A DNA stretch of 64,000 nucleotides from Verrucomicrobiota bacterium. Lineage in GTDB: Bacteria > Verrucomicrobiota > Kiritimatiellia > RFP12 > UBA1067. The notes under the pieces are model-generated. The model had not been told where the DNA came from and ran no database searches. It was given only the letters and a program-made list of their open reading frames with translations. The position numbers were made by a program, and so were the translations under genes. The stretch spans positions 1 through 64,000 of the forward strand of contig JAHFSX010000027.1 in NCBI GenBank assembly GCA_023269675.1, in the 5' to 3' direction. This document shows, one piece after another, positions 1 to 64,000 of this stretch; position 1 is the first letter of the stretch, and each line of letters begins with the position of its first letter.

Positions 1-69
1 CGAAAAATCCTCGACGGCCTCTCCGCAGAAGAGAAGGTCAAACGCTACTTCGAGGAATACGTCGCATGA
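1..69 (+). CDS. C-terminal end of an unidentified protein (partial)
   Basis: The first 22 codons of the window are open in frame 1 and end at a TGA; the tail reads EEKVKRYFEEYVA. Only the C-terminus is visible, so the product cannot be named. It lies about 130 bases upstream of tpiA on the same strand. In many bacteria glycolytic genes precede tpiA, but this tail does not look like the usual end of phosphoglycerate kinase. Presence of a coding tail is likely from the in-frame charged helix-like sequence; its identity is unknown. Confidence 0.45.
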   Translation, partial: RKILDGLSAEEKVKRYFEEYVA

Positions 70-201
70 AAATCATCTCACCGCTCTATCGCCTGCGTGC
101 ATTTGTTATTGCAAGTCAGGCCGGTGAGCGCGGGCTTGCATAAGTCGCGGCCAGAAGTCATAATACCGCCGCATTTTTTACTGAAACAAGGAGAGAGTCT
201 G

Positions 202-954
202 ATGCGTAAGAAAATCATTGCCGGCAACTGGAAGATGAACAAGACGGCTGCTGAGGCCGCCGCGCTGATCGCAGGGATCAAGAAGGAAATCGAGGGCGTC
301 ACCACGGTTGAAGTCGTGGTCTGTCCGCCGTTCACGGATCTGAAGGACGCCGCCGCCGCGTGTGCGGGGTCGAGCGTGATGCTGGGTGCGCAGAACGTGC
401 ACTGGGAGGCGTCGGGCGCGTTCACGGGCGAGATCTCGGCTGCCATGCTGAAGGACCTGTGCGTGACGCACGTGATCATCGGCCACAGCGAGCGCCGCCA
501 GTATTTCGGCGAGACCGACGCGACGGTGAACAAGCGCACCAAGGCCGCTCTGGCCGCGGGGCTGACGCCGATCGTCTGCGTGGGCGAGACGCTGGAAGAG
601 CGCGACGGCGGCCAGATGGAGTCGGTCGTGGTGCGTCAGACCAAGCTGGGGCTGGCCGACCTGGGCGCGGACCTGGCCAAGATCGTGGTCGCGTACGAGC
701 CCGTGTGGGCGATCGGCACCGGCCGCACGGCGTCGCCGGAGCAGGCGCAGCAGGTGCACGCGCTGATCCGCCGCACGCTGGCCGAAATCGGCGGCGTGGC
801 GGTTGCCGACACCATCCGCATCCAGTACGGCGGCAGCATGAAGCCCGACAACGCCAAGGAGCTGATGAGCCAGCCGGACATCGACGGCGGCCTGATCGGC
901 GGCGCGGCGCTCAAGGCCGACTCGTTCGCCGCGATCATCAAGGCCGGCGTGTGA
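202..954 (+). CDS. tpiA: Triosephosphate isomerase
   Basis: This is a 250-residue enzyme that interconverts dihydroxyacetone phosphate and glyceraldehyde 3-phosphate in glycolysis and gluconeogenesis in the cytoplasm. The start was set at 202 rather than at the longer ORF start, because AAGGAGAG lies just upstream and the protein then begins MRKKIIAGNWKMNK, the usual N-terminus with the substrate-binding Asn and Lys. The catalytic His is in IIGHSERRQYF, the catalytic Glu is in AYEPVWAIGTG, and the phosphate-binding loop is in IQYGGSMKPDN. Length is normal for the family. The stop codon overlaps the next start by one base, so the CPBP-like gene is probably translationally coupled to it. Confidence 0.98.
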   Translation: MRKKIIAGNWKMNKTAAEAAALIAGIKKEIEGVTTVEVVVCPPFTDLKDAAAACAGSSVMLGAQNVHWEASGAFTGEISAAMLKDLCVTHVIIGHSERRQYFGETDATVNKRTKAALAAGLTPIVCVGETLEERDGGQMESVVVRQTKLGLADLGADLAKIVVAYEPVWAIGTGRTASPEQAQQVHALIRRTLAEIGGVAVADTIRIQYGGSMKPDNAKELMSQPDIDGGLIGGAALKADSFAAIIKAGV

Positions 955-1607
955 TGCGCCTGTGGCTTGAATTTTTCGGCTTTTATGTCGCACTGCCAGC
1001 GCTGCTGCTGGCCGTGCGGCTTTTTCATTTTACGGTGCCGGTGCTGCCGGTCCTGTGGCTGGCGGCCTGCCCCGCGGCGCGCTACCTCGTGGCGCGGCAG
1101 GGCTGGGGCGCGAAGGAGCTGCTCGGCTTCGCGCTCACCCGGAGCCAGGCGTGGCGGTTGGCCCTGCGGCTGGCTGTGGCTGCGGCGCTGCTGACGGGCG
1201 GCATCCTGCTGGTGGCCCCCGCGCAGGTTTTCGAGCTGCCGCGCCGCCATCCGCAGCTCTGGGGTTTCGTGATGGTCTTATATCCGCTGCTGTCCGTCTA
1301 TCCGCAGGGCCTCCTCTATCGCGGACTCTTCTACGCGCGCTACGCGCGCCTGTTCGGCACGGAGCGGCGGGCCTGGCTGGCCGGCGCCGTCGTCTTCAGC
1401 CTGGCGCACCTGGTCTTCGCCAACGTCTGGGCCGTGGCCCTGACGTTCGCCGGCGGGCTCCTCATCAATCGCACCTACCGCCAGACCGGCTCGCTGATGG
1501 CCTCCGACCTTGAGCACGCGGTTTACGGCCAGCTGGTCTTCACCTGCGGCTGGGGCCGCTTCCTCTACCACGGCACCCTGCGCCTGCTGGAAGGCCTGTC
1601 GCGCTGA
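954..1607 (+). CDS. CPBP-family-like intramembrane protein with altered catalytic motif
   Basis: This 217-residue, very hydrophobic protein has several predicted membrane spans. It resembles the CPBP (Abi/CAAX-like) intramembrane metalloprotease family in its C-terminal half: LLYRGLFYARY matches the motif 1 region, FSLAHLVFANVWAV matches the second motif with its His, and a later EHAVYGQ supplies the third motif. The family motif 1 is normally EExxxR; here the two glutamates are replaced by Gln-Gly (YPQGLLYRG), so protease activity is doubtful. The start at 954 overlaps the tpiA stop (TGATG), which suggests coupled translation. Function is unknown; family assignment rests on motif order rather than a search. 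Confidence 0.75.
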   Translation: MRLWLEFFGFYVALPALLLAVRLFHFTVPVLPVLWLAACPAARYLVARQGWGAKELLGFALTRSQAWRLALRLAVAAALLTGGILLVAPAQVFELPRRHPQLWGFVMVLYPLLSVYPQGLLYRGLFYARYARLFGTERRAWLAGAVVFSLAHLVFANVWAVALTFAGGLLINRTYRQTGSLMASDLEHAVYGQLVFTCGWGRFLYHGTLRLLEGLSR

Positions 1608-1771
1608 GGCGCGAGGGTGTCTGTCAACCGCGTGTGTCCCGGCTCCAACGCCGCCGTGACAGTCTGGTGGGGAGGGCGCTCCGTGCCGCCGGGGCGGTCC
1701 GGTCAGCGGCGGCGCAGGAGCGCACGCCCGACCGCTCAAGCGGACAACGTCCGCAAAAACCATCTCATCTC

Positions 1772-2824
1772 TCACAGAGTTGCAGAGAGCGCGAGGGCGC
1801 GGCGCGTGGCGGTGGAGAGGGGCAGGTCGGCCGGGCAGGCGAAGCGCGCGGGCGGCTGCCGCGCGGGGTCGGGCGCGCCCGTGTAGGCCGGCACGGCGTA
1901 GACGTGCAGCAGCAGCCTGAAGTGCGAGAAGATGTGGGTGACCGTGCCGAGCGGAACAGCCTTGGCGGCGGCGAGGCCGGTCTCCGCGCGCAGGGCGCGC
2001 AGCGCGTCGCGCCGCGTCGGCCGGCCGGTGGCCGCGGCGGACGGCAGCTCCCACAGGCCGCTCAAGAGCCCCTCCGCCGTGCGCTGCGTGAAGAGCACGC
2101 GGCCTTCCGCGTCGCGCACCAGCACGGCCACGGCCTGGCGCGTCGGCGCGGCTTTCTTGGCGGGCTTCACGGGGAATTCGGCTTGACGGCCCTCGCGGCG
2201 GGCCAGGCAGTCGCCGTGCAGCGGGCAGGCGGGGCAGGCGGGCGCGCGCGGCGCGCAGAGCGTCGCGCCCAGGTCCATCATGGCCTGGTTGAAATCGCCC
2301 GGGCGTTTAGAGGCCTCGATGTGCGGCTGGAGCCACGCGGCGAGCCTGGCGCGCGCGGGCGGCTTGCGGAAATCGTCGGGCCAGCCGAGGACGCGCGCGA
2401 AGACGCGGATGACGTTGCCGTCCACCACGGGCGTCATCTCGCTGAAGCAGATGCTGGCGATCGCGGCGGCGGTGTAGGGCCCGACGCCGGGGAGCGTTGC
2501 CCACCCCGCCGCGTCCCGCGGCAGGATGCCGCCCCGGGCGGCGACGGCCTGGGCGGCCTTCTGCAGGTTGCGGGCGCGGGAGTAGTAGCCGAGGCCCTCC
2601 CACGCCTTGAGCACGTCCTGCTGCGGCGCGGCGGCCAGCGCGGCGGCCGAGGGGAAGGCGGCGAGGAAGCGGGCGAAGTAGCCGCGCACGGTCTCCACCT
2701 GCGTCTGCTGCAGCATGATCTCGCTGACCCAGACGGCGTAGGGGTCGGGATGGCCGCGCCACGGCATCTCGCGCTTATGCGCGTCGTACCAGGCGAGCAG
2801 GCGGCGGTGGAGCGTGGCGGGCAT
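1772..2824 (-). CDS. mutY: A/G-specific adenine glycosylase MutY
   Basis: This 350-residue base-excision repair enzyme removes adenine mispaired with 8-oxoguanine. The N-terminal catalytic domain has SEIMLQQTQV with the catalytic Glu, the helix-hairpin-helix loop TLPGVGPYTAAAI and VVDGNVIRVFAR with the catalytic Asp. The [4Fe-4S] ligands follow the standard Cys-x6-Cys-x2-Cys-x5-Cys spacing in CAPRAPACPACPLHGDC. The C-terminal third is a NUDIX-like 8-oxoG recognition domain (AVLVRDAEGRVLFTQR). GAGG sits 8 bases before the ATG. Only 9 bases separate it from the upstream GNAT gene on the same strand, so the two are probably cotranscribed. Confidence 0.96.
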   Translation of the reverse strand: MPATLHRRLLAWYDAHKREMPWRGHPDPYAVWVSEIMLQQTQVETVRGYFARFLAAFPSAAALAAAPQQDVLKAWEGLGYYSRARNLQKAAQAVAARGGILPRDAAGWATLPGVGPYTAAAIASICFSEMTPVVDGNVIRVFARVLGWPDDFRKPPARARLAAWLQPHIEASKRPGDFNQAMMDLGATLCAPRAPACPACPLHGDCLARREGRQAEFPVKPAKKAAPTRQAVAVLVRDAEGRVLFTQRTAEGLLSGLWELPSAAATGRPTRRDALRALRAETGLAAAKAVPLGTVTHIFSHFRLLLHVYAVPAYTGAPDPARQPPARFACPADLPLSTATRRALALSATL

Positions 2825-2833
2825 GGCGGGACC

Positions 2834-3334
2834 TCACGGCTGGCGCAGGTCGAGGGCCATCGCGATCTCGGGGCAGGTGAAGGGGTTGGCGTGCTTGGTG
2901 CAGTTGATGCAGCCCATGTAGAGCTTGTGCATCACCTGGGTCTTGGGGATGGCCTTGAAGCCGAGCGAGCTGAAGAACTCCGGGGCGAAGGTCAGGACGA
3001 TCGCCTGCGCGGGCTGGAAGCGCTGGATGTTCGCGAGGATCTCCGCGACGATCCGCGTGCCGATGTGGTGGCGGCGGTAGTCCTGGTGCACCGCGACCGA
3101 CTGGATCTCGACCGAGGCGCGCTCCGGCTCCCCGATCTCGGGCAGGATCTGCCACGCGGCGCAGCCGACGATGCGGTCCCCGGCCTCGCACACGATGAAG
3201 CGGTCGATGTTCTGGATGATGTCGCCGATGGGGCGCGAGATCAGGTCGTCCTTGTGGCTGCGGATGAGGTTGAAGATCTGCTCCGCGTCTTTGAGGACCG
3301 CGGGGCGGATGACGGGTGGGGTCTGGTCGTGCAT
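2834..3334 (-). CDS. GNAT-family N-acetyltransferase, ArgA-like (N-acetylglutamate synthase type)
   Basis: This is a 166-residue single-domain GNAT protein. The acetyl-CoA-binding region is VEIQSVAVHQDYRRHHIGTRIV, with the usual R/Q-x-x-G-x-G/A pyrophosphate loop in the form RRHHIGT. The C-terminus CINCTKHANPFTCPEIAM is a cysteine-containing tail known from short ArgA-like acetyltransferases that make N-acetylglutamate for arginine synthesis. That assignment is from recall of the family, not a search, and other substrates are possible. It lies between htrA-like and mutY genes on the same strand, without other arginine genes in view. No clear ribosome binding site precedes the ATG. Confidence 0.8.
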   Translation of the reverse strand: MHDQTPPVIRPAVLKDAEQIFNLIRSHKDDLISRPIGDIIQNIDRFIVCEAGDRIVGCAAWQILPEIGEPERASVEIQSVAVHQDYRRHHIGTRIVAEILANIQRFQPAQAIVLTFAPEFFSSLGFKAIPKTQVMHKLYMGCINCTKHANPFTCPEIAMALDLRQP

Positions 3335-3389
3335 AGGTGTGAAGTACGATACCGCTTCACGGTGAGGGTCACAAGCAGAAACGCGCGCG

Positions 3390-4568
3390 TCACGGCTCCT
3401 CGACGAGGGGCAGGACGAGCTCGCGGGTTTTGTTCTCCCGCGCGACGGTGAGGGTCACGCGCTCGCCGGGCTTGCGCGGGTCGAGGATGGACTGGAGCTC
3501 CTCGATGGTGCGCACGGGCTTCTTGTCCACGGCGGTGATGACGTCGCCGAAGACGAGGTCGCCGAGCGCGTTGACGGCGAGGCCGGTGAGGCCGGCGGCG
3601 GCGGCGGGGGTCTTTTCGGAAACGGCGTAGAGGGCCACGCCCGTGATGTCGGCGCGGGCGGTGACGTGGTCGGGCAGGAGCTGCACGCCGAGGCCCACGC
3701 GCGTGACGTGGCCCTTCTCGATGAGCTGCGGTACCACGCGCGCGACGGTGTCGGAGGGCACCGCGAAGCCGATGCCGGCGGAGGCGCCGCTGGGGCTGAG
3801 GATGGCGGTGTTGACGCCGATGAGGGCGCCGCCGCCGGTCAGCAGGGGGCCTCCGGAGTTGCCGGGGTTGATGGCGGTGTCGGTCTGGATCACGTCGCAG
3901 ATCTTGCGTTCGGTCATGGAGGTGATGGTGCGGCCGAGGGCGCTGACGATGCCGGCGGAGAGGGTGGTGTCCAGGCCGAAGGGGTTGCCGATGGCGTAGA
4001 CCGGCTGGCCGACCTGCAGCGCGCGCGAAGGGGCGACGGTGACGGGCACGAGCTTCTCCGGCGGGGCTTCGATCTTGAGCAGCGCGAGGTCGTAGTCCGG
4101 CGCCACGCCCACGAGCTTGGCGTCGTAGCGCGTGCCGTCGCGGAAGGTGACGGTCAGCGTGTTGGCCTGGCGCACCACATGGTAGTTGCTGACGATGTGG
4201 CCCTGCTTGTCCCACACGAAGCCGGAGCCCGCGCCCTGGGGCACCTCGTAGAGCTGGAAGCCGAAGAGCCCGCTGCGCACCAGGGCGTTGTTGGCGACGG
4301 CGACGACCGAAGGCGAGACGCGCGTGTAGACCTCGGTGGCCTCGGACGCGGGGGCGGGCTCGGATGCGGGGACGGCGGTGAGCGCGGCGCGCGGCGCGGG
4401 CTGGGCGGCGGCGGCGACCTGGTTGGTGAGTGCGGCGAGCGCGGCCTGGTAAGCCTGCCAGTGCCGCTGGTTGTCGCGGAGCTGGAACACCAGGAAAACG
4501 GTCATCGCCACCAGGGCCAGGGTCAGGAAGGGTGAGCGTATCGCGTGCATGGTCCAAGGATAGCGCAT
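3390..4568 (-). CDS. HtrA/DegP-like trypsin-fold serine protease with PDZ domain
   Basis: This is a membrane-anchored periplasmic quality-control protease. A single hydrophobic segment near the N-terminus (FLTLALVAMTVFLVFQL) is followed by an Ala-rich linker. The protease domain has the catalytic His in HIVSNYHVV, Asp in DYDLALLKIE and Ser in NPGNSGGPLL. A PDZ domain occupies about the last 100 residues, with GLAVNALGDLVFGDVITAVD. Three start codons are possible (GTG 4580, ATG 4568, ATG 4550) and none has a clear ribosome binding site; 4568 is used here. It resembles the DegS layout of one transmembrane segment, one protease and one PDZ. It is on the same strand as recD2 upstream and GNAT/mutY downstream. 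Confidence 0.92.
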   Translation of the reverse strand: MRYPWTMHAIRSPFLTLALVAMTVFLVFQLRDNQRHWQAYQAALAALTNQVAAAAQPAPRAALTAVPASEPAPASEATEVYTRVSPSVVAVANNALVRSGLFGFQLYEVPQGAGSGFVWDKQGHIVSNYHVVRQANTLTVTFRDGTRYDAKLVGVAPDYDLALLKIEAPPEKLVPVTVAPSRALQVGQPVYAIGNPFGLDTTLSAGIVSALGRTITSMTERKICDVIQTDTAINPGNSGGPLLTGGGALIGVNTAILSPSGASAGIGFAVPSDTVARVVPQLIEKGHVTRVGLGVQLLPDHVTARADITGVALYAVSEKTPAAAAGLTGLAVNALGDLVFGDVITAVDKKPVRTIEELQSILDPRKPGERVTLTVARENKTRELVLPLVEEP

Positions 4569-4804
4569 GGCGTCCGGCACTTCGAGTGGAAAATGGGCGC
4601 GCGTCAGCCGGCGCCTTGCGTCATGAGGACGTTCGCGACGGCTGGGCCTTTCGGATGGGCCCGCGATCCGCTATTCCGCAGAGCGGAAGGATCGGTCAGG
4701 TCTCGTGGTCTTGCGGTCTGGATTGTGGCGCTAATCCCGGGAGGTGCGGGCCTTGCGAAGGAGCGCGTGACGCGGCCGCTGGCGGTTGCCCTCCGCGCGA
4801 AAGG
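4569..4804. other. Intergenic region between recD2 and htrA-like gene
   Basis: The 236 bases between two minus-strand genes contain no convincing ORF. A short inverted repeat (CCGCT...AGCGG) is present near 4669-4690. I see no strong promoter or T-tailed terminator, so the htrA-like gene may have its own weak promoter here or be read through from recD2. Confidence 0.3.
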
Positions 4805-6991
<2,187 letters not shown>

Positions 6992-7167
6992 GACTGAAGG
7001 GATTGGCAACAAGGTAATCGGATTCTCTACGCAAAGCAAGGGCGATTTGCGGGCCGTGCGGCTGCGCGGCTGGCCGGAAGCGGGTGCCCCTTGTGTTGGG
7101 GCGGGCGCAGCGCGCCTTCCCCGCCGGCGCGACAGCCCGCAGACGGCGCGCACTCTCCAATATTCCT

Positions 7168-7196
7168 TTGCGTAAGAGGGCGCGAGTGCGTACAAT
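7168..7196 (+). promoter_or_regulatory. Predicted sigma-70-type promoter for the MFS/spermidine synthase gene
   Basis: TTGCGT and TACAAT are separated by exactly 17 bases. The expected start of transcription is about 7203, one or two bases from the ATG at 7205, and no Shine-Dalgarno sequence precedes that ATG. The gene may therefore be transcribed as a leaderless mRNA. Confidence 0.45.
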
Positions 7197-7204
7197 TGCC
7201 AATA

Positions 7205-9622
7205 ATGAATACCGCAGACACAACCTGCGCGCTTCGGGGGCGGTGCGGCGACGTGCTGGCCTGCCTGACGGTTTTTATGGCCGCGTTCCTGCTGTTCGCG
7301 CTGGAGTTGGTCGCGGCTAAGGTGCTGTTGCCTCGTTTCGGCGGCAGCCCGATGGTGTGGACCACGTCGATGCTGGTCTACCAAGTGCTGCTGCTGGCGG
7401 GATACGCCTACGCGCATGGGCTTGCCGGAGGCCGGTCCGGCCGCGTTCAGGCGACCGTGCACATCGGACTTTTGGCGGTGGCCGTTGCGGTTGCGTGTTG
7501 GCGGTTGCGCGTGGACGTTTTCGGCGGCGGCGATCCTGCGGCCATCAGCCGGAATCCCGTTGCCGATCTGCTCCTGACGCTGTCCGGCACGCTCGCGCTG
7601 CCCTTTATCGCGGTTTCCGCGACCAGCCCGCTGGTGCAACACTGGCAGCAGCGGTTGAATGCGGGGAGATCCTCTTATTGGCTGTACGCAGTCTCCAATA
7701 TCGGCTCCTTTGCGGGGCTTCTGGCTTATCCGTTTGTGATCGAACCGCTGCTGAGCATCGAGCGCCAGTTCGCGCTCTGGAACGTCCTGTTCGCGCTGGT
7801 CGCGCTGGGGTTGGGGGGGCTGGCGCTGCAGGCGCGCCGCGCGCCGCCGGCGCAACCGTCGGCGCTGAAGCGTGATGCGGAGCGGACGGGCGCGCAGGCG
7901 GGCAGCGGCCCGAGCACCATCGCGGCGTGGCTGGCGTTGCCCGCGGCCACCTCCGCGCTGCTGCTGGCCGCGACGAACGAGCTCTGCCTGGATCTGGCGG
8001 TCTTTCCCTTCCTCTGGGTCCTGCCGCTCTCCCTGTACCTGCTCTCGTTTACGCTGACCTTCCGCTCGCGGCCGATGCGCAACCTGCTGCCGGAGGGCGC
8101 CGTCGTCACGGTCGCGGCGCTGTGCACCTCCGCGGCTTCCCTGATGCTCCCCGCGCCGATCCATGTTGTCTCCATCGGCGCGCTGGTTCTCGTCCTCTGT
8201 CTGGCGGCGCACCGCGAGCTCTACCGGCTCAGGCCGCCGGCGCACCGGCTGACCGCGTTTTATCTGTGGATCGCTCTCGGGAGCGGGCTTGGCGCGATCG
8301 GGGTCGCGCTGCTGGCACCCGCCCTGTTCCGCGGTTTTTGGGAGTTCCAGCTTGCGATCCTCGCGTTCTGGCTGGTCATGACCGCAGTGGTCGCGGCGGA
8401 TCGGGACGGGAGCCTGCGCGCCGGCGACCCGCGCCAGGCCGTGGCGCTGGTGGTCCTTGCGCTCTACCTGGCGGTCAACCAGATTCCGGAAGGCTGGCTG
8501 CGGCGAGAGGTTCCGGCCTGGCCGGGAGCGTGGTCCGTCCTCATCCGGATCGGCGTGGCCGTCGCGTTGGCCGCGCTGCTGTGGGCGTTCTTCCTGCGCC
8601 GGCGCGCGCTGGCCCGGTCGGCCCTCTGGCCGCGCGTGCTGGCGGGCCTCGTGCTGCTCGTGGCGGAGTGCGGGCTGGTCGACCGCGTGCGGGGCGACCT
8701 GAGCCAGACGGGATGCGTGGGGCGCAATTTCTTCGGCGTGGTCCGGGTGAAGGAGGTGCTCCATCCGGCCACAGGCATCCGGATCCGCCAGCTGACGCAT
8801 GGCCGGATTAACCATGGCTGGCAGTATCTCAATCCGGAATTGCGCGCGCGGCCGACCGCGTACCACAGCCCGTCGACCGGCATCGGTCGCCTGCTGCGGA
8901 CCGTGCAGAAGCGCAAGCCGGCGGTTCGCATCGGCGTCACCGGACTGGGTGCAGGGGCGCTGGCCGCATATCCGCGAGCCTCCGATCACATCGTTTTTTA
9001 CGAGATCGATCCGCAGGTGGTGGCGCTGTCGGTCGGGAAGCGCGCCCTCTTCAGCTTCGTGAACGATTGCCCCGGCCAGGCTGAGGTGGTCCTCGGTGAC
9101 GCGCGCCAGTCGTTGCGGGTGGAGCTCGCGCGGCAGGGCGGGCGCCAATACGACGTGCTCGCGTTAGACGCCTTCTCGGGCGACGCCATTCCCATGCATC
9201 TGCTGACACATGAGGCCTTTGCCCTCTATCTTCAGCATGTGGCGGCGCCGGACGGCGTGCTGGCGGTCAACATCTCGAACCGCTTTCTCGACATTGAGCC
9301 GGTGCTGGCTGACGCCGCGTGCGCTTTCGGGTTGCACGCCGTGCTGCTTGACAGCACGGGCGACCTTCCCGTGTGCGCCCGCTCGCTGTGGGTGCTGCTC
9401 GCGCGCGACGAGGCGCTGTTGCGAGATCCTGAAATCGCCGCCTGCGCCCGGCCGTTGGCCGGGGAACGGGTCGCCTGGACCGACCACGCGTGCAGTCCGT
9501 TTCGGCTGCTGAAGTGGTGGACGCCGCACTCCCGCCACTTGCGCCTCTGGCCGAAGCGCGAGCGGGATGAGTCTGTCACGGCACCCGCACTACTACCCGC
9601 ACAAACGCCTGATACCCCGTGA
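7205..9622 (+). CDS. Fused MFS-like membrane domain / spermidine synthase-like protein
   Basis: This 805-residue protein has an N-terminal membrane half of roughly 480-500 residues with a dozen or so hydrophobic spans (FMAAFLLFALELVAAKVLLP at the start) and a C-terminal soluble domain. The soluble domain has the Rossmann fold of aminopropyl-/methyltransferases: IGVTGLGAGALAAY binds the nucleotide, FYEIDPQVV has the acidic residue, and YDVLALDAFSGDAIPMHLLT is the spermidine-synthase-type active-site region. Such fusions are frequent in PVC bacteria and their substrate is not established. The start is at 7205 (MNTADTT); the longer ORF has no supported start. The last 47 bases overlap the convergent Hcp-like gene. 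Confidence 0.85.
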   Translation: MNTADTTCALRGRCGDVLACLTVFMAAFLLFALELVAAKVLLPRFGGSPMVWTTSMLVYQVLLLAGYAYAHGLAGGRSGRVQATVHIGLLAVAVAVACWRLRVDVFGGGDPAAISRNPVADLLLTLSGTLALPFIAVSATSPLVQHWQQRLNAGRSSYWLYAVSNIGSFAGLLAYPFVIEPLLSIERQFALWNVLFALVALGLGGLALQARRAPPAQPSALKRDAERTGAQAGSGPSTIAAWLALPAATSALLLAATNELCLDLAVFPFLWVLPLSLYLLSFTLTFRSRPMRNLLPEGAVVTVAALCTSAASLMLPAPIHVVSIGALVLVLCLAAHRELYRLRPPAHRLTAFYLWIALGSGLGAIGVALLAPALFRGFWEFQLAILAFWLVMTAVVAADRDGSLRAGDPRQAVALVVLALYLAVNQIPEGWLRREVPAWPGAWSVLIRIGVAVALAALLWAFFLRRRALARSALWPRVLAGLVLLVAECGLVDRVRGDLSQTGCVGRNFFGVVRVKEVLHPATGIRIRQLTHGRINHGWQYLNPELRARPTAYHSPSTGIGRLLRTVQKRKPAVRIGVTGLGAGALAAYPRASDHIVFYEIDPQVVALSVGKRALFSFVNDCPGQAEVVLGDARQSLRVELARQGGRQYDVLALDAFSGDAIPMHLLTHEAFALYLQHVAAPDGVLAVNISNRFLDIEPVLADAACAFGLHAVLLDSTGDLPVCARSLWVLLARDEALLRDPEIAACARPLAGERVAWTDHACSPFRLLKWWTPHSRHLRLWPKRERDESVTAPALLPAQTPDTP

Positions 9623-10499
9623 GCAGGAAGTTCACGCTGGTCGTCGGGGCTGTCGCGGTCACCGTTTTGGCAGGTGTGCGAGGGAGCGGATCCATCAGGG
9701 ACGACAGCGCGTAGAGGTCGTACACGCGGCCCGGCACACTGTTGAAGTTGACCAGGATGGCGGCGACGCCACAGGCGCCGAGCACCTCGAGGCCGGTGAC
9801 CCGGAACACCGAGGTCGGGTCGCCCGCGGCCGTGCCGGAGAGGAACTCGTCGAGGTTGGGCATGCCGTCGTGGTCGCTGTCTTGGCCGGCGTCATCGGTC
9901 AGCGGCAGCAGCGCCTGGCTGATCTCGTAACTGTCCGGCAGGCCGTCGCCGTCGCTGTCGGGGTCGGGGACGCCGCCGGCATTCGCGAGCAGGTCCCAGT
10001 CGGTCGACGAGGCGCTGCCGGGGAGGCCGGACGCGTCAGTCTCGATGTACGTCCACTGGATCTTCGCGTAGTTGAGCGAAAAGCTCTCGACTGGCGCGTC
10101 CGAGGTGTTCGTGGCCGCCACGCTGAGCGAGGTGACCAGCACCTCGCGCAGTTGGATGGCATAATAGCGCACGTGGTCAGCCGTCGTCTCTTTGGCTTCA
10201 ACCCGCACCAGCGGCACAGGCTGGGCCTCGCACAGGTGGGTCAGCAGGACGGGCGAGAGCCGGTCCACGGTTTTGACCGCGCGGAGCTCGGCGTGAGCCG
10301 CGGGGCCAACCGTGGCGGAGTCGAGCGCGTGAGCGAAGCCCAATGAGGAGATCGGCCCGGACGTGACGCCTTCGATGGTCAGGGTGTAGTCGACCGCCCC
10401 GCCCGCGCCGGACGCCAGGATCAGAAGCCCGGCGCAGAGGCCGCCGCGCACCCGGCGCAGGGGCCACGGCTGCGACGCGCAACGTTTTGTGGCGTGCAT
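9576..10499 (-). CDS. Secreted Hcp-like protein with thrombospondin type 3 calcium repeats
   Basis: This 307-residue protein has a predicted Sec signal peptide (LCAGLLILASGAGGA) and an Hcp-like (type VI tube protein fold) domain over about residues 35-160 (YTLTIEGVTSGPISSLGFAH, FSLNYAKIQWTY). Two Asp-rich thrombospondin type 3 motifs follow (DPDSDGDGLPD, DSDHDGMPNLDEF), which usually bind calcium. The last about 80 residues (VNFNSVPGRVYDLYALSSL) look like the C-terminal sandwich domain common in Verrucomicrobial secreted proteins. Canonical type VI Hcp has no signal peptide, so this is probably an exported structural relative. AAAGGAGCG lies just before the ATG. The second Hcp-like gene is 59 bases upstream on the same strand. 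Confidence 0.75.
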   Translation of the reverse strand: MHATKRCASQPWPLRRVRGGLCAGLLILASGAGGAVDYTLTIEGVTSGPISSLGFAHALDSATVGPAAHAELRAVKTVDRLSPVLLTHLCEAQPVPLVRVEAKETTADHVRYYAIQLREVLVTSLSVAATNTSDAPVESFSLNYAKIQWTYIETDASGLPGSASSTDWDLLANAGGVPDPDSDGDGLPDSYEISQALLPLTDDAGQDSDHDGMPNLDEFLSGTAAGDPTSVFRVTGLEVLGACGVAAILVNFNSVPGRVYDLYALSSLMDPLPRTPAKTVTATAPTTSVNFLLTGYQAFVRVVVRVP

Positions 10500-10558
10500 G
10501 TTACGCTCCTTTCAGTCGGCAGGCGCCTCTCAGCCGGAGGGGGCCGCTTGACAGCACC

Positions 10559-11140
10559 TCAGGGAGTTGAGTTTCCCACGGTGCAGGTCGCGTTGGTGCC
10601 AAACACGGTGGCCCCGGTGAGTTTGTCGACCTCCTGGTACTTCATCTCGATCTTCGTGAAGTTGAAGCTGACAGATTCCGTGGGGCGCTCGGTCTCACCG
10701 CTTGACCCGCTCATGCTGGCCGACGAGATCAGCACGTCGCTGAGCGTATAGGTGAAGTAGGTCTGATTGTTCGGGGTGCCCAGGCTGTCGCGTCGGACTT
10801 GGAGCTCCACTTTCGGGAAGACCTTTCCGCCGCAGACGCTCGACATCAGGATCGGCGAGGCTTTGTCGATCCATTTACGCGTTGTGATCTCTTTGAACGT
10901 CGTCCCGCCGGAGTATCGTCCCGTGCCCGACCAGGTGACCGGTTTAGACACCGATTGAGAGAAGGAGAGCACCTCGATCCAGTCTTTGTGGTCGCTGTCC
11001 GCGCTTTCGCCGTCGACCCCCTCGATCTTGAGGAACATGTCGGAGGCGCCGTTGACCAGGATCAGCGGCAACAGATAAAGCAGGCCGATCAGAACAGCCA
11101 GTCCGGTTCTGATTGCCGGAAGTTTCAGCAGGCTTTTAAT
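10559..11140 (-). CDS. Secreted Hcp-like protein, apparent ATT start codon
   Basis: This 193-residue protein is a clear Hcp-family member after its signal peptide: MFLKIEGVDGESADSDHKDWI and FTYTLSDVLISSASMSGSS match the family's first strands and later hairpin. The frame has no ATG, GTG or TTG that would include the signal peptide, and an in-frame TAG lies upstream at 11204-11206. AGGAG at 11147-11151 is six bases before an ATT at 11140, which gives a textbook signal peptide with a Lys near the start and a cleavage site after VNGA. ATT is therefore the best start; the track's TTG at 11071 would remove the signal. Probably cotranscribed with the downstream Hcp-like gene. Confidence 0.72.
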   Translation of the reverse strand: MKSLLKLPAIRTGLAVLIGLLYLLPLILVNGASDMFLKIEGVDGESADSDHKDWIEVLSFSQSVSKPVTWSGTGRYSGGTTFKEITTRKWIDKASPILMSSVCGGKVFPKVELQVRRDSLGTPNNQTYFTYTLSDVLISSASMSGSSGETERPTESVSFNFTKIEMKYQEVDKLTGATVFGTNATCTVGNSTP

Positions 11141-11438
11141 AGTCGTCTCCTGTTCTCTAGGGAAAACTCCTGCCTGACATGACGAGGGCAGAAACCATCT
11201 CCCCTAGTGATGGGATATTTTACGCGCCGTGCCCAAGCAGCGCCAGAAAAATAAGATTAAAAAAACAGGCGGCGCGCACCTGCGCTTTGGCATGGATCAC
11301 GTCTCAAGGCGGCATAAACGAAGAGGGGCCCTGTGCATGGCGCGCCCTCACGGCTAAGCACCGGGACAAGCGGCGCCCGCTGCGGGACGGGCGCACCCGC
11401 TCTTAGCCGTGCGCCGGTGGCGGACCCGCGTGCGTCCG
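11141..11438. other. Intergenic region upstream of Hcp-like pair, containing a palindromic element
   Basis: These 298 bases lie between the Hcp-like gene start and the end of rlmN. The Hcp-like promoter should lie here on the minus strand, but I see no strong -35/-10 pair. An A-rich stretch (11247-11270) and a large palindrome (11349-11411, listed separately) are the only marked structures. Confidence 0.35.
11349..11411. repeat. Palindromic element with nested hairpins
   Basis: CACGGCTAAG and its exact complement CTTAGCCGTG bound a 63-base segment. Inside it, GCGCCCG and CGGGCGC form a second perfect 7-bp stem. Nested GC-rich stems of this kind resemble REP-like dispersed elements; this copy lies just downstream of rlmN and could also act as a terminator hairpin, though no T-run follows. 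Confidence 0.55.
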
Positions 11439-12533
11439 TCATACCGTCGCCATTTTGCGCAGGCGCAGCTGGCCGCAGGCGGCGTCGACGTCTTTGCCGC
11501 GCGACTGGCGCATGGTGGTGTTGATCTTGGCCTTGAGCAGGGCGTCGAGGAAGGCGAGGCAGGCGCTCTGGTCGGGGCGTTCGCCCTCGAAGCCCTCGAC
11601 CGGGCTGAGCGGGATCAGGTTGACCTTGCATGGCGTGTGGCGCAAGAGCTGGATCAGCTCCGCGGCGTGTTTCGGCTGGTCGTTGAGGCCTTTGACGAGC
11701 GTGTACTCGAAGGTCACCACGCGGCCGGTCTTCTCGTTGTAGGCGCGGCAGGTCTCCATCAGCGTCGCGATCGGCCAGCGCTTGTTGACCGGCATGAGGC
11801 GGTCGCGCAGGGCGTCGTTGGGCGCGTGCAGCGAGACCGAGAGCTCGAACTGGATGCCCTCCTCCGCGAGGCGCTGGATGCCGGGAACGACGCCGCAGGT
11901 GCTGAGGGTGATGCGGCGCGCGCCGATGCTGATGCCCTTCTGGTCGTTGATGATGCGCAGCGCGCGGAGCACGTTGTCGTAGTTCGAGAAGGGCTCGCCC
12001 ATGCCCATGACCACGATGTTGCTGGGGCGCGGCAGGAGCGACCGGGTGTCGGGCGGGACGAAGCCGGCGGGCGGGGCGGGGCGCAGCAGCTGGCAGGCGG
12101 CCATGACCTCGGCCACGATCTCGCCGGCGGTGAGGTCGCGCACGCAGCCGGCCGCGCCGCTGGCGCAGAAGGCGCAGCCGAAGGCGCAGCCCACCTGCGT
12201 CGAGATGCACTGCGTGACGCGCTCTTTGGAGGGGATCAGCACGGTTTCGATGCGCTCGCCGTCCTCGCAGGCGAGCAGCAGCTTGCGCACGCCGTCGGGC
12301 GATTCCTGGATGTGCACGGTTGCGAGCGGCGCGAGCGCGAAGCGCTCGGCGAGGGTGGCGCGCAGCCCGGCGGGCAGGGTGGTGATCTCCTCCCACGACT
12401 GGGCGAAATTCTGATAGAGCCCGGTGACGATCTGCTCGGCGCGGAAGGCGGGCAGGCCGAGCTCTTTGCAGAGGGGCTTCCACTCCGAGGGCAGGAGGCT
12501 CCAGGCGGAGGGTTTCATGACAGGCGTTTTCAT
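11439..12533 (-). CDS. rlmN: Dual-specificity 23S rRNA / tRNA adenine-C2 methyltransferase RlmN
   Basis: This 364-residue radical SAM enzyme methylates C2 of adenine in 23S rRNA and in some tRNAs. The radical SAM cluster ligands are in CAFGCAFCASG (Cys-x3-Cys-x2-Cys). The family hallmarks VVMGMGEPFSNYDNV, ITLSTCGVVPGI and FELSVSLHAPND are present. The catalytic resolving Cys is in DVDAACGQL near the C-terminus. The start at 12533 gives a normal length; a second ATG at 12518 is possible. Its start overlaps the stop of the upstream small membrane protein gene by four bases (ATGA), so it is the last gene of a minus-strand operon with the TetR-type regulator at the front. Confidence 0.97.
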   Translation of the reverse strand: MKTPVMKPSAWSLLPSEWKPLCKELGLPAFRAEQIVTGLYQNFAQSWEEITTLPAGLRATLAERFALAPLATVHIQESPDGVRKLLLACEDGERIETVLIPSKERVTQCISTQVGCAFGCAFCASGAAGCVRDLTAGEIVAEVMAACQLLRPAPPAGFVPPDTRSLLPRPSNIVVMGMGEPFSNYDNVLRALRIINDQKGISIGARRITLSTCGVVPGIQRLAEEGIQFELSVSLHAPNDALRDRLMPVNKRWPIATLMETCRAYNEKTGRVVTFEYTLVKGLNDQPKHAAELIQLLRHTPCKVNLIPLSPVEGFEGERPDQSACLAFLDALLKAKINTTMRQSRGKDVDAACGQLRLRKMATV

Positions 12534-12805
12534 CGGGAAAGGCGTGCGGCAATGGGCATGAGCAGGACCAGGAGCCCCGCGACGGTGAAGCAGAAGGTCA
12601 TCCAGGCCTGGCGCAGCCTCAGGCGGCGCTGTTCGGGCGCGGGGGACTTGGCGATCAGGTCCCGGTAGTGGGGCCAGCAGTTGCCGCTGTAGACGAAGTT
12701 CGAGATCGGATAGCCGCGTGCGAAAAGCAGGCGGCGGATGCCGTAATAGAGCCAAGCCCCGCAGGTGAAGAAGGCGATGGCGGCGATTTGAAGGACAGTG
12801 AGCAT
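12530..12805 (-). CDS. Small membrane protein of unknown function
   Basis: This 91-residue protein has two hydrophobic segments, LQIAAIAFFTCGAWLYYGI near the N-terminus and AWMTFCFTVAGLLVLLMPIA near the C-terminus, joined by a polar stretch with GYPISNFVYSGNCWPHYRDL. The start was moved from the track's ORF to the ATG at 12805, which lies only four bases after the upstream gene's stop. Its own stop overlaps the rlmN start. The tight spacing on both sides argues for translational coupling. I do not recognise the family. Confidence 0.7.
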   Translation of the reverse strand: MLTVLQIAAIAFFTCGAWLYYGIRRLLFARGYPISNFVYSGNCWPHYRDLIAKSPAPEQRRLRLRQAWMTFCFTVAGLLVLLMPIAARLSR

Positions 12806-12809
12806 GGTT

Positions 12810-13274
12810 TTATTCGGGGGCCTTGATGCCTTGGCGCGGCGCCAGCAAAGGATTCTTCTCGCGCGAGGCCTCCTTGGACTTGAAGCTGGCATCGCTGAGG
12901 TTCTTGACGGTTTCTTTGAAGGGTTTCTGCTCGGGCACGTCGCGCGGGTCCGATTTGAGGGTCGGCACCGAGATCTGCTTCTCTTGCTTGTAGGCCGTTT
13001 CGTGATCCGCCGGGGCGTCCGCCAGCTGCCGGGTGGCTGTCAGCTTTTCCCCCCGGTCGAAGAGTCGCCAGCGGCCCGGCGTGCCGGGGGCTTCGAGGCG
13101 CTTGCCTTCCGATGAGGATGGCCTGGACGGCGTATAGGCGGACTCGTGATAGGTGCGGTCGCTCAGCGAGCGGCTGGGCTCGTACGTCTTGGCTTTGAAG
13201 TGCGTCTCGTCGTCGTTCCCCCGGGAGGCGAGAGCGCAGGCGCAGACGGTGGCGAATATGAGTGGACGGATCAT
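12810..13274 (-). CDS. Secreted hypothetical protein, low-complexity polar
   Basis: This 154-residue protein begins with a short signal-peptide-like segment (MIRPLIFATVCACALA). The remainder is strongly hydrophilic, rich in Lys, Glu, Ser, Arg and Pro, and probably disordered (for example YTPSRPSSSEGKRLE). No domain is recognised. It is 17 bases downstream of the TetR-type gene and four bases upstream of the small membrane protein gene, so the order tetR - this gene - membrane protein - rlmN reads as an operon. A lipoprotein is possible because of the cysteines in the signal, but no strict lipobox is seen. Confidence 0.65.
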   Translation of the reverse strand: MIRPLIFATVCACALASRGNDDETHFKAKTYEPSRSLSDRTYHESAYTPSRPSSSEGKRLEAPGTPGRWRLFDRGEKLTATRQLADAPADHETAYKQEKQISVPTLKSDPRDVPEQKPFKETVKNLSDASFKSKEASREKNPLLAPRQGIKAPE

Positions 13275-13291
13275 GGCGGAGAGGGGCCGGG

Positions 13292-13909
13292 TCAGGTGCG
13301 GGCGTGGGAACGCGGCGCGGGGTTCTTGAGCGATTCGATGGTCTGGTGGAGCATGGCCGAAAGCTCGTGGTAGTCGGCGTTCTGGCTGACGGTCAGCCGC
13401 AGGATGGCGGTCTCCATCTGCGCGTAGAGCAGTTCGGTGGCGAGCCGCGTGTTGACTTTCCGCAGTTCGCCCTTGCGCACCCCTTCGACCACGAGGCGGT
13501 GGATGATGCGGCGCAGGCCGATGGTGTGGCGCGCGATCGTGCGCTCCAGGTTGTGGCCGGCGCGCTGCGCGGCGAGGACGTAATCGAGGATGACCGTCAG
13601 GATGATGCGCTGCTCGAACAGGAGGCGGAGCACGGCGTCGAGGATGCGCTCCAGGCGGGCGACCACGTTGTCCTTCGACAGCAGAATCTCCCCGTAGCAG
13701 CCGATCAGGATGTTGGCGACCTCCCAGATGGCGTAATTGAAGATCTCGCGTTTATTCTTGAAATACTTGTAGAGGGTCGTGCGGGCGATCGAGCAGCTGT
13801 CGGCGATTTTCTGATACGTCACGCCATCGTATCCCTGCTCGGCGAAGAGCTGGATCGACTTGGCGATGATGGCGTGGCGACGCGCTTCGTGATCGATGAC
13901 GATACCCAT
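13292..13909 (-). CDS. TetR/AcrR-family transcriptional regulator
   Basis: This 205-residue protein has the N-terminal TetR helix-turn-helix: IIAKSIQLFAEQGYDGVTY followed by QKIADSCSIARTTLYKYF, with the family's conserved Lys-Tyr-Phe turn after the recognition helix. The C-terminal about 140 residues are an all-helical ligand-binding domain without recognisable specificity. GAGG lies five bases before the ATG. It is divergent from the EcfT/EcfA-like transporter genes, and the shared upstream region has an inverted repeat that could be an operator, so it may control the transporter and itself. This regulatory link is inference. Confidence 0.9.
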   Translation of the reverse strand: MGIVIDHEARRHAIIAKSIQLFAEQGYDGVTYQKIADSCSIARTTLYKYFKNKREIFNYAIWEVANILIGCYGEILLSKDNVVARLERILDAVLRLLFEQRIILTVILDYVLAAQRAGHNLERTIARHTIGLRRIIHRLVVEGVRKGELRKVNTRLATELLYAQMETAILRLTVSQNADYHELSAMLHQTIESLKNPAPRSHART

Positions 13910-14066
13910 TCAGACCTCGTGTTGGCCTTCCGGCTGAACCACATATGACACAGGTATTGTTTATAAATCGGGGGGGAGAGTCAAGCAGGGGATTGACAAA
14001 AACGAAATAAGTGTCATTTTGGTGGAAGCGGGGTAGGGATACGGGGTACGATAGCGCGCCAAAGGC
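13910..14066. promoter_or_regulatory. Divergent promoter region with inverted ATGACAC/GTGTCAT repeats
   Basis: The 157 bases between the TetR-type gene and the EcfT-like gene are AT-richer than the flanks. ATGACAC at 13945-13951 and its exact complement GTGTCAT at 14011-14017 flank the centre. On the minus strand TTGACT and AACAAT are separated by 17 bases, a possible promoter for the regulator. On the plus strand TTGACA lies at 13993-13998 with only a weak -10. The repeats are candidate TetR operators. Confidence 0.35.
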
Positions 14067-14663
14067 ATGAAAGAGGAGACAGACAAAACCGCGCCGCGCA
14101 GGGGGCCTGCCCAGGCGGCGCGGGTGTTGACGACGGTTCTGCTGGTGTGTGCGGCAGCGTGGCTCCCGCGCGCCGAGTTGGGGTGGCACGGCGTGGCGGC
14201 GGGCGGTGTGGCGGGGTGGCTGGCGCTGCAGGGCGTGTCGTGGCGGCGGCTGCTGCTGAATTTGGCCGCGCTGCTGCCGGTGTCGGCCGGGATGGCGCTG
14301 TTCGCGCTGTTCGGCGCGGACGGCTGGCGGCTCTTCGGCGTGCTCCTGCTCAAAGGGGCGCTCTGCCTCGCGCTGGTTTGCGGGCTGATGCAGAAGGTGT
14401 CGTTCACGGAACTGCTGGCGCTGCTGGAGCGGGCGCGGCTGCCGGGGCCGCTGCTGACCACGCTGGCGCTGCTGGAGCGCTACCGCTTTGTGCTGCGGGA
14501 CGAGTCGCGCCGGCTGCTGCTGGCGCGGCGCTGCCGCCTGCTGACGGCGGAGCCGCCGGGGTGGACGGCGCGCGCGGCGGTGTTGGGGCGGCTCTTCTTG
14601 CGGAGTTCCGACCGTGCGGAGCGCATTTACCGGGCGATGGAAGCGAGGGGGTGGCGTTCATGA
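14067..14663 (+). CDS. Energy-coupling factor (ECF) transporter transmembrane component, EcfT/CbiQ-like
   Basis: This 198-residue membrane protein has several hydrophobic spans in the first 120 residues and a C-terminal cytoplasmic part with coupling-helix features: LLERARLPGPLL, RDESRRLLLARRCR and AERIYRAMEARGWRS. The last motif is the Ala-Arg-Gly signature of CbiQ/EcfT proteins that contacts the ATPase. It would form the scaffold of an ECF-type importer for a vitamin or metal ion. No substrate-binding S component or CbiM/N is adjacent. The stop codon overlaps the start of the ATPase gene (ATGA), so the two are translationally coupled. Confidence 0.82.
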   Translation: MKEETDKTAPRRGPAQAARVLTTVLLVCAAAWLPRAELGWHGVAAGGVAGWLALQGVSWRRLLLNLAALLPVSAGMALFALFGADGWRLFGVLLLKGALCLALVCGLMQKVSFTELLALLERARLPGPLLTTLALLERYRFVLRDESRRLLLARRCRLLTAEPPGWTARAAVLGRLFLRSSDRAERIYRAMEARGWRS

Positions 14664-15457
14664 CAGCGGCAGTGCGGGTTTCCCGGCTTTCGTATGCCTT
14701 TCCCGGCGGTGGCCGGGTTCTGGACGAGGTCGGCTTCGAGGTCGCGGCGGGCGAACGCGTGGGACTCATCGGGCCGAACGGCGCGGGCAAGTCCACTCTG
14801 CTCATGCACCTGAACGGGCTCTTGCCGGATACGCCGCCGCGACAGGTGTCGGTCGAGATCTTCGGGGTGCCGGTGGCGGCCGCGCAGATGGCCGCGATCC
14901 GCCAGCGGGTGGGTTTCCTGTTTCAGGACGCCGACAACCAGTTGTTCTGCCCGACGGTCTTCGAGGATGTGGCCTTCGGTCCGCGCCAGCTGGGGTTGGA
15001 GGGGGCCCCTTTGCAGGAACGCGTGCGGCAGGCGCTGGCGCGCGCGGGGTATGCGGGCGACTCCGCCCACGCGCCGCACAAGCTCAGCGGCGGCGAGAAG
15101 CGGCGCGTGGCGCTGGCGGGCGTGCTGGCCTGCGAGCCGGAGGTGCTGGTGCTGGATGAGCCCACGGGCGACCTCGACCCGCGCGGACGGCGGGAGCTGC
15201 TGGCGTTGCTGCAGGCCTTGCCCATGACGCAAATCCTGGCGAGTCACGACCTCGAGTTCATCTTCAAGCTGTGCACGCGCGTGCTGGTGTTGGATAAAGG
15301 CCGCCTGGTGGCCGAGGGTGATGCGAAGGCGATTCTTGCCAATGAGTCGCTCATGCTAGAGCACGGCCTGGAGACGCCGCACATCGTGCACCACTTCCAT
15401 CTGGCGAAAGACCGCGAACTCGCGTTTCACACCGAACACCATCACCACCATCACTGA
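14660..15457 (+). CDS. ECF-type ABC transporter ATPase (EcfA/CbiO-like) with natural hexahistidine C-terminus
   Basis: This 265-residue ABC ATPase has Walker A GPNGAGKST, the ECF-type Q-loop FQDADNQLF, the signature LSGGEKRR, Walker B VLVLDEPTGDLD and the switch His in ASHDLEF. The DADNQLF Q-loop is characteristic of CbiO/NikO/EcfA proteins. The start at 14660 overlaps the EcfT-like stop. The C-terminal tail is rich in histidine (HIVHHFHLAKD) and ends EHHHHHH before the stop. Such tails are known from metal-handling proteins, so cobalt, nickel or zinc import is a reasonable guess, but the substrate is not shown by the sequence. It powers import from the cytoplasmic face. Confidence 0.93.
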   Translation: MTAAVRVSRLSYAFPGGGRVLDEVGFEVAAGERVGLIGPNGAGKSTLLMHLNGLLPDTPPRQVSVEIFGVPVAAAQMAAIRQRVGFLFQDADNQLFCPTVFEDVAFGPRQLGLEGAPLQERVRQALARAGYAGDSAHAPHKLSGGEKRRVALAGVLACEPEVLVLDEPTGDLDPRGRRELLALLQALPMTQILASHDLEFIFKLCTRVLVLDKGRLVAEGDAKAILANESLMLEHGLETPHIVHHFHLAKDRELAFHTEHHHHHH

Positions 15458-15523
15458 AGGCAGATAGGCTGAAGACTGTTAGACTGTTAGGAGGCTCAAT
15501 GTTTTGGCTCAGGCTGTGCCGGG

Positions 15524-17872
15524 TCAGCTGAGGCGGATCTCGGTGCAGCGGGCACGCGGCTGGTCCGCCACGGCCGGCAGGCGCGACAGCAGATCGGTGA
15601 TCTGCGCCTTGGGCGAGAAGGCCACGGTCACGCTGGCGCCCTCGCCTGCGGGGCTCACGCAAAGCTCGAAGACGCACCTCTTTTTCGCGGCGGCCGGGGC
15701 CAGCTCGATCAGCCACGACTCCTGGTTGCGGCGCAGCGTGTGCGGCAGGTGAAGCTCTTTCAGCCAGGCGCTCGCGTGGTTCGCGGCCTCGCGCGGCGCG
15801 GCGGCTGTGCGGAGCTGCCAGGTGGCGCGGAGAAACGCGCCGGGCGCGAAGGCGCGGGGCAGCGCGACGGACGGCGGGTGCGGGTCAGCGTGGAGCAGCG
15901 CGGCGTCGAGCCGGGGGCCGTCGCCAGAGTCCGTGGTCACGGCCGCCGCCAGCGTCTGCGCGTTCCAGGCCTTCAGCGCCAGGACCGTTTCGCCGGACGG
16001 GATGATCTGACGCTCTTCGTTCTCGCCCGCGGAGAACAGGGCCTCTTCCGCGGCCAGGAGGTTCTCGGCCAGCTCCGGGTGGCGTGCCAGGATGCCCTGC
16101 AGCAGCCGGGCGGCGACCCACTGCGGCGAGTGGCCGCAGAAATCGTCGGGCAGGGTGGCGCGCACATAGAGCGGAACCAGCCGGCGCTTGTCCGCCTCGA
16201 GACGCGCGACCGCGTCGACCGTTTCACGCGTCACGCGCAAGGCGCGGTCGCGGCCGGTGACCTGTTCTCGGGCCTCCGCATCGGGGCAGGCCCCGCAGCC
16301 GAGGCACTCTGACGCGAGGCAGTAGCCGCCGTCCAGAAAGCGCTGCGCCATCTCCCAGCGGCTCCGCAGAAAGGGCTCGGAGACCGCCCGCGCCACGAAC
16401 GGGAAAGCCGGCGCCGCGGCGCGCGAGGTGTCCTTGAGGGGCACGGCGGCGTGCAGCAGGGCGGCTTCCTGCATGCGCCAGGGGCTGTGGTAGCTGAGGC
16501 CGCCGCAGGCGAGGGCGACGACCGCGTCGGCGGCGTCGTGGCCGCAGGCCGCGAGCAGCTGGGTGCCGAGATAGTCGGGCCAGTCGGTGGCGAAGCGGCA
16601 CTCCAGCTGGGCGCGGCGGCAGGCGGCGGCCACGCCGTCCACCGCGAAGCGCCAGGCGTCCTCGTCCAGGAACAGGCGGTCATACGCCAGCGGCGTGTTG
16701 GGCATGCGCACGAGGCGTCCGAAACTCAGCACCACGCGCGTGCCGGCGTTCGGCAGGCCGAGCCAGCCCTTCAGGCGCAGGCAGAGCTCGCCGAAGGCGG
16801 CCAGGTCCTCCGCCGCCTCGTAGCCCGTGAGGATGAAGAAGAGCTTGAGCTCGCGCACGCGGCGGTCCAGCAGGGCCTTGAGCGCGGCGGCGATGTCCTC
16901 GTCGGACAGGGACTTCGACAGGAAGGCCCGCATGCGGGCGCTGATGCCTTCGATGCCGAGCGTGAAGGAGTTCTTGCCAGCGGCGCGCTCGAGGTCGATG
17001 ATCTCCGGGCAGGCGGCGATGCCGTCGGCGCGCTGGCTCTTGAACGAGACCTTGTCGAAGAGCCGCACGCTCTGCTCGACCAGCTCGGCCAGGCCGGCGT
17101 AGGCGTTCAGGTTGAAGGCGTCCAGCTCGGCCACGCGCGCTCCGTAGCGGATCTTCAGGCTGCGCGCCTGCGCGAGCACCTCCGCCACCGCGTGTTCGCG
17201 GTAAGGCTTGCGCTCGTACCCCTCGAAACAGAAGGAGCAGAAGGCGGCGCAGCCCGCGCCGACCTGGACGCGCACGGTGCCGGCGGTCTCGACGTCCACC
17301 AGCGGCAGCGCGAGGGTGTGGAGCGGCGGCGGGAAGTGCGCGACCGCCTGCCGGACCGGCTCCGCGGGAAGCGCGCCCGTGACCCAGAAGCCGTCGAGCC
17401 CGGCCGCGGCCTGCGCCAGTCGCTCGCGCTTGCCGCCCGCGGCGGTCCGCCAGCGCCCGATGAAGAGGGGCAGCCCCTCCTCAGCCTCGCCGAAGAAGAA
17501 GAGGTCCGGCACGGCCTGCCCGTCCGGACGCACCAGGCACTGCGCGGCAAAGGCGTTCGAGCCGCCCAGGATGACAGGCGGGAAGGCCTCGGGCCGGTCG
17601 GCGGCCCAGGGCGCCACGCCGTTCGCATGCAGCAGCCAAGGCAGGTTGACCGCCTCCTGGACGAAGGAGTTGGTGACGAGGATCAGGTCAAAGCCCGACC
17701 AGTCCCGCCCGGAGAAATGGCCGTCCACGCGCGGCGCGCGCTTGGGCGGCAGGAAGGCGAAATCGATCTCGGCCGAGGGCACGGCGGTCAGCGTCAGGTC
17801 CGCCAGCACCCGGTGGGTGGACGAAGCCGCCGTGTCGCGGATGTCGGAGAGGCGTAAACAGAGAACCTTCAT
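15524..17872 (-). CDS. Large B12-binding-type radical SAM protein of unknown reaction
   Basis: This 782-residue protein has an N-terminal Rossmann-like region (about residues 1-140; FDLILVTNSFVQEAVNLPWL, PPVILGGSNAF) of the sort seen in B12-binding radical SAM proteins, but no DxHxxG cobalamin motif is visible. The radical SAM domain starts near residue 205 with GCAAFCSFCFEGY (Cys-x3-Cys-x2-Cys). A second cysteine cluster, CLASECLGCGAC near residues 515-528, could hold an auxiliary [4Fe-4S] centre. A C-terminal domain of about 200 residues is not recognised. It is convergent with the ECF ATPase gene. It is probably a modification or cofactor enzyme; the reaction cannot be inferred. Confidence 0.75.
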   Translation of the reverse strand: MKVLCLRLSDIRDTAASSTHRVLADLTLTAVPSAEIDFAFLPPKRAPRVDGHFSGRDWSGFDLILVTNSFVQEAVNLPWLLHANGVAPWAADRPEAFPPVILGGSNAFAAQCLVRPDGQAVPDLFFFGEAEEGLPLFIGRWRTAAGGKRERLAQAAAGLDGFWVTGALPAEPVRQAVAHFPPPLHTLALPLVDVETAGTVRVQVGAGCAAFCSFCFEGYERKPYREHAVAEVLAQARSLKIRYGARVAELDAFNLNAYAGLAELVEQSVRLFDKVSFKSQRADGIAACPEIIDLERAAGKNSFTLGIEGISARMRAFLSKSLSDEDIAAALKALLDRRVRELKLFFILTGYEAAEDLAAFGELCLRLKGWLGLPNAGTRVVLSFGRLVRMPNTPLAYDRLFLDEDAWRFAVDGVAAACRRAQLECRFATDWPDYLGTQLLAACGHDAADAVVALACGGLSYHSPWRMQEAALLHAAVPLKDTSRAAAPAFPFVARAVSEPFLRSRWEMAQRFLDGGYCLASECLGCGACPDAEAREQVTGRDRALRVTRETVDAVARLEADKRRLVPLYVRATLPDDFCGHSPQWVAARLLQGILARHPELAENLLAAEEALFSAGENEERQIIPSGETVLALKAWNAQTLAAAVTTDSGDGPRLDAALLHADPHPPSVALPRAFAPGAFLRATWQLRTAAAPREAANHASAWLKELHLPHTLRRNQESWLIELAPAAAKKRCVFELCVSPAGEGASVTVAFSPKAQITDLLSRLPAVADQPRARCTEIRLS

Positions 17873-18410
17873 AAGAAAAGAGTACCGGAGAATCCAGACG
17901 TCAGGAGCCAGAGGAGACTGAAGCCCTCATCGGCCATTCTGAATTCCGGCTCCTGAATTCATCCAGCCTGCTTGGCTGCAAAACGTGCTTCATCGCATGC
18001 GCATGAGGTGACGCGTCAACGCCGGACACGTTAGCGTGTTTCGTTGCCGCTTGTCAATTCCGGCAAGTGAAAGGAAGGTGTCGAAGGCCCTTCATCTTGT
18101 CAGATTGAATGAGGCCAAGCGTGTTAGTTTTAGCGATAATATAGGTAGTTATATTAATACAGATATTGATTATTCTAGACATATTCCGTTCATGCTTGTT
18201 TCCGTTATAGCGACGTGCTACTTTTTCCCCACTTGAGCAGGTATTCTATATCGCGTGCACCTGTTTCATCATCCTGGTTGCGACTCGGGTTGTTTAGCTT
18301 TCAGACTATCCGCCTGAACGGTTGCTAATCCATCGTTTATTTTCTTCCATCGTCTGGCCGTCTGCCTTGTCTTTCTTTCGCACTCTTCTTTTCACGGGAG
18401 GATTGTATTC
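17873..18410. other. Intergenic region with AT-rich island and a sequence-phrase repeat
   Basis: This 538-base region holds no convincing gene; the 66-residue ORF at 18036 lacks a ribosome binding site. Near 17903-17962 an inverted pair CAGGAGCC/GGCTCCTG and two GAATTC words give a degenerate repeat. From about 18100 to 18260 the sequence becomes strikingly AT-rich compared with its surroundings (for example GATAATATAGGTAGTTATAT). The 3' end contains GGGAGGA, the ribosome binding site of the alpha-2-macroglobulin gene, whose promoter probably lies in the AT-rich part. Confidence 0.4.
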
Positions 18411-21400
18411 ATGAAGTCTCTTCAGTTGGATCGGAGTCTCTTTTTCGCACTCGCTTTTCTCGTCGTCAATGCGGGCGGCTGGTGGTGGGTCAAATCGGGG
18501 GACCACGGGCAGAGGACGGAGCACAGAGGACAGAGAGCGGAAGACGGGGAGCCCGCGCCGGTCTTGAAGCCGCTGGCGGTGGTGAGCCTGGAGCAGGTCG
18601 CGCTCAGTCCGGAACGGCTCCAGACCCTTGCATTCACGTTCACCGGGCCGGTCGACTGGCCGTCTTTCGCCGACCGCCTTAAGCTGACCGCCGACAGCCA
18701 GCCGGTCGCCTGGCGCTTCGTCGGCAAGAACCGGGGCAACGCCTGTCAGGTCCAGACGCAGGGGGCGGTGCGCGCCGACCGCGTCACGGTGCGGATCGAG
18801 GCGGGCGTCAAACCCGGCTCGCCCGATTTCGCGGCGCTGGACGTGCCCGTGGCGCAGACGGTGCCGGTTGTGCCCGAGTTCCTGTTCGCGAAGCTCGCGG
18901 CGGAGACGCCGGCGTTCGGGCAGCCCGTGGTCACCGCCCGCTTCACGCAGATGGCGGACGCGCGCGGGGCGTCGTCGTCGATCGTCTGTTCGCCGCCGGT
19001 TCCGTATACGCTGGCGCCGGATCAGTGGGGCAACGGGCTGCGCCTGACGGGGCCGTTCGCGATCGGCACAGCCTACACCTTCACCTTCAAGTCGGGCCTG
19101 CGTTCGCGTTTCGGCCACCGGCTGGAGAAGGAGGTCCGGCGCACGGTCCTGATCCGCCACCGCGACCCGAGCCTCTCGATCCCGGTCGAGGGCCGCTATC
19201 TCGCCCCCGAAGGGGAGCTCACGGTGCCGGTGCTGGCGGTCAACGTGACCAATGTGGTGAGCTCGCTTGCCCGGGTCTTGCCGCAGAACCTGGTGCAGTA
19301 CGCCATGCGCGAGGCCGGGCTCTACAGCGGCTGGTGGCGCACCGAAGCCTCCGAGTTGTCGCAGGAGCTGACCCTGCGCGCGGAGGTCCGCACCAACGTC
19401 GTGACGGCGGCGCGCGACCAGGAACAGCGGCTGATGCTGCGCCTGCGCGAGTACGGGCAGGCGCCGCTGCGCGGGGTCTATGTCCTGAGCGTGAGCGCGC
19501 CGGACGTGCGTGAGCGCAGCCGGCTGGTGTGCGTGACCGATATCGGCCTCAGCGCCCGCCGCGACGAGGCGGCCGTGACGGTTTGGGCGACCGGCCTGCG
19601 CACGGGCCTGCCGCTGCCGGACCTTGGCGTGGACCTGTACGGCCGCAACAACCAGCTGCTGGCGCACGGCACCAGCGACGCCCAGGGCCTGGTCAGGCTG
19701 GACCGCAGGGCGGAGGACGCCGAGCCGTTCCTGGTCTTGGCGCAGACCGCGGACGGGCGGGACATGGCGGCGCTGCCGCTCACGGGCGGCAACGAGGTGG
19801 ATCTGCAAAACGCGGCGGCGCGCGATTATCTCGCGCCCGAGGCGTGCGAGGCGTTCCTGATGAGCGACCGCGACATCTACCGTCACGGCGAGCACGTTTT
19901 CGTGCAGGCGCTGCTGCGCAAGCGCGACGGGCGTCCGCCCGCGCCTTTCCCGGTGGTGCTGCATGTGATCAAGCCGGACGGCCGCACATTCAAGACGTAT
20001 CCGCTGATGCCCGACGCGTTAGGCGCGGCAATGACTCAGGTTACGCTGCCGGAATATTTGCCCTCGGGCACATACGATTTCGAAGTGCGCCTGCCGGGCG
20101 ACGGTGCGGTGCTCGGGCGGCACTCGGTCATGCTGGAGGCGTTCGTGCCCCCGCAGATCCGCGTCAAGCTGCTGGAGCTGCCAGCGTCGGTCCGCGTGGG
20201 CGCGGAGCTGTCGTTCAAGATCTTTGCCGAGCACCTCTTCGGCAAGCCTGCCGGCGGGCTGGACGCCGAGGCGGGGCTGATCTTCTCGGAGTCCGGATTC
20301 AAGCCCGCGGAGTGGCAGGGCTACCGTTTCGGCGACGCCGAAAAGAGCCTGTCCATGAGCCGGAAGGATCTGCCGCGGCAAACGCTGGCCGCGGACGGCA
20401 CGGGCACCTTCGCGCTGAAGGTCGCGGTGGACGGGCTGCCGCCGGCGCAGGTCAAGGCCGTGGTGCAGGCTCTGGTGACCGAGACGAGCGGACGGGACAT
20501 CGCGGCGCAGGCGACGGTGATCATCGATCCTTACCCCTTTTACATCGGACTCAAAACCGGCGACGAGCGGGTCATCCGCGCGGGCACACCTAGGACGATC
20601 GCGCTGGCGGCGGTGAATCCGGACGGTTCGCGCCGACTTGAGAAGACGCCGCTGGAGGTGCGGATCGAGCGGGTCGACTGGGTGAGCAGCCTGCGCAAAG
20701 ATCCCTCCGGCAGCTACCAGTGGGAGAGCGAGCGCGTCAAGTCGCCGGTCTCGGAGGCCAAGGCCGAGGCCGGTCCCGAGGATACGGCGTATACCTTTTC
20801 GGTCGCGGATACGGGCGACTACCTGGTCACCTTCACCGACCCGGTGTCGCGCGCCTCGACGAGCTGGGCGTTCGCGGCGGGCGAGGAAGGTCAGGCCGCG
20901 GGCAACTGGGACCGCACCGCTCCCGATCGCATCGAGCTGGTTTTCGACAAGCCCGACTATCGGCCCGGCCAGACGGCCCGCCTCCAGCTGCGCGCGCCCT
21001 TCGCGGGGCAGGCGTGGGTGTCCCTGCACAACGCGCGGATCCTGGAGAACCGCGTCGTGGCGTTCACGAACAACACGGCCACGCTGGCGTGGGCGGTGAC
21101 TGAGGCGTTTGCGCCGAACGTGGAGGTCGCCGTCAGCCTGGTGCGGCCGGCGGTGGCCGAGAGCGTCTGGAGCGCGCACCGGGCGTCGGGCGAAGCGGTC
21201 CTGCGGGTGATGCCGCCGGAGCGGAAGCTGACCGTGAAGGTGGCGGCCGGCGCGGAGGTGTGGCGGCCGAAGAGCACCTTGCCGGTGCGCGTGTCGGTCA
21301 CCGACGCGGCCGGGCAGCCCGCGCGCGGCGCGGCGCTGGCGGTGCTGGCGGTGGACGAGGGCGTGTGCCTGCTCACCGACTACCGGACACCCGATCCCTA

Positions 21401-23510
21401 CGGCTTCTTCATGGAGGCGCGCTCGGGGAATTTGGCGTTTTACGACGTGTACCGGAACCTGATGCCGATCACCAGCGACGCCATGTTCGGGGCCGCTTCG
21501 CACATTGGCGGCGACGGCGGGGATGAGATGCTCAAGCGGCTCAACCCGGTGGCGGCGCGCCGCTTCAAGCCGCTGGCGCTGTGGCAGGCCAACGTGCGGC
21601 TGGACGACGCGGGCACGGCGACCGTGCCGTTCGACATTCCCGAGTTCGCGGGCGAGCTGCGGCTGATGGCGGTGGCGTGGAACGCGCAGGCGGTGGGCTC
21701 GGCCTCCGCGCCCGTCAAGATCAAGCGCCGGCTGGTGGTGCAGCCCGACCTGCCGCGCTTCCTCGCGCCGGGCGACCGGGCGTTCGTCCAGCTGGCGCTG
21801 CACAACGAGAGCGGCGAAGCCTGCGCGGCGCGCGTGTCGCTGCGGACGCAAGGGCCGGTAACGTGCGATGCGGCCGTCACGGAGGTGCCCTTGAAGGCCG
21901 GCGAATCGGTCACCGTGCCGCTGGCGGTCAGCGCGCGCGAACAGGCGGGGACGGCGCAGGTGTTCGTGCGGGTCGAGGGCGCGGGCGAGGTTTACGAAGA
22001 GCCGATCGAACTGGCGGTGCGCCCGGCCTCGGCCCTGCGCGTGACCGCGGAGTACGGCGTGGTGCGGCCCGGCGAGGAGCGGTCGTACGCGCCGCCGCAG
22101 GGGGTGATGGAGGAGAGCTTCAGCCAGACCTTTTCCTGCTCGTCGCAGTCTTCGGTCAATTTGCTCGGCGCGCTGGATTATGTGGTGAGCTATCCCTACG
22201 GCTGTCTGGAGCAGACGGTCTCCTCGGCCCTGCCGCTGTTGGCGCTGGGCGAACTGGCCGGACGGCTGCCGGCGCGGGAGAGCACGCTCGCGCAGGAGTC
22301 GCCTGACCGCATCAACGCCGCGATCCTGCGGGTGCTCGCCATGCAGCGCTGGGACGGCTTCGCGATGTGGCCGGACGTCTGGGAAAGCAACCCGCAGGCG
22401 ACCGTGTACGCGGCGTTCTTTCTGGTGCAGGCGTCCCAGGCCGGCTACGCGCTGCCTAAAGAGGTCCTTCCCGAAGTGCTCAAGGGGCTGCGCACGCGGC
22501 TGCCCGACGGAGACGGCGCGTCGCGCGCATACGTCTGTCACGTCCTGGCGCTGGCGGGGCAGCCTGAACACGCGTGGATGCTGCGCCTGTACGAAGAGGT
22601 TGAATCGATGAAACGGGAAGACCGGTTCCATTTGGCGCGCGCGCTGATCCGTTCCGGCGAGGTCGATAAGGGCCGCGAACTGCTGACGCAGACGCAGTCG
22701 GTCAAGGGGCTGCGCGAGGCGGCCTTCGCGCTGCTCGCCTGGCTGGAGCTGGACCCCAAGAATCCCTTTGTGGCGGTGTGCTGTCGGGAGATCGAGCAGG
22801 CCCGCCGCGACGAAGGGCGCTGGGGCTCCACGCAGGACAACGCGCTGGCGCTGTTGGCTCTGGGCGAGGTCGCGCGGCAGACGCCGGAAGAGCCCAAGCT
22901 TTTCGAGCCGACCCTGCTGTGGGCGGATCAGACGCGGAGCGCGGCGGCCACCAACGCGTACACGTGGCTGCCGGGCAAGGAGGCTGACCGGGGCGCGGTG
23001 CGGCTGCGCAACAAGGGGCCTGGCCCGATGTACGTGGCGCGGCGCGTGTCCTGCGTGCCGCTCGCCGCGAACGAGCCGGCGGCCGACGCGGGGCTGGCTG
23101 TCCGGCGCGAGTGGCTCGATCGGCAGGGCGTGCCGGTTGATCCTGTGACGCTGCGGCGCGGCGACGTGGTGGTCGTGCGGCTGACGCTCGATCCGCTGGC
23201 TCAGGAGTGCAAGGACGTGGTGGTCGAGGACCTGCTGCCCGCGTGCCTGGAGATCGAGAACGCGCAGCTGGCGACCACCGGCGGGTTGCAGTGGATCAAG
23301 GATGACGAGGCCGAGTGGGTGCTGCACCGCGAGGTGCGCGATGACCGGCTGCTGCTCTTCGGCAAGGCCATTTCCGGAAAGGCGTGCTTCCATTACGCGG
23401 CGCGGGTGGTGAGCCCTGGCGTCTTTGTCGTGCCGCAGGTCTCCGCCTCGGCGATGTATGATCCCGCGACGTTCAGCCGCCATGGCCTCGGCCGCGTGAC
23501 GGTGAAGTGA
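18411..23510 (+). CDS. Bacterial alpha-2-macroglobulin (YfhM-type) with CLEQ thioester motif
   Basis: This 1,699-residue periplasmic protease trap starts with an uncleaved signal or membrane anchor (SLFFALAFLVVNAGGWWWV) rather than a lipobox. A short simple-sequence linker follows, then a series of macroglobulin beta-domains (for example DRDIYRHGEHVFVQALLRKR). In the thioester domain, YGCLEQTVS provides Cys1265 and the Gln that form the internal thioester. The C-terminal receptor-binding-like domain follows. GGGAGGA precedes the ATG. It lies directly upstream of pbpC; this yfhM-pbpC pairing is well known, the trap inhibiting proteases that breach the envelope while PbpC repairs the wall. Confidence 0.93.
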   Translation: MKSLQLDRSLFFALAFLVVNAGGWWWVKSGDHGQRTEHRGQRAEDGEPAPVLKPLAVVSLEQVALSPERLQTLAFTFTGPVDWPSFADRLKLTADSQPVAWRFVGKNRGNACQVQTQGAVRADRVTVRIEAGVKPGSPDFAALDVPVAQTVPVVPEFLFAKLAAETPAFGQPVVTARFTQMADARGASSSIVCSPPVPYTLAPDQWGNGLRLTGPFAIGTAYTFTFKSGLRSRFGHRLEKEVRRTVLIRHRDPSLSIPVEGRYLAPEGELTVPVLAVNVTNVVSSLARVLPQNLVQYAMREAGLYSGWWRTEASELSQELTLRAEVRTNVVTAARDQEQRLMLRLREYGQAPLRGVYVLSVSAPDVRERSRLVCVTDIGLSARRDEAAVTVWATGLRTGLPLPDLGVDLYGRNNQLLAHGTSDAQGLVRLDRRAEDAEPFLVLAQTADGRDMAALPLTGGNEVDLQNAAARDYLAPEACEAFLMSDRDIYRHGEHVFVQALLRKRDGRPPAPFPVVLHVIKPDGRTFKTYPLMPDALGAAMTQVTLPEYLPSGTYDFEVRLPGDGAVLGRHSVMLEAFVPPQIRVKLLELPASVRVGAELSFKIFAEHLFGKPAGGLDAEAGLIFSESGFKPAEWQGYRFGDAEKSLSMSRKDLPRQTLAADGTGTFALKVAVDGLPPAQVKAVVQALVTETSGRDIAAQATVIIDPYPFYIGLKTGDERVIRAGTPRTIALAAVNPDGSRRLEKTPLEVRIERVDWVSSLRKDPSGSYQWESERVKSPVSEAKAEAGPEDTAYTFSVADTGDYLVTFTDPVSRASTSWAFAAGEEGQAAGNWDRTAPDRIELVFDKPDYRPGQTARLQLRAPFAGQAWVSLHNARILENRVVAFTNNTATLAWAVTEAFAPNVEVAVSLVRPAVAESVWSAHRASGEAVLRVMPPERKLTVKVAAGAEVWRPKSTLPVRVSVTDAAGQPARGAALAVLAVDEGVCLLTDYRTPDPYGFFMEARSGNLAFYDVYRNLMPITSDAMFGAASHIGGDGGDEMLKRLNPVAARRFKPLALWQANVRLDDAGTATVPFDIPEFAGELRLMAVAWNAQAVGSASAPVKIKRRLVVQPDLPRFLAPGDRAFVQLALHNESGEACAARVSLRTQGPVTCDAAVTEVPLKAGESVTVPLAVSAREQAGTAQVFVRVEGAGEVYEEPIELAVRPASALRVTAEYGVVRPGEERSYAPPQGVMEESFSQTFSCSSQSSVNLLGALDYVVSYPYGCLEQTVSSALPLLALGELAGRLPARESTLAQESPDRINAAILRVLAMQRWDGFAMWPDVWESNPQATVYAAFFLVQASQAGYALPKEVLPEVLKGLRTRLPDGDGASRAYVCHVLALAGQPEHAWMLRLYEEVESMKREDRFHLARALIRSGEVDKGRELLTQTQSVKGLREAAFALLAWLELDPKNPFVAVCCREIEQARRDEGRWGSTQDNALALLALGEVARQTPEEPKLFEPTLLWADQTRSAAATNAYTWLPGKEADRGAVRLRNKGPGPMYVARRVSCVPLAANEPAADAGLAVRREWLDRQGVPVDPVTLRRGDVVVVRLTLDPLAQECKDVVVEDLLPACLEIENAQLATTGGLQWIKDDEAEWVLHREVRDDRLLLFGKAISGKACFHYAARVVSPGVFVVPQVSASAMYDPATFSRHGLGRVTVK

Positions 23511-23681
23511 ACGACAAGCCCGCCGCCTGCGGAGCGGGAACAAACGAGAGGGTAACTTTTTTAACGATTAAGATTACGATTACGAAGGTTGCCGATCCCT
23601 CTTAAGCCTAATCTTGCTCTTGATCGTAATCCGTTTGAAGTTATCGACAAGCTGAATTTGACGGGGAGTGTCGCTTTTGCA
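23511..23681. repeat. Intergenic gattac-type simple repeat between alpha-2-macroglobulin and pbpC
   Basis: An AT-rich low-complexity segment near 23565-23640 contains GATTAAGATTACGATTACGA and, about 40 bases on, TCGTAATC, the complement of GATTACGA. The two arms could pair. No ORF or clear promoter is seen. It looks like one of several degenerate short-word repeats in this genome. Confidence 0.35.
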
Positions 23682-23748
23682 TGGAGGGCGAGACTTTGTC
23701 GAGCTGCAGGGCGGTGCGCAACGGCTCGCGGGGACGCTCGCCCTCCAG
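23682..23748. repeat. Palindromic element, intergenic copy upstream of pbpC
   Basis: TGGAGGGCGAG at the left end and its exact complement CTCGCCCTCCA at the right end bound a 67-base element. The same half-sequences recur inside pbpC at 25197-25276. The copy lies between the alpha-2-macroglobulin and pbpC genes and overlaps the spurious N-terminal extension of the pbpC ORF. Confidence 0.7.
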
Positions 23749-23779
23749 TTGCGGTCAAGTGCGTGCAGGAAACCTCAAT

Positions 23780-26083
23780 GTGAAACAGGGATGGCAAAAA
23801 CGGTTCTTTAAGACGCTCCTGTGGCTGGTGGCCGCCGGCGCGTGCTTAGCCGTCGTCCTGTGGATCGGGTGTCCGCCGCCGTTGGCGGACGCGGCGCGCT
23901 ATCCGGCGGGGGTGATCCTGCGCGACCGCGCGGGACAGGTGCTGCGCGTGGGACTCGGCCCTGGCGATGCGGATTGCCGTCCGCATTATCGCGCCTCTTT
24001 CGACGACTGGATCGTGCAGGCGGTGATCGCCGCGGAGGACAAACGCTTCGCCTCGCACGCGGGCGTCGACTTCGGGGCGCTGGCGCGCGCGGCATGGCAG
24101 AATCTCTCGTCGCGCCGCCGCATCTCGGGCGCGTCCACCCTCACCATGCAGACGGTCCGGCTGATCCGACCGCACCGCCGCACGTGGCCGTGGAAAGTGG
24201 TGGAGTCGGTGCAGGCGCTGCGGCTGGAGCGCGCTTGGTCGAAAGAGGAGATCCTGAGCCAATACCTCAACCGCGCGCCCTTTGGCTCGAATCTCGTGGG
24301 CGTCGAGGCCGCCGCGTGGGGCTGGTTCGGCAAGTCGCCACGCCAGCTCAACCTGTCCGAAGCCGCGCTGCTGGCCGGGCTGCTCCAGTCGCCCACGCGC
24401 TTCCGTCCCGACCGCTACCCGGCGGCTGCCCAAAAACGCCGCGTCTACGTGCTGGAGCGGATGGAGCAGCTGGGGATGATCGGTCAGCGGGCGCGCGAAG
24501 CGGCCGCCCATGAGCCGCTGGTCTTGCGCCGCGCGCCGCGGCCCTTCCTAGAACCGTATTTCTGCGACTGGGTGCAGAAGGCCACGTGCGTCGAGTCGGG
24601 CGACCACACGACCACGCTTGACCCCGTGCTGCAGGACGCGGTGAAAGGCCGCGTCGCGCGCCAAGCCGAGGCACACGGGGTCGATGCCGCCGCCGTGGTG
24701 CTGGAGGTCAAGACCGGCGCGGTGCGCGCGATGGCCTGTTCCGGCGACTACTTCGCCAAGCCCGACGGCCAGGTCAACACGGCGGCCATGCCGCGGCCGG
24801 CGGGGTCGACCCTGAAACCGTTCGCCTACGCGCTGGCCATGGACCGCGGCCTGCTCACGCCCGGCTGGGTGCTGGCCGACGTGCCGCGCCGCTTCGGCAA
24901 CGACGCGCCGCTCGATTTTTCGGGTTCGTTCATGGGACTCGTGACCGCGCGCGAGGCGCTGGTGCTCTCGCTCAACCTTCCTGCGATCGAAGTGGAGGAG
25001 CGTGTGGGCCAGCCGCTCTTCTACGCGACCTTGCGGCAGCTCGGGCTGGACGCTCTCGACCGGCCCGCGGCACATTACGGCCTGGGGCTGGTGCTGGGCA
25101 ACGGGTCGGTCCGCCTGATCGAGCTGGCGAACGCCTACGCCTGTCTGGCGCGGGGCGGCGAGCGGCGGCCTTGGTGCTGCTTCGCGGAACCGGGCGGCGG
25201 CTGGCGGGGACGCTCGCCCTCCAGGCGCGGCCCAGCGGCCGGTATCGTGATGGAGGGCGAGACTCGGTCGAGCCGCGGGTCCGCGCCTTCCGGGACGCGC
25301 GTTTTTTCCGAGGGGGCGAGCTGGCTGGTGGCGGAGATGCTGAGCGGCGGCGAACGGGCGCAGGATGCGGTGGGACACAGCGCGGAGGTCGGGCTGCCGC
25401 GCTTCGCGTGGAAAACCGGCACGTCGTCCGGCTTCCGCGACGCTTGGACCGTGGCGTGGAACCCTGATTACGTGGTGGCGGTGTGGTGCGGTTTCAAGGG
25501 CGGCCAGCGCGGGCCCGCGTCGCTGGTCGGCAAGAAGATCGCCGCGCCCGTGGCATGGGAGATCATCCGCCACCTTTACCCCGCCGGCGGCGCGCCTTGG
25601 TACGCGCGGCCGGCGGCGGTGGTCGAGCGCGACGTGTGCGCGCTTTCGGGTCGGGTCGCGGGACCGCTCTGCGAACGTCGGCTGCTCGACCTGTCGCTGA
25701 GCCAGTGCTCCTCGTGCGGGATCTGTCCCGTGCATGCGCGCGACGTCTCTGGGGCGCTTCAGGCGCGCTGGCCGCCGGAGGTCGCGGCGTTTCTGGAGGC
25801 GCGTGCGCGCGGCACCGCACCGGCGGGCGGCGGGCTGCGGATCGCGTCGCCGGCGGACGGAACGGTGGTCCGGCTCGTCGACGGCCTGGCCTCGCAGCAG
25901 ATCGTCTTTAAGGTGTCGGGCGCGGCGGGCAGCTCGCCGCTTTACTGGTTCCGTAACGATGTGCTGGAGCATACGGGAACGGCCGGCGCGCCCTTCTTCT
26001 GGAAGCCGGAGCGGGGGACGCACAGCTTCGTATGTTCCGACGTCAACGGTGCGACCGCCTCTGTGACGGTCCGCGTGGAGTGA
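23780..26083 (+). CDS. pbpC: Penicillin-binding protein 1C (bifunctional glycosyltransferase/transpeptidase)
   Basis: This 767-residue inner-membrane enzyme has a signal anchor (LLWLVAAGACLAVVLWIG), a GT51 glycosyltransferase domain (AAEDKRFASHAGVDF has the catalytic Glu; ASTLTMQ follows), and a transpeptidase domain with Ser343 in GSTLKPF, SLN in LVLSLNLP and KTG in WKTGTSSGF. A BiPBP_C domain ends the protein. The start is the GTG at 23780, nine bases after AGGA; the upstream ATG at 23681 lies in a repeat element. An in-frame palindromic element occupies about residues 473-499, between SLN and KTG. The gene follows the alpha-2-macroglobulin gene, as in yfhM-pbpC loci. Confidence 0.93.
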   Translation: MKQGWQKRFFKTLLWLVAAGACLAVVLWIGCPPPLADAARYPAGVILRDRAGQVLRVGLGPGDADCRPHYRASFDDWIVQAVIAAEDKRFASHAGVDFGALARAAWQNLSSRRRISGASTLTMQTVRLIRPHRRTWPWKVVESVQALRLERAWSKEEILSQYLNRAPFGSNLVGVEAAAWGWFGKSPRQLNLSEAALLAGLLQSPTRFRPDRYPAAAQKRRVYVLERMEQLGMIGQRAREAAAHEPLVLRRAPRPFLEPYFCDWVQKATCVESGDHTTTLDPVLQDAVKGRVARQAEAHGVDAAAVVLEVKTGAVRAMACSGDYFAKPDGQVNTAAMPRPAGSTLKPFAYALAMDRGLLTPGWVLADVPRRFGNDAPLDFSGSFMGLVTAREALVLSLNLPAIEVEERVGQPLFYATLRQLGLDALDRPAAHYGLGLVLGNGSVRLIELANAYACLARGGERRPWCCFAEPGGGWRGRSPSRRGPAAGIVMEGETRSSRGSAPSGTRVFSEGASWLVAEMLSGGERAQDAVGHSAEVGLPRFAWKTGTSSGFRDAWTVAWNPDYVVAVWCGFKGGQRGPASLVGKKIAAPVAWEIIRHLYPAGGAPWYARPAAVVERDVCALSGRVAGPLCERRLLDLSLSQCSSCGICPVHARDVSGALQARWPPEVAAFLEARARGTAPAGGGLRIASPADGTVVRLVDGLASQQIVFKVSGAAGSSPLYWFRNDVLEHTGTAGAPFFWKPERGTHSFVCSDVNGATASVTVRVE
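25197..25276. repeat. Palindromic element inserted within the pbpC coding sequence
   Basis: GCGGCTGGCGGGGACGCTCG opens the left arm, which ends CCCTCCA, and TGGAGGGCGAG opens the right arm, which ends GAGCCGC. They are inverted relative to each other across a 26-base loop. The arms are near-identical to the two halves of the element at 23682-23748, in the opposite order. The pbpC frame stays open through it, encoding an Arg/Gly/Ser-rich stretch (GWRGRSPSRRGPAAG) not expected in a PbpC. Confidence 0.7.
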
Positions 26084-26124
26084 GCGGGGCCTGACCGTAT
26101 TCTCCTGATCCGCCGGCTGCACAC

Positions 26125-27834
26125 TCATTTGTCACCGCGATTGTCGAGTTTCTTGGAATAGTTGTCCCAGATCTTGGCGAGGTCGCGGAAGTCGTCGTCT
26201 GTCAGTCTCCCGTGCAGGCTGTAGAGGTCGGGCACGCCCAAGCCCGGGGCGCGGCGCAGGTAGTCGAGCGTCTCCTGGCGTGATGAGGAGCCTTCGTCGT
26301 CGGTGTCGACGCTGATGCCCGGAAAGGCGGTCTTGAAGAGCTTGGCCCGGAACTCGCGGACTTCCCACAGGGAGCGCAGCTGGCCGTTGTAGTCGTGCAG
26401 CCGGCACTGGTCGGTGACCTCGGCGAAATAGGGGTGGGCGCAGCTGGTGTTGATGAGGCAATCGGGCTTGACCGCCTTGGCCGAGTCGTGGAGCAGGGTC
26501 ATCAAACGCTTCAGCAGCTCGATGCCGTAGACCCCGCGCTCGCGGGTGGCCAGGTTCCTGCCCAAGGGCATGCAGTTGGCGAAGTCGATCTTGAAGCCGT
26601 CGCAGTTGAAGCAGCCCGGCTCGGACGAGAGCAGGCGGCGCATCGTCTCCTGAACGCGGCGGCGGTAGGCGGGCGAGGTCGGGTCGGCGCCGTAGGGCGT
26701 GCAGAGGCAGTGGACGCACTCCTCGGAGCGGAGCCCCTCATTGTCCCATGATTTCATCCAGAGCACCACGCGCCGCCCCTTGGCGTGCTCGCTGTCGGTG
26801 AAGGCCCGCAGGTCGGGCCATTTGGCGGGGTCGGGCAGCATCTCGCCGTATTGGCCCTGCCATTTGTCATCGACGATGATGGCGGAGGGCTTCAGCCCCA
26901 GCTCGTCGAGACGTTTGGACATCGCGGTGTAGGCCTTCTGGTTGGCGCCAGCGTAGACATTGCCCGGGCTCAGATGGCCCTGCTCGCCCCAGCCGCAGAA
27001 GAAGGGGCCGAGCCACCAGCGGGGAACCGCGCCGCGCTCGGCCCGGCGGCAGCCGCCGGACTGGTAGAGCCATTCGGCATGGGCGGACAGGGCGGCGAAC
27101 TCGTCGGTCCCGGCCGTGAAGGTCAGCGCCGGCAATGCATATTCGCCGTCCGCCTCCGTGTACCCGAGAAAATCAGTGGAGAAAAGGCCGTCCTTGAAGT
27201 CCGCGAACTCGCAGCGGAAGTGGTCGAGGTTGTACGCGCCGGGCAGGGGGGCCAATCCGATGGCGCAACTGCCGGGAATCTTGCCGGCGAAAGGAAAGGC
27301 CAGCAGGGGAGGGGTCATGTAGCCCAGTTCGATGCTGCCGCTCTCCATCGTGTTGCGCCACTGCGGCACGGCCTGCGCGCCGCCCAGCGCGACGGGAAGC
27401 AGATAACGCGACACCTCGTAGCCGAGGCGCGCCCCGCCCTTGTCGGCCTGCGGGAAGAAGCGGAGCGTGCCCAGTTTCCCGTGCCCCTGAACAGTGACGC
27501 GAAGGACCGCCGCCGTCCCTTCGACGGACAGCGCGTACTCCTTTTTCTCCCAGTTCGAACTGCGGACCGTCCACACGCAGCGGTCTCCCTCGGCCCGGAA
27601 GGCGGGCGCGAACAGGTCCCGGTCGCGCTGACCCTCGAGGTCCACCGCCACCCGGGCCGGCAGTTCGAACAGGGAGCGGCCCTCCAGCGACACCTTGATC
27701 GCCTGGGCCGTGGCCTCGAGCCGCATCTTGCCGACCGTGAAGGTCGACCTGACGCCATCTTGGGCGGCAAGTGTATAGGCCGACAGCGCGACCGCCAGCC
27801 CCGTCCGTCCGATCTGTCCGATCCGCGTTCTCAT
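26125..27834 (-). CDS. Secreted TIM-barrel glycoside hydrolase, GH31/GH36-like
   Basis: This 569-residue protein starts with a signal peptide (GQIGRTGLAVALSAYTLAAQ). The N-terminal about 230 residues look like a beta-sandwich; the catalytic barrel follows. LKPSAIIVDDKWQG and RRVVLWMKSW are early barrel strands. CDGFKIDFANC has the Asp expected as nucleophile in GH31/GH36-type retaining enzymes, and VDTDDEGSSSRQE could supply the acid/base. Alpha-galactosidase or alpha-glucosidase activity is plausible but substrate is unknown. AGGG-rich sequence precedes the ATG at 27834. It is 133 bases downstream of the beta-helix gene on the same strand and probably cotranscribed with it. Confidence 0.75.
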   Translation of the reverse strand: MRTRIGQIGRTGLAVALSAYTLAAQDGVRSTFTVGKMRLEATAQAIKVSLEGRSLFELPARVAVDLEGQRDRDLFAPAFRAEGDRCVWTVRSSNWEKKEYALSVEGTAAVLRVTVQGHGKLGTLRFFPQADKGGARLGYEVSRYLLPVALGGAQAVPQWRNTMESGSIELGYMTPPLLAFPFAGKIPGSCAIGLAPLPGAYNLDHFRCEFADFKDGLFSTDFLGYTEADGEYALPALTFTAGTDEFAALSAHAEWLYQSGGCRRAERGAVPRWWLGPFFCGWGEQGHLSPGNVYAGANQKAYTAMSKRLDELGLKPSAIIVDDKWQGQYGEMLPDPAKWPDLRAFTDSEHAKGRRVVLWMKSWDNEGLRSEECVHCLCTPYGADPTSPAYRRRVQETMRRLLSSEPGCFNCDGFKIDFANCMPLGRNLATRERGVYGIELLKRLMTLLHDSAKAVKPDCLINTSCAHPYFAEVTDQCRLHDYNGQLRSLWEVREFRAKLFKTAFPGISVDTDDEGSSSRQETLDYLRRAPGLGVPDLYSLHGRLTDDDFRDLAKIWDNYSKKLDNRGDK

Positions 27835-27967
27835 ATTTTGCCCTTTCGCCCTTCCCGGCACGCCGCCGCGCGCGGGGCGGGACCGGTCTTCGTCAGTTCC
27901 TTCTTCCCGGCGGCCTCGCCCGCATCGCGGTCCCACCGCGATTCTGAATCCCCAAACGGTGCGGATT

Positions 27968-30900
27968 TCATTTCTGAGCAAAGATCCGAACGTTGTCGAT
28001 TTCAATGTCGGCAAAGCCCGAGAAGAACGAGAAGGTGTCCAAGTTCGGCAGCCAACTCTTGTCGGTGTATTCCAGCGCCACCTGTCCGTCGACAACCAGG
28101 GTCGCTTTCGGCGGCGCGAACTGCGCCACCACACGGTGCCACGTGCCGAGCTCCAGCCGCAGGCCGGGATTGCGCAAGGCTACCTCTTCGGTGTCGCGCC
28201 ACACATGGTCGGACATCTGGTTGTGCCACCCCAGACAGAGCAGGTACCCCGAACCGCGGGGCGTTCCCCACAGGCTCCGGCCGGCCGCCTCGTTCGCAGG
28301 GGTGAGCGTGGCAGCCGTCAAGGCGCCGCCGCTTCCCCACTTGCCGGCTTTGACATCGTATTCCACCCGCAGCGGCAGCGCCAGTTTGCGGGCATACGCG
28401 CAGTAGGAGAAGAAGCCTTTCGCCGCGATCACGCCGTCAGAGAGTCGGTAGGGGCTTTCCATCCAGTTGGCGGCACCGCTGAAAACCCAGTCGGTCCCCA
28501 AGCGGGGCCGGTTGAAATCGTCCGCGTAGATCAGCTTCCAGTCCACACCGCCGGCGAAAGGCAGCGTCGCGCCTTCGGGGATGGGCGCCGGCGGCCTCGG
28601 GTTCAACTCGGGCACGCCCGCGAGCTGCTCCGGCGGCAGCACCTGCACGTCGCCGGGTTCGACGCCGTCCGCGACCGACAGGCTCGCGCCGGCCCCCCAG
28701 CCCTCGCCGGCGTTGGCGACCTTCAGCAGGAAGATGTTGTCGCCTGGTTTCAGCGTGCTCGAGACTTGCCGGGAACGCGGCAGCAGCAGGGGCTCGCCGT
28801 TCAGCGTCAGCATGCCGGGGCCCACTTGGCAGACCAGCCCGAAGGGGACGGCCTTCTTCGCCCGCAGCACCACCAGCGCGAAGGCCGAGGCGGAACGCTG
28901 CGGCCCGAAGAGCTTGACGAAGTCCAGCTTCTGCGTGTTGACCGGCTCCCAGCCTCGCGGGCCCGCCAGGGTGTCGTAACGCGCCGCCAAATCCAGGCGG
29001 CGCTCGGGCCCGCGGACCGCCTTGTCGAGCTTGCCCTTGTCGTCGTTGGGGAAAGGTCCGCAAACCAGCCACCGCGTGATGGGCAGTCCCGCGCCGGGGT
29101 TGCCGACAGCGAGATCGCCGGTGCCCGACAGCGTCCAGCCTTCGCCCGCGGCGGTCCACTTGAGCGGCGCGCGGAAGGCGGTCGAGGCGCCGGGCTCGAG
29201 CGTCACCGGCAGGTCATGGCCCCAGGCTTTTCCGGGGGTGAGCGCCGCCTCGAGCGCGCCGATGCGGTATTTCAGGTGTTCCGCGAAAACGAGGGAGAGC
29301 CTGAAGGGCGGCGCATAGGTCTGGGGATCGACGTCCAGCCATTGCTTGAGCGTCCCGCCGACGCCGTCCGCGAGCGGCTTCGTGTTGTTGCACTGGGTTC
29401 TGAGGCCGGACACAAACAGCGCGTTCAGCAGCGCCTGCGGGTAGGCGCCGTTGCCGGGCGAGGCGGCCGCGAGCTTGGCCAGACCGGCGGCGCAGGCGCG
29501 GACGTCCTCTTCCAGCCCCGGCGCTTCCAGCGGTTTCACGGCCAGCCCTTTTAACCGGGCGACGGTGGCGGCGCAGCTTTCGGGGAGCGGCTCGCGCAGC
29601 GCAGACAGCCCGGCCAGCAGGCGTTCGGCGGGGTTGATGACCGGCTTGCCGCGGATCGGCTCAACCACCCGCTCGAAACGGTTGTTGCGGAGAACCGTCG
29701 CATCGGCGCCCACCGCGATCCCCACGTCGGTGTCGCTGATGACGTTCCCCTCGACGAGCGCGTTTCTGCCGCGCGCCACATTGATCAGCGCATTGTTGTC
29801 CAGCGTGTTGCCGCGGAATACGGTGCAGCGCCCGCCGCCGCTCACCATGCCGAGGTGGGCGTCGCGGTCGAAGCCCGCGCTCTCGGGCCCGCGGTAGTTG
29901 CTGCCGGCCCGGATCTCGTTGGCGAGGCACTGCATGCGCCAAGCCGGCTCGTCACGGTGTGTGGACATCTGTATCCCGCCGATGCGGGTGAAGGTGTTGC
30001 CGGCCATGATCCATTCGGTTCCGGCGGCGTAGCTCTGCACGATCGTCGCGTCGTGAAAATCATTGGCGACCAGGATATTCCGGTCGAAATTGTGGACGCA
30101 GAAGAAGATCAGCGAGCCGCCGTCCGGCTCGACCGTCCACGGCCGGTCCAGTTCGCATTTGAGCGCGTCATGGGAGACGACCCAGCGGTACTGCCCCGCG
30201 CCTTTGCCCTTCATGACGTAGAGGCAGGGCGGATGCCCCGGGGTTTTCTCGTGCCACCAGTTCATGAAGCCGTTCCAGCGCGGCTGTTTCTTGGCGTCCT
30301 CCTCGTCCAAGGCCATGCGCACGCCGTCGAGCGCGGCGACCTTGACCACGGTGTGACCGCCGCCGTCGGTGGTGAACACCTCGCCGTCGTGCCGCGGCGT
30401 CATCCCCATCCGGTTGCGGGCATAGTAGAGCTGCTTGCAGTAGACGCCGCCCCCGCGCGCCATCGGCCCGCCGTCCAGCGTGTTGTCCTCGAACACGACC
30501 CGCTGGCCCGCGAGCACGTAGATCGAGTCGCCCGCGAAGAGACGGTTGCCGCGGACCAGCGTGTCCGTGCCGGACACGTGGAGCGGGCCGTAGGAAGAGA
30601 AGATCTCGCAGCCGGTGACCTGGACATTGCTGCCGCCGAGATGGACCGCGTACGGCCCGTCCCCGATGGGCAGGAGGCGCGACGCGATCGCATCCGTGTC
30701 TTGCGCTTCGAAGCGGTTCAGGCGCAGGACGAGGCTGCGCAGGAACACGTTGCCGGCGCCGGGCGTGTCGGCGGCAGCGGAAACGATGCCCGCGCCATGG
30801 TTGGCCGCCAGCATCGTCAGCTCCTCCACGGCGAAGGAGTTGGAGCCTTGGATGAGCGCCGCCAGCGGCTCCTCGCGGTCGCGCCAGTAAAGCAGGCTCA

Positions 30901-31747
30901 GGTTCGTGCCCGCGCCCTTGAGCAGCACGCGCCGGGGAACCGCGAGGGTCCCGTTCAGCTGGAAACGTCCGCGGGGAACAGAAACGGTCCCGCCCCCTTC
31001 CGTGCCTGCGGCGTCCAGCGCCTGCTGCACGGCGTACGTGTCGTCGATGGCGTCGTTGGCGACCGCCCCGAACATCGTCACATCGAACACCTTGTTGCCC
31101 CACAGACGCGGCGGGGCTGCGATCTGGAGCTCCGCCGCCTTCCGCCAGCCGGCTGCGCCGCCGCAACCGTTGTGAACGCTGACTTGGCACGCGCCTGTGG
31201 GCAAATCCGCGGGCAGCTCGACCGTGAGCGCCCAGCCGTCCTGTTGGCTCGGCTTGAGAATCCGTTCGCGGCCGCCGCACCGGAGGGCGACCCTCGCCTG
31301 GCCGTCCACGCTCAGGCAGGAGCCGAAGAGGCGGAGCCAGCCTCCGGGCGACGCTTCCCTGCCCCCGTCGCCCTGATGCCACCACGGCTTCGGCGCGTTC
31401 AGGTCGGCCGACTCCGAACGGCCGCTGTCGGCGACGACGGTGAAACGGTAGAGCCCCGGCTTCCAGTCTCGGGGCACCACAAAACTCAGCCCTTCGTCGT
31501 TGCACAGGATCGGCGCGCACGTGACGGTCTTCAGAATTTGCGGCGGCCCGTTTTGCCCGGGCTTGCCGGCGTCGCCGTCTGCCATGTTCTGGATCTCGAT
31601 CTTCGGTTGTGCCCCCCAGCCCCAACCCTGGACCATCACGGCCTCGCCCGGCTTGACCGGATCAGACGCCCAGAACACGGCGGGCACATCCGCCCAAACC
31701 GCCGACGCCCACGCGGCGGCGGCTATCCACGCTGTGATCTTCCCCAT
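27968..31747 (-). CDS. Large secreted right-handed beta-helix protein (pectate-lyase superfamily) with C-terminal jelly-roll domain
   Basis: This 1,259-residue exported protein has a signal peptide (AWIAAAAWASAVWA) and an N-terminal Ig/TIG-like region to about residue 210. A pectate-lyase-3-type beta-helix spans roughly 215-650, beginning KVFDVTMFGAVANDAIDDTYAVQQAL and containing repeated helix rungs (VRGNRLFAGDS, FRGNTLDNNALI, LRNNRFERVVE). A helical/sandwich middle section follows, and the last about 190 residues form a LamG/jelly-roll-like domain (YADDFNRPRLGTDWVF, WHRVVAQFAPPKATLVVDG). The FGAVANDxxDD start is typical of polysaccharide lyases, epimerases and GH28-like enzymes. No catalytic residues can be assigned. 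It is divergent from the acetyl esterase gene, in a carbohydrate-degradation cluster. Confidence 0.78.
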   Translation of the reverse strand: MGKITAWIAAAAWASAVWADVPAVFWASDPVKPGEAVMVQGWGWGAQPKIEIQNMADGDAGKPGQNGPPQILKTVTCAPILCNDEGLSFVVPRDWKPGLYRFTVVADSGRSESADLNAPKPWWHQGDGGREASPGGWLRLFGSCLSVDGQARVALRCGGRERILKPSQQDGWALTVELPADLPTGACQVSVHNGCGGAAGWRKAAELQIAAPPRLWGNKVFDVTMFGAVANDAIDDTYAVQQALDAAGTEGGGTVSVPRGRFQLNGTLAVPRRVLLKGAGTNLSLLYWRDREEPLAALIQGSNSFAVEELTMLAANHGAGIVSAAADTPGAGNVFLRSLVLRLNRFEAQDTDAIASRLLPIGDGPYAVHLGGSNVQVTGCEIFSSYGPLHVSGTDTLVRGNRLFAGDSIYVLAGQRVVFEDNTLDGGPMARGGGVYCKQLYYARNRMGMTPRHDGEVFTTDGGGHTVVKVAALDGVRMALDEEDAKKQPRWNGFMNWWHEKTPGHPPCLYVMKGKGAGQYRWVVSHDALKCELDRPWTVEPDGGSLIFFCVHNFDRNILVANDFHDATIVQSYAAGTEWIMAGNTFTRIGGIQMSTHRDEPAWRMQCLANEIRAGSNYRGPESAGFDRDAHLGMVSGGGRCTVFRGNTLDNNALINVARGRNALVEGNVISDTDVGIAVGADATVLRNNRFERVVEPIRGKPVINPAERLLAGLSALREPLPESCAATVARLKGLAVKPLEAPGLEEDVRACAAGLAKLAAASPGNGAYPQALLNALFVSGLRTQCNNTKPLADGVGGTLKQWLDVDPQTYAPPFRLSLVFAEHLKYRIGALEAALTPGKAWGHDLPVTLEPGASTAFRAPLKWTAAGEGWTLSGTGDLAVGNPGAGLPITRWLVCGPFPNDDKGKLDKAVRGPERRLDLAARYDTLAGPRGWEPVNTQKLDFVKLFGPQRSASAFALVVLRAKKAVPFGLVCQVGPGMLTLNGEPLLLPRSRQVSSTLKPGDNIFLLKVANAGEGWGAGASLSVADGVEPGDVQVLPPEQLAGVPELNPRPPAPIPEGATLPFAGGVDWKLIYADDFNRPRLGTDWVFSGAANWMESPYRLSDGVIAAKGFFSYCAYARKLALPLRVEYDVKAGKWGSGGALTAATLTPANEAAGRSLWGTPRGSGYLLCLGWHNQMSDHVWRDTEEVALRNPGLRLELGTWHRVVAQFAPPKATLVVDGQVALEYTDKSWLPNLDTFSFFSGFADIEIDNVRIFAQK

Positions 31748-31882
31748 CGTGTGTTCTCTCCCGAAGCGATACGAGCCTCATTGATTTGAAATACAGTAGC
31801 TGAGCGAGGCGAGCCTGTCAAACGCATGAGAAAGGCGGACCGCTTGATTCGAGGCCTGCAACGCCAAGAAAACGCGGTGGGC

Positions 31883-31911
31883 TTGCTCAGGCTGGGAAGT
31901 TCTGCTAAGTT
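31883..31911 (+). promoter_or_regulatory. Possible promoter upstream of the acetyl xylan esterase gene
   Basis: TTGCTC and TAAGTT are separated by 17 bases, ending about 30 bases before the ATG at 31942. Each hexamer keeps four of six consensus bases, so this is only a moderate match. Confidence 0.3.
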
Positions 31912-31941
31912 TCATCACATTAAATTGTAAAGGGACATGCT

Positions 31942-33189
31942 ATGCACACTCGCTTCATTGTTGCGGCCCTCGCGGCCTTGCTCAACGTAACCGCGTCGAT
32001 GGCGGGAACCCTCGCGCTCAACTGGTCGACCGACAAGGAGCCGGTCTCTTATCTGCCCAACGAGACCATGACCTTCAAGGTGCAGCTCGTCGATGACGGC
32101 AAGCCGCTCGCGGGCAAGACCCTCAAATGGCTGCGCACCGGCGACGACGGGAAGAGCGCCACAGGCGAGGGCACGAGCTCGGAAGGGCAGCCGCTTGAAA
32201 TCAAGACCTCCACGGACAAGCCCGGTTTCGTGCGCATAGAGGTCTCGGTCCTCAACGCCGACGGCACGCCTGTGAAAGACGCGAAGAACGCCCCCCTGAA
32301 GTTCGAGGGCGGCGCCGGCGTCGAGCCTGCCAAGCTCGCGGGCTATCCGGAGCCCGCGGACTTCGATGCCTTCTGGAAGACGCAAAAGGCCCGCCTCGCG
32401 GCTGTCCCGCTGAAGGCCAGCCTCACCGAGGTCGCCTCCAAGAATCCCAAATGTCAGGTCTTCGACGTGAAGATCGATTGCGCCGGAGGCAAGCCCGTCT
32501 CGGGCTACCTCTCGATTCCGAAGAACGCCAAGGAGAAGTCTCTGCCCGCCCAGCTCAGCTTCCGGGGTTACAGCGTGTGCGGCGCCGATCCTGAGCCATA
32601 CGACGGCATGATCGTCCTCCAGATCAACGCGCACGGCATCGAGAACGGACGCGAGCCCGCTTACTACAAGGCCCTGCAGGAGGGCGCTCTCAAGGGGTAC
32701 GGCTTCAACAACGCGGAGAATGCCAAGCCTGAAACTGCCTACTTCAACGGCATGATGCTGCGCGTGATGCGGGCGCTGGAGTACCTCAAGTCGCGCCCCG
32801 AGTGGAACGGCAAGACGCTCATCGCCTCGGGCGGCAGCCAGGGCGGCCTCCAGGCCGTCACGGCCGCGGCGCTCGACCGCGACGTCACCCGCTGCAACGC
32901 CTCCAAGCCCTGGTGTTGCGACCTGGGCGGGATCAAGCTCGGACGCCTGCGCGGCTGGCGGCCGGACTATGCCGACGGGCTCGGCTACTACGATGTCGTG
33001 AACATGGCCAAGCGCGTCACGTGCGAGACCTTCATCAGCGCCGGTCTCGGCGATTACGTCTGCCCGCCCTCCGGCGTTTCGGTCCTTTACAACAACGTCA
33101 AGGCTCCGAAGACCATCGAGTACATCCAGGGGTCGACGCACGGCTACACCCCGCCGAACCCGAAGAAGCAGAGCATCAGCAGCAAGTGA
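31942..33189 (+). CDS. Acetyl xylan esterase (AXE1/CE7-like), secreted
   Basis: This 415-residue exported alpha/beta hydrolase has a signal peptide (FIVAALAALLNVTASMAG), an N-terminal Ig-like domain of about 100 residues, and a catalytic domain starting at PAKLAGYPEPADFDAFW. That start matches the AXE1 family, which removes acetyl groups from xylan oligomers or cephalosporins. The nucleophile Ser is in ASGGSQGGLQA, the Asp in SAGLGDYVCPPSG and the His in GSTHGYTPP. AAGGGA lies just before the ATG. Neighbouring genes encode a beta-helix protein, a GH31/36-like hydrolase and a GH106-like enzyme, consistent with breakdown of an acetylated plant polysaccharide. Confidence 0.9.
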   Translation: MHTRFIVAALAALLNVTASMAGTLALNWSTDKEPVSYLPNETMTFKVQLVDDGKPLAGKTLKWLRTGDDGKSATGEGTSSEGQPLEIKTSTDKPGFVRIEVSVLNADGTPVKDAKNAPLKFEGGAGVEPAKLAGYPEPADFDAFWKTQKARLAAVPLKASLTEVASKNPKCQVFDVKIDCAGGKPVSGYLSIPKNAKEKSLPAQLSFRGYSVCGADPEPYDGMIVLQINAHGIENGREPAYYKALQEGALKGYGFNNAENAKPETAYFNGMMLRVMRALEYLKSRPEWNGKTLIASGGSQGGLQAVTAAALDRDVTRCNASKPWCCDLGGIKLGRLRGWRPDYADGLGYYDVVNMAKRVTCETFISAGLGDYVCPPSGVSVLYNNVKAPKTIEYIQGSTHGYTPPNPKKQSISSK

Positions 33190-33279
33190 CCCGGGCGACG
33201 CGAGGGGAATGGGTTAGGGGCTTGAAGCGCGCTTGAGCGGATAGACGCAACCGGGAACCCGGATGCAAGGGGAATGCGG

Positions 33280-36042
33280 ATGAGGAAGATGTTGGCTGTT
33301 CTGGCCGTGCTGGTCGCGGCTGGCGCGCGCGGCGTGTCGTTGGAGGAGGGGTTCGCCCAGCCGCCCCGCGAGGTGCGGCCGCAGGTCTGGTGGTGGTTCA
33401 GCACTTACAAGCAGGCGTCGGACGCATGCATCACGCGCGATCTCGAGGGCCTGCGGGCCGTCGGCATTTCCGGTTTCCATATCTACGGCGGCTCGTCGGA
33501 CCCCTCGCCGCAGTGGCGGGCCAAGGTGCGCTGGGCTCTGCACGAGGCCGCGCGCCTCGGCCTCGACGCGGTGATGATGCTCGGCTCGGCGGGCTGCGAG
33601 TCGAAGCACACGCGGCCGGAGTTCGCGCAGAAGGAGTTGACGTTCTCCGAGGCGCGGGTGAAGGGCCCTGGACGCGCCGAGGTCGCGCTGCCGAAGAAGG
33701 GCGCGTCCAAGACGCCGAAGAACGCGGACGGCTCGCCCGCATATTACTGGGACATCGCCGTTTTCGCGCTGCCGGACACGAAGGAGCCCGTGCCGCTTGC
33801 CGCGGTGCGCGACATCTCGGCGTGCCTGGACGCGGCCACGGGACGGGTCACGTGGGAAGCCCCCGCAGGCGCCTGGCGTCTCCTGCGCGTCGGCTACGCG
33901 CCGAACATCTTCGGGTGGAACGGCTGCTACATCGACCACCTGAGCCGGGCCGCGTTCGACGAGCACTGGCGCATCACGATGGACCCGCTGCTGTCTGAGC
34001 TGACGCCCGGCGAGCGCGGCGCGCTCAAGGGCGTCATGTGCGACAGCTGGGAGGCGGGGAGCGTGAGCTGGACGCAGACCTTCCCCGAGGAGTTTTCCAA
34101 GCTCCGCGGCTACGACGTGCGGCCCTGGCTGCCGGCGCTGGCGGGGGCGGTGCTGGAAGGCGCGCCGAAAACCGCGCGTTTTCAGCGCGATTTCAAGGAG
34201 ACGGTCAGCGAGCTGCTGGCGGAGAACCACTATGCCTATCAGCGCGAGGTCGCTCACAAACACGGGCTGGTCTCGATCGCCGAAGCCGCGGGCCCGCACC
34301 AGCACCAGGCAGACGTGGTGCGCCTCTCGGGGCGCTGCGACGTGTCGATGGGCGAGTTCTGGATGCCGTCCGCGCACCGGCCCTCGCCGCCGCAACGCTT
34401 TATGGTGCGCGACGCCGCGACGGCCGCGCACGTTTACGGGATCCGCGAGGTGCTGGCCGAATCGTTCACCACGATCAACACCTACTGGACCGAGTCGCCC
34501 GCCACGATGAAGCCCGCGGCCGACCGCGCGTTCTGCGACGGGCTCAACCGCATCTGCTACCACGGCATGATGCTCTCGCCCTCGCTGACGGCCAAGCCCG
34601 GCCAGGTCCGCGACGTGGGCACGCACTACAACCCGCAGACCACGTGGTGGAGCCAGTCGGCCGCCTTCAACCTTTATCTGAGCCGGTGTTCCTGGATGCT
34701 TCAGCAGGGGAGCTTCGTCGCCGATGCGCTGCTCTACCACGGCGACGGGCTCGGCCTGTTTGCGGGGCTGAAGACGCCCAGCGACGCGCTGGGCGACGGC
34801 TTCGACTATGACTTCTGCAACACCGAGGTTCTTGAGCGCGCGACCGTCAGGCAGGGGTTCATCGTGCTGCCTGCCGGTCCCCGCTACCGCGTGCTGATGC
34901 TCTCTGAGCGCAGTCCCGACGCCGCCCGCATGGGGCCCGGCAAGCTGCCGCCGCAAAAACCGTTGACGCCGGTGAAGCATCCGCTCACCTTGTCAGCCCT
35001 GCGGAAGATCGCGGAGCTGGTGCGGGCGGGCGCGACGGTGGCGGGCGCGCGGCCGGTCGGGCCTTCCAGCATGGACGACGACAGCGCGGCGTTTCATGCG
35101 CTGGCGGACGAGCTGTGGGGCCCGCGCGGCGCGACGTCAAACGGCGCCGTGCGCCCGGTCGGCCAAGGGCGCGTGATCCCCTCGCTCGCCGGCGCGCGCG
35201 AGGTGCTGCGGACGGACGGCGTCGCGCCCGATTTCACGTGCCAAGGCGTGAGCGGCAACGGGTGCGTCGACTGGATCCACCGCGCGACCGGAGACGCGGA
35301 CATCTACTTTGTGGCGAGTCGCGAGCCTGCGGAGGAGCGCGTGAGCTGTGCCTTCCGGGTGACGGGGAGGCAACCCGAAATCTGGGACGCGGTGACGGGC
35401 GAGACCGCGCCGGCGGCGTTCAACGAGGCGGACGGCGTGACGCGCGTGGCGCTCGCGCTTCCGCCCTGCGGCTCGCGCTTTATCGTGTTCAGGAAGGCAG
35501 AAAACCGGAAACTTATAATCGGGAGCCCGGCAGGAATAAACGCGGCAGCGGAGCACCAGTTGCAGGTGCTGGGCGGGCCGTGGCAGGTGGCGTTCGATCC
35601 CAAGTGGGGCGGGCCGGAAGCGGTGACCTTCGGCACGCTGCAGGATTGGACGGTGCGGCCCGAGGAGGGCATCCGGCATTATTCAGGAACCGCGGCTTAC
35701 CGGATCAGCTTTGAGGCGGACGCCGCGCTGGTTCAGGCTGGCCAACGCGTCTGTCTCGATCTCGGCGCGGTGCAGGCGGTGGCGGAGGTCACGCTCAACG
35801 GGCAGCCGCTCGGCACGCTCTGGACGCCGCCGTGGCGGCTGGAGGTGACGCGGGCGCTGAAGGCCGGCGCCAACGCCTTGGAGATCCGCGTGACGAACCT
35901 GTGGCCCAACCGGCTGATCGGCGATGCCTCGCTGGCACAGGAGAAGCGCTTCACGGAGACGAACCGCAACCCGTACACGCCCGACTCGACGCTCTTGCCG
36001 TCCGGCCTGCTCGGTCCCGTGCGGCTGCTGGTGTGCCCGTGA
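33280..36042 (+). CDS. Secreted GH106-like alpha-L-rhamnosidase family protein
   Basis: This 920-residue exported protein starts with MRKMLAVLAVLVAAGARG. The ATG at 33280 is preferred over 33274 because AAGGGGA is six bases upstream of it. The N-terminus of the mature protein (REVRPQVWWWFSTYKQASD) and the barrel segments match large GH106-type hydrolases, which cleave rhamnose from pectic or glycoside substrates. The C-terminal galactose-binding-like fold contains LEIRVTNLWPNRLIGD, a hallmark of this group. Catalytic residues are not assigned. It is 90 bases downstream of the acetyl esterase gene on the same strand and is likely part of the same unit. Confidence 0.78.
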   Translation: MRKMLAVLAVLVAAGARGVSLEEGFAQPPREVRPQVWWWFSTYKQASDACITRDLEGLRAVGISGFHIYGGSSDPSPQWRAKVRWALHEAARLGLDAVMMLGSAGCESKHTRPEFAQKELTFSEARVKGPGRAEVALPKKGASKTPKNADGSPAYYWDIAVFALPDTKEPVPLAAVRDISACLDAATGRVTWEAPAGAWRLLRVGYAPNIFGWNGCYIDHLSRAAFDEHWRITMDPLLSELTPGERGALKGVMCDSWEAGSVSWTQTFPEEFSKLRGYDVRPWLPALAGAVLEGAPKTARFQRDFKETVSELLAENHYAYQREVAHKHGLVSIAEAAGPHQHQADVVRLSGRCDVSMGEFWMPSAHRPSPPQRFMVRDAATAAHVYGIREVLAESFTTINTYWTESPATMKPAADRAFCDGLNRICYHGMMLSPSLTAKPGQVRDVGTHYNPQTTWWSQSAAFNLYLSRCSWMLQQGSFVADALLYHGDGLGLFAGLKTPSDALGDGFDYDFCNTEVLERATVRQGFIVLPAGPRYRVLMLSERSPDAARMGPGKLPPQKPLTPVKHPLTLSALRKIAELVRAGATVAGARPVGPSSMDDDSAAFHALADELWGPRGATSNGAVRPVGQGRVIPSLAGAREVLRTDGVAPDFTCQGVSGNGCVDWIHRATGDADIYFVASREPAEERVSCAFRVTGRQPEIWDAVTGETAPAAFNEADGVTRVALALPPCGSRFIVFRKAENRKLIIGSPAGINAAAEHQLQVLGGPWQVAFDPKWGGPEAVTFGTLQDWTVRPEEGIRHYSGTAAYRISFEADAALVQAGQRVCLDLGAVQAVAEVTLNGQPLGTLWTPPWRLEVTRALKAGANALEIRVTNLWPNRLIGDASLAQEKRFTETNRNPYTPDSTLLPSGLLGPVRLLVCP

Positions 36043-36046
36043 GGCC

Positions 36047-36928
36047 TTATCCCGCGCCCATGGTGTGGTTGAGGAGGTAGCCGATGCCGAATGAGATGGT
36101 CGCGACGCCCGTGGAGAGGCCGGCCATCTCCAGGAAGCTCCGGCGGAAGGGCGCGTCCTTGGCCACGCTGAGGTAGAAGTTGAAGAGCGCGATGATCACC
36201 AGGGCGGAGGCGAGCATCAGGACCAGCGCGATCTTGACGTGGGGGATGAGCAGGTAGGGCAGGATGAGGACGACCACCGTGCAGACATAGGCGATGCCGG
36301 TATAGCAGGCGGTCTTGCCCGGATGACGGTCGGTGGCGTTGCCGTCGGCGCGCGCCTGCAGGAAGGCGGAGGCCGCCATGGACATGGCCGCGGCCAGGCC
36401 GGTGATGAGGCCGGTCATGGCGATGAGGCGCGAGCCGCTCAGCGCGAAGGTGAACCCCGCGAGCGCGCCCGTGAGCTCCACCAGCGCGTCGTTGAGCCCC
36501 AGCACGATGGCCCCCATGTAGTTGAGGCGCTCGTCGTCCAGCATCGCGAGCAGCGCGGCCTCGTGCGCATCCTCCTCGTCCGCGATGCGCGCGAAGCCCG
36601 GCGTGACGGCCGCGAGCGAGCGGTAGGTGTCACCCGCGCGGCTTTCGCGGTTCTCCATGAGCTTGAGGCCGAAGGTCAGGCCGAAGACCCGCGCGACCAG
36701 GATGTCGCGGGCGGCCCGGAGGCGGTTCGGCGCGCCTTCCTCGCCGAGCAGCGCGGCGAGGTGGGACGCATGGTTGCGCTCGTCGTTGGCGATGCGCTCG
36801 AGCAGGTCGCGGTTGGGCCCGGCGGGCTGACGTTGCGCGAGGCTCAGGTAGACCCTGTTCTCCGTTAGCTCATTGCGGAGTTGGGCGCGGAGTTCGGCAC
36901 GTTGGGCTGAGGTCAAATCGATATTCAT
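36047..36928 (-). CDS. Ferritin-like domain fused to VIT1/CCC1-family transporter (MbfA-like)
   Basis: This 293-residue inner-membrane protein combines an N-terminal ferritin/rubrerythrin-like four-helix domain with a VIT/CCC1 transporter domain. In the first part, the spaced metal-ligand motifs ENRVYLSLAQRQ, ERIANDERNHASHL and IADEEDAHEAAL are visible. The C-terminal part has about five hydrophobic spans, including GLNDALVELTGALAGFTFAL and a final span near FGIGYLL. MbfA-type proteins oxidise and export iron or manganese to protect against metal stress. It is convergent with the GH106-like gene, with four bases between the stops. Confidence 0.9.
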   Translation of the reverse strand: MNIDLTSAQRAELRAQLRNELTENRVYLSLAQRQPAGPNRDLLERIANDERNHASHLAALLGEEGAPNRLRAARDILVARVFGLTFGLKLMENRESRAGDTYRSLAAVTPGFARIADEEDAHEAALLAMLDDERLNYMGAIVLGLNDALVELTGALAGFTFALSGSRLIAMTGLITGLAAAMSMAASAFLQARADGNATDRHPGKTACYTGIAYVCTVVVLILPYLLIPHVKIALVLMLASALVIIALFNFYLSVAKDAPFRRSFLEMAGLSTGVATISFGIGYLLNHTMGAG

Positions 36929-37018
36929 GCCGGGCAGTGTACCGCAGACGGAGGTGCGCTCGCCAGCGGAATTGCGGCTTGAAAACGGCGCGCGCAGGCG
37001 CTAAGTTAATCGCGATAT

Positions 37019-37063
37019 GTGCCGGGCACATTCGGAATGTGGCACGCCCATCCGTGGGCGTGC
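37019..37063. repeat. Tandem hairpins between the VIT and SDR genes
   Basis: GCACGCCCA and TGGGCGTGC form a perfect 9-bp stem around TCCG. Immediately upstream, CACATT and AATGTG plus GTGCC and GGCAC form a second bulged stem. The pair lies between divergent genes and could be a REP-like palindrome or part of the SDR leader. Confidence 0.5.
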
Positions 37064-37094
37064 GTCGGGTGTCGGGGTAAAATGAAGGAGCGTC

Positions 37095-37859
37095 ATGAAC
37101 ATGGGCAAACCGCTGACGGGTAAGACGGCGATTGTGACGGGCGCGAGCTCGGGGATCGGACGAGCGGTGGCGCTGACGCTGGCGCGGGACGGCGCGGCGG
37201 TGGTGATCCAGGCGCGCCGCAGGGAGCGGCTGGACGAGCTGGCGGCGGAGATCGCGGGGCTGGGCGGCGCGGCTTTGGCCGTGGCCGGCGATGCGGGCGT
37301 GCCGGCGGACCTCGACGCGCTGCTGGAAAAAACGCTGGCGTGGAGTGCGGGCGGGGGCAAGCTCGATATCGCCGTGATCAACGCGGGGCGCGGTCTGGCC
37401 GGCGGCATGCTCGGCAGCGACGAGGCCCAGTGGCAGGAGCTCTACCAGACCAACGTGCTCGGGGCGGCCCACCTGATGCGCCGGGCGGGGCAGCTCATGG
37501 TTCAGCGCCAGCGCGGGGACATCGTGGTGGTGGGGTCTGTGGTGGGGCGCAACATCTCGCCCTTCAGCGGCTTTTACGGGTCCAGCAAGTTCGCGGTCGG
37601 CGCGATGGCGGAGGCGCTCCGTCAGGAGGTCTGCGCCAAAGGGGTGCGCGTGTCGACGGTCATGCCCGGCATCGTGGCCAGCGAGTTCCAGCAGGTGGCG
37701 GGTTACAGCGCGGAGAACTTCGGCAAGAGCATCGCCCACTTCGGCCAGCTGCTCGAGCCGCAGGCCATCGCCGACGGGGTGGCGTGGCTGCTGGCCCTGC
37801 CGCCGCATGTCAACGTGAGCGAGATCATGATCCGCCCGACGGGCCAGAACTATCCGTGA
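37095..37859 (+). CDS. Short-chain dehydrogenase/reductase (SDR)
   Basis: This 254-residue classical SDR oxidoreductase uses NAD(P)(H). The cofactor-binding glycine motif is TGASSGIGRAV, the structural NAG appears in INAGRGL, and the catalytic Tyr and Lys are in FYGSSKFAV with the Ser in VVGSVVG. An Arg-rich turn after the second strand (QARRRERL) suggests preference for NADP(H). AAGGAG lies four bases before the ATG at 37095. Substrate is unknown. It follows a hairpin-containing intergenic region and precedes a secreted hydrolase gene separated by a palindromic element. Confidence 0.92.
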   Translation: MNMGKPLTGKTAIVTGASSGIGRAVALTLARDGAAVVIQARRRERLDELAAEIAGLGGAALAVAGDAGVPADLDALLEKTLAWSAGGGKLDIAVINAGRGLAGGMLGSDEAQWQELYQTNVLGAAHLMRRAGQLMVQRQRGDIVVVGSVVGRNISPFSGFYGSSKFAVGAMAEALRQEVCAKGVRVSTVMPGIVASEFQQVAGYSAENFGKSIAHFGQLLEPQAIADGVAWLLALPPHVNVSEIMIRPTGQNYP

Positions 37860-37937
37860 CCGCTTGTAACGCTCCGCGCGCTGCGCGTGTACTCCGGTAT
37901 GACGCTGACGTTTTTGCGGGTGCGTTCCGCAATCCAA

Positions 37938-38014
37938 GGTAGGGACGCCTCCCCGAGGCGTCCGCCCTTCGGCTTGCGCAGGACCGGCGGACGGTTCGGG
38001 GAACCGTCCCCACC
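37938..38014. repeat. Cloverleaf-like palindromic element
   Basis: GGTAGGGACG at one end pairs with CGTCCCCACC at the other. Inside are two perfect hairpins, GACGCCTC-CCC-GAGGCGTC and GACGGTTC-GGG-GAACCGTC. The 77-base element sits between the SDR and hydrolase genes and has the form of a mobile REP/MITE-like repeat. Confidence 0.7.
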
Positions 38015-38072
38015 GCAGAACGAACACGCTAAAAGGCATTCGTTTGAAATGGCTAAACGGAAACGAGACCCT

Positions 38073-39068
38073 ATGTTGCATTCGGGAGTCGTGAGAAAGT
38101 TGGCGGCCGCCGCGGCGCTGTGCGCGGCGGCGCGCGTTTGCGCGCTGGAAAAGGCGTATGATCCGCTGCGGGTCGACGATACGTACAAGCCCGCCGCGCT
38201 GGACCTGACGGTGCAGGATGCTGACCGCAAGCGGGAGATCCCGGTATGGGTGTATCTGCCGGCCGGGACCAACGCCGCGCCGGTGGTGCTGTTCAGCCAC
38301 GGGCTGGGCGGCTCGCGCGAGAACAATCCGTACCTGGGGCAACACTGGGCGGCCCGCGGCTATGTGGCGGTGTTCGTGCAGCATCAGGGCAGCGACGCGG
38401 CGGTCTGGAAAGACAAGCCGGTCAAGGACCGCATGGAGGCGATGCAGGACGCGGCCGGGTTGAAGAACTTCGGGTTGCGCGTGAAGGACATTCCGGCGGT
38501 GCTCGATCAGCTCGAAAAATGGAACGGGCAGAGCGGCCACGCGCTGGAGGGACGGCTCGATCTGAAACACGTCGGGATGTCGGGACACTCGTTCGGCGCG
38601 GTGACGACGCAGGCGGTCAGCGGCCAGAAGTTCCCTCTGGGGTTGATGAACGCCACGGACCGCCGCATCCGGGCGGCGGTGGCCTTCAGCCCCAGCACGC
38701 CGCGCCGCGGCGATGCCCGGAAGGCCTTCGGCGAGGTCGGCGTCCCGTGGCTGCTGATGACGGGCACAAAAGACCTTTCCCCCATCGGACAGATCGACCT
38801 GGCGTCGCGGCTGGGCGTCTTCCCTGCGCTGCCTCCGGGAGGCAAGTATGAGGTGGTGCTGGAGGGCGCGGAGCACTCGGCCTTCGGTGACCGGCCGTTG
38901 CCCGGCGATAAAGAGGCGCGCAACCCCAATCATCATCGGGTGATCCTGGCGTTGAGCACGGCTTTTTGGGACGCTTATCTGCGCGGCGATGCCGGTGCCC
39001 AGGCGTGGCTGGACGGGGCCGGCCCGCGCGCGGTGCTGGAGCCGAACGACCGCTGGCAGAGGAAATAG
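38073..39068 (+). CDS. Secreted alpha/beta hydrolase (dienelactone hydrolase / PAF-acetylhydrolase-like)
   Basis: This 331-residue protein has a signal peptide ([16 protein letters not shown]) and an alpha/beta hydrolase fold. [15 protein letters not shown] is the oxyanion-hole region, [13 protein letters not shown] has the nucleophile Ser, [11 protein letters not shown] probably has the Asp, and [11 protein letters not shown] has the His. This arrangement is typical of chlorophyllase/PAF-acetylhydrolase-like enzymes; the substrate is unknown. The ATG at 38073 is used; an in-frame ATG at 38049 would add eight charged residues. The ORF upstream of that is spurious because it runs through the palindromic element. 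Confidence 0.82.
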
Positions 39069-39092
39069 ACGGGCGGCGCCTTGTTTTCGTCG

Positions 39093-39121
39093 TTTATTTC
39101 CGCGCAGGGGACGCATATAAT
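39093..39121 (+). promoter_or_regulatory. Predicted promoter with consensus -10, close to the start codon
   Basis: A perfect TATAAT at 39116-39121 is preceded by TTTATT with a 17-base spacer. The ATG of the DUF116-prenyl synthetase gene follows 10 bases after the -10 box and has no Shine-Dalgarno sequence, so the transcript would have almost no leader. Confidence 0.45.
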
Positions 39122-39131
39122 AGCGGCCACC

Positions 39132-40736
39132 ATGCACAATGTTTCGGATAAAAAGGACGCGGGTGCGCCGGGGCTTTGCGTGCCGCAAGACCGCGGGCGC
39201 CGGGCGGCTTTGGAGCACGCGGTCGACGCCTATGTGGCGCGGGAGCGGCTGGTGCCGCCGCTGACGGGCGAGGAGCTGGCCGCCCATGCCCGCTGCGCGG
39301 CTTTGGCCGCGCAGTCCGACGCCGGCGAGCAGGCGTACGTCGCGGTGCTGCTGAACAACGCGCTGTGGGCCGACGTGGTCGCCGGCATTCCCTACGAGCG
39401 CCGGCTGCTGCTGTTGCCGCAATGCCTCGCCAACACGGAGGTCTGCCAGGCGGACCGCGACGGACTCGGCCTGCTGTGCGCGCAGTGCGGCGGCTGCTCG
39501 ATCGGCTCGCTGCAGGCCGAGGCCGACCGGCTGGGCTATGTCACGCTGGTGGCCGAGGGCACGACGGTGGTCAGCAAGCTGTTGACCAGCGGCAAAGTCG
39601 ACGCGGTGATCGGCGTGGGGTGCATGGACTCGCTGCGACGCATCTTCCCCCTCATGAACGCGCACGCGATTCCGGGACAGGGCATCCCGCTCTTGGCGGA
39701 CGGCTGCACGAACACGGATATGGATGTCGCGTGGGCGCTGGAGATCATCCGTGCGGGCAAGCTGACGCTGACCGAACGCGCGAGCGCGATCGAGGCGGTG
39801 GCCGACACGGTGCAGGCGTGGTTCGAGCCCGCATCGCTCGCGTCAGTGATGGGGGTGCCGAACACCGAGGCGGAGCGGATCGGCCAGCAGTGGCTGATGA
39901 CCGGCGGCAAGCGCTGGCGGCCGATCCTGACGGCGGCGGTGTTTGAGGCGTCGGGCGGCAGCCTCGGGCAGATCATGCCGGCGGCGCTGGCGGTGGAGTG
40001 TTTCCACAAGGCGTCGCTGATCCACGACGACATCGAGGACAACGATGACGAGCGCTATGGCGCGCCCACGGTCCACAAGCGCTACGGCGTGGCCGCCGCG
40101 ATCAATGCGGGCGACTATCTGATCGGCGAAGGCTATCGGCTGCTGGCGGCATCGGAGTTCGCGGGCGAGGTGCGTGCGGGGATGGTGCTGGCGGCGGCCC
40201 GCGGACACCGCGAGCTGTGTCTGGGCCAGGGCGAGGAGCTGGCGTTCTGCCGGCAGCCGTCGCCGGTGACCGAGGCAGCGGTGCTGCGCATCTACGAGCA
40301 GAAGACCGCGGCGGCGTTCGAGGTGGCTGTGCTGGTCGGCGCGGTGGCGGCGGGCGTGGACGCGGCGACCTGCGTGCAGCTTTCCGCCTTCAGCCGCGCG
40401 GTCGGCACGGCTTACCAGATCCGCGACGACATCGAGGATTTCCGCTCGGTGCGCGGACGGGCGGCGGACCTGCTTTCCATGCGGCCGACCATCTTCCTGG
40501 CGGTGGCGTGCACGAGCGAAGTCCCGGAGGTCAGCGCGGCGCTGGGGTCGGTGTGGGGGCACGACAGCGAGGGACGCCAGCGGCTGATCGAGGTGATCGA
40601 GGAGGCCGGCCTGCACACGCGCGTGGAACTGCTGTACGCGCATTACCGGCATGAGACCGAGCGCGTCCTGTCGGGCATCCAGCACGGGGGATTGAAACGC
40701 CTGCTGCGGCGGGTAATGGTCAAAATGCTGCGGTAG
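39132..40736 (+). CDS. DUF116 domain fused to polyprenyl (isoprenoid diphosphate) synthetase
   Basis: This 534-residue protein has two parts. Residues about 1-235 resemble DUF116: a cysteine cluster CAQCGGCSIGSLQ and GYVTLVAEGTTVVSKLLTS, then VDAVIGVGCMDSL. Residues about 240-530 are a trans-isoprenyl diphosphate synthase, with GGKRWRPIL, the first Asp-rich motif in LIHDDIEDNDDERYGAPTVHK (quoted in part) and the second in QIRDDIEDF. The synthase would condense isopentenyl and allylic diphosphates to make a quinone or carotenoid precursor. The DUF116 part may bind an iron-sulfur cluster; its role in this fusion is unknown. The start at 39132 has no ribosome binding site. Confidence 0.85.
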   Translation: MHNVSDKKDAGAPGLCVPQDRGRRAALEHAVDAYVARERLVPPLTGEELAAHARCAALAAQSDAGEQAYVAVLLNNALWADVVAGIPYERRLLLLPQCLANTEVCQADRDGLGLLCAQCGGCSIGSLQAEADRLGYVTLVAEGTTVVSKLLTSGKVDAVIGVGCMDSLRRIFPLMNAHAIPGQGIPLLADGCTNTDMDVAWALEIIRAGKLTLTERASAIEAVADTVQAWFEPASLASVMGVPNTEAERIGQQWLMTGGKRWRPILTAAVFEASGGSLGQIMPAALAVECFHKASLIHDDIEDNDDERYGAPTVHKRYGVAAAINAGDYLIGEGYRLLAASEFAGEVRAGMVLAAARGHRELCLGQGEELAFCRQPSPVTEAAVLRIYEQKTAAAFEVAVLVGAVAAGVDAATCVQLSAFSRAVGTAYQIRDDIEDFRSVRGRAADLLSMRPTIFLAVACTSEVPEVSAALGSVWGHDSEGRQRLIEVIEEAGLHTRVELLYAHYRHETERVLSGIQHGGLKRLLRRVMVKMLR

Positions 40737-40901
40737 CCGGAACCCACATGACTTTTTACCACCCGGACACCAGGCGCCCCAAGGGCACCGAGTTGAAATT
40801 GGGCGTGCGAGGCGTGCTTCGCGTCTGGGCGGTGGAAACCCTGCCGGGCGCGCCGTTGATCGGGTGCGTGACGCATTCATGAACAATCGAATAAGGGGTC
40901 T

Positions 40902-42338
40902 ATGCGGCAAGCGGTTCCCATTCTTGTGACGGCGGCGGCGGCGGTGCTCGCGGCGTGGGTCGTGATGGCCTGGCTCGATCGCGAGGCGCAGCCCATGGCG
41001 CTCCGCGAGGCCGCGGCCGCGGGCTCGGTGGCGGAGACGGTGGCCGCCACGTCGGCCGCGCATGAAACGGATCTGGCCGGCTGCTTCCTGGCCGACCGCG
41101 AGGTGCCGCCCGGCAGGGTGTCTGGCCTCTGGCCGGGGTTCCGCGGACCCGCGCGCGACAACGTCGCGACCCAGGCGGGCACGCTGGCGACGGCGTGGCC
41201 GTCGGGCGGTCCGCGCGTGCTCTGGTCGAGGCCCGTGGGGGACGGACACGCGATGCCGTCGCTGGCGGCGGGCCTTCTCTATGTGTTGGATTACGACGAG
41301 TCGCGCGGCGGCGACTGCCTGCGGTGTCTCAACGCCGAGACCGGGCAGCAGCGTTGGGAGCGCTTCTACAAGGTGAAGACCAAGCGCAACCACGGGATTT
41401 CGCGGACGGTCGCGGCGACGGACGGGGAGGCGGTGGTGGCGCTGGGGCCGCAGTGCCATGTGCTGTGCGTGGCGGCCGACAGCGGCGCGTACCGCTGGGG
41501 GTTCAGCCTGAAGGAGCGCTACGGCGCGAAGGTGCCGCTCTGGTACGCGGGGCAGTGTCCGCTGATCGAGGGCGGGGTGGCGATCCTCGCGCCCGCAGGC
41601 ACGAACACGGTGCTGTGCGGCATCGATGTCAAGAGCGGCGCGACCCTGTTCGAGACGCCCAACCCCGGCGGGCTGTCGATGTCCCACGCGTCGGTGATGG
41701 TGCTGGACGCGGAGGGGACGCGGCAGTACGTCTATGCGGCGCTGGGCGGCATCATCGGGGTGGGGGCGGACGGTCCCGAGCGCGGCAAGCTGCTGTGGCG
41801 CACGGACGCGTTCCAGCCCAGCGTGATCGCGCCTTCGCCGGTGCCGCTCACGGGCGGCCGTTTCTTCATGACGGCCGGGTACGGCTTCGGCGGCGCGATG
41901 TTCCGGGTGACGCGCGACGGCGGAGGCTGGAAAGTCGCGCTGCTCTTCAAGACCGACCGCAAGCAGTTCGCCAGCGAGCAGCAGACGCCGGTCTTCTTCG
42001 ACGGCTTGCTGTACGCCGTGCTGCCGAGCGACGGCGGCGGCGACCGCCAGCAGTTGGCGTGCATGACGCCGGAAGGCGAACGGCTGTGGTCCAGCGGCAA
42101 GGACTGCACCTTCGGCCTCGGGCCTTACGTGGCGGCCTCCGGCGGGCTGATGGTTCTGCTCGACGATGTGGGGACGCTGACGCTGGCGCGGGTCGGGCGC
42201 GCCGGCTTTACCGTGCTGGGGCGCCACGCCCTGATGGACGGCAAGGGGCGCGACGCGTGGGGCCCGCTGCTGTTGTCCGACGGGCGTCTCTATCTGCGCG
42301 ACGGCGAGCGCTTATACTGTCTGCAAGTCGGCGAGTGA
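40902..42338 (+). CDS. Membrane-anchored PQQ-like beta-propeller protein
   Basis: This 478-residue protein has a signal anchor (ILVTAAAAVLAAWVVMAW) and a PQQ/WD40-like propeller. Recurrent blade motifs are seen, such as LYVLDYDESRGGDCLRCLNAETGQQRWE (quoted in part), VLCVAADSGAYRWGF and LACMTPEGERLWSSG. The opening WPGFRGPARDNV is common in planctomycete and verrucomicrobial PQQ-repeat proteins. It may act in envelope assembly like BamB or as a secreted binding protein; the catalytic PQQ site of dehydrogenases is not apparent. AAGGGG precedes the ATG. It follows the prenyl synthetase gene by 165 bases. Confidence 0.8.
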   Translation: MRQAVPILVTAAAAVLAAWVVMAWLDREAQPMALREAAAAGSVAETVAATSAAHETDLAGCFLADREVPPGRVSGLWPGFRGPARDNVATQAGTLATAWPSGGPRVLWSRPVGDGHAMPSLAAGLLYVLDYDESRGGDCLRCLNAETGQQRWERFYKVKTKRNHGISRTVAATDGEAVVALGPQCHVLCVAADSGAYRWGFSLKERYGAKVPLWYAGQCPLIEGGVAILAPAGTNTVLCGIDVKSGATLFETPNPGGLSMSHASVMVLDAEGTRQYVYAALGGIIGVGADGPERGKLLWRTDAFQPSVIAPSPVPLTGGRFFMTAGYGFGGAMFRVTRDGGGWKVALLFKTDRKQFASEQQTPVFFDGLLYAVLPSDGGGDRQQLACMTPEGERLWSSGKDCTFGLGPYVAASGGLMVLLDDVGTLTLARVGRAGFTVLGRHALMDGKGRDAWGPLLLSDGRLYLRDGERLYCLQVGE

Positions 42339-42497
42339 TCCCGCGGGGACGGCGGCCCGGCCAGACGACTGGGGCACGAAAGCAGAGATAAACGCCGAGC
42401 TCGTTGTCACCGCCCGTCCCGCGCACGTGCAAGCCGGCAGTTCCAGGCCCGCCGGAACGTCCCGAGACGCGGCGTTGACAGCCGCGGAAAGCGGCGC

Positions 42498-43472
42498 CTA
42501 CTCCTGCTCGAGCAGCTGATCGTAGAACTCCAGGTAATCCGTGGGATGGTCACCGTCGAGAAACTTCATCGCCTCGCGCGGGTGGTGATTCATCTGGCCG
42601 GTCAGCATGTAGGGAATGTCATAGCCCCAGGTAATCTTCTTGCGCATCGGCACCACGCTTTCCTGGATGCATTTCAGGAGCGGGCGAAGGTGGTAGCGGG
42701 GGTTCTTCAGGAATCCGAGCAGGAGCTCCGTGGGACAATTGCCGGCGCCGCGGCCGAGGCCGCCGATGGTGCAGTCGAGATAACTGGCGCCGAGGATGAG
42801 CGATTCGATGGTGTTGGCGTAGGCGAGCTGCTGGTTGTTGTGCGCGTGCACGCCGATTTTTTTGCCGCCCGATTCCGCGTACTTGCGGTATTTGCGGGTC
42901 AGGACCTGGACCTCCTCCGAGTAGAGCGAACCGTAACTGTCCACGAGGTAGATCACCTCCACCTCGCTCTTGCAGAGGATCTCGAGGGCCTCGTCCAGCT
43001 CCGAATCGTTGACCACCGAAATGGCCATGAGGTTGACGCTGGTCTCGTAGCCCTTGTCGTGGATGGCCTTGATCATGTCCAGCGCGCCGGGGATCTGGTG
43101 GATGTAGGTGGCCACGCGGACGAGATCGATCACGCTCTGCTCTTTGGGAAGAATGTCGGTGTGATGGTCGCAACGCTCCACGTCAGCCATGACCGAGAGC
43201 TTGAGGCCGGTCTTGTTGTCTCCCACGATGCGGCGCACATCTTCCTCGGCGCAGTACTTCCAGGTTCCGTACTCTGTGGGGGAATAGATCTTTTTGGAGC
43301 CCTTGTAGCCGATTTCCATGTAATCGACGCCCGACTCCACGCAGGCCTGATAGACGGAGCGGACGAACTCGTCATCAAAATTACAGTTGTTCATGAGCCC
43401 GCCGTCGCGGATGGTACAATCAAGAATCTTGATGTCGGGCCGATAGGTCAGCCATGTTCCTTTTTTGTCCAT
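42498..43472 (-). CDS. DRE-TIM metallolyase / HMGL-like aldolase
   Basis: This 324-residue TIM-barrel enzyme belongs to the HMG-CoA lyase/4-hydroxy-2-oxovalerate aldolase superfamily. ILDCTIRDGGLMN matches the DRE-type metal-binding and catalytic start, VYLVDSYGSLY-like sequence (IYLVDSYGSLY) carries the Asp-Ser-Tyr-Gly motif and IGVHAHNNQQLA the HxH metal ligands. GGLGRGAGNCPTE is the conserved Gly-rich C-terminal loop. The start at 43472 (MDKKGTW) is used; upstream codons in the track are not family-like. The substrate is unknown; related stand-alone proteins occur near sugar or cofactor pathways. It is divergent from the second alpha-2-macroglobulin gene. Confidence 0.85.
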   Translation of the reverse strand: MDKKGTWLTYRPDIKILDCTIRDGGLMNNCNFDDEFVRSVYQACVESGVDYMEIGYKGSKKIYSPTEYGTWKYCAEEDVRRIVGDNKTGLKLSVMADVERCDHHTDILPKEQSVIDLVRVATYIHQIPGALDMIKAIHDKGYETSVNLMAISVVNDSELDEALEILCKSEVEVIYLVDSYGSLYSEEVQVLTRKYRKYAESGGKKIGVHAHNNQQLAYANTIESLILGASYLDCTIGGLGRGAGNCPTELLLGFLKNPRYHLRPLLKCIQESVVPMRKKITWGYDIPYMLTGQMNHHPREAMKFLDGDHPTDYLEFYDQLLEQE

Positions 43473-43874
43473 GTGAGAGCAGCCTTTGCAACGAATGAGG
43501 TGAGACGTAAAGATTTGAAAACCAAGAAAACCGCTTGAGTTAGAAACGTTACTAAAACCGATTGCGTCGCACAAGGGCTTTGTTTGTCATTCCAAGTCCT
43601 TGTGCGTGCGACCGCACGCAGCCACGGCTTATTCCTGTGGACGTGCGCCACACACAAACGAACGGCCCAGCGTTCCGTCCCAACCTTCGAGATGCGAGAC
43701 GATGCCCGTGTCGCATGTTTAGGTAGGGCCCGACCGCCGGGCGGGCCGCTCCTGAGGTCAACGGCATAAGCCGTGCGCGTGCAGCCGGCGTGAGGATATT
43801 GGACATGATTTTCCGGCGGTTCGGGTGTATACTTCGCGTCACAATTTGTTGGGAAGGTTTCTGGAGATGACGGC
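43473..43874. other. Divergent intergenic region with hairpin and palindromic element
   Basis: The 402 bases between the aldolase and alpha-2-macroglobulin genes hold no gene I can support. CGCACAAGG (43568-43576) and CCTTGTGCG (43598-43606) form a 9-bp inverted repeat with a 21-base loop. A palindromic repeat lies at 43722-43751. A TATACT at 43828-43833 is a possible -10 for the alpha-2-macroglobulin gene, whose ribosome binding site GGAG is eight bases before its ATG. Confidence 0.4.
43722..43751. repeat. Short palindromic element related in form to the GGTAGGG repeat
   Basis: GGTAGGGCCCG opens like the element at 37938 and contains a hairpin with GGCCCG and CGGGCC arms. It looks like half of a larger element. 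Confidence 0.45.
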
Positions 43875-46800
43875 ATGAGACTGACAGTGGCTGGCTTGAT
43901 CCTGTTGTGCGGTTCTGCGGCGTGGCCGCAGCAGCCGGATTTTTCCAAGGCCTGGGACGGGGTGCAGAAAGCGGTCAGCGAGGGCTTGCCCAAGACGGCG
44001 GTCGAGAGGCTCGCGGCGCTGGAGAAAGCGGCGGTCGCGCGGGAGCAGTGGGCGGATGCGGTCAGGGCCGTCCTGGAGCGCACAGGGATCGAGGCGTCGC
44101 TGCGCGGCGGCAAGGCGGAGGAGGGCATTCCCCAGTTCCGGGAGGCGATCGCCAAGGCACCCGAACCCATGCGGCCTTTCATGGAGCTGGTGCTGGCGCA
44201 CCTATACTGGCAGTATCTCAACGACAACCGCTGGCGCTTGAGCCGGCGGACTTCCGTGGCAGGCGGCGAGGAGGGCGCCGATATCGCCACGTGGAGCCTG
44301 CCGCGCGTCCTGGACGAGATGGAGGCTCAGTTCGAGCGCGTCATGGCATACGAGCCGGTGCTGAAGGCGACGCCGGTGGAGGAGTATGGCGCGCTTTTGG
44401 AAAAAGGCTCCGCGCCCGACGCCTACCGGCCCACGCTTTTTGATTTCGCGGCGTACGAGCTGGTCGATTTTTACGCGCTCGGCGAGCAGGCGGGCGCGAG
44501 GCCGGAAGACACCGTGGAGTTGGCTGCGGACGGGCCGGCGCTCGATGATGTCAGCGGGTTCAGCTTCATCATTCCTGACGAGGCGGCGCGGCGCTCGCAC
44601 GTGTTGCGCGCCCTCCGGCTTTTCCAGGACCTGCTGAAGTTCCATGAGAAGGACGCCGATCCTTCAGCGTACGCGGACGCGGATCTGCAGCGGCTGCAGT
44701 TCTGCCGCAACCAGGTCGTGGGAGAGGGGCGCGACCTGCGTTATGCGGCAGCGCTGGACCGCTTCGCACAGAAGTGGAAAAAGCACGAGATCCTGTCGCG
44801 GGCGCACGCGCTGCGCGCCCGGCTGGCGTTGGAGGCGGGGAACGCCACGCTCGCCTGGACCCTCGCGCAGCAGGGGGCGGCGGCGTATCCCAAAAGCGCG
44901 GGTGCGGCGCAGTGCCGCAATCTCGTGTCCGGGATCGAGGCGCCGTCGGTGTCCTTCGCCGCCGAGCAGGTGTGGTGTGAGCCGTGGCCGGCGATGGAGA
45001 TCACCTACAAGAACCTGAAGGCCGTGCAGTTCCGCGCGGTGCCGGTGACCTTCGAGGAGATGTTCAAGGACCGCACCCGCTACGCGTACCAGAGTTGCGA
45101 GTCCGGGGCCGCGTTGCTGAGACGCAGACCGGCGAAAACTTGGGACGTGGCGCTGCCGCCCGCCGGGGATTACAAGGAGCGGACCTACGGCGCGCAGGTT
45201 CCGTCCGACCTGCCGCCGGGGCTGTACGCGGTGTTTGCTTCGACTGACGGCAGCTATGTCAAAGACGGCAAGCCGGTCGCGTGGGGCGTGTTCCGCGTCT
45301 CCACTCTGGCGCTGGTGATGGCGCGCGGCGAGAACACGTTGGGCGGTTACGTGCTGACCGCGCGCGGGGGGGAGCCGGTCGCCGGGGTGCGGGTGCAGGT
45401 GTGGCGCTTCGACCGCAAGGACGCCTACAGGCGCGAACAGACCTTTGTGACGGACGAGGACGGCTATTTCGGGGTTCCCGGTGAGCAGGCCGGCGACCTC
45501 CTGTTGGTCGCGGAGAAGGACGGCCAGGCCGCGCACACGTGGGAGAGCGTGTGGAAAGGCAATGAGCACGAGCGGTACGGCGCGCCCGAGACGCACATTG
45601 CGCTCTTCACCGATCGTGCGATCTACCGGCCCGGTCAGGCCGTTCAATTCAAGGGCGTCTATTTCGTCTCGGACAGGCAGAAGGGCAATTATTATGCGGT
45701 GGGCGGCAAGAGCTTCACCGTGAAGTTCAACGATGGCAACGGCAAACACATAGCTGATCAGACGGTGAGGAGCAATGACTACGGCTCGTTCTCGGGCACG
45801 TTTGTCGCGCCGCGCGACCGTGGCACGGGGCGGATGTCGATCAGCGTGGAGAACCAGGGCCAAGTTGAATTCGCGGTGGAGGAGTACAAGCGGCCCAAGT
45901 TCGACGTCGCCCTGGAACCGCCCGAGGCGGACGCGCGTCTGGGCGCGCTGGTTTCGGTGAGAGGAGCGGCGACGTCTTACGCCGGGGTGCCGGCGGGCGG
46001 GGCCAAGGTGGACTGGCGGGTGGTGCGCGAGGTGCGGTTCCCCGACGGGTGCGGGAGGCGTGCGCCGGACAGCGCGTCGCAGGAGATCGCGCACGGGGTG
46101 ACGGCGTGTGACGGCGACGGGCGCTTCACGGTTTCGTTCTTTGCCAAGCCTGACGCGACGGTGCCTCAAAAAGACGAGCCGGTTTTCGCTTTCAGGGTGA
46201 CGGCGGATGTGACCGACACGACCGGCGAGACGCGCACGGGTGAGAGCCGCGTGGCGCTGGGTTACGCGGCGTGGCAGGCTGCGGTCGTCTGTGGCACGTG
46301 GCAGACGGAGCAGGCCCCGGTAGGCCTCGTTGTCCGCGTACAGACGCCCGACGGCGTGGGCGCGTCGGCCAAAGGGGTGCTGAAAGTGTCCACGGTGAGG
46401 CAGCCTGACCGGGTGATGCGCCCGGGGCTTCAGCCGCAACCCTGCGGGGGCGGACCCGGGCGCGGTGAGGCGGAGCCCGACCCGTCGGATCCCGAGAACT
46501 GGCCGGCGGAGAGGCCGGTCGTGGTCGAGACGGTGCAGACCGACACGAACGGGGTCGCGACGGTGAGCCGGACGCTGAAGGCGGGGCTGTACCGCGTCAC
46601 GTTCGAGGCGCGTGACCCGGCGGACAAGGCGGTGACCGCGCGGCAGCTCCTCCGCGTGGTCAATCCGGAAGCGAAAAGGTTCAACATCAAGGTGCCCGAG
46701 TATTTCGAGGCGGCGTCGTGGCGGGTGGAGCCGGGCGAAACTTTCCGGGCGGTGTGGGGCAGCGGCTACGACAGCGCGCACGCGCTGGTGATCGTGGAGC

Positions 46801-49796
46801 AGAACGGGCGCGAGCTGATGCGGCTGCGTACGGAACCGGGCGAGACCCAGCGGACGATCGAGCTGCCGGTGACCGAGGCGATGCGCGGCGGGGTGCTGGT
46901 GCGCAGGCTGTTCGTACGCGAAAACCGGATCTATGCCGACAGCCGCAGGATCGATGTTCCGTGGAGCAACAAGCGGCTCACGCTCAAATGGGAGCACTTC
47001 ACTTCTAAGCTGGAGCCCGGCAAGCCCGAGACTTGGCGGGCCGTGATCAGCGACGTCAAGGGAGCCAAGGCTGTGGCGGAGGTCGTGGCCGCGTTGTATG
47101 ACCGTTCGCTCGACGCCTTTGTCCGGAACACCTGGGCGCAGTCGTTCGAGCATTTTTTCAACCGGTGCGACGAACGCGGCTCGTTCACGTTGGAAAACCG
47201 CCTGTCGCCGCTGAATCACTTGTTCGGCGATTGGAAACGGGTGGTGGAGCCGGAGGCGTGGGTCTACCGCTCGTGGGTCAGCGGTTACAGGCGCGGCGGC
47301 GACGGCCTTGCCAAATACGCCAAGGCTCGGACGGCGGCCGTCGGGGGCGCCGACCTTTCGGCGGCCGACGGGGCGCGGCTGGGCAGGGTGTCTGAAGCTG
47401 TTGCCGCACCGGCGTCGCCTCCCGCTGCGGCGCAGGCGAAAGGCGCCGGGCCGGCGAAAACGGAGGATGCGGGCACAAGCCGGGGGGCGAGCTTCCAGGC
47501 CCGCAAAAACCTGCAGGAGACGGCGTTCTTCTTGCCGCATCTGGTGAGCGACGAAAACGGGGTGGTGACGATGAGTTTCACCATGCCCGAGGCGCTGACC
47601 GGCTGGCGCTTCATGGCGTTCGCGCACGATGCGGGACTGCGCGGCGGTTATCTCGAGGCCGAGGCGGTGACGGTAAAGGATCTGATGGTGGAGCCGAATC
47701 CGCCGCGCTTTATGCGGGAAGGCGACGAGGTGGCGTTCGCGGTCAAGATCTCGAACCGCTCCGCCAAGCCGCAGACGGGGCGGGCGCGGCTGGGCTTCAG
47801 CGACGCGGCCTCGCTGCAGAGCGCGGACGCGGCGGTCGGCAACACGCAGCCGGATCGGGAGTTCGAAGTGGAGCCGGGCGGCGCGAAGACCTTGGAGTGG
47901 CGCATCCGCGTGCCGGATGATCAAGGGTATTTGACCTACAAAGCGGTGGCGGTGACCGACGATTTCGTCGACGGCGAGGAAGGGTGGCTGCCGGTGCTGT
48001 CGCGGCGCGTGGCGGTGCGGGAGTCGCTGGCGCTGCCGATCCGCGGCAAACGTCTCAAGATGTTCAGCTTCGACTCGCTGGCGGCGTCGAAGGGCTCCAA
48101 GACCATCCGGCATCAGAACCTGACGGTGCAGATGGCGTCGCAGCCCGCGTGGTACGCGGTGCTGGCTCTGCCGTACCTGATGGAGTTCCCGCACGCGTGC
48201 TGCGAGCAGACCTTCAACCGCTACTACGCCAACGTGCTGGCGGGGCATATCGCGTCGAGTGACCCCAAGATCCGCGCTGTCTTCGAGCGCTGGAAGGGTT
48301 CGGACGCGCTCAAGAGTCCGCTTGAGAAGAACGAGGCGATGAAGGCCGTGATGATCGAGGAGACGCCGTGGCTGCGCGCGGCGGCGAGCGAGAGCGCGGC
48401 GAGGCGCAACGTCGGCCTCCTGTTCGACGAGACGCGCCTGAAGGCCGAGAGCGGCCGCGCGCTGCAGCAGCTGGAGGAGGCGCGGATTTCGGACAACACG
48501 TGGCCGTGGTTCCCGGGCGGCAACCGGAGCGACACCATCACGCTCTATATCGTGGCGGGGTTCGGGCGGCTGCGGCATCTGGGCGCGGCCGCGGACATGG
48601 GGCTGGCGACGGCGGCGCTGACGCGCCTGGACGCGTGGCTCACGGAGGAATACAGGGAGATTCAGCGCCGCGGCGAGAAAGAGGAGAACCATCTCACGCC
48701 GACGGTCGCGCTCTACCTTTATGCGCGCAGCTTCTTCCTCAAGGACGCGGCGGTCGATGCGGCCAACCGGGAGGCGGTCAGCTACTTCATCGGCCAGGCC
48801 AAGCGCTACTGGCCGCAGGCGGGGCTGCAGTCGCAGGCGCATCTGGCGCTCGCGTTGCAGCGGTGGGGCGACACCGTTACGCCGGCGGCCATCCTCAAAT
48901 CGGTCCGCGAGTCCGCGACGGTCAGCGAGGAGCTGGGCATGTTCTGGCGCGAAACGGGGCCGGCTTGGAGCTGGGCGGCCGCACCGGTCGAGACGCAGGC
49001 GCTGATGATCGAGGCGCTGCTGGAGGTGGCGGGCGACGCCGGGGCGGCCGAGGCGTGCAAGGTTTGGCTGCTGAAGCAGAAGCAGACACAGGGCTGGCGG
49101 AGCACCAAGGCGACGGCCGATGCGGTGTACGCGCTGCTGCTAGGGGGGGCGGGTGTGTTGGGCTCCGACGCGTTGGCCGAAGTGGCGTTGGCGGGTCAGC
49201 CGGTGACGCCCGAGACGGCCGAGGCCGGCACGGGCTTTTATGAGAAGCGTTTCGGTCCCTTGGAGATCGTGCCGGAGATGGGGTCGGTGACGGTGATCAA
49301 ACGCGATGAGGGCGTGGCCTGGGGCGCGGTGCATTGGCAGTACCTGGAGGAGCTCGCGAATGTGAAGCCTTACGGGGGCACGCCGCTTGCGGTGCGCAAG
49401 CGGCTCTTCATCAGGGAGCACACGGCCAAGGGGCCGGTCTTGAAGCCGGCGCTGGGCGCTTTGCAGCAGGGGTCGGAACTGGTGACGAGGATCGAGTTGC
49501 GCGTGGACCGCGACATGGAATTTGTGCATCTGAAAGACGCGCGCGCCTGCGGGGCTGAGCCTGTGAATGTCGTGTCGCGCTACACGTGGCAGGACGGCCT
49601 GGGGTATTACGAGAGCACGCGCGATACGGCCTCGCATTTCTTCATCGACTATCTGCCGAAGGGCGTTTACGTGTTCGAGTACGCCTGCCGGCTGCAGCAG
49701 AAGGGCGTTTACCGGTGCGGGATCGCGGAGATCCAGTGCATGTACGCGCCGGAGTTCAACAGCCATTCCGAGAGCTTGCTGTTGACCGTGGAATGA
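43875..49796 (+). CDS. Large alpha-2-macroglobulin family protein with CCEQ thioester motif
   Basis: This 1,973-residue protein has a signal peptide (MRLTVAGLILLCGSAAWPQ) and an N-terminal helical region of about 370 residues with TPR-like features. A series of macroglobulin domains follows (HIALFTDRAIYRPGQAVQFK). The thioester domain carries FPHACCEQTFNRYY, so Cys1442 and the Gln fit the CxEQ thioester motif. The C-terminal portion (VYVFEYACRLQQKG, FNSHSESLLLTV) is typical of the long Bacteroidetes/PVC type rather than the YfhM type. It would be a periplasmic or surface protease trap. It has no pbpC neighbour, unlike the first copy. GGAG lies eight bases before the ATG. Confidence 0.9.
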   Translation: MRLTVAGLILLCGSAAWPQQPDFSKAWDGVQKAVSEGLPKTAVERLAALEKAAVAREQWADAVRAVLERTGIEASLRGGKAEEGIPQFREAIAKAPEPMRPFMELVLAHLYWQYLNDNRWRLSRRTSVAGGEEGADIATWSLPRVLDEMEAQFERVMAYEPVLKATPVEEYGALLEKGSAPDAYRPTLFDFAAYELVDFYALGEQAGARPEDTVELAADGPALDDVSGFSFIIPDEAARRSHVLRALRLFQDLLKFHEKDADPSAYADADLQRLQFCRNQVVGEGRDLRYAAALDRFAQKWKKHEILSRAHALRARLALEAGNATLAWTLAQQGAAAYPKSAGAAQCRNLVSGIEAPSVSFAAEQVWCEPWPAMEITYKNLKAVQFRAVPVTFEEMFKDRTRYAYQSCESGAALLRRRPAKTWDVALPPAGDYKERTYGAQVPSDLPPGLYAVFASTDGSYVKDGKPVAWGVFRVSTLALVMARGENTLGGYVLTARGGEPVAGVRVQVWRFDRKDAYRREQTFVTDEDGYFGVPGEQAGDLLLVAEKDGQAAHTWESVWKGNEHERYGAPETHIALFTDRAIYRPGQAVQFKGVYFVSDRQKGNYYAVGGKSFTVKFNDGNGKHIADQTVRSNDYGSFSGTFVAPRDRGTGRMSISVENQGQVEFAVEEYKRPKFDVALEPPEADARLGALVSVRGAATSYAGVPAGGAKVDWRVVREVRFPDGCGRRAPDSASQEIAHGVTACDGDGRFTVSFFAKPDATVPQKDEPVFAFRVTADVTDTTGETRTGESRVALGYAAWQAAVVCGTWQTEQAPVGLVVRVQTPDGVGASAKGVLKVSTVRQPDRVMRPGLQPQPCGGGPGRGEAEPDPSDPENWPAERPVVVETVQTDTNGVATVSRTLKAGLYRVTFEARDPADKAVTARQLLRVVNPEAKRFNIKVPEYFEAASWRVEPGETFRAVWGSGYDSAHALVIVEQNGRELMRLRTEPGETQRTIELPVTEAMRGGVLVRRLFVRENRIYADSRRIDVPWSNKRLTLKWEHFTSKLEPGKPETWRAVISDVKGAKAVAEVVAALYDRSLDAFVRNTWAQSFEHFFNRCDERGSFTLENRLSPLNHLFGDWKRVVEPEAWVYRSWVSGYRRGGDGLAKYAKARTAAVGGADLSAADGARLGRVSEAVAAPASPPAAAQAKGAGPAKTEDAGTSRGASFQARKNLQETAFFLPHLVSDENGVVTMSFTMPEALTGWRFMAFAHDAGLRGGYLEAEAVTVKDLMVEPNPPRFMREGDEVAFAVKISNRSAKPQTGRARLGFSDAASLQSADAAVGNTQPDREFEVEPGGAKTLEWRIRVPDDQGYLTYKAVAVTDDFVDGEEGWLPVLSRRVAVRESLALPIRGKRLKMFSFDSLAASKGSKTIRHQNLTVQMASQPAWYAVLALPYLMEFPHACCEQTFNRYYANVLAGHIASSDPKIRAVFERWKGSDALKSPLEKNEAMKAVMIEETPWLRAAASESAARRNVGLLFDETRLKAESGRALQQLEEARISDNTWPWFPGGNRSDTITLYIVAGFGRLRHLGAAADMGLATAALTRLDAWLTEEYREIQRRGEKEENHLTPTVALYLYARSFFLKDAAVDAANREAVSYFIGQAKRYWPQAGLQSQAHLALALQRWGDTVTPAAILKSVRESATVSEELGMFWRETGPAWSWAAAPVETQALMIEALLEVAGDAGAAEACKVWLLKQKQTQGWRSTKATADAVYALLLGGAGVLGSDALAEVALAGQPVTPETAEAGTGFYEKRFGPLEIVPEMGSVTVIKRDEGVAWGAVHWQYLEELANVKPYGGTPLAVRKRLFIREHTAKGPVLKPALGALQQGSELVTRIELRVDRDMEFVHLKDARACGAEPVNVVSRYTWQDGLGYYESTRDTASHFFIDYLPKGVYVFEYACRLQQKGVYRCGIAEIQCMYAPEFNSHSESLLLTVE

Positions 49797-49802
49797 TGGG
49801 GA

Positions 49803-49849
49803 AGTTCTAAAGTTCTAAAGTTCGAGAGTTCGAGAGTTCGAGAGTTCGG
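49803..49849. repeat. Octamer tandem repeat
   Basis: Two AGTTCTAA units are followed by three AGTTCGAG units and a partial one. The tract lies between the second alpha-2-macroglobulin stop and the next gene, and runs up to the start of that gene. Confidence 0.9.
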
Positions 49850-49860
49850 ATGTGTCGGCA

Positions 49861-51540
49861 ATGGGCAATCGGCAATATGCTTATCGGTTGATCGCATGCG
49901 GGATAGCCCTGGCGGGAATTTTTGCGCGCGGGGATGACCGGCGTGTCCTGACGGCGGCGGAGTTTGGCGCGGTCGGCGACGGTGTGGCGGACGACGGGCC
50001 AGCAGTCGTCCGCATGCTGCAGGCGGCGGGAGCGCGGGACGGTGTGACCTACGCTTTCGAAAGCAACCGCGTGTACCGCATCCGGACGGCGGGGGACGCG
50101 CCGTGGGTGTTCGCGTGGACGAACCGCGCGGATGTGACGCTGGACGGCGGCGGCGCGCTGTTTCTGCTGGACCCCGCGGTACGGTTCATGAACGTGTCGC
50201 GCTGCCGCCGCGTGACGGTGCGGAACCTGACGGTCGATTACGGTCCGCTGCCGTTCGCAGAGGGCGTGGTGATGGCCAATGACCCTGTCACGAAGACCCT
50301 GGACGTGCGGATCGCGGAGGGCTTCGCCCTGCCGCCGCCGGGCGGTCCGACGCATGAGCGGGAGCAGTCGTACTTCGCGATGCTGTGGCTCACGGATGAG
50401 ACGGGCCGCCGCTACAGCGCGCACTACGGCGTGGGGGATCAGGCCGACGCCGGTCCGGGCAGCCGGTCGAATCGGGTGGTCCGCCTCTTTCCTGCGGCGC
50501 GCGGCGGGCACCTGCCCGATTTCCGTGCGATCAAGCCCGGCGAGACGCGGATCACGGTGCCGGTGCGCTGGATCGCGCACCGGATGGTGGCTGATCCGAA
50601 CGGGCATGTCACGCTGGTGCTGGACGAGAACCGCGATCTGCTGTTCGAGTCGGTCACGATCTGGTCGGCGCCGCTCTTTGCGGTGAGCGTGTCGCGGAAC
50701 GAGGGCACGTGCGTTTTCAGGCGCTTCGACATCGTGCCTAAACCTGACAGCGGCCGGATGACGTCCTCGTGGCGCGACGGGTTCCATGTCAAGGGCAACC
50801 GCGCGAAGCTGGTGTGGGAAGAGTGTCGGTTGGAGGGGATGAACGACGACGCCTTCAACCTTTCGACGCACGCCGCGCGGGTGGAACAGGTGACCTCTCC
50901 GACCGAGTGGGTGATCCGGCAGATCTATCCGCTGAACATCATGGACTATCGGCCGGGCGACACGGTGTGGCTGGTGGACGACGCACGCGGCGTGGCTTTG
51001 GGACGCGCGCAGGTGGTGGAAGGCGGCCTGCCGTCGGCCGACGCCCGCGGGTTCGCGCAGCCGCTGCGGGTGCGCGTTGAAGCCCCTGTGGCCGGGGTGC
51101 GCGGCGGATGCCGGATCTGGAACGTGAGCGCCGCGAATCCCGATGCCGAGATGCGGCGGTGCAGCGTGAAGATGAGCTGCCGGTTCCAGTCGCCGGGGCT
51201 GTTGCTCGACGGGTGCGCGTTCGAGGCGCTCGTGTGGTTTTACGGCGAGTACATGGAGGGACCGCTGCCGCTGCGGCTGACGGCACAGGACACGCGCTTC
51301 GCGGTGGGGCGCGGGAATCCGACGCGGGCTGTGGTCGTGGAGGGCCGTCTTCACGGCCGGAAGGGCGAGGCAACCCAGCCGGCGCAGCCGCTGATCGAGG
51401 AGGCGCGTTTCTTGCGGTGCACGGTCGACGGCGAGCTGGTCTGCGAGGATGTCGCGCGGGTGGCGTTGGCGGGCACCGTTTTCAGGACCCCGCGCGGGCG
51501 GTTTGTAGAGAGCCGGTGCGGGAACGTGACGGGGCGGTGA
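49861..51540 (+). CDS. Secreted beta-helix glycosidase/lyase-like protein (possibly GH110-like)
   Basis: This protein of about 559 residues has a signal peptide (LIACGIALAGIFARG) and a right-handed beta-helix. The segment TAAEFGAVGDGVADDGPAVV is the characteristic start of pectate-lyase-3/GH28-like helices, and VTLDGGGALFLL, VTVRNLTVDYGPLPF and ECRLEGMNDDAFNLSTHAAR are helix rungs. The Asp-Asp in GMNDDAFN and the preceding GRMTSSWRDGFHV recall GH110 alpha-1,3-galactosidases, but this is not certain. The start is uncertain: ATG 49861 and GTG 49852 both follow an octamer repeat and neither has a ribosome binding site. Confidence 0.7.
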   Translation: MGNRQYAYRLIACGIALAGIFARGDDRRVLTAAEFGAVGDGVADDGPAVVRMLQAAGARDGVTYAFESNRVYRIRTAGDAPWVFAWTNRADVTLDGGGALFLLDPAVRFMNVSRCRRVTVRNLTVDYGPLPFAEGVVMANDPVTKTLDVRIAEGFALPPPGGPTHEREQSYFAMLWLTDETGRRYSAHYGVGDQADAGPGSRSNRVVRLFPAARGGHLPDFRAIKPGETRITVPVRWIAHRMVADPNGHVTLVLDENRDLLFESVTIWSAPLFAVSVSRNEGTCVFRRFDIVPKPDSGRMTSSWRDGFHVKGNRAKLVWEECRLEGMNDDAFNLSTHAARVEQVTSPTEWVIRQIYPLNIMDYRPGDTVWLVDDARGVALGRAQVVEGGLPSADARGFAQPLRVRVEAPVAGVRGGCRIWNVSAANPDAEMRRCSVKMSCRFQSPGLLLDGCAFEALVWFYGEYMEGPLPLRLTAQDTRFAVGRGNPTRAVVVEGRLHGRKGEATQPAQPLIEEARFLRCTVDGELVCEDVARVALAGTVFRTPRGRFVESRCGNVTGR

Positions 51541-51572
51541 GTGCTGCGTCCGCAAAAGCGCGTTCTCGTGTC

Positions 51573-51601
51573 TTGCCTGTTCTTGAACATCGTGATATTT
51601 T
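51573..51601 (+). promoter_or_regulatory. Predicted promoter for the histidine kinase gene
   Basis: TTGCCT and TATTTT are separated by 17 bases, about 95 bases upstream of the proposed ATT start at 51696. The leader contains a 12-codon ATG ORF at 51629-51667 without a clear ribosome binding site. Confidence 0.4.
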
Positions 51602-51695
51602 ATATCCAATCTTCGCTTTTGTGTTGGGCATGAGTGTGATCCTCTTGCGCGGGCATGGTTTTCTGTAACGGGCCGGATGCAAACGGAGGCGGGTT

Positions 51696-53063
51696 ATTAA
51701 CTCTTATGAACTGATTCGCGGTTTGATCACCAACCTGTTTGTTCTGTTGGGATTCGCCGCCGTCTGCACGCTGGCGGGTGCCTGGGCGACCTTGCGACAG
51801 CGGACGGTGCACGCGTGGTTAACCGGTCTCCTGTACGGGGCGATGAGCGTGGTCGCCATGCTCGTTCCTGTTGTCGCGCAGTCCGGAAGGAGCATCGACT
51901 GCCGTGTCGGCGTGATCGGGGCCGCCGCGCTGTTGGGAGGTCCGCGGGCGGCGCTCGCGAGTCTTCTGTTTCCCGTCGCCTACTGTTTCTGCGTGGGCGG
52001 TCCGAGCCTGTGGACGGGGCTTGCGGAGCTAGTTTGGCCGTGCGCGCTGGGTACGCTCTGTCCCATGTGGTTCGGGCGGCATAAACGCCTGACGGTGCGG
52101 CGCATTGTTTTTTTCAGTTTCCTGGTTGGGCTGGGAACCCGGCTGGCGATGGCCGCACCCTTCCTGCCCGAGGCGGCGATGAGGGGCGCTTCGGATTCCG
52201 GCCTCGCCGGAGCGGTTGCCGGTTTTTTGGTTGCCACCGTCTCCATGGCGCTGTTATGCATGCTCGCGGTGTTGGATCAGCGGCATGTCTACGCGGTGCA
52301 GTCGCGCACGGAGATGGAACGCCGGGTGCTCCACGCGCAGAAGATGGATGCGATCGGGCAGATGACACACAAAATCTCGCACAGCATTTTGAATTCTCTC
52401 ACGGTCATCATGGGCGAGGCCGAGTTGGCTAAGATGGAGAACGCGGATCCGGCCAAGGTCGATGCCCGCATGGACGGCATCATCAAGACGGTGGATCAGT
52501 TGTCGCAGATGACGTTGGAGATGGTCGCTTTCGCAACGCCGGGAACGTTGCGGCTCAGGCGCATGGATTTGAGCAAGTGTCTGGAGGGGGCCGAGCGCAT
52601 GCTCTCTAAAATCCTCGGTCCGGGCATCGAGGTCGTGGTCGAGGGTGAACGCGCGGCGGTGCCGGTGGAGGTGGATCCGAGCCTGATTGAGCAGGTGATC
52701 CTGCATCTGGCGGTCAACGCGTCGGAGGCCATGACGGGTCCCGGGCGTATCACCATTAAGGCCGCGGTGGCCGACCTGTCTGGTCCGGAGCGTGCGCGGC
52801 TGCAGGCCGGCCTATGCGAGCAGGACCGGCATCGTGGAGCTTTCGGCGTGCTTTCGGTGCAGGATACGGGGTGCGGGATGACCGAAGGGGTGGCGCGCCG
52901 GATTTTCGAGCCGTTTTTCACCACGAAAGAGAGGCCGGAAAATGCAGGCCTCGGACTCGCCACCGTGTACAACATCGTGCAACGCCATTTCGGCTTTATC
53001 GATTTCAAGACGCGGCCCGGCGCGGGGACGACGTTCTATGTCTATCTCCCCGTTGTCGCGTAG
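51696..53063 (+). CDS. 5TM-LYT-type sensor histidine kinase, apparent ATT start codon
   Basis: This 455-residue kinase has five to six membrane spans with the 5TMR-LYT pattern (VGVIGAAALLGGPRAALASLL), a coiled-coil linker, and a kinase core. The H-box is QMTHKISHSILNSLTVI, the N-box HLAVNASEAM, the G1 box QDTGCGM, the F-box FEPFFTTK and the G2 box AGLGLATVYNIV. The track's TTG start at 51723 cuts into the first helix. GGAGG at 51685-51689 lies six bases before an in-frame ATT at 51696, giving NSYELIRGLITNLFVLL, which matches how this family usually begins. No response regulator gene is adjacent. Confidence 0.82.
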   Translation: MNSYELIRGLITNLFVLLGFAAVCTLAGAWATLRQRTVHAWLTGLLYGAMSVVAMLVPVVAQSGRSIDCRVGVIGAAALLGGPRAALASLLFPVAYCFCVGGPSLWTGLAELVWPCALGTLCPMWFGRHKRLTVRRIVFFSFLVGLGTRLAMAAPFLPEAAMRGASDSGLAGAVAGFLVATVSMALLCMLAVLDQRHVYAVQSRTEMERRVLHAQKMDAIGQMTHKISHSILNSLTVIMGEAELAKMENADPAKVDARMDGIIKTVDQLSQMTLEMVAFATPGTLRLRRMDLSKCLEGAERMLSKILGPGIEVVVEGERAAVPVEVDPSLIEQVILHLAVNASEAMTGPGRITIKAAVADLSGPERARLQAGLCEQDRHRGAFGVLSVQDTGCGMTEGVARRIFEPFFTTKERPENAGLGLATVYNIVQRHFGFIDFKTRPGAGTTFYVYLPVVA

Positions 53064-53158
53064 CGGGTCCGGCATCCCCGCCCGGGGCCAGCGGGCGGTG
53101 CCTGTGGCGGGGGCCGAAAGGCGTGACGGGCACCCGTGGCCTTGGCCGCTCCGGCCGG

Positions 53159-53539
53159 TTACCTCACGTGCCTGACGCTGTTGTGTGTGCCATGCTCGTT
53201 CGGGGCCCGGTCAGCGCATTCGGGGTCGGAACACCAGGCGCCGTTCACCACGATCTTGTACTCATGCGTCCCTGCCCCGTTGAGAAGGGTCGCTCTGAAG
53301 AGGCCGTCCTCGGGGTGATAGGTCAGCGGATGCGTGGTCGGGTCCCAGTTGTTGAACGTGCCGGCGATGCAGACCCGGCTGCCCCGTTTGGCGGCGACCT
53401 CGAACGGGATCGCCTTGCCGCTTTCGAGGGCCGTCAGCCGCATCAGCCTGTCGACCAGACTGGGCCTCTGCTTCGGGACCTTTGCGGATACGCGCGCCGT
53501 TTCGGCTTTCGATGGCTTGACCGACTGGGTTGGTGTCAT
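53159..53539 (-). CDS. Small stand-alone CBM48/AMPK-type glycogen-binding domain protein
   Basis: This 126-residue protein consists of a polar N-terminal half and a C-terminal CBM48-like domain (FEVAAKRGSRVCIAGTFNNWDP, GLFRATLLNGAGTHEYKIVVNG). The GTFNNWDP turn and the HEYKIVVNGAW strand are the hallmarks of glycogen-binding domains of AMPK and branching enzymes. GGAG lies seven bases before the ATG at 53539, so the longer ORF of the track is not used. It could regulate or localise a glycogen enzyme; no glycogen genes are in the window. It is convergent with the histidine kinase gene. Confidence 0.82.
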   Translation of the reverse strand: MTPTQSVKPSKAETARVSAKVPKQRPSLVDRLMRLTALESGKAIPFEVAAKRGSRVCIAGTFNNWDPTTHPLTYHPEDGLFRATLLNGAGTHEYKIVVNGAWCSDPECADRAPNEHGTHNSVRHVR

Positions 53540-53940
53540 GATGACTCCAAGCGTTGGGTTCGAATGTCTAGCTGCCGCGATGCGCGACCACCGTGAAGGC
53601 TCGCTTCGTGAAGCAAGGGGATTAGTTTTAAACACATTTCCCGGATATAAAACAATCGGGCGCCACGCTGATCCTGATGTCATCATTTGTCGGCCATCGC
53701 GATAGATAAATTACCCGACAGGCAATAGGAGTAACGCTGAAAGATGAAGGCGTCAACCGGTCGTCCGAGCCTCCCGGTACGCGCTCCTCCCTCCCGTCCA
53801 CGCCCCGCTCCTGCGCGCGCGCCGAATAACCGGCGATTTAACTTTGCGTTTGCCTAATATACATATACTATAGACATTACCTAAATGAAGTTACTTGGTT
53901 CATGATGACAGGCGAGCGCATTGGGGTAAAAAGGAAACGC
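53540..53940. other. Intergenic region upstream of the Kelch-repeat gene
   Basis: The 401 bases between the divergent CBM48 and Kelch genes include an AT-rich stretch near 53850-53890 (CTAATATACATATACTATAG) that probably contains the Kelch gene promoter, though no clear -35 can be assigned. On the minus strand TTGTTT and TTTAAA with a 17-base spacer form a possible promoter for the CBM48 gene. A 37-codon ORF at 53744-53857 has no good ribosome binding site and is not called. Confidence 0.35.
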
Positions 53941-56703
53941 ATGAACCGTCGCCCCGCGCAGACCGAGAACCGCAACAAACGTTTGAAATTCCGAGGGGCG
54001 GCCGCCTCCTTCCTGCGGGCCATCGTGCCACGCTACGCCAGCCGTTTCGTTGTGGCTGCAACCGCGGTTGCGGTGTTCGCCGGCTACGTTCAGGCGGCGG
54101 TTTTCGTGACCAATGCGATTCCGCTGAGCACCGCGCGTCAGTTTCATACGGCGACGCTGCTCCCCAACGGGAAGGTGCTGGTCGCGGGCGGCAATAGCGG
54201 CAGCAGCGGTCCACTGGCCAGCGCGGAGTTGTTTGATCCGTCGACGGGCGCCTGGACGGCGGTCGGCCCGCTGAACACGGCCCGCTATATGCACAAGGCG
54301 ACGCTGCTCATGAACGGTAAGGTGCTGGTCTCGGGCGGCCTCAACTACAGCAGCGGCACTCTTTCCAGCGCGGAACTGTTTGATCCGGCCACAGGAACGT
54401 GGACGCTGACCGGCGCGCTGAGCGTTGCCCGCTATGATCACACGGCGACGCTGCTGCCCGACGGCAAGGTGCTGGTCGCAGGCGGAGTAAACAGCAACTT
54501 TATTTCAGGCGCGGAGCTGTACGATCCGATCACCGGCACGTGGACGGGGGCGGGGGCGCTGACCTTTGCGCGTTCACGCCATACGTCGACCTTGCTGACC
54601 AGCGGGAAGGTGCTCATCGCGGGAGGTTACAACGTCATAGACGGTTACCTCGCCAGCGCGGAGCTGTTTGACCCGGCCGCCGGAACGTGGACGGCGACCG
54701 GCGCCCAGGCCATCGGACGCTGGCAACACACGGCGACCTTGCTGCCCAACGGCAAGGTGCTCGTCGCGGGGGGTGAAGGCGGTCCCAATGGCAATGGCTA
54801 CAGGCTTGCCAGCGCGGAGCTCTATGAACCGGCCAGCGGGGTCTGGACCGTGACGGGCTCGCTGACCGCCGAACGCTATCAGCATACGGCCGCGTTGCTG
54901 CCGAACGGCAACGTGCTGGTTGCGGGGGGATCAGACGGCAACGTGTCGCTTTTCCGTGCGGAGTTTTACGATCTGTCCAGCGGGACGTGGACGGTCACCG
55001 GGTCGCTAAAAACGGGGCGGTCCAATCACACCGCGACGGTGCTGGCGAACGGAAAAGTGTTGGTTGCGGCAGGCTACAATTCCGGATCGATGTTAACGCC
55101 CGGCGGGCCGCTTGCCAGCGTGGAGTCGTATGATCCGGCGGTCGGGACGTGGACGAATTCCGACACGTTGACGAATGCCCGCAGAGGGCACACCGCGACG
55201 TTGCTACCCAACGGCAAGGTGTTGGTCGCCGGAGGGCAGGCGGGGGTCTTCCTCGCCAGTGCAGAACTCTATGACCCGGCTGCCGGCACGTTGACGGTAT
55301 CGGGTTCGTTGAATCAAGCCCGACAAGGGCATACGGCCACGTTATTGCCCAACGGCAACGTGCTGGTCGCGGGTGGGCATAGCGGGCTCGGCACGCTTGA
55401 CAGTACGGAACTGTATGACCCGGCCAGCGGGAACTGGACGGCATCGGGCACGCTGGCCCAAGCCCGTAACGGCCATACGATGACGCTCCTGTCCAACGGC
55501 AAGGTGCTGGTGGTCGGCGGTCATAATGGCGCCTTTCTTGCCAGTGCGGAGCTGTACGACCCGACCAGCGGGGTGTGGACGGCGACGGGCTCACTGTCAA
55601 ATGCCCGCAATCTGCATACGGCGACGCTGTTGCCCGATGGCAAGGTCTTGGTTGCCGGCGGATACAACGGCAGTTATCTTGCTGACGCGGAGCTTTATGA
55701 TCCGGACGCGGGCACATGGACGGCCGCCGGCACATTGGGTGCGGCCCGCGCCAATCACTCGGCGACGCTGTTGCCCAACGGCAAGGTGCTGGTCGCGGGG
55801 GGACGCGGAGTCAGTGGTCAGCGGGGGGATGCGGAGCTGTACGGGCCTGCCGCTGGCACATGGATGTTAACCGGCATGATGGGTATCGAGCGCGCCTACC
55901 ATACGGCGACGCTGTTGTCTAACGGCAAGGTGCTGGTTGCGGGCGGCAACACCGCAGGCAACGTGACGCTGGCCAGCGCGGAGCTGTATGAGCCTGCCGA
56001 CGGAACGTGGACGAAGACCGGAAACCTGAGCAGCAGCCGCTTTTGGCACACGGCAACTTGGTTGCCCGACGGCCAGGTCTTGGTCACGGGGGGATATCGG
56101 GATGATTCCTTCGGTTCTGGCGACCTTGCCGGCACGGAGCTGTATGATGTCGGTCTGGCGTTCAATGCGTCTTGGCGGCCACAGGTCGACACGTTCACCC
56201 CGCAGCTGAGTTCCGGCGGAAGCTTGGCACTGACCGGTTTGCGCTTCCGCGGCGTCTCTGGCGCATCCGGGGGAGGGGCCCCGGACTCGTCGAGCGATTA
56301 TCCGGTGGTGCAGCTGCGCAGCATCGAGAGCGGCCAGACTTTGTTTCTGCGCCCCACGAGCTGGGCGACGAACGCCTACACGTCTGCCGCGGCGAGCGGC
56401 CTGCCGCTCGGCTGGACGTTGGCGACGGTGTTCGTCAACGGCATTCCCAGCGAGGCCGTTATCCTCGAATATGTGGAGCCACCCCTTGTCATCGTCGCGC
56501 TTGACATGCAGCTTGACGGCACTGTGGTCATTTGGTGGAACAGCCTCTCGAATCATCTCTACACCGTACATCAGACCACGAACCTCGAAACGACGGCGTT
56601 CGCGCCTCTCCAGGGCGGGCTTCCCGCCATGCCCCCCTTCAACAGCTACACGACCACGACCAACGGGTCGCGAAGCAAGTTCTGGAAAGTGTCGACGCCC
56701 TGA
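53941..56703 (+). CDS. Secreted 14-repeat Kelch-type beta-propeller protein
   Basis: This 920-residue exported protein has an extended signal region (FVVAATAVAVFAGYVQA) and then 14 Kelch-like repeats of about 49-55 residues. Each carries a version of HTATLLPNGKVLVAGG and SAELYDPASGTWT. Fourteen repeats would fit two seven-bladed propellers. An IPT/TIG-like domain follows (VDTFTPQLSSGGSLALTG), and the C-terminal about 80 residues (VVIWWNSLSNHLYTVHQTTNL) are the sandwich domain common in verrucomicrobial secreted proteins. The start at 53941 is preferred because AAGGAAA is six bases upstream; the track's ATG at 53902 is weaker. Function is unknown; surface binding of a glycan or protein is likely. 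Confidence 0.85.
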   Translation: MNRRPAQTENRNKRLKFRGAAASFLRAIVPRYASRFVVAATAVAVFAGYVQAAVFVTNAIPLSTARQFHTATLLPNGKVLVAGGNSGSSGPLASAELFDPSTGAWTAVGPLNTARYMHKATLLMNGKVLVSGGLNYSSGTLSSAELFDPATGTWTLTGALSVARYDHTATLLPDGKVLVAGGVNSNFISGAELYDPITGTWTGAGALTFARSRHTSTLLTSGKVLIAGGYNVIDGYLASAELFDPAAGTWTATGAQAIGRWQHTATLLPNGKVLVAGGEGGPNGNGYRLASAELYEPASGVWTVTGSLTAERYQHTAALLPNGNVLVAGGSDGNVSLFRAEFYDLSSGTWTVTGSLKTGRSNHTATVLANGKVLVAAGYNSGSMLTPGGPLASVESYDPAVGTWTNSDTLTNARRGHTATLLPNGKVLVAGGQAGVFLASAELYDPAAGTLTVSGSLNQARQGHTATLLPNGNVLVAGGHSGLGTLDSTELYDPASGNWTASGTLAQARNGHTMTLLSNGKVLVVGGHNGAFLASAELYDPTSGVWTATGSLSNARNLHTATLLPDGKVLVAGGYNGSYLADAELYDPDAGTWTAAGTLGAARANHSATLLPNGKVLVAGGRGVSGQRGDAELYGPAAGTWMLTGMMGIERAYHTATLLSNGKVLVAGGNTAGNVTLASAELYEPADGTWTKTGNLSSSRFWHTATWLPDGQVLVTGGYRDDSFGSGDLAGTELYDVGLAFNASWRPQVDTFTPQLSSGGSLALTGLRFRGVSGASGGGAPDSSSDYPVVQLRSIESGQTLFLRPTSWATNAYTSAAASGLPLGWTLATVFVNGIPSEAVILEYVEPPLVIVALDMQLDGTVVIWWNSLSNHLYTVHQTTNLETTAFAPLQGGLPAMPPFNSYTTTTNGSRSKFWKVSTP
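54130..56150 (+). repeat. Fourteen tandem Kelch repeat units at DNA level
   Basis: Units of about 144-165 bases repeat within the coding sequence. The segment encoding LLPNGKVLVAGG (often CCCAACGGCAAGGTGCTGGT at DNA level) is nearly identical in many units, so recombination between units is possible. Confidence 0.85.
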
Positions 56704-56835
56704 GCCGGTGGACGGGGGCAGGGGCGTGCGGTGAAAAGAAAGCACCCGTACGTACGCTCAGACCCCCGTCAGGGCGTGCGGGTCTCCGGGGCCTTCGCTT
56801 GCGAGCGTAAAACCGCCGTTTTTTAAAAGTCCGGG
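56704..56835. other. Spacer after the Kelch gene with terminator-like structure
   Basis: ACGCTC and GAGCGT enclose an inner AGACCC/GGGTCT hairpin between about 56755 and 56812. A run of six T residues occurs shortly after at 56819-56824. This may terminate the Kelch gene transcript. Confidence 0.35.
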
Positions 56836-56864
56836 TTGACAGATCCGAAGCCATCGGTTACAAT
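56836..56864 (+). promoter_or_regulatory. Near-consensus sigma-70 promoter upstream of candidate ncRNA
   Basis: A perfect TTGACA -35 and TACAAT -10 (five of six) are separated by exactly 17 bases. It is the best promoter match in the window. Transcription should start near 56870, at the base of a hairpin. Confidence 0.7.
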
Positions 56865-56868
56865 GCAG

Positions 56869-57350
56869 CTGAAGGTTGGAGATGGAGGACTGACCTTCAG
56901 GATACAAGGTTCAGCTACAGGCCATTCAGGCTATGCCTTTTCAAAGCTCCGTAGCCCAGATGCAGGCCGTCAGATGAAAATCTTGATAATGGCCATGGGC
57001 GTGTGAAAGGCGACTGACCAGGCGATTGACGCCTACATAGACGAGGAGGGGCATGCCGAGCTGAGCAAGCGACCGTGTAACCGTCTGGCGCTTTACGCCA
57101 ACAAGGGTTGCGCGGCGATTCTTAGCGGAAGCCGGCGTGAGCGATTACTCCTTGCTAACTGGAAATGTCAGAAGGTTTTCACCGGTACACGCGAAAAGGT
57201 AACGGACAGGCTGCTCAGAGTTTGGGACGTCGCAACGATGGACCGGCTGTGAGTGGAAAGTAAAACAGAAGGGAGTTTCAGGTGACGATCAACAGAATAT
57301 GCGGTAACGCATAGAGGGTTCCCTCGATGAAGCGAGGGGGCCCTTTTTTT
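56869..57350 (+). ncRNA. Candidate large structured non-coding RNA, about 480 nt
   Basis: The region lies between a near-consensus promoter and a T-tailed intrinsic terminator and contains no intact ORF of expected kind. Several helices are visible. CTGAAGGT/ACCTTCAG forms an 8-bp stem at the very 5' end. GGCTATG/CGTAGCC gives 7 bp with one G-U. AGGCG/CGCCT closes a five-base loop. GTAACC/GGTTGC encloses TGGCG/CGCCA. TATGCG-GTAA-CGCATA is a 6-bp hairpin with a GNRA tetraloop just before the terminator. I do not recognise RNase P RNA, tmRNA, 6S or SRP RNA in it. A degenerate ORF with one in-frame TGA runs through the same region, so a pseudogene remains possible. Confidence 0.5.
57316..57350 (+). 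terminator. Intrinsic terminator of the candidate ncRNA
   Basis: GGGTTCCCTCG pairs with CGAGGGGGCCC (11 bp with two G-U pairs) around a six-base loop and is followed directly by seven T residues. Confidence 0.85.
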
Positions 57351-57400
57351 ATGCCCGAAAGCGCCGCGACCGGACAAGAAAACCGGCTGCCGTGTTCGCC

Positions 57401-57429
57401 TTGCGCGGTTATTCGATAAATGCTATTTT
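57401..57429 (+). promoter_or_regulatory. Predicted promoter for the Gfo/Idh/MocA oxidoreductase gene
   Basis: TTGCGC and TATTTT are separated by 17 bases, about 33 bases upstream of the ATG. AAAGGGGA provides the ribosome binding site. Confidence 0.45.
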
Positions 57430-57461
57430 GGACACGATTGAATGATCATTAAAGGGGACCC

Positions 57462-58871
57462 ATGACAACTTCACGTAGAAACTTTCTGAAGGGCGCCTCG
57501 CTGGCCAGCGCTCCTTTTATTCTGCCTTCCAGCCTCTGGGCGCAGGCGACGATGTCGAACGATAAGCCGAGCATGGCCTTTATCGGGTTGGGCATTCAGG
57601 CCCGCGGCCTTTTGGGGAATTTCCTCCACCAGGATGTCAACGTCGTCGCGATCTGCGACGTCGACAGGACCCGCCGCGAAGACGGCGTGAAACGCGTGGA
57701 TGAGTTCTACAAAGGCAACCCGGACAAGGGCACGCCGGGCAACTGCAAGGCCTACAGCGACTTCCGCGAGGTGATCGCGCGCAAAGACATCGACCTCGTC
57801 TGTGTCGCCACACCCGACCACTGGCACGCCTACATCACCATCGCGGCCCTGCGCTCCGGCAAGGATGTCTACTGCGAGAAGCCGCTGACCTACACCATCC
57901 ACGAGGCCGTGGCGGTCATGGAGGCGACCAAGAAGTACAACCGGATTCTGCAGACCGGCGCCATGCAGCGCTCCAGCTTTGAATTTCTCACAGCCGCCGA
58001 GCTCGTCCGCAACGGGTGCATCGGCAAGGTCACCCGTGTGGACTGCAACTTCGGCGGCCCGTCCCGCCCGCACGCCGACCCGAAAGAGGAGATCCCGATG
58101 GAGCCGGGCCTGGACTTCGACATGTGGTGCGGCGGCGCGCCGCTCGTGAAGTACAACGACAAGCTCGCCCCGCGGGGCGTCCACACCTTCTTCCCGATGG
58201 TCTGGCGCATGGACGATCTCTTCGGTTCCGGCTACTGCGGCGACTGGGGTGCGCACCACCTTGACATCGCCCAGTGGGGCCTCGACATGGACAACAGCGG
58301 GCCGGTCAAGGTCATCAAGGCCGAGCGCACCGACAAGGACAAGGCCAATGCCGAGCTCGGGGGGCGTGCCCAGTCCGGCGTGGTGCTCGAGTTCGCGAAC
58401 GGCGTCCAGCTGAAGCACAATCCCTTCTCCACCTTCGGCACCGTGTTCTACGGCACCGAGGGTACCGTCTCCGTGAACCGCGGCAAGTTCGAGATGCAGC
58501 ACGGCAAGGAGCTGATTTGCAGTTATGTGAAGAAGGAGGACAGCGGCTCCCTCGAGGGCGCGCTCGCCAAGGCCCGCAAGGCCTTCCTGACCGACAGCGC
58601 CTACAAGACCAAGCTGTACAAGACCAAGGGCGGTCATCCGGCCGACTTCGTCGCCTGCGCCAAGTCCCGGCAGCGCGCGTGTTCCAACGAGGACATCGGC
58701 GGCCGCTCAGCCGTCCTCTGCCATCTCTGCAACATGTCCTATGTCCGGGACGCCGGCTTCGGCTGGGACCCGGTCAAAAACACCTTCGCGGCGGGCACGG
58801 GCAATCCGGGGTGGCTGGTCCGCGAGGGCGGCTATCGGAACAAGTGGGACGTCGACGCGCTCAAGAGCTGA
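57462..58871 (+). CDS. Tat-exported Gfo/Idh/MocA-family oxidoreductase
   Basis: This 469-residue protein starts with a twin-arginine signal (TTSRRNFLKGASLASAPFIL), so it is exported folded with its cofactor. The Rossmann domain has AFIGLGIQARGLLG and the acidic VVAICDVD, and the family signature VYCEKPLTYTIHEAVAV with the catalytic Lys. DWGAHHLDIAQW carries the conserved His pair of the C-terminal domain. Members act on sugars or cyclitols and some are glycoside-cleaving oxidoreductases. This Tat-targeted subgroup is very abundant in Planctomycetes and Verrucomicrobia. AAAGGGGA precedes the ATG. A strong terminator follows the gene. Confidence 0.94.
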   Translation: MTTSRRNFLKGASLASAPFILPSSLWAQATMSNDKPSMAFIGLGIQARGLLGNFLHQDVNVVAICDVDRTRREDGVKRVDEFYKGNPDKGTPGNCKAYSDFREVIARKDIDLVCVATPDHWHAYITIAALRSGKDVYCEKPLTYTIHEAVAVMEATKKYNRILQTGAMQRSSFEFLTAAELVRNGCIGKVTRVDCNFGGPSRPHADPKEEIPMEPGLDFDMWCGGAPLVKYNDKLAPRGVHTFFPMVWRMDDLFGSGYCGDWGAHHLDIAQWGLDMDNSGPVKVIKAERTDKDKANAELGGRAQSGVVLEFANGVQLKHNPFSTFGTVFYGTEGTVSVNRGKFEMQHGKELICSYVKKEDSGSLEGALAKARKAFLTDSAYKTKLYKTKGGHPADFVACAKSRQRACSNEDIGGRSAVLCHLCNMSYVRDAGFGWDPVKNTFAAGTGNPGWLVREGGYRNKWDVDALKS

Positions 58872-58924
58872 ACGGCCTTCGGGACGGTTTTGGATGCGGG
58901 GCCGTCGTTGACGGCCGAGCCAAG

Positions 58925-58969
58925 CGAAAAGGCACACAGGCAAGATTGCACGTGTGCCTTTTCGTTTTC
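58925..58969 (+). terminator. Strong intrinsic terminator after the Gfo/Idh/MocA gene
   Basis: CGAAAAGGCACAC and GTGTGCCTTTTCG form a perfect 13-bp stem with a 14-base loop, followed by TTTTC. The A-rich left arm means it could also work on the other strand. A smaller hairpin (GGCCGTC-GTT-GACGGCC) precedes it. Confidence 0.9.
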
Positions 58970-59052
58970 AGGGGAGCCTGGCAGGGGGAGGGGATGCGCG
59001 CGAAGCCCCAGGCAGAAAAGCCGCCAGACGCAGGTTTTATGGGGCTTTCGGA

Positions 59053-59102
59053 TGGTAGGCCTGGCGGGAGTCGAACCCGCGACCCTCAGATTAGGAATCT
59101 AC
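59053..59102 (-). tRNA. Partial tRNA-Arg(CCT), 3' part only; attachment site
   Basis: On the minus strand the sequence gives an anticodon loop TTCCTAA (anticodon CCT), a 5-base variable loop, a T-arm GCGGG-TTCGACT-CCCGC, an acceptor strand CAGGCCT, discriminator A and an encoded CCA. The 5' half is missing: the anticodon stem 5' strand (GTAGA) no longer pairs fully with TCTGA, and no D-arm or AGGCCTG acceptor strand follows. The pairing break near 59100 marks the edge of the recombination core. This is the expected remnant after an element integrates into the 3' end of a tRNA gene. Confidence 0.85.
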
Positions 59103-59221
59103 ATGCATGACCAGTAAACAGAGGCTGTTAATAAAATCTGTAACCAAGTTGTTGCCACAAACGGGTTTTGGATGGTATCCTCACGCCATTCTATTGACAC
59201 CTAGTGAAAGACGGTGCAATC

Positions 59222-60616
59222 ATGGCTAGAGAACTAAAAGAGGATACCGACCACAAGAACCTGCTCAAGCGCGGTGCAGTATGGTACATCAAGCGCATGG
59301 TTGACGGCAAGATGCTTGTCCAGTCCACCGGCGAGACCGACCTTGGCAAAGCGCGGTTGAAACGCGACAAGGTTCTGAACCCTTACAACCTCCTTGATGA
59401 GAAAGACCGCGTTCAAGCGGTTCTTGCTAGGGTGGCGACGGTTGACCAGCAGCTAGCCAAAATTGAGGACGAAAAACCAGCGACCACCATTGCGCACGGC
59501 TGGCAAGCGTACCTTGACCAACACAACCGACCGGATACGGGACCGGAGACGCTTGCCGTTTACGAGGGGCAGTACGAAGCCTTTTCCAAGTGGTTCAAGG
59601 GTGCCTATCCCAAAGCGCCAGAGTTGCGTCATGTCACCCAAGAACAGGCCGACCGTTACGCCGGGCACCTGTTGAAGCAAGTCGGCGCGTCTACCTTCAA
59701 CCGCCACATGAACCTGCTGGCGCTCGTTTGGAAGGTTTTGGGCAAGACGGCACGTATTGACGCGAACCCGTGGAAGCAGATCGGCCGTAAACGGTTTGTC
59801 GCTCATTCCCGCCGTGAGTTAACCATTGAAGAACTGGGCGCGGTGTTCAACACGGCAAAAGGTGAAATGCGTACATTGTTGGCGTTGGGTACATTCTGCG
59901 GGTTGCGGCTGGGCGACGCGGCTAGTCTTGAATGGGGCAGTGTGGACATGGTTAGGGGCATCATTACGTTTATTCCCCGGAAGGGGGCGGGGCGGGAAAA
60001 CAAGCGCGTAACCCTGCCGATACATCGGACGCTTTACGACATGCTTGCAGAGATCCCCAAAGGGGCGCGGCGCGGGTCCGTTCTGCCGACTATGGCGGCG
60101 CGTTACAACGCCTTTGACGGTGCGCTTGCGAAAGACGTTGCACGGGTCTTTCTCTCGTGCGACATCAAAACCGGTGCGAACAAATTGACCAAGACCGAGC
60201 GCGAGGCGCTAGAGCAATCCAAGACCGAAGCCCTTGCCGAGGGCAGGGAACTGCCGACAATCAAGCACACGGAGAAACGTGCCAGCGCCGACGTTGGCTT
60301 TCATTCCCTGCGCCATACCTTTGTTTCCTTGTGCGCGGCGGGTGGCGTCAGTCAATCAGTGGTACAGTCCCTTGTCGGTCACGGTTCGCCCGCGATGACC
60401 CAGCATTACACGCACATCGGCATTGAGACCGCACAGAAAGCCATTGCCTTGATTCCCGACGTGACCCATACGAACACCCCAGCCGAACATGCGGACGCAA
60501 CAGACGCGAAACTGGCCGCAGTCGTGGCGCAACTGGACGGGTTAACGGACGGACAACTCAAGACGGCGGCGAAGAAGATTCGTGAAATCGTTGAAAAACG
60601 AAAATCGACTAAGTGA
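59222..60616 (+). CDS. Tyrosine recombinase / phage-type integrase
   Basis: This protein of about 464 residues carries out site-specific integration and excision of the element. An N-terminal arm-type region (VWYIKRMVDGKMLVQSTG) precedes a SAM-like core-binding domain (about residues 85-170). The catalytic domain has Arg in GTFCGLRLGDAASLEW, the HxxR box in FHSLRHTFVSL, and His plus the nucleophile Tyr in LVGHGSPAMTQHYTHI. The ATG at 59222 is used; GTG 59204 is an alternative. It lies about 120 bases from the tRNA fragment and points into the element, the usual place for an island integrase. Confidence 0.95.
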   Translation: MARELKEDTDHKNLLKRGAVWYIKRMVDGKMLVQSTGETDLGKARLKRDKVLNPYNLLDEKDRVQAVLARVATVDQQLAKIEDEKPATTIAHGWQAYLDQHNRPDTGPETLAVYEGQYEAFSKWFKGAYPKAPELRHVTQEQADRYAGHLLKQVGASTFNRHMNLLALVWKVLGKTARIDANPWKQIGRKRFVAHSRRELTIEELGAVFNTAKGEMRTLLALGTFCGLRLGDAASLEWGSVDMVRGIITFIPRKGAGRENKRVTLPIHRTLYDMLAEIPKGARRGSVLPTMAARYNAFDGALAKDVARVFLSCDIKTGANKLTKTEREALEQSKTEALAEGRELPTIKHTEKRASADVGFHSLRHTFVSLCAAGGVSQSVVQSLVGHGSPAMTQHYTHIGIETAQKAIALIPDVTHTNTPAEHADATDAKLAAVVAQLDGLTDGQLKTAAKKIREIVEKRKSTK

Positions 60617-60749
60617 CTGAAATTCGGGGTTGAAGTAGAATAAGTCTCAGTTATGGACCCTGCCCTCTGATAGGTAAGCGAGACCGGCTGCTGAAAGGGG
60701 AAGCAGCGCGGGGCTCCGCGAACCGGAAACCCCGCGCCCTTGACCTAGC
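60617..60749. other. Convergent intergenic region with GC-rich hairpins
   Basis: GCTGCT/AGCAGC and GCGCGGGG/CCCCGCGC form two stems between the convergent integrase and ATPase genes. There is no T-run, so termination is possible but not shown. Confidence 0.4.
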
Positions 60750-62252
60750 CTACGCCGCGATGCGCCTGCCACTGGTCTCTGCAACAGCACCCGACGCCGC
60801 CGCCATCCGGCACCGACCCTGAGCCCACTTCCGCAGGCCTTGGATCTGCTCGCCCATGAGCTTGGACAGCGGCACCGATTCCGAGACCGCCGCCAGCATA
60901 TCGCCGGTCCTCGGTTCCCTTGTTTCCGCGAACGCCCTGTACAGCGCATCCGTGACCGCCTGTTCGATCTCCGCGCCCGTGTGTCCCTCGCTGGCCAACG
61001 CCAAGCCCTCGACATCGAATGCTTCCGGCTTACGCCCACAGCGTCCGATCTGGATCCTCCAGATCTGCTCACGCTCACTGGCGCTGGGTAGGTCGGTGAA
61101 GAACAGCTCGTCCCACCGGCCCTTGCGCAAAAGCTCAGGCGGCAACTGCGACACGTCATTCGCAGTCGCCACCACGAACACCGGCGCCGTCTTCTCCTGC
61201 AGCCAGGAGATGAAGCTGCCGAAGACACGGGACCCTGTGCCACCATCAGCGGCCCCCGAACTCTTGGACCCCGCGAACCCTTTCTCCAGCTCATCGATCC
61301 AGAGCACGCACGGGGCCACGGCCTCAGCGACCTGAATCACGGAGCGCATGTTGGCCTCGGACTGACCCACGAGGGATCCGAAGAGCCGGCCCGCGTCGAG
61401 CCTCAGCAAGGGCCTTCCGAAGACCGAAGCCGTGGCCTTGGCCGTGAGACTCTTACCGGTGCCGGGCACGCCCACGATCAGCAGGCCCTTGGCACAGGGG
61501 AGCCGGTACTCGGCGGCCCTGCTGCCAAAGGCCTCTCTGCGCCTCAGCAGCCACTGCTTCAAGTGGTCCAGTCCGCCTATGCCCTCAAGGCCAGCGGACG
61601 CTTCCGCGACCTCCAGGAGGCCGCTGCGCTTGACCGTGGCAGCCTTCTCCCTGGCCACAGCCACGGCCACAACGGACCGGCTCTGGACCACGGACAAGGC
61701 CATTGCGTTCTCGGCTTCGGAGCAGGTCATGCCCGAGGCCGCATCCAGTATGGCCTCGCGCTCGTCGGCTTTAGGTTTCTTCAACTTCGCGGACTCGCAG
61801 ATCCCGTCCAGCACCTGTCCCAGAGCCGCCTTGTCCGGCAGCGCGAAGTCGAGTACAACGAACTCCCGCTCCAGCTCCGGCGGCAGCTGGCTCCTGCAGC
61901 CCAGCAGCACTAGGCACTTGCCCGTGGTTTTGGCATGGGCCAAGGCGTCCTTTAGGGCTCGCACCAGCACGGGGTTACTGTCAGCGAGGAACATGTGCAG
62001 ATCCCGAAGCAGGACCACGGTGTTCTCCGGCAAGCTGGCGATGGCCGTGACGGCTTCCATCGGGTCCTCCGCGCCCAGTGCGCGGCCGTCACCGGTGTCG
62101 ATGAGTCCGGTGGTGGCGGACCAGGCCACGAGGTTGTGACTGGTGGTTTCGGACACGGCCTTGAGTTCGGCCTCTGCCCTTGTCTCCTCCGGCGTTACCA
62201 GGCAGATGCCGGGATATCCGGCTCTGATGTAGTTTGTGAGCTTCTCTCTCAT
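60750..62252 (-). CDS. AAA+ ATPase, Ycf46-like
   Basis: This 500-residue protein has an N-terminal domain of about 230 residues (NYIRAGYPGICLVTPEETRA) and a C-terminal AAA+ module. The module has Walker A VGVPGTGKSLTAKA, Walker B CVLWIDELEKGFAG, a sensor region VVATANDVSQLPPELLRKGR with the arginine finger, and a helical lid (HTGAEIEQAVTDAL). The whole arrangement matches Ycf46-type ATPases, whose cellular role is poorly known. AAGGAG lies seven bases before the ATG at 62252; the longer ORF in the track is spurious. It is divergent from the 99-residue protein gene and is probably island cargo; a defence or remodelling role is inference. Confidence 0.88.
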   Translation of the reverse strand: MREKLTNYIRAGYPGICLVTPEETRAEAELKAVSETTSHNLVAWSATTGLIDTGDGRALGAEDPMEAVTAIASLPENTVVLLRDLHMFLADSNPVLVRALKDALAHAKTTGKCLVLLGCRSQLPPELEREFVVLDFALPDKAALGQVLDGICESAKLKKPKADEREAILDAASGMTCSEAENAMALSVVQSRSVVAVAVAREKAATVKRSGLLEVAEASAGLEGIGGLDHLKQWLLRRREAFGSRAAEYRLPCAKGLLIVGVPGTGKSLTAKATASVFGRPLLRLDAGRLFGSLVGQSEANMRSVIQVAEAVAPCVLWIDELEKGFAGSKSSGAADGGTGSRVFGSFISWLQEKTAPVFVVATANDVSQLPPELLRKGRWDELFFTDLPSASEREQIWRIQIGRCGRKPEAFDVEGLALASEGHTGAEIEQAVTDALYRAFAETREPRTGDMLAAVSESVPLSKLMGEQIQGLRKWAQGRCRMAAASGAVAETSGRRIAA

Positions 62253-62504
62253 TGTCTTCTCCTTTTGGGTTGGGTTTGAAAAGTGGGGGAGTCTGAGTCC
62301 TATTGTGGGTATCCGATCTATGATGGTGAAGACAACGATTTGGAACACATGAATATGCAGGCACCATTGACGTTTGGAGAGGGAGCTGTCACACTTAAAC
62401 AAACGTTGGATTAAGAACGTGTTGGGGCAGTATCCCCAAGTATTACGAATGGGCTTCAATATTAGGCGGGGCCGTAAACCACAGCCTGACACAAGGAGAC
62501 AACG
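62253..62504. other. Divergent intergenic region in the island
   Basis: The 252 bases hold the ribosome binding sites of both divergent genes and a moderately AT-rich centre. No confident promoter pair is seen. Confidence 0.3.
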
Positions 62505-62804
62505 ATGCATGAAGTAGCAGAAGTCACTATGGCACTGTACAGCGGGCTGTACCTGCGCGAAGAAGTGAAGCTCAAGACGATTGAAGCCGACGTCATCAAT
62601 CTCATGTTGGAACATGGTGATAGCCGTCGCCCCTTCTGGGTAAGCAGGGCTAATACAGAAGGTCGCTTTTTGCAACTACAGGTTAAGGGGGCGCAAAACC
62701 CGGAGACCTTGCTTGAGTTGCCTGAAGAGGAACTTGAGAACCTGTCAGGGACCGATCTGCTCTTACGACTGCGGAAAAACATGGCTAAGAGCGAGAAGAA
62801 CTAA
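62505..62804 (+). CDS. Small hypothetical island protein
   Basis: This 99-residue acidic protein (for example LLELPEEELENLSGTDLLLRL) has no signal peptide or membrane span. An excellent ribosome binding site (AAGGAGA, six bases from the ATG) supports expression. The N-terminal part reads LYSGLYLREEVKLKTIEADV and the middle RRPFWVSRANTEGRFLQLQV, suggesting a small alpha/beta fold. I do not recognise the family. It is on the same strand as the TIGR04141/DUF6119-like gene 105 bases downstream and the two may be cotranscribed. Confidence 0.75.
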   Translation: MHEVAEVTMALYSGLYLREEVKLKTIEADVINLMLEHGDSRRPFWVSRANTEGRFLQLQVKGAQNPETLLELPEEELENLSGTDLLLRLRKNMAKSEKN

Positions 62805-62909
62805 GGTCAACCACCGTCTCTCGCGGACAAGTGCAGGTTGAACTTCGCAGGCACAGACTCGAATGATAGGTGGGTGCGTCAAAATAAGGCCGAAAATAAG
62901 GGAGTAAGT

Positions 62910-64000
62910 ATGCCAGCATTCAATTTCTTCAGGTTATATCCCCATCTCAAGGATGATCTCATAAGACATTTGACGGTAAAGGGTTTTGTGCTGGTCGATG
63001 CCAAAACCGAACAGGACAACGGGGTATCGTTTCTTTATGAACTGTTCTTCACTCAACCCCCAAAGAATATGCCGGTGAAGTGGATTAAGGAGCTCCAGAA
63101 ACAATTTGCGCTGGATGACCACGAAGTCGATGTATATTCGGCAGTGGTGCTCGTCAGTTTTGAGAGCAAGCTCTACGCAATAAGCTATGGTGCATCCCAT
63201 TTTTATGTTTCGCGCTATTCTGACTTTGAGTTTGGCATAAACATCGCCTCGAGACTTGTTTCAGCCTACAAGACGAAAAACTCAAGAGAATTCGGAGGGA
63301 TAAAGACTAAAAGTATAGAAACGTATCTATCTCCTGACGAGTTGGCTTTTGAAGCAGGCGAGGCCGTGAACTATATCAAAGGAACTCCTGTTAATACTAG
63401 TGTTTGGGGAAAAACTATCAGCTGTGGACAATCCGTACAGCTGAGAAGAAGTGATCTCTCTGTTAAAGGTATTCATACAACATGCCAGAGGCTTGAGGCT
63501 GCATTGTCGCTGCCTGTAACAAAAGAAATACCTCGATCAATACAGGTCAAGGACAGTGCACAGAATCTGGCTCTTACGCAACAATTGATCAGTGATATGC
63601 AGCAGGGTCACTATATGGTCTCGATTTCACCGTTGCAATTGTCGGGGGTTGCCTTTCTTTTCGCCGATCATCATGAGTTCACATGTGTCGCAAATGGGAT
63701 TAGAATTGAAATCGATGAGAACAGTTCTCTAAGCGAGATCGATGCACTTGTGTCGACACATTTTGCCGGTGACTACCAGAAGCTTCTTGAAGCAACTATA
63801 GAAGCTCACGAAGATGGAATTGTCGCTTACCAGAAATCATTTATCTGCTTCATCGACTATGTAGATACTCAGAATAATTATTATCTTGAAGAAGGGAAAT
63901 GGTACCAATTCGACAAAAATTATCTCAGCAATGTCAGAAATGAGGTAAACCGAATCAAAATTGATTCAACATCTGAGATTGTTAGATTCGACGAAGCGGC
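62910..64000 (+). CDS. TIGR04141/DUF6119-like sporadically distributed protein (partial, N-terminal part)
   Basis: The ORF starts at 62910 with GGAG five bases upstream and is still open at the window end after 363 codons; family members are about 550 residues. Recognisable features are VVLVSFESKLYAISYGASHFYV and FEFGINIASRLVSAYKTKN, which match the conserved first part of TIGR04141/DUF6119 proteins, a central QSVQLRRSDLSVKGIHTTCQ, and FIDYVDTQNNYYLEEGKWYQ, the family's Gly-Lys-Trp-Tyr segment. The family's role is not established; it occurs sporadically, often on genomic islands. The gene is visibly AT-richer than the chromosomal part of the window, a sign of transfer. The assignment is by recalled motifs. 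Confidence 0.72.
   Translation, partial: MPAFNFFRLYPHLKDDLIRHLTVKGFVLVDAKTEQDNGVSFLYELFFTQPPKNMPVKWIKELQKQFALDDHEVDVYSAVVLVSFESKLYAISYGASHFYVSRYSDFEFGINIASRLVSAYKTKNSREFGGIKTKSIETYLSPDELAFEAGEAVNYIKGTPVNTSVWGKTISCGQSVQLRRSDLSVKGIHTTCQRLEAALSLPVTKEIPRSIQVKDSAQNLALTQQLISDMQQGHYMVSISPLQLSGVAFLFADHHEFTCVANGIRIEIDENSSLSEIDALVSTHFAGDYQKLLEATIEAHEDGIVAYQKSFICFIDYVDTQNNYYLEEGKWYQFDKNYLSNVRNEVNRIKIDSTSEIVRFDEA

Follow-up and report, generated by a model that had tools for sequence, protein, structure and literature searches.

A palindromic stretch at positions 25197 to 25276 of the window (the whole analysed stretch of 64,000 nucleotides from a Verrucomicrobiota bacterium) lies within pbpC, which raises the question of what kind of element has entered this gene, how it arrived there and what it does to the protein. 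A sequence-only reading had suggested that the reading frame continues through the insertion, that both arms match the halves of an intergenic element upstream, and that the case is comparable to the Rickettsia palindromic elements (RPEs). The analysis presented here indicates that the insert is, very probably, a REP (repetitive extragenic palindrome) doublet in inverted arrangement, from a GGAG-headed family of the type that RAYTs (REP-associated tyrosine transposases) mobilise, and that it was gained in a common ancestor and is tolerated in a variable loop.

The host gene encodes a PBP1C, as the product combines the three domains listed in Table 1 with the SxxK, SxN and KTG motifs, including the invariant residues S343, K346, S397, N399, K545, T546 and G547 (numbered from the GTG at 23780, the start inferred from homologues). 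As proposed, the insert falls between SLN (residues 397-399) and KTG (residues 545-547), and the frame is indeed open throughout, producing a loop about 27 residues longer than that of the nearest insert-free orthologues. The pbpC frame can also be entered 33 codons earlier, from an ATG at position 23681 that starts one base ahead of the intergenic REP, and gene callers may annotate a spurious REP-derived N-terminal extension of PbpC from this ATG.

Table 1. Location of pbpC and of the repeat units within and upstream of the gene (window positions).
Feature	Position	Strand	Evidence
pbpC, bifunctional penicillin-binding protein 1C	23780..26083	+	Pfam Transgly PF00912, Transpeptidase PF00905, BiPBP_C PF06832; homologues
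REP unit, B type (TGGAGGGCGAGCGTCCCCGCCAGCCGC on - strand), within pbpC	25197..25223	-	covariance model, 41.7 bits, E=1.1e-8
Spacer, 27 nt, between the two head-inward units in pbpC	25224..25250	.	doublet layout
REP unit, A type (TGGAGGGCGAGACTCGGTCGAGCCGC), within pbpC	25251..25276	+	covariance model, 36.3 bits, E=5.7e-7
Intergenic REP unit, A type, left half of head-outward doublet	23682..23707	+	E=2.3e-5
Intergenic REP unit, B type, right half of head-outward doublet	23721..23747	-	E=7.2e-10

Both arms were recovered with a covariance model, which puts one unit on each strand. The B-type unit is translated in pbpC as GGWRGRSPS and the A-type unit as MEGETRSSR, and the spacer between them is similar to that of another head-inward doublet in the genome (C17:27423-27504). 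The suggested match to the intergenic element holds at the level of the repeat family and fails at the level of the composite, as the GGAG heads point inward in pbpC and outward in the intergenic doublet, with the order of the arms reversed. Thus, the two doublets belong to one family, but the one in pbpC is no copy of the intergenic one.

The repeat unit comprises 26-27 nt and occurs in two types, A (TGGAGGGCGAGACTCTGTCGAGCCGC) and B (TGGAGGGCGAGCGTCCCCGCGAGCCGC). As a single-mismatch motif search restricted to the window gave a weak signal (7 matches versus 2.5 expected), the whole genome of 6.3 Mb was searched. The exact core TGGAGGGCGAG occurred 78 times, compared to 5 occurrences of a reversed control pattern, and the covariance model identified 91 units at E<=0.05, most of them intergenic and several in frame within genes. 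The sister species harbors at least 150 units, and the family is present in 10 of 115 genomes of the taxonomic family, spanning 5 genera. The units of this genome occur as 33 singles, 15 head-inward doublets, 11 head-outward doublets and 2 same-strand pairs, and the 26 inverted doublets are usually composed of one A and one B unit. In 9 of the 11 head-outward doublets the gap is 12-14 nt, and inverted doublets with such a preferred spacing are the hallmark of REPINs/BIMEs. According to a codon model, about 50 of the 61 groups are located outside genes; dispersed, mostly intergenic, imperfect palindromes of 20-40 nt in high copy number correspond to REPs in the broad sense.

Each unit begins with the GGAG head, which is followed by 3 bp, a GA/GA mismatch, another 3 bp and a loop of 3-4 nt, resulting in a 6-bp stem. 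The head is invariant among 38 distinct units, and in the alignment of these units 98.7% of the cells pair, a count that is slightly biased toward structure by the N padding introduced by hand into A-type units; a first MAFFT alignment had been dropped since it misplaced the stem gap. The middle pair was found as CG, AU, GC or UA, and covariation scored 0.435 compared to 0.121 for shuffled alignments (reached in 0 of 500 shuffles) and at most 0.095 for slid controls. When single units were folded by MFE, they were no more stable than their shuffled versions, and the hairpin claim therefore rests on covariation. The unit consensus lacks stop codons in all six frames. Long unit variants with about 30 extra loop nucleotides, which are themselves palindromic, occur at two loci (L018 and L019, position 1501; G000:C15:62284 and 67829).

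Homologues of PBP1C from about 70 genomes, for the most part carrying Kiritimatiellae or Verrucomicrobia labels, were compared. The element was found in the pbpC loop of this genome and of its only genus mate (L034, identical to G011), and was absent from the other approximately 69 homologues, so that the insertion is specific to this lineage. From the NAYACLA motif to KTG, this species has 87 residues and the sister 92, with a median of 58 among 71 sequences. The sister loop carries a head-outward A-B doublet and the window a head-inward B-A doublet. The A unit is at the aligned position in both species, and the flanking indels of 21, 24 and 12 nt are all multiples of three. The simplest reading is that an ancestral array was trimmed or rearranged by in-frame indels in each lineage, although independent insertions in the two species are also possible. 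Outside the insert, dN/dS between this species and the sister is 0.18, and pbpC is under purifying selection. In the AlphaFold model of PBP1C (mean pLDDT 84), the sole segment below 50 comprises residues 471-501, covering the REP-encoded residues 473-499, and the insert is thus predicted to be a disordered loop. The REP pair adds a floppy loop of 27 residues, an insertion which the enzyme evidently tolerates.

The scan of all unit groups with the codon model, which had been trained on the window, showed that at least seven other genes of this genome, and probably an eighth, also contain units in frame. The hosts are oligopeptidase A, a GH42-like enzyme, an EboE-like TIM barrel, an FGE-sulfatase protein, three large proteins without assigned family and, probably, a phosphopantetheinyl transferase. 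For oligopeptidase A, the empty site is seen in the solved homologues 4ka7/4ka8 and in relatives, and the insertion is common to the sister. The GH42-like copy is common to the sister and G012, the EboE-like copy and a copy on contig C65 are common to the sister, and a copy on C18 and a doublet on C46 occur in this genome only. Thirteen of 14 in-gene units are read in three hydrophilic frames (EGERPREP, GSRGRSPS and AARGDARPP/AARQSLAL), with the units within a doublet not being independent. Three further in-gene hits of 20-24 bits (C46:105272, C20:57239 and C24:165605) were set aside as chance coding matches. With pbpC and seven or eight more genes at hand, the distinction between tolerated and useful loops becomes testable.

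If RAYTs mobilise this family, a cognate gene might be expected next to its REPs. Searches for Y1_Tnp/RAYT identified 8 RAYT-like genes in this genome, none of them bordered on both sides by a GGAG-headed REP. Near the RAYT-like gene on C15, a single divergent unit was located at a distance of about 350 nt. In the sister genome, no RAYT flanked by the GGAG-headed REP was found either. For this genome, the absence is weak evidence, since its MAG is 94.8% complete. At seven inspected RAYT-like loci (L031, L032, L033, L104, L105, L107 and L114) each gene is flanked by a different repeat family, indicating that the genome hosts many parallel REP systems. RAYTs flanked by the TGGAGGGCGAG-type REP do occur in the relatives G113, G007, G015 and G030, and with a variant in G006, all within one RAYT group. 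For the GGAG-headed REP, neither a transposition event nor a preference for particular targets was observed. The units would be hairpin elements of single-strand DNA, short and non-autonomous, of the type that RAYTs mobilise, and a RAYT now absent from or unassembled in this genome may have moved the doublet into pbpC before this species and its genus mate diverged. The insert probably survives there because its length preserves the frame, the unit is free of stops in six frames, and the loop between SxN and KTG is variable. The encoded peptide would have no function of its own.

Many RAYTs of the relatives carry their own REPs in frame within a single loop, located between HuH motif and Tyr helix, and in 13 of 13 RAYTs in which this loop reaches at least 20 residues the loop DNA matches the flanking repeats. 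RAYT loci with in-frame REPs of their own, mostly in this loop, are L249, L251, L254, L257, L260, L261, L265, L266, L268, L272, L273 and L276, with the REPs differing between the RAYTs. At L274 and L278, RAYTs of another group contain REP-encoded VAPRPP repeats in a different, N-terminal loop. RAYT genes with own in-frame REPs are not new, as REP insertions inside tnpA-REP genes have been described for subclass 2.4 (PMC6006769). The likeness to this subclass is in the insertion pattern; that study does not describe the pattern for Kiritimatiellae, whereas the genomes here are Kiritimatiellae-like and their REPs GGAG- and GGGAGGG-headed.

The comparison to RPEs stands as far as a palindromic repeat is inserted in frame into protein-coding genes. 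The identity with RPEs does not, as the element is REP-type, GGAG-headed and linked to RAYTs in relatives, whereas RPEs are reported to be CGTC-tagged and without dedicated transposase; the unit here ends in TGGAGG and GAGCCGC, with no CGTC tag at one end. Being lineage-specific and multicopy, with other in-frame copies and a disordered loop, the insertion nevertheless works like that of an RPE. The further suggestion of a comparable case in a PVC bacterium is borne out, and it has a PVC precedent. In Di Nocera et al. (2013; PMC3733652), in-frame REPs are reported for Rickettsia and Opitutus terrae, including intragenic GTAG-tagged REPs such as that in uvrA of the latter. The O. terrae REPs are likewise 20-40 nt palindromes forming inverted dimers, which add 20-30 residues in frame to unrelated proteins of a PVC host; they differ by their GTAG head, and the host gene here is a PBP1C, while the main text of that paper makes no mention of penicillin-binding proteins. 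As the GTAG-tagged REP superfamily is defined by a GTAG or GTGG head, the GGAG-headed family is not filed within it. The family shares with REPINs/BIMEs (Bertels and Rainey, 2011, PMC3116915; Nunvar et al., 2010, PMC2817692) inverted doublets of two unit types, dispersal in intergenic space and linked RAYT genes (here in relatives), but has a non-canonical head, head-inward doublets as common as head-outward ones and no RAYT flanked by the same REP found in the genome. Compared to the E. coli REP bound to TnpA-REP (PMC8266576, structure 4ER8), a four-base head is likewise found immediately 5' of a stem that contains a conserved mismatch, but the mismatch is a tandem GA/GA in a 27-nt unit instead of AA/GC in 29-37 nt. 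The pbpC case is thus a further example of a known but little-studied kind of in-frame REP, now with a GGAG head. It is a well-resolved case of a mobile hairpin that became a protein loop, with empty sites in relatives, a different arrangement in the sister, purifying selection and a structural model.

Counted against the involvement of a RAYT is the head itself, which is GGAG compared to the GTAG/GTGG of published RAYT substrates. The REP might instead have come into pbpC through homologous recombination or gene conversion, with another copy of the repeat as partner. The intergenic doublet 1.45 kb upstream is a possible donor, and shared in-gene units are closer between the species than synonymous sites predict, with 7 synonymous differences observed versus 15.7 expected (P=0.003), a signal that is only suggestive due to ascertainment bias, as the analysed units were chosen for still matching the model. 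However, conversion requires a copy already at the site, of which the insert-free homologues show none, and the pbpC doublet is arranged opposite to the putative donor, so that we regard this route as unlikely. In-gene units may also be more than inert passengers, in that selection maintains them or RAYT action or conversion keeps returning them to the consensus of the family, a suggestion that we put forward tentatively and consider rather doubtful. In that case, the loops of PBP1C and oligopeptidase A would evolve together with a mobile repeat.

That the insert is kept for a function, with its peptide binding a partner or the mRNA hairpin slowing or tuning PbpC translation, appears quite improbable. 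It does persist in two species whose proteins are 80% identical, the sister also carries several of the other intragenic copies, and the frames used are almost exclusively the hydrophilic ones. However, both arrangement and peptide of the pbpC insert differ between the two species, the segment is predicted to be disordered, and occurrence of the same peptide in unrelated proteins indicates tolerance. Chance similarity or ordinary low-complexity coding sequence can practically be dismissed: although short GC-rich words recur in this GC-rich genome and the search of the window gave little more than expected, the genome-scale E-values of 1e-8 and 6e-7, the excess of exact cores, the compensatory changes in the stem and the lack of the element in orthologues outside the genus all argue against it. 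A REP doublet gained by the common ancestor and tolerated in the loop therefore is the reading that we prefer.

Two further features were observed upstream of pbpC. The protein encoded by the preceding gene (window 18411-23510) has 1699 residues and a CLEQ motif, and we take it to resemble the bacterial alpha-2-macroglobulins that are presumably often paired with pbpC. Between the two genes, a second intergenic repeat composed of GATTACGATTAAGATTACG-like words occupies positions 23558-23632, and it recurs elsewhere in the genome, at the loci L017, L018, L019 and L026.
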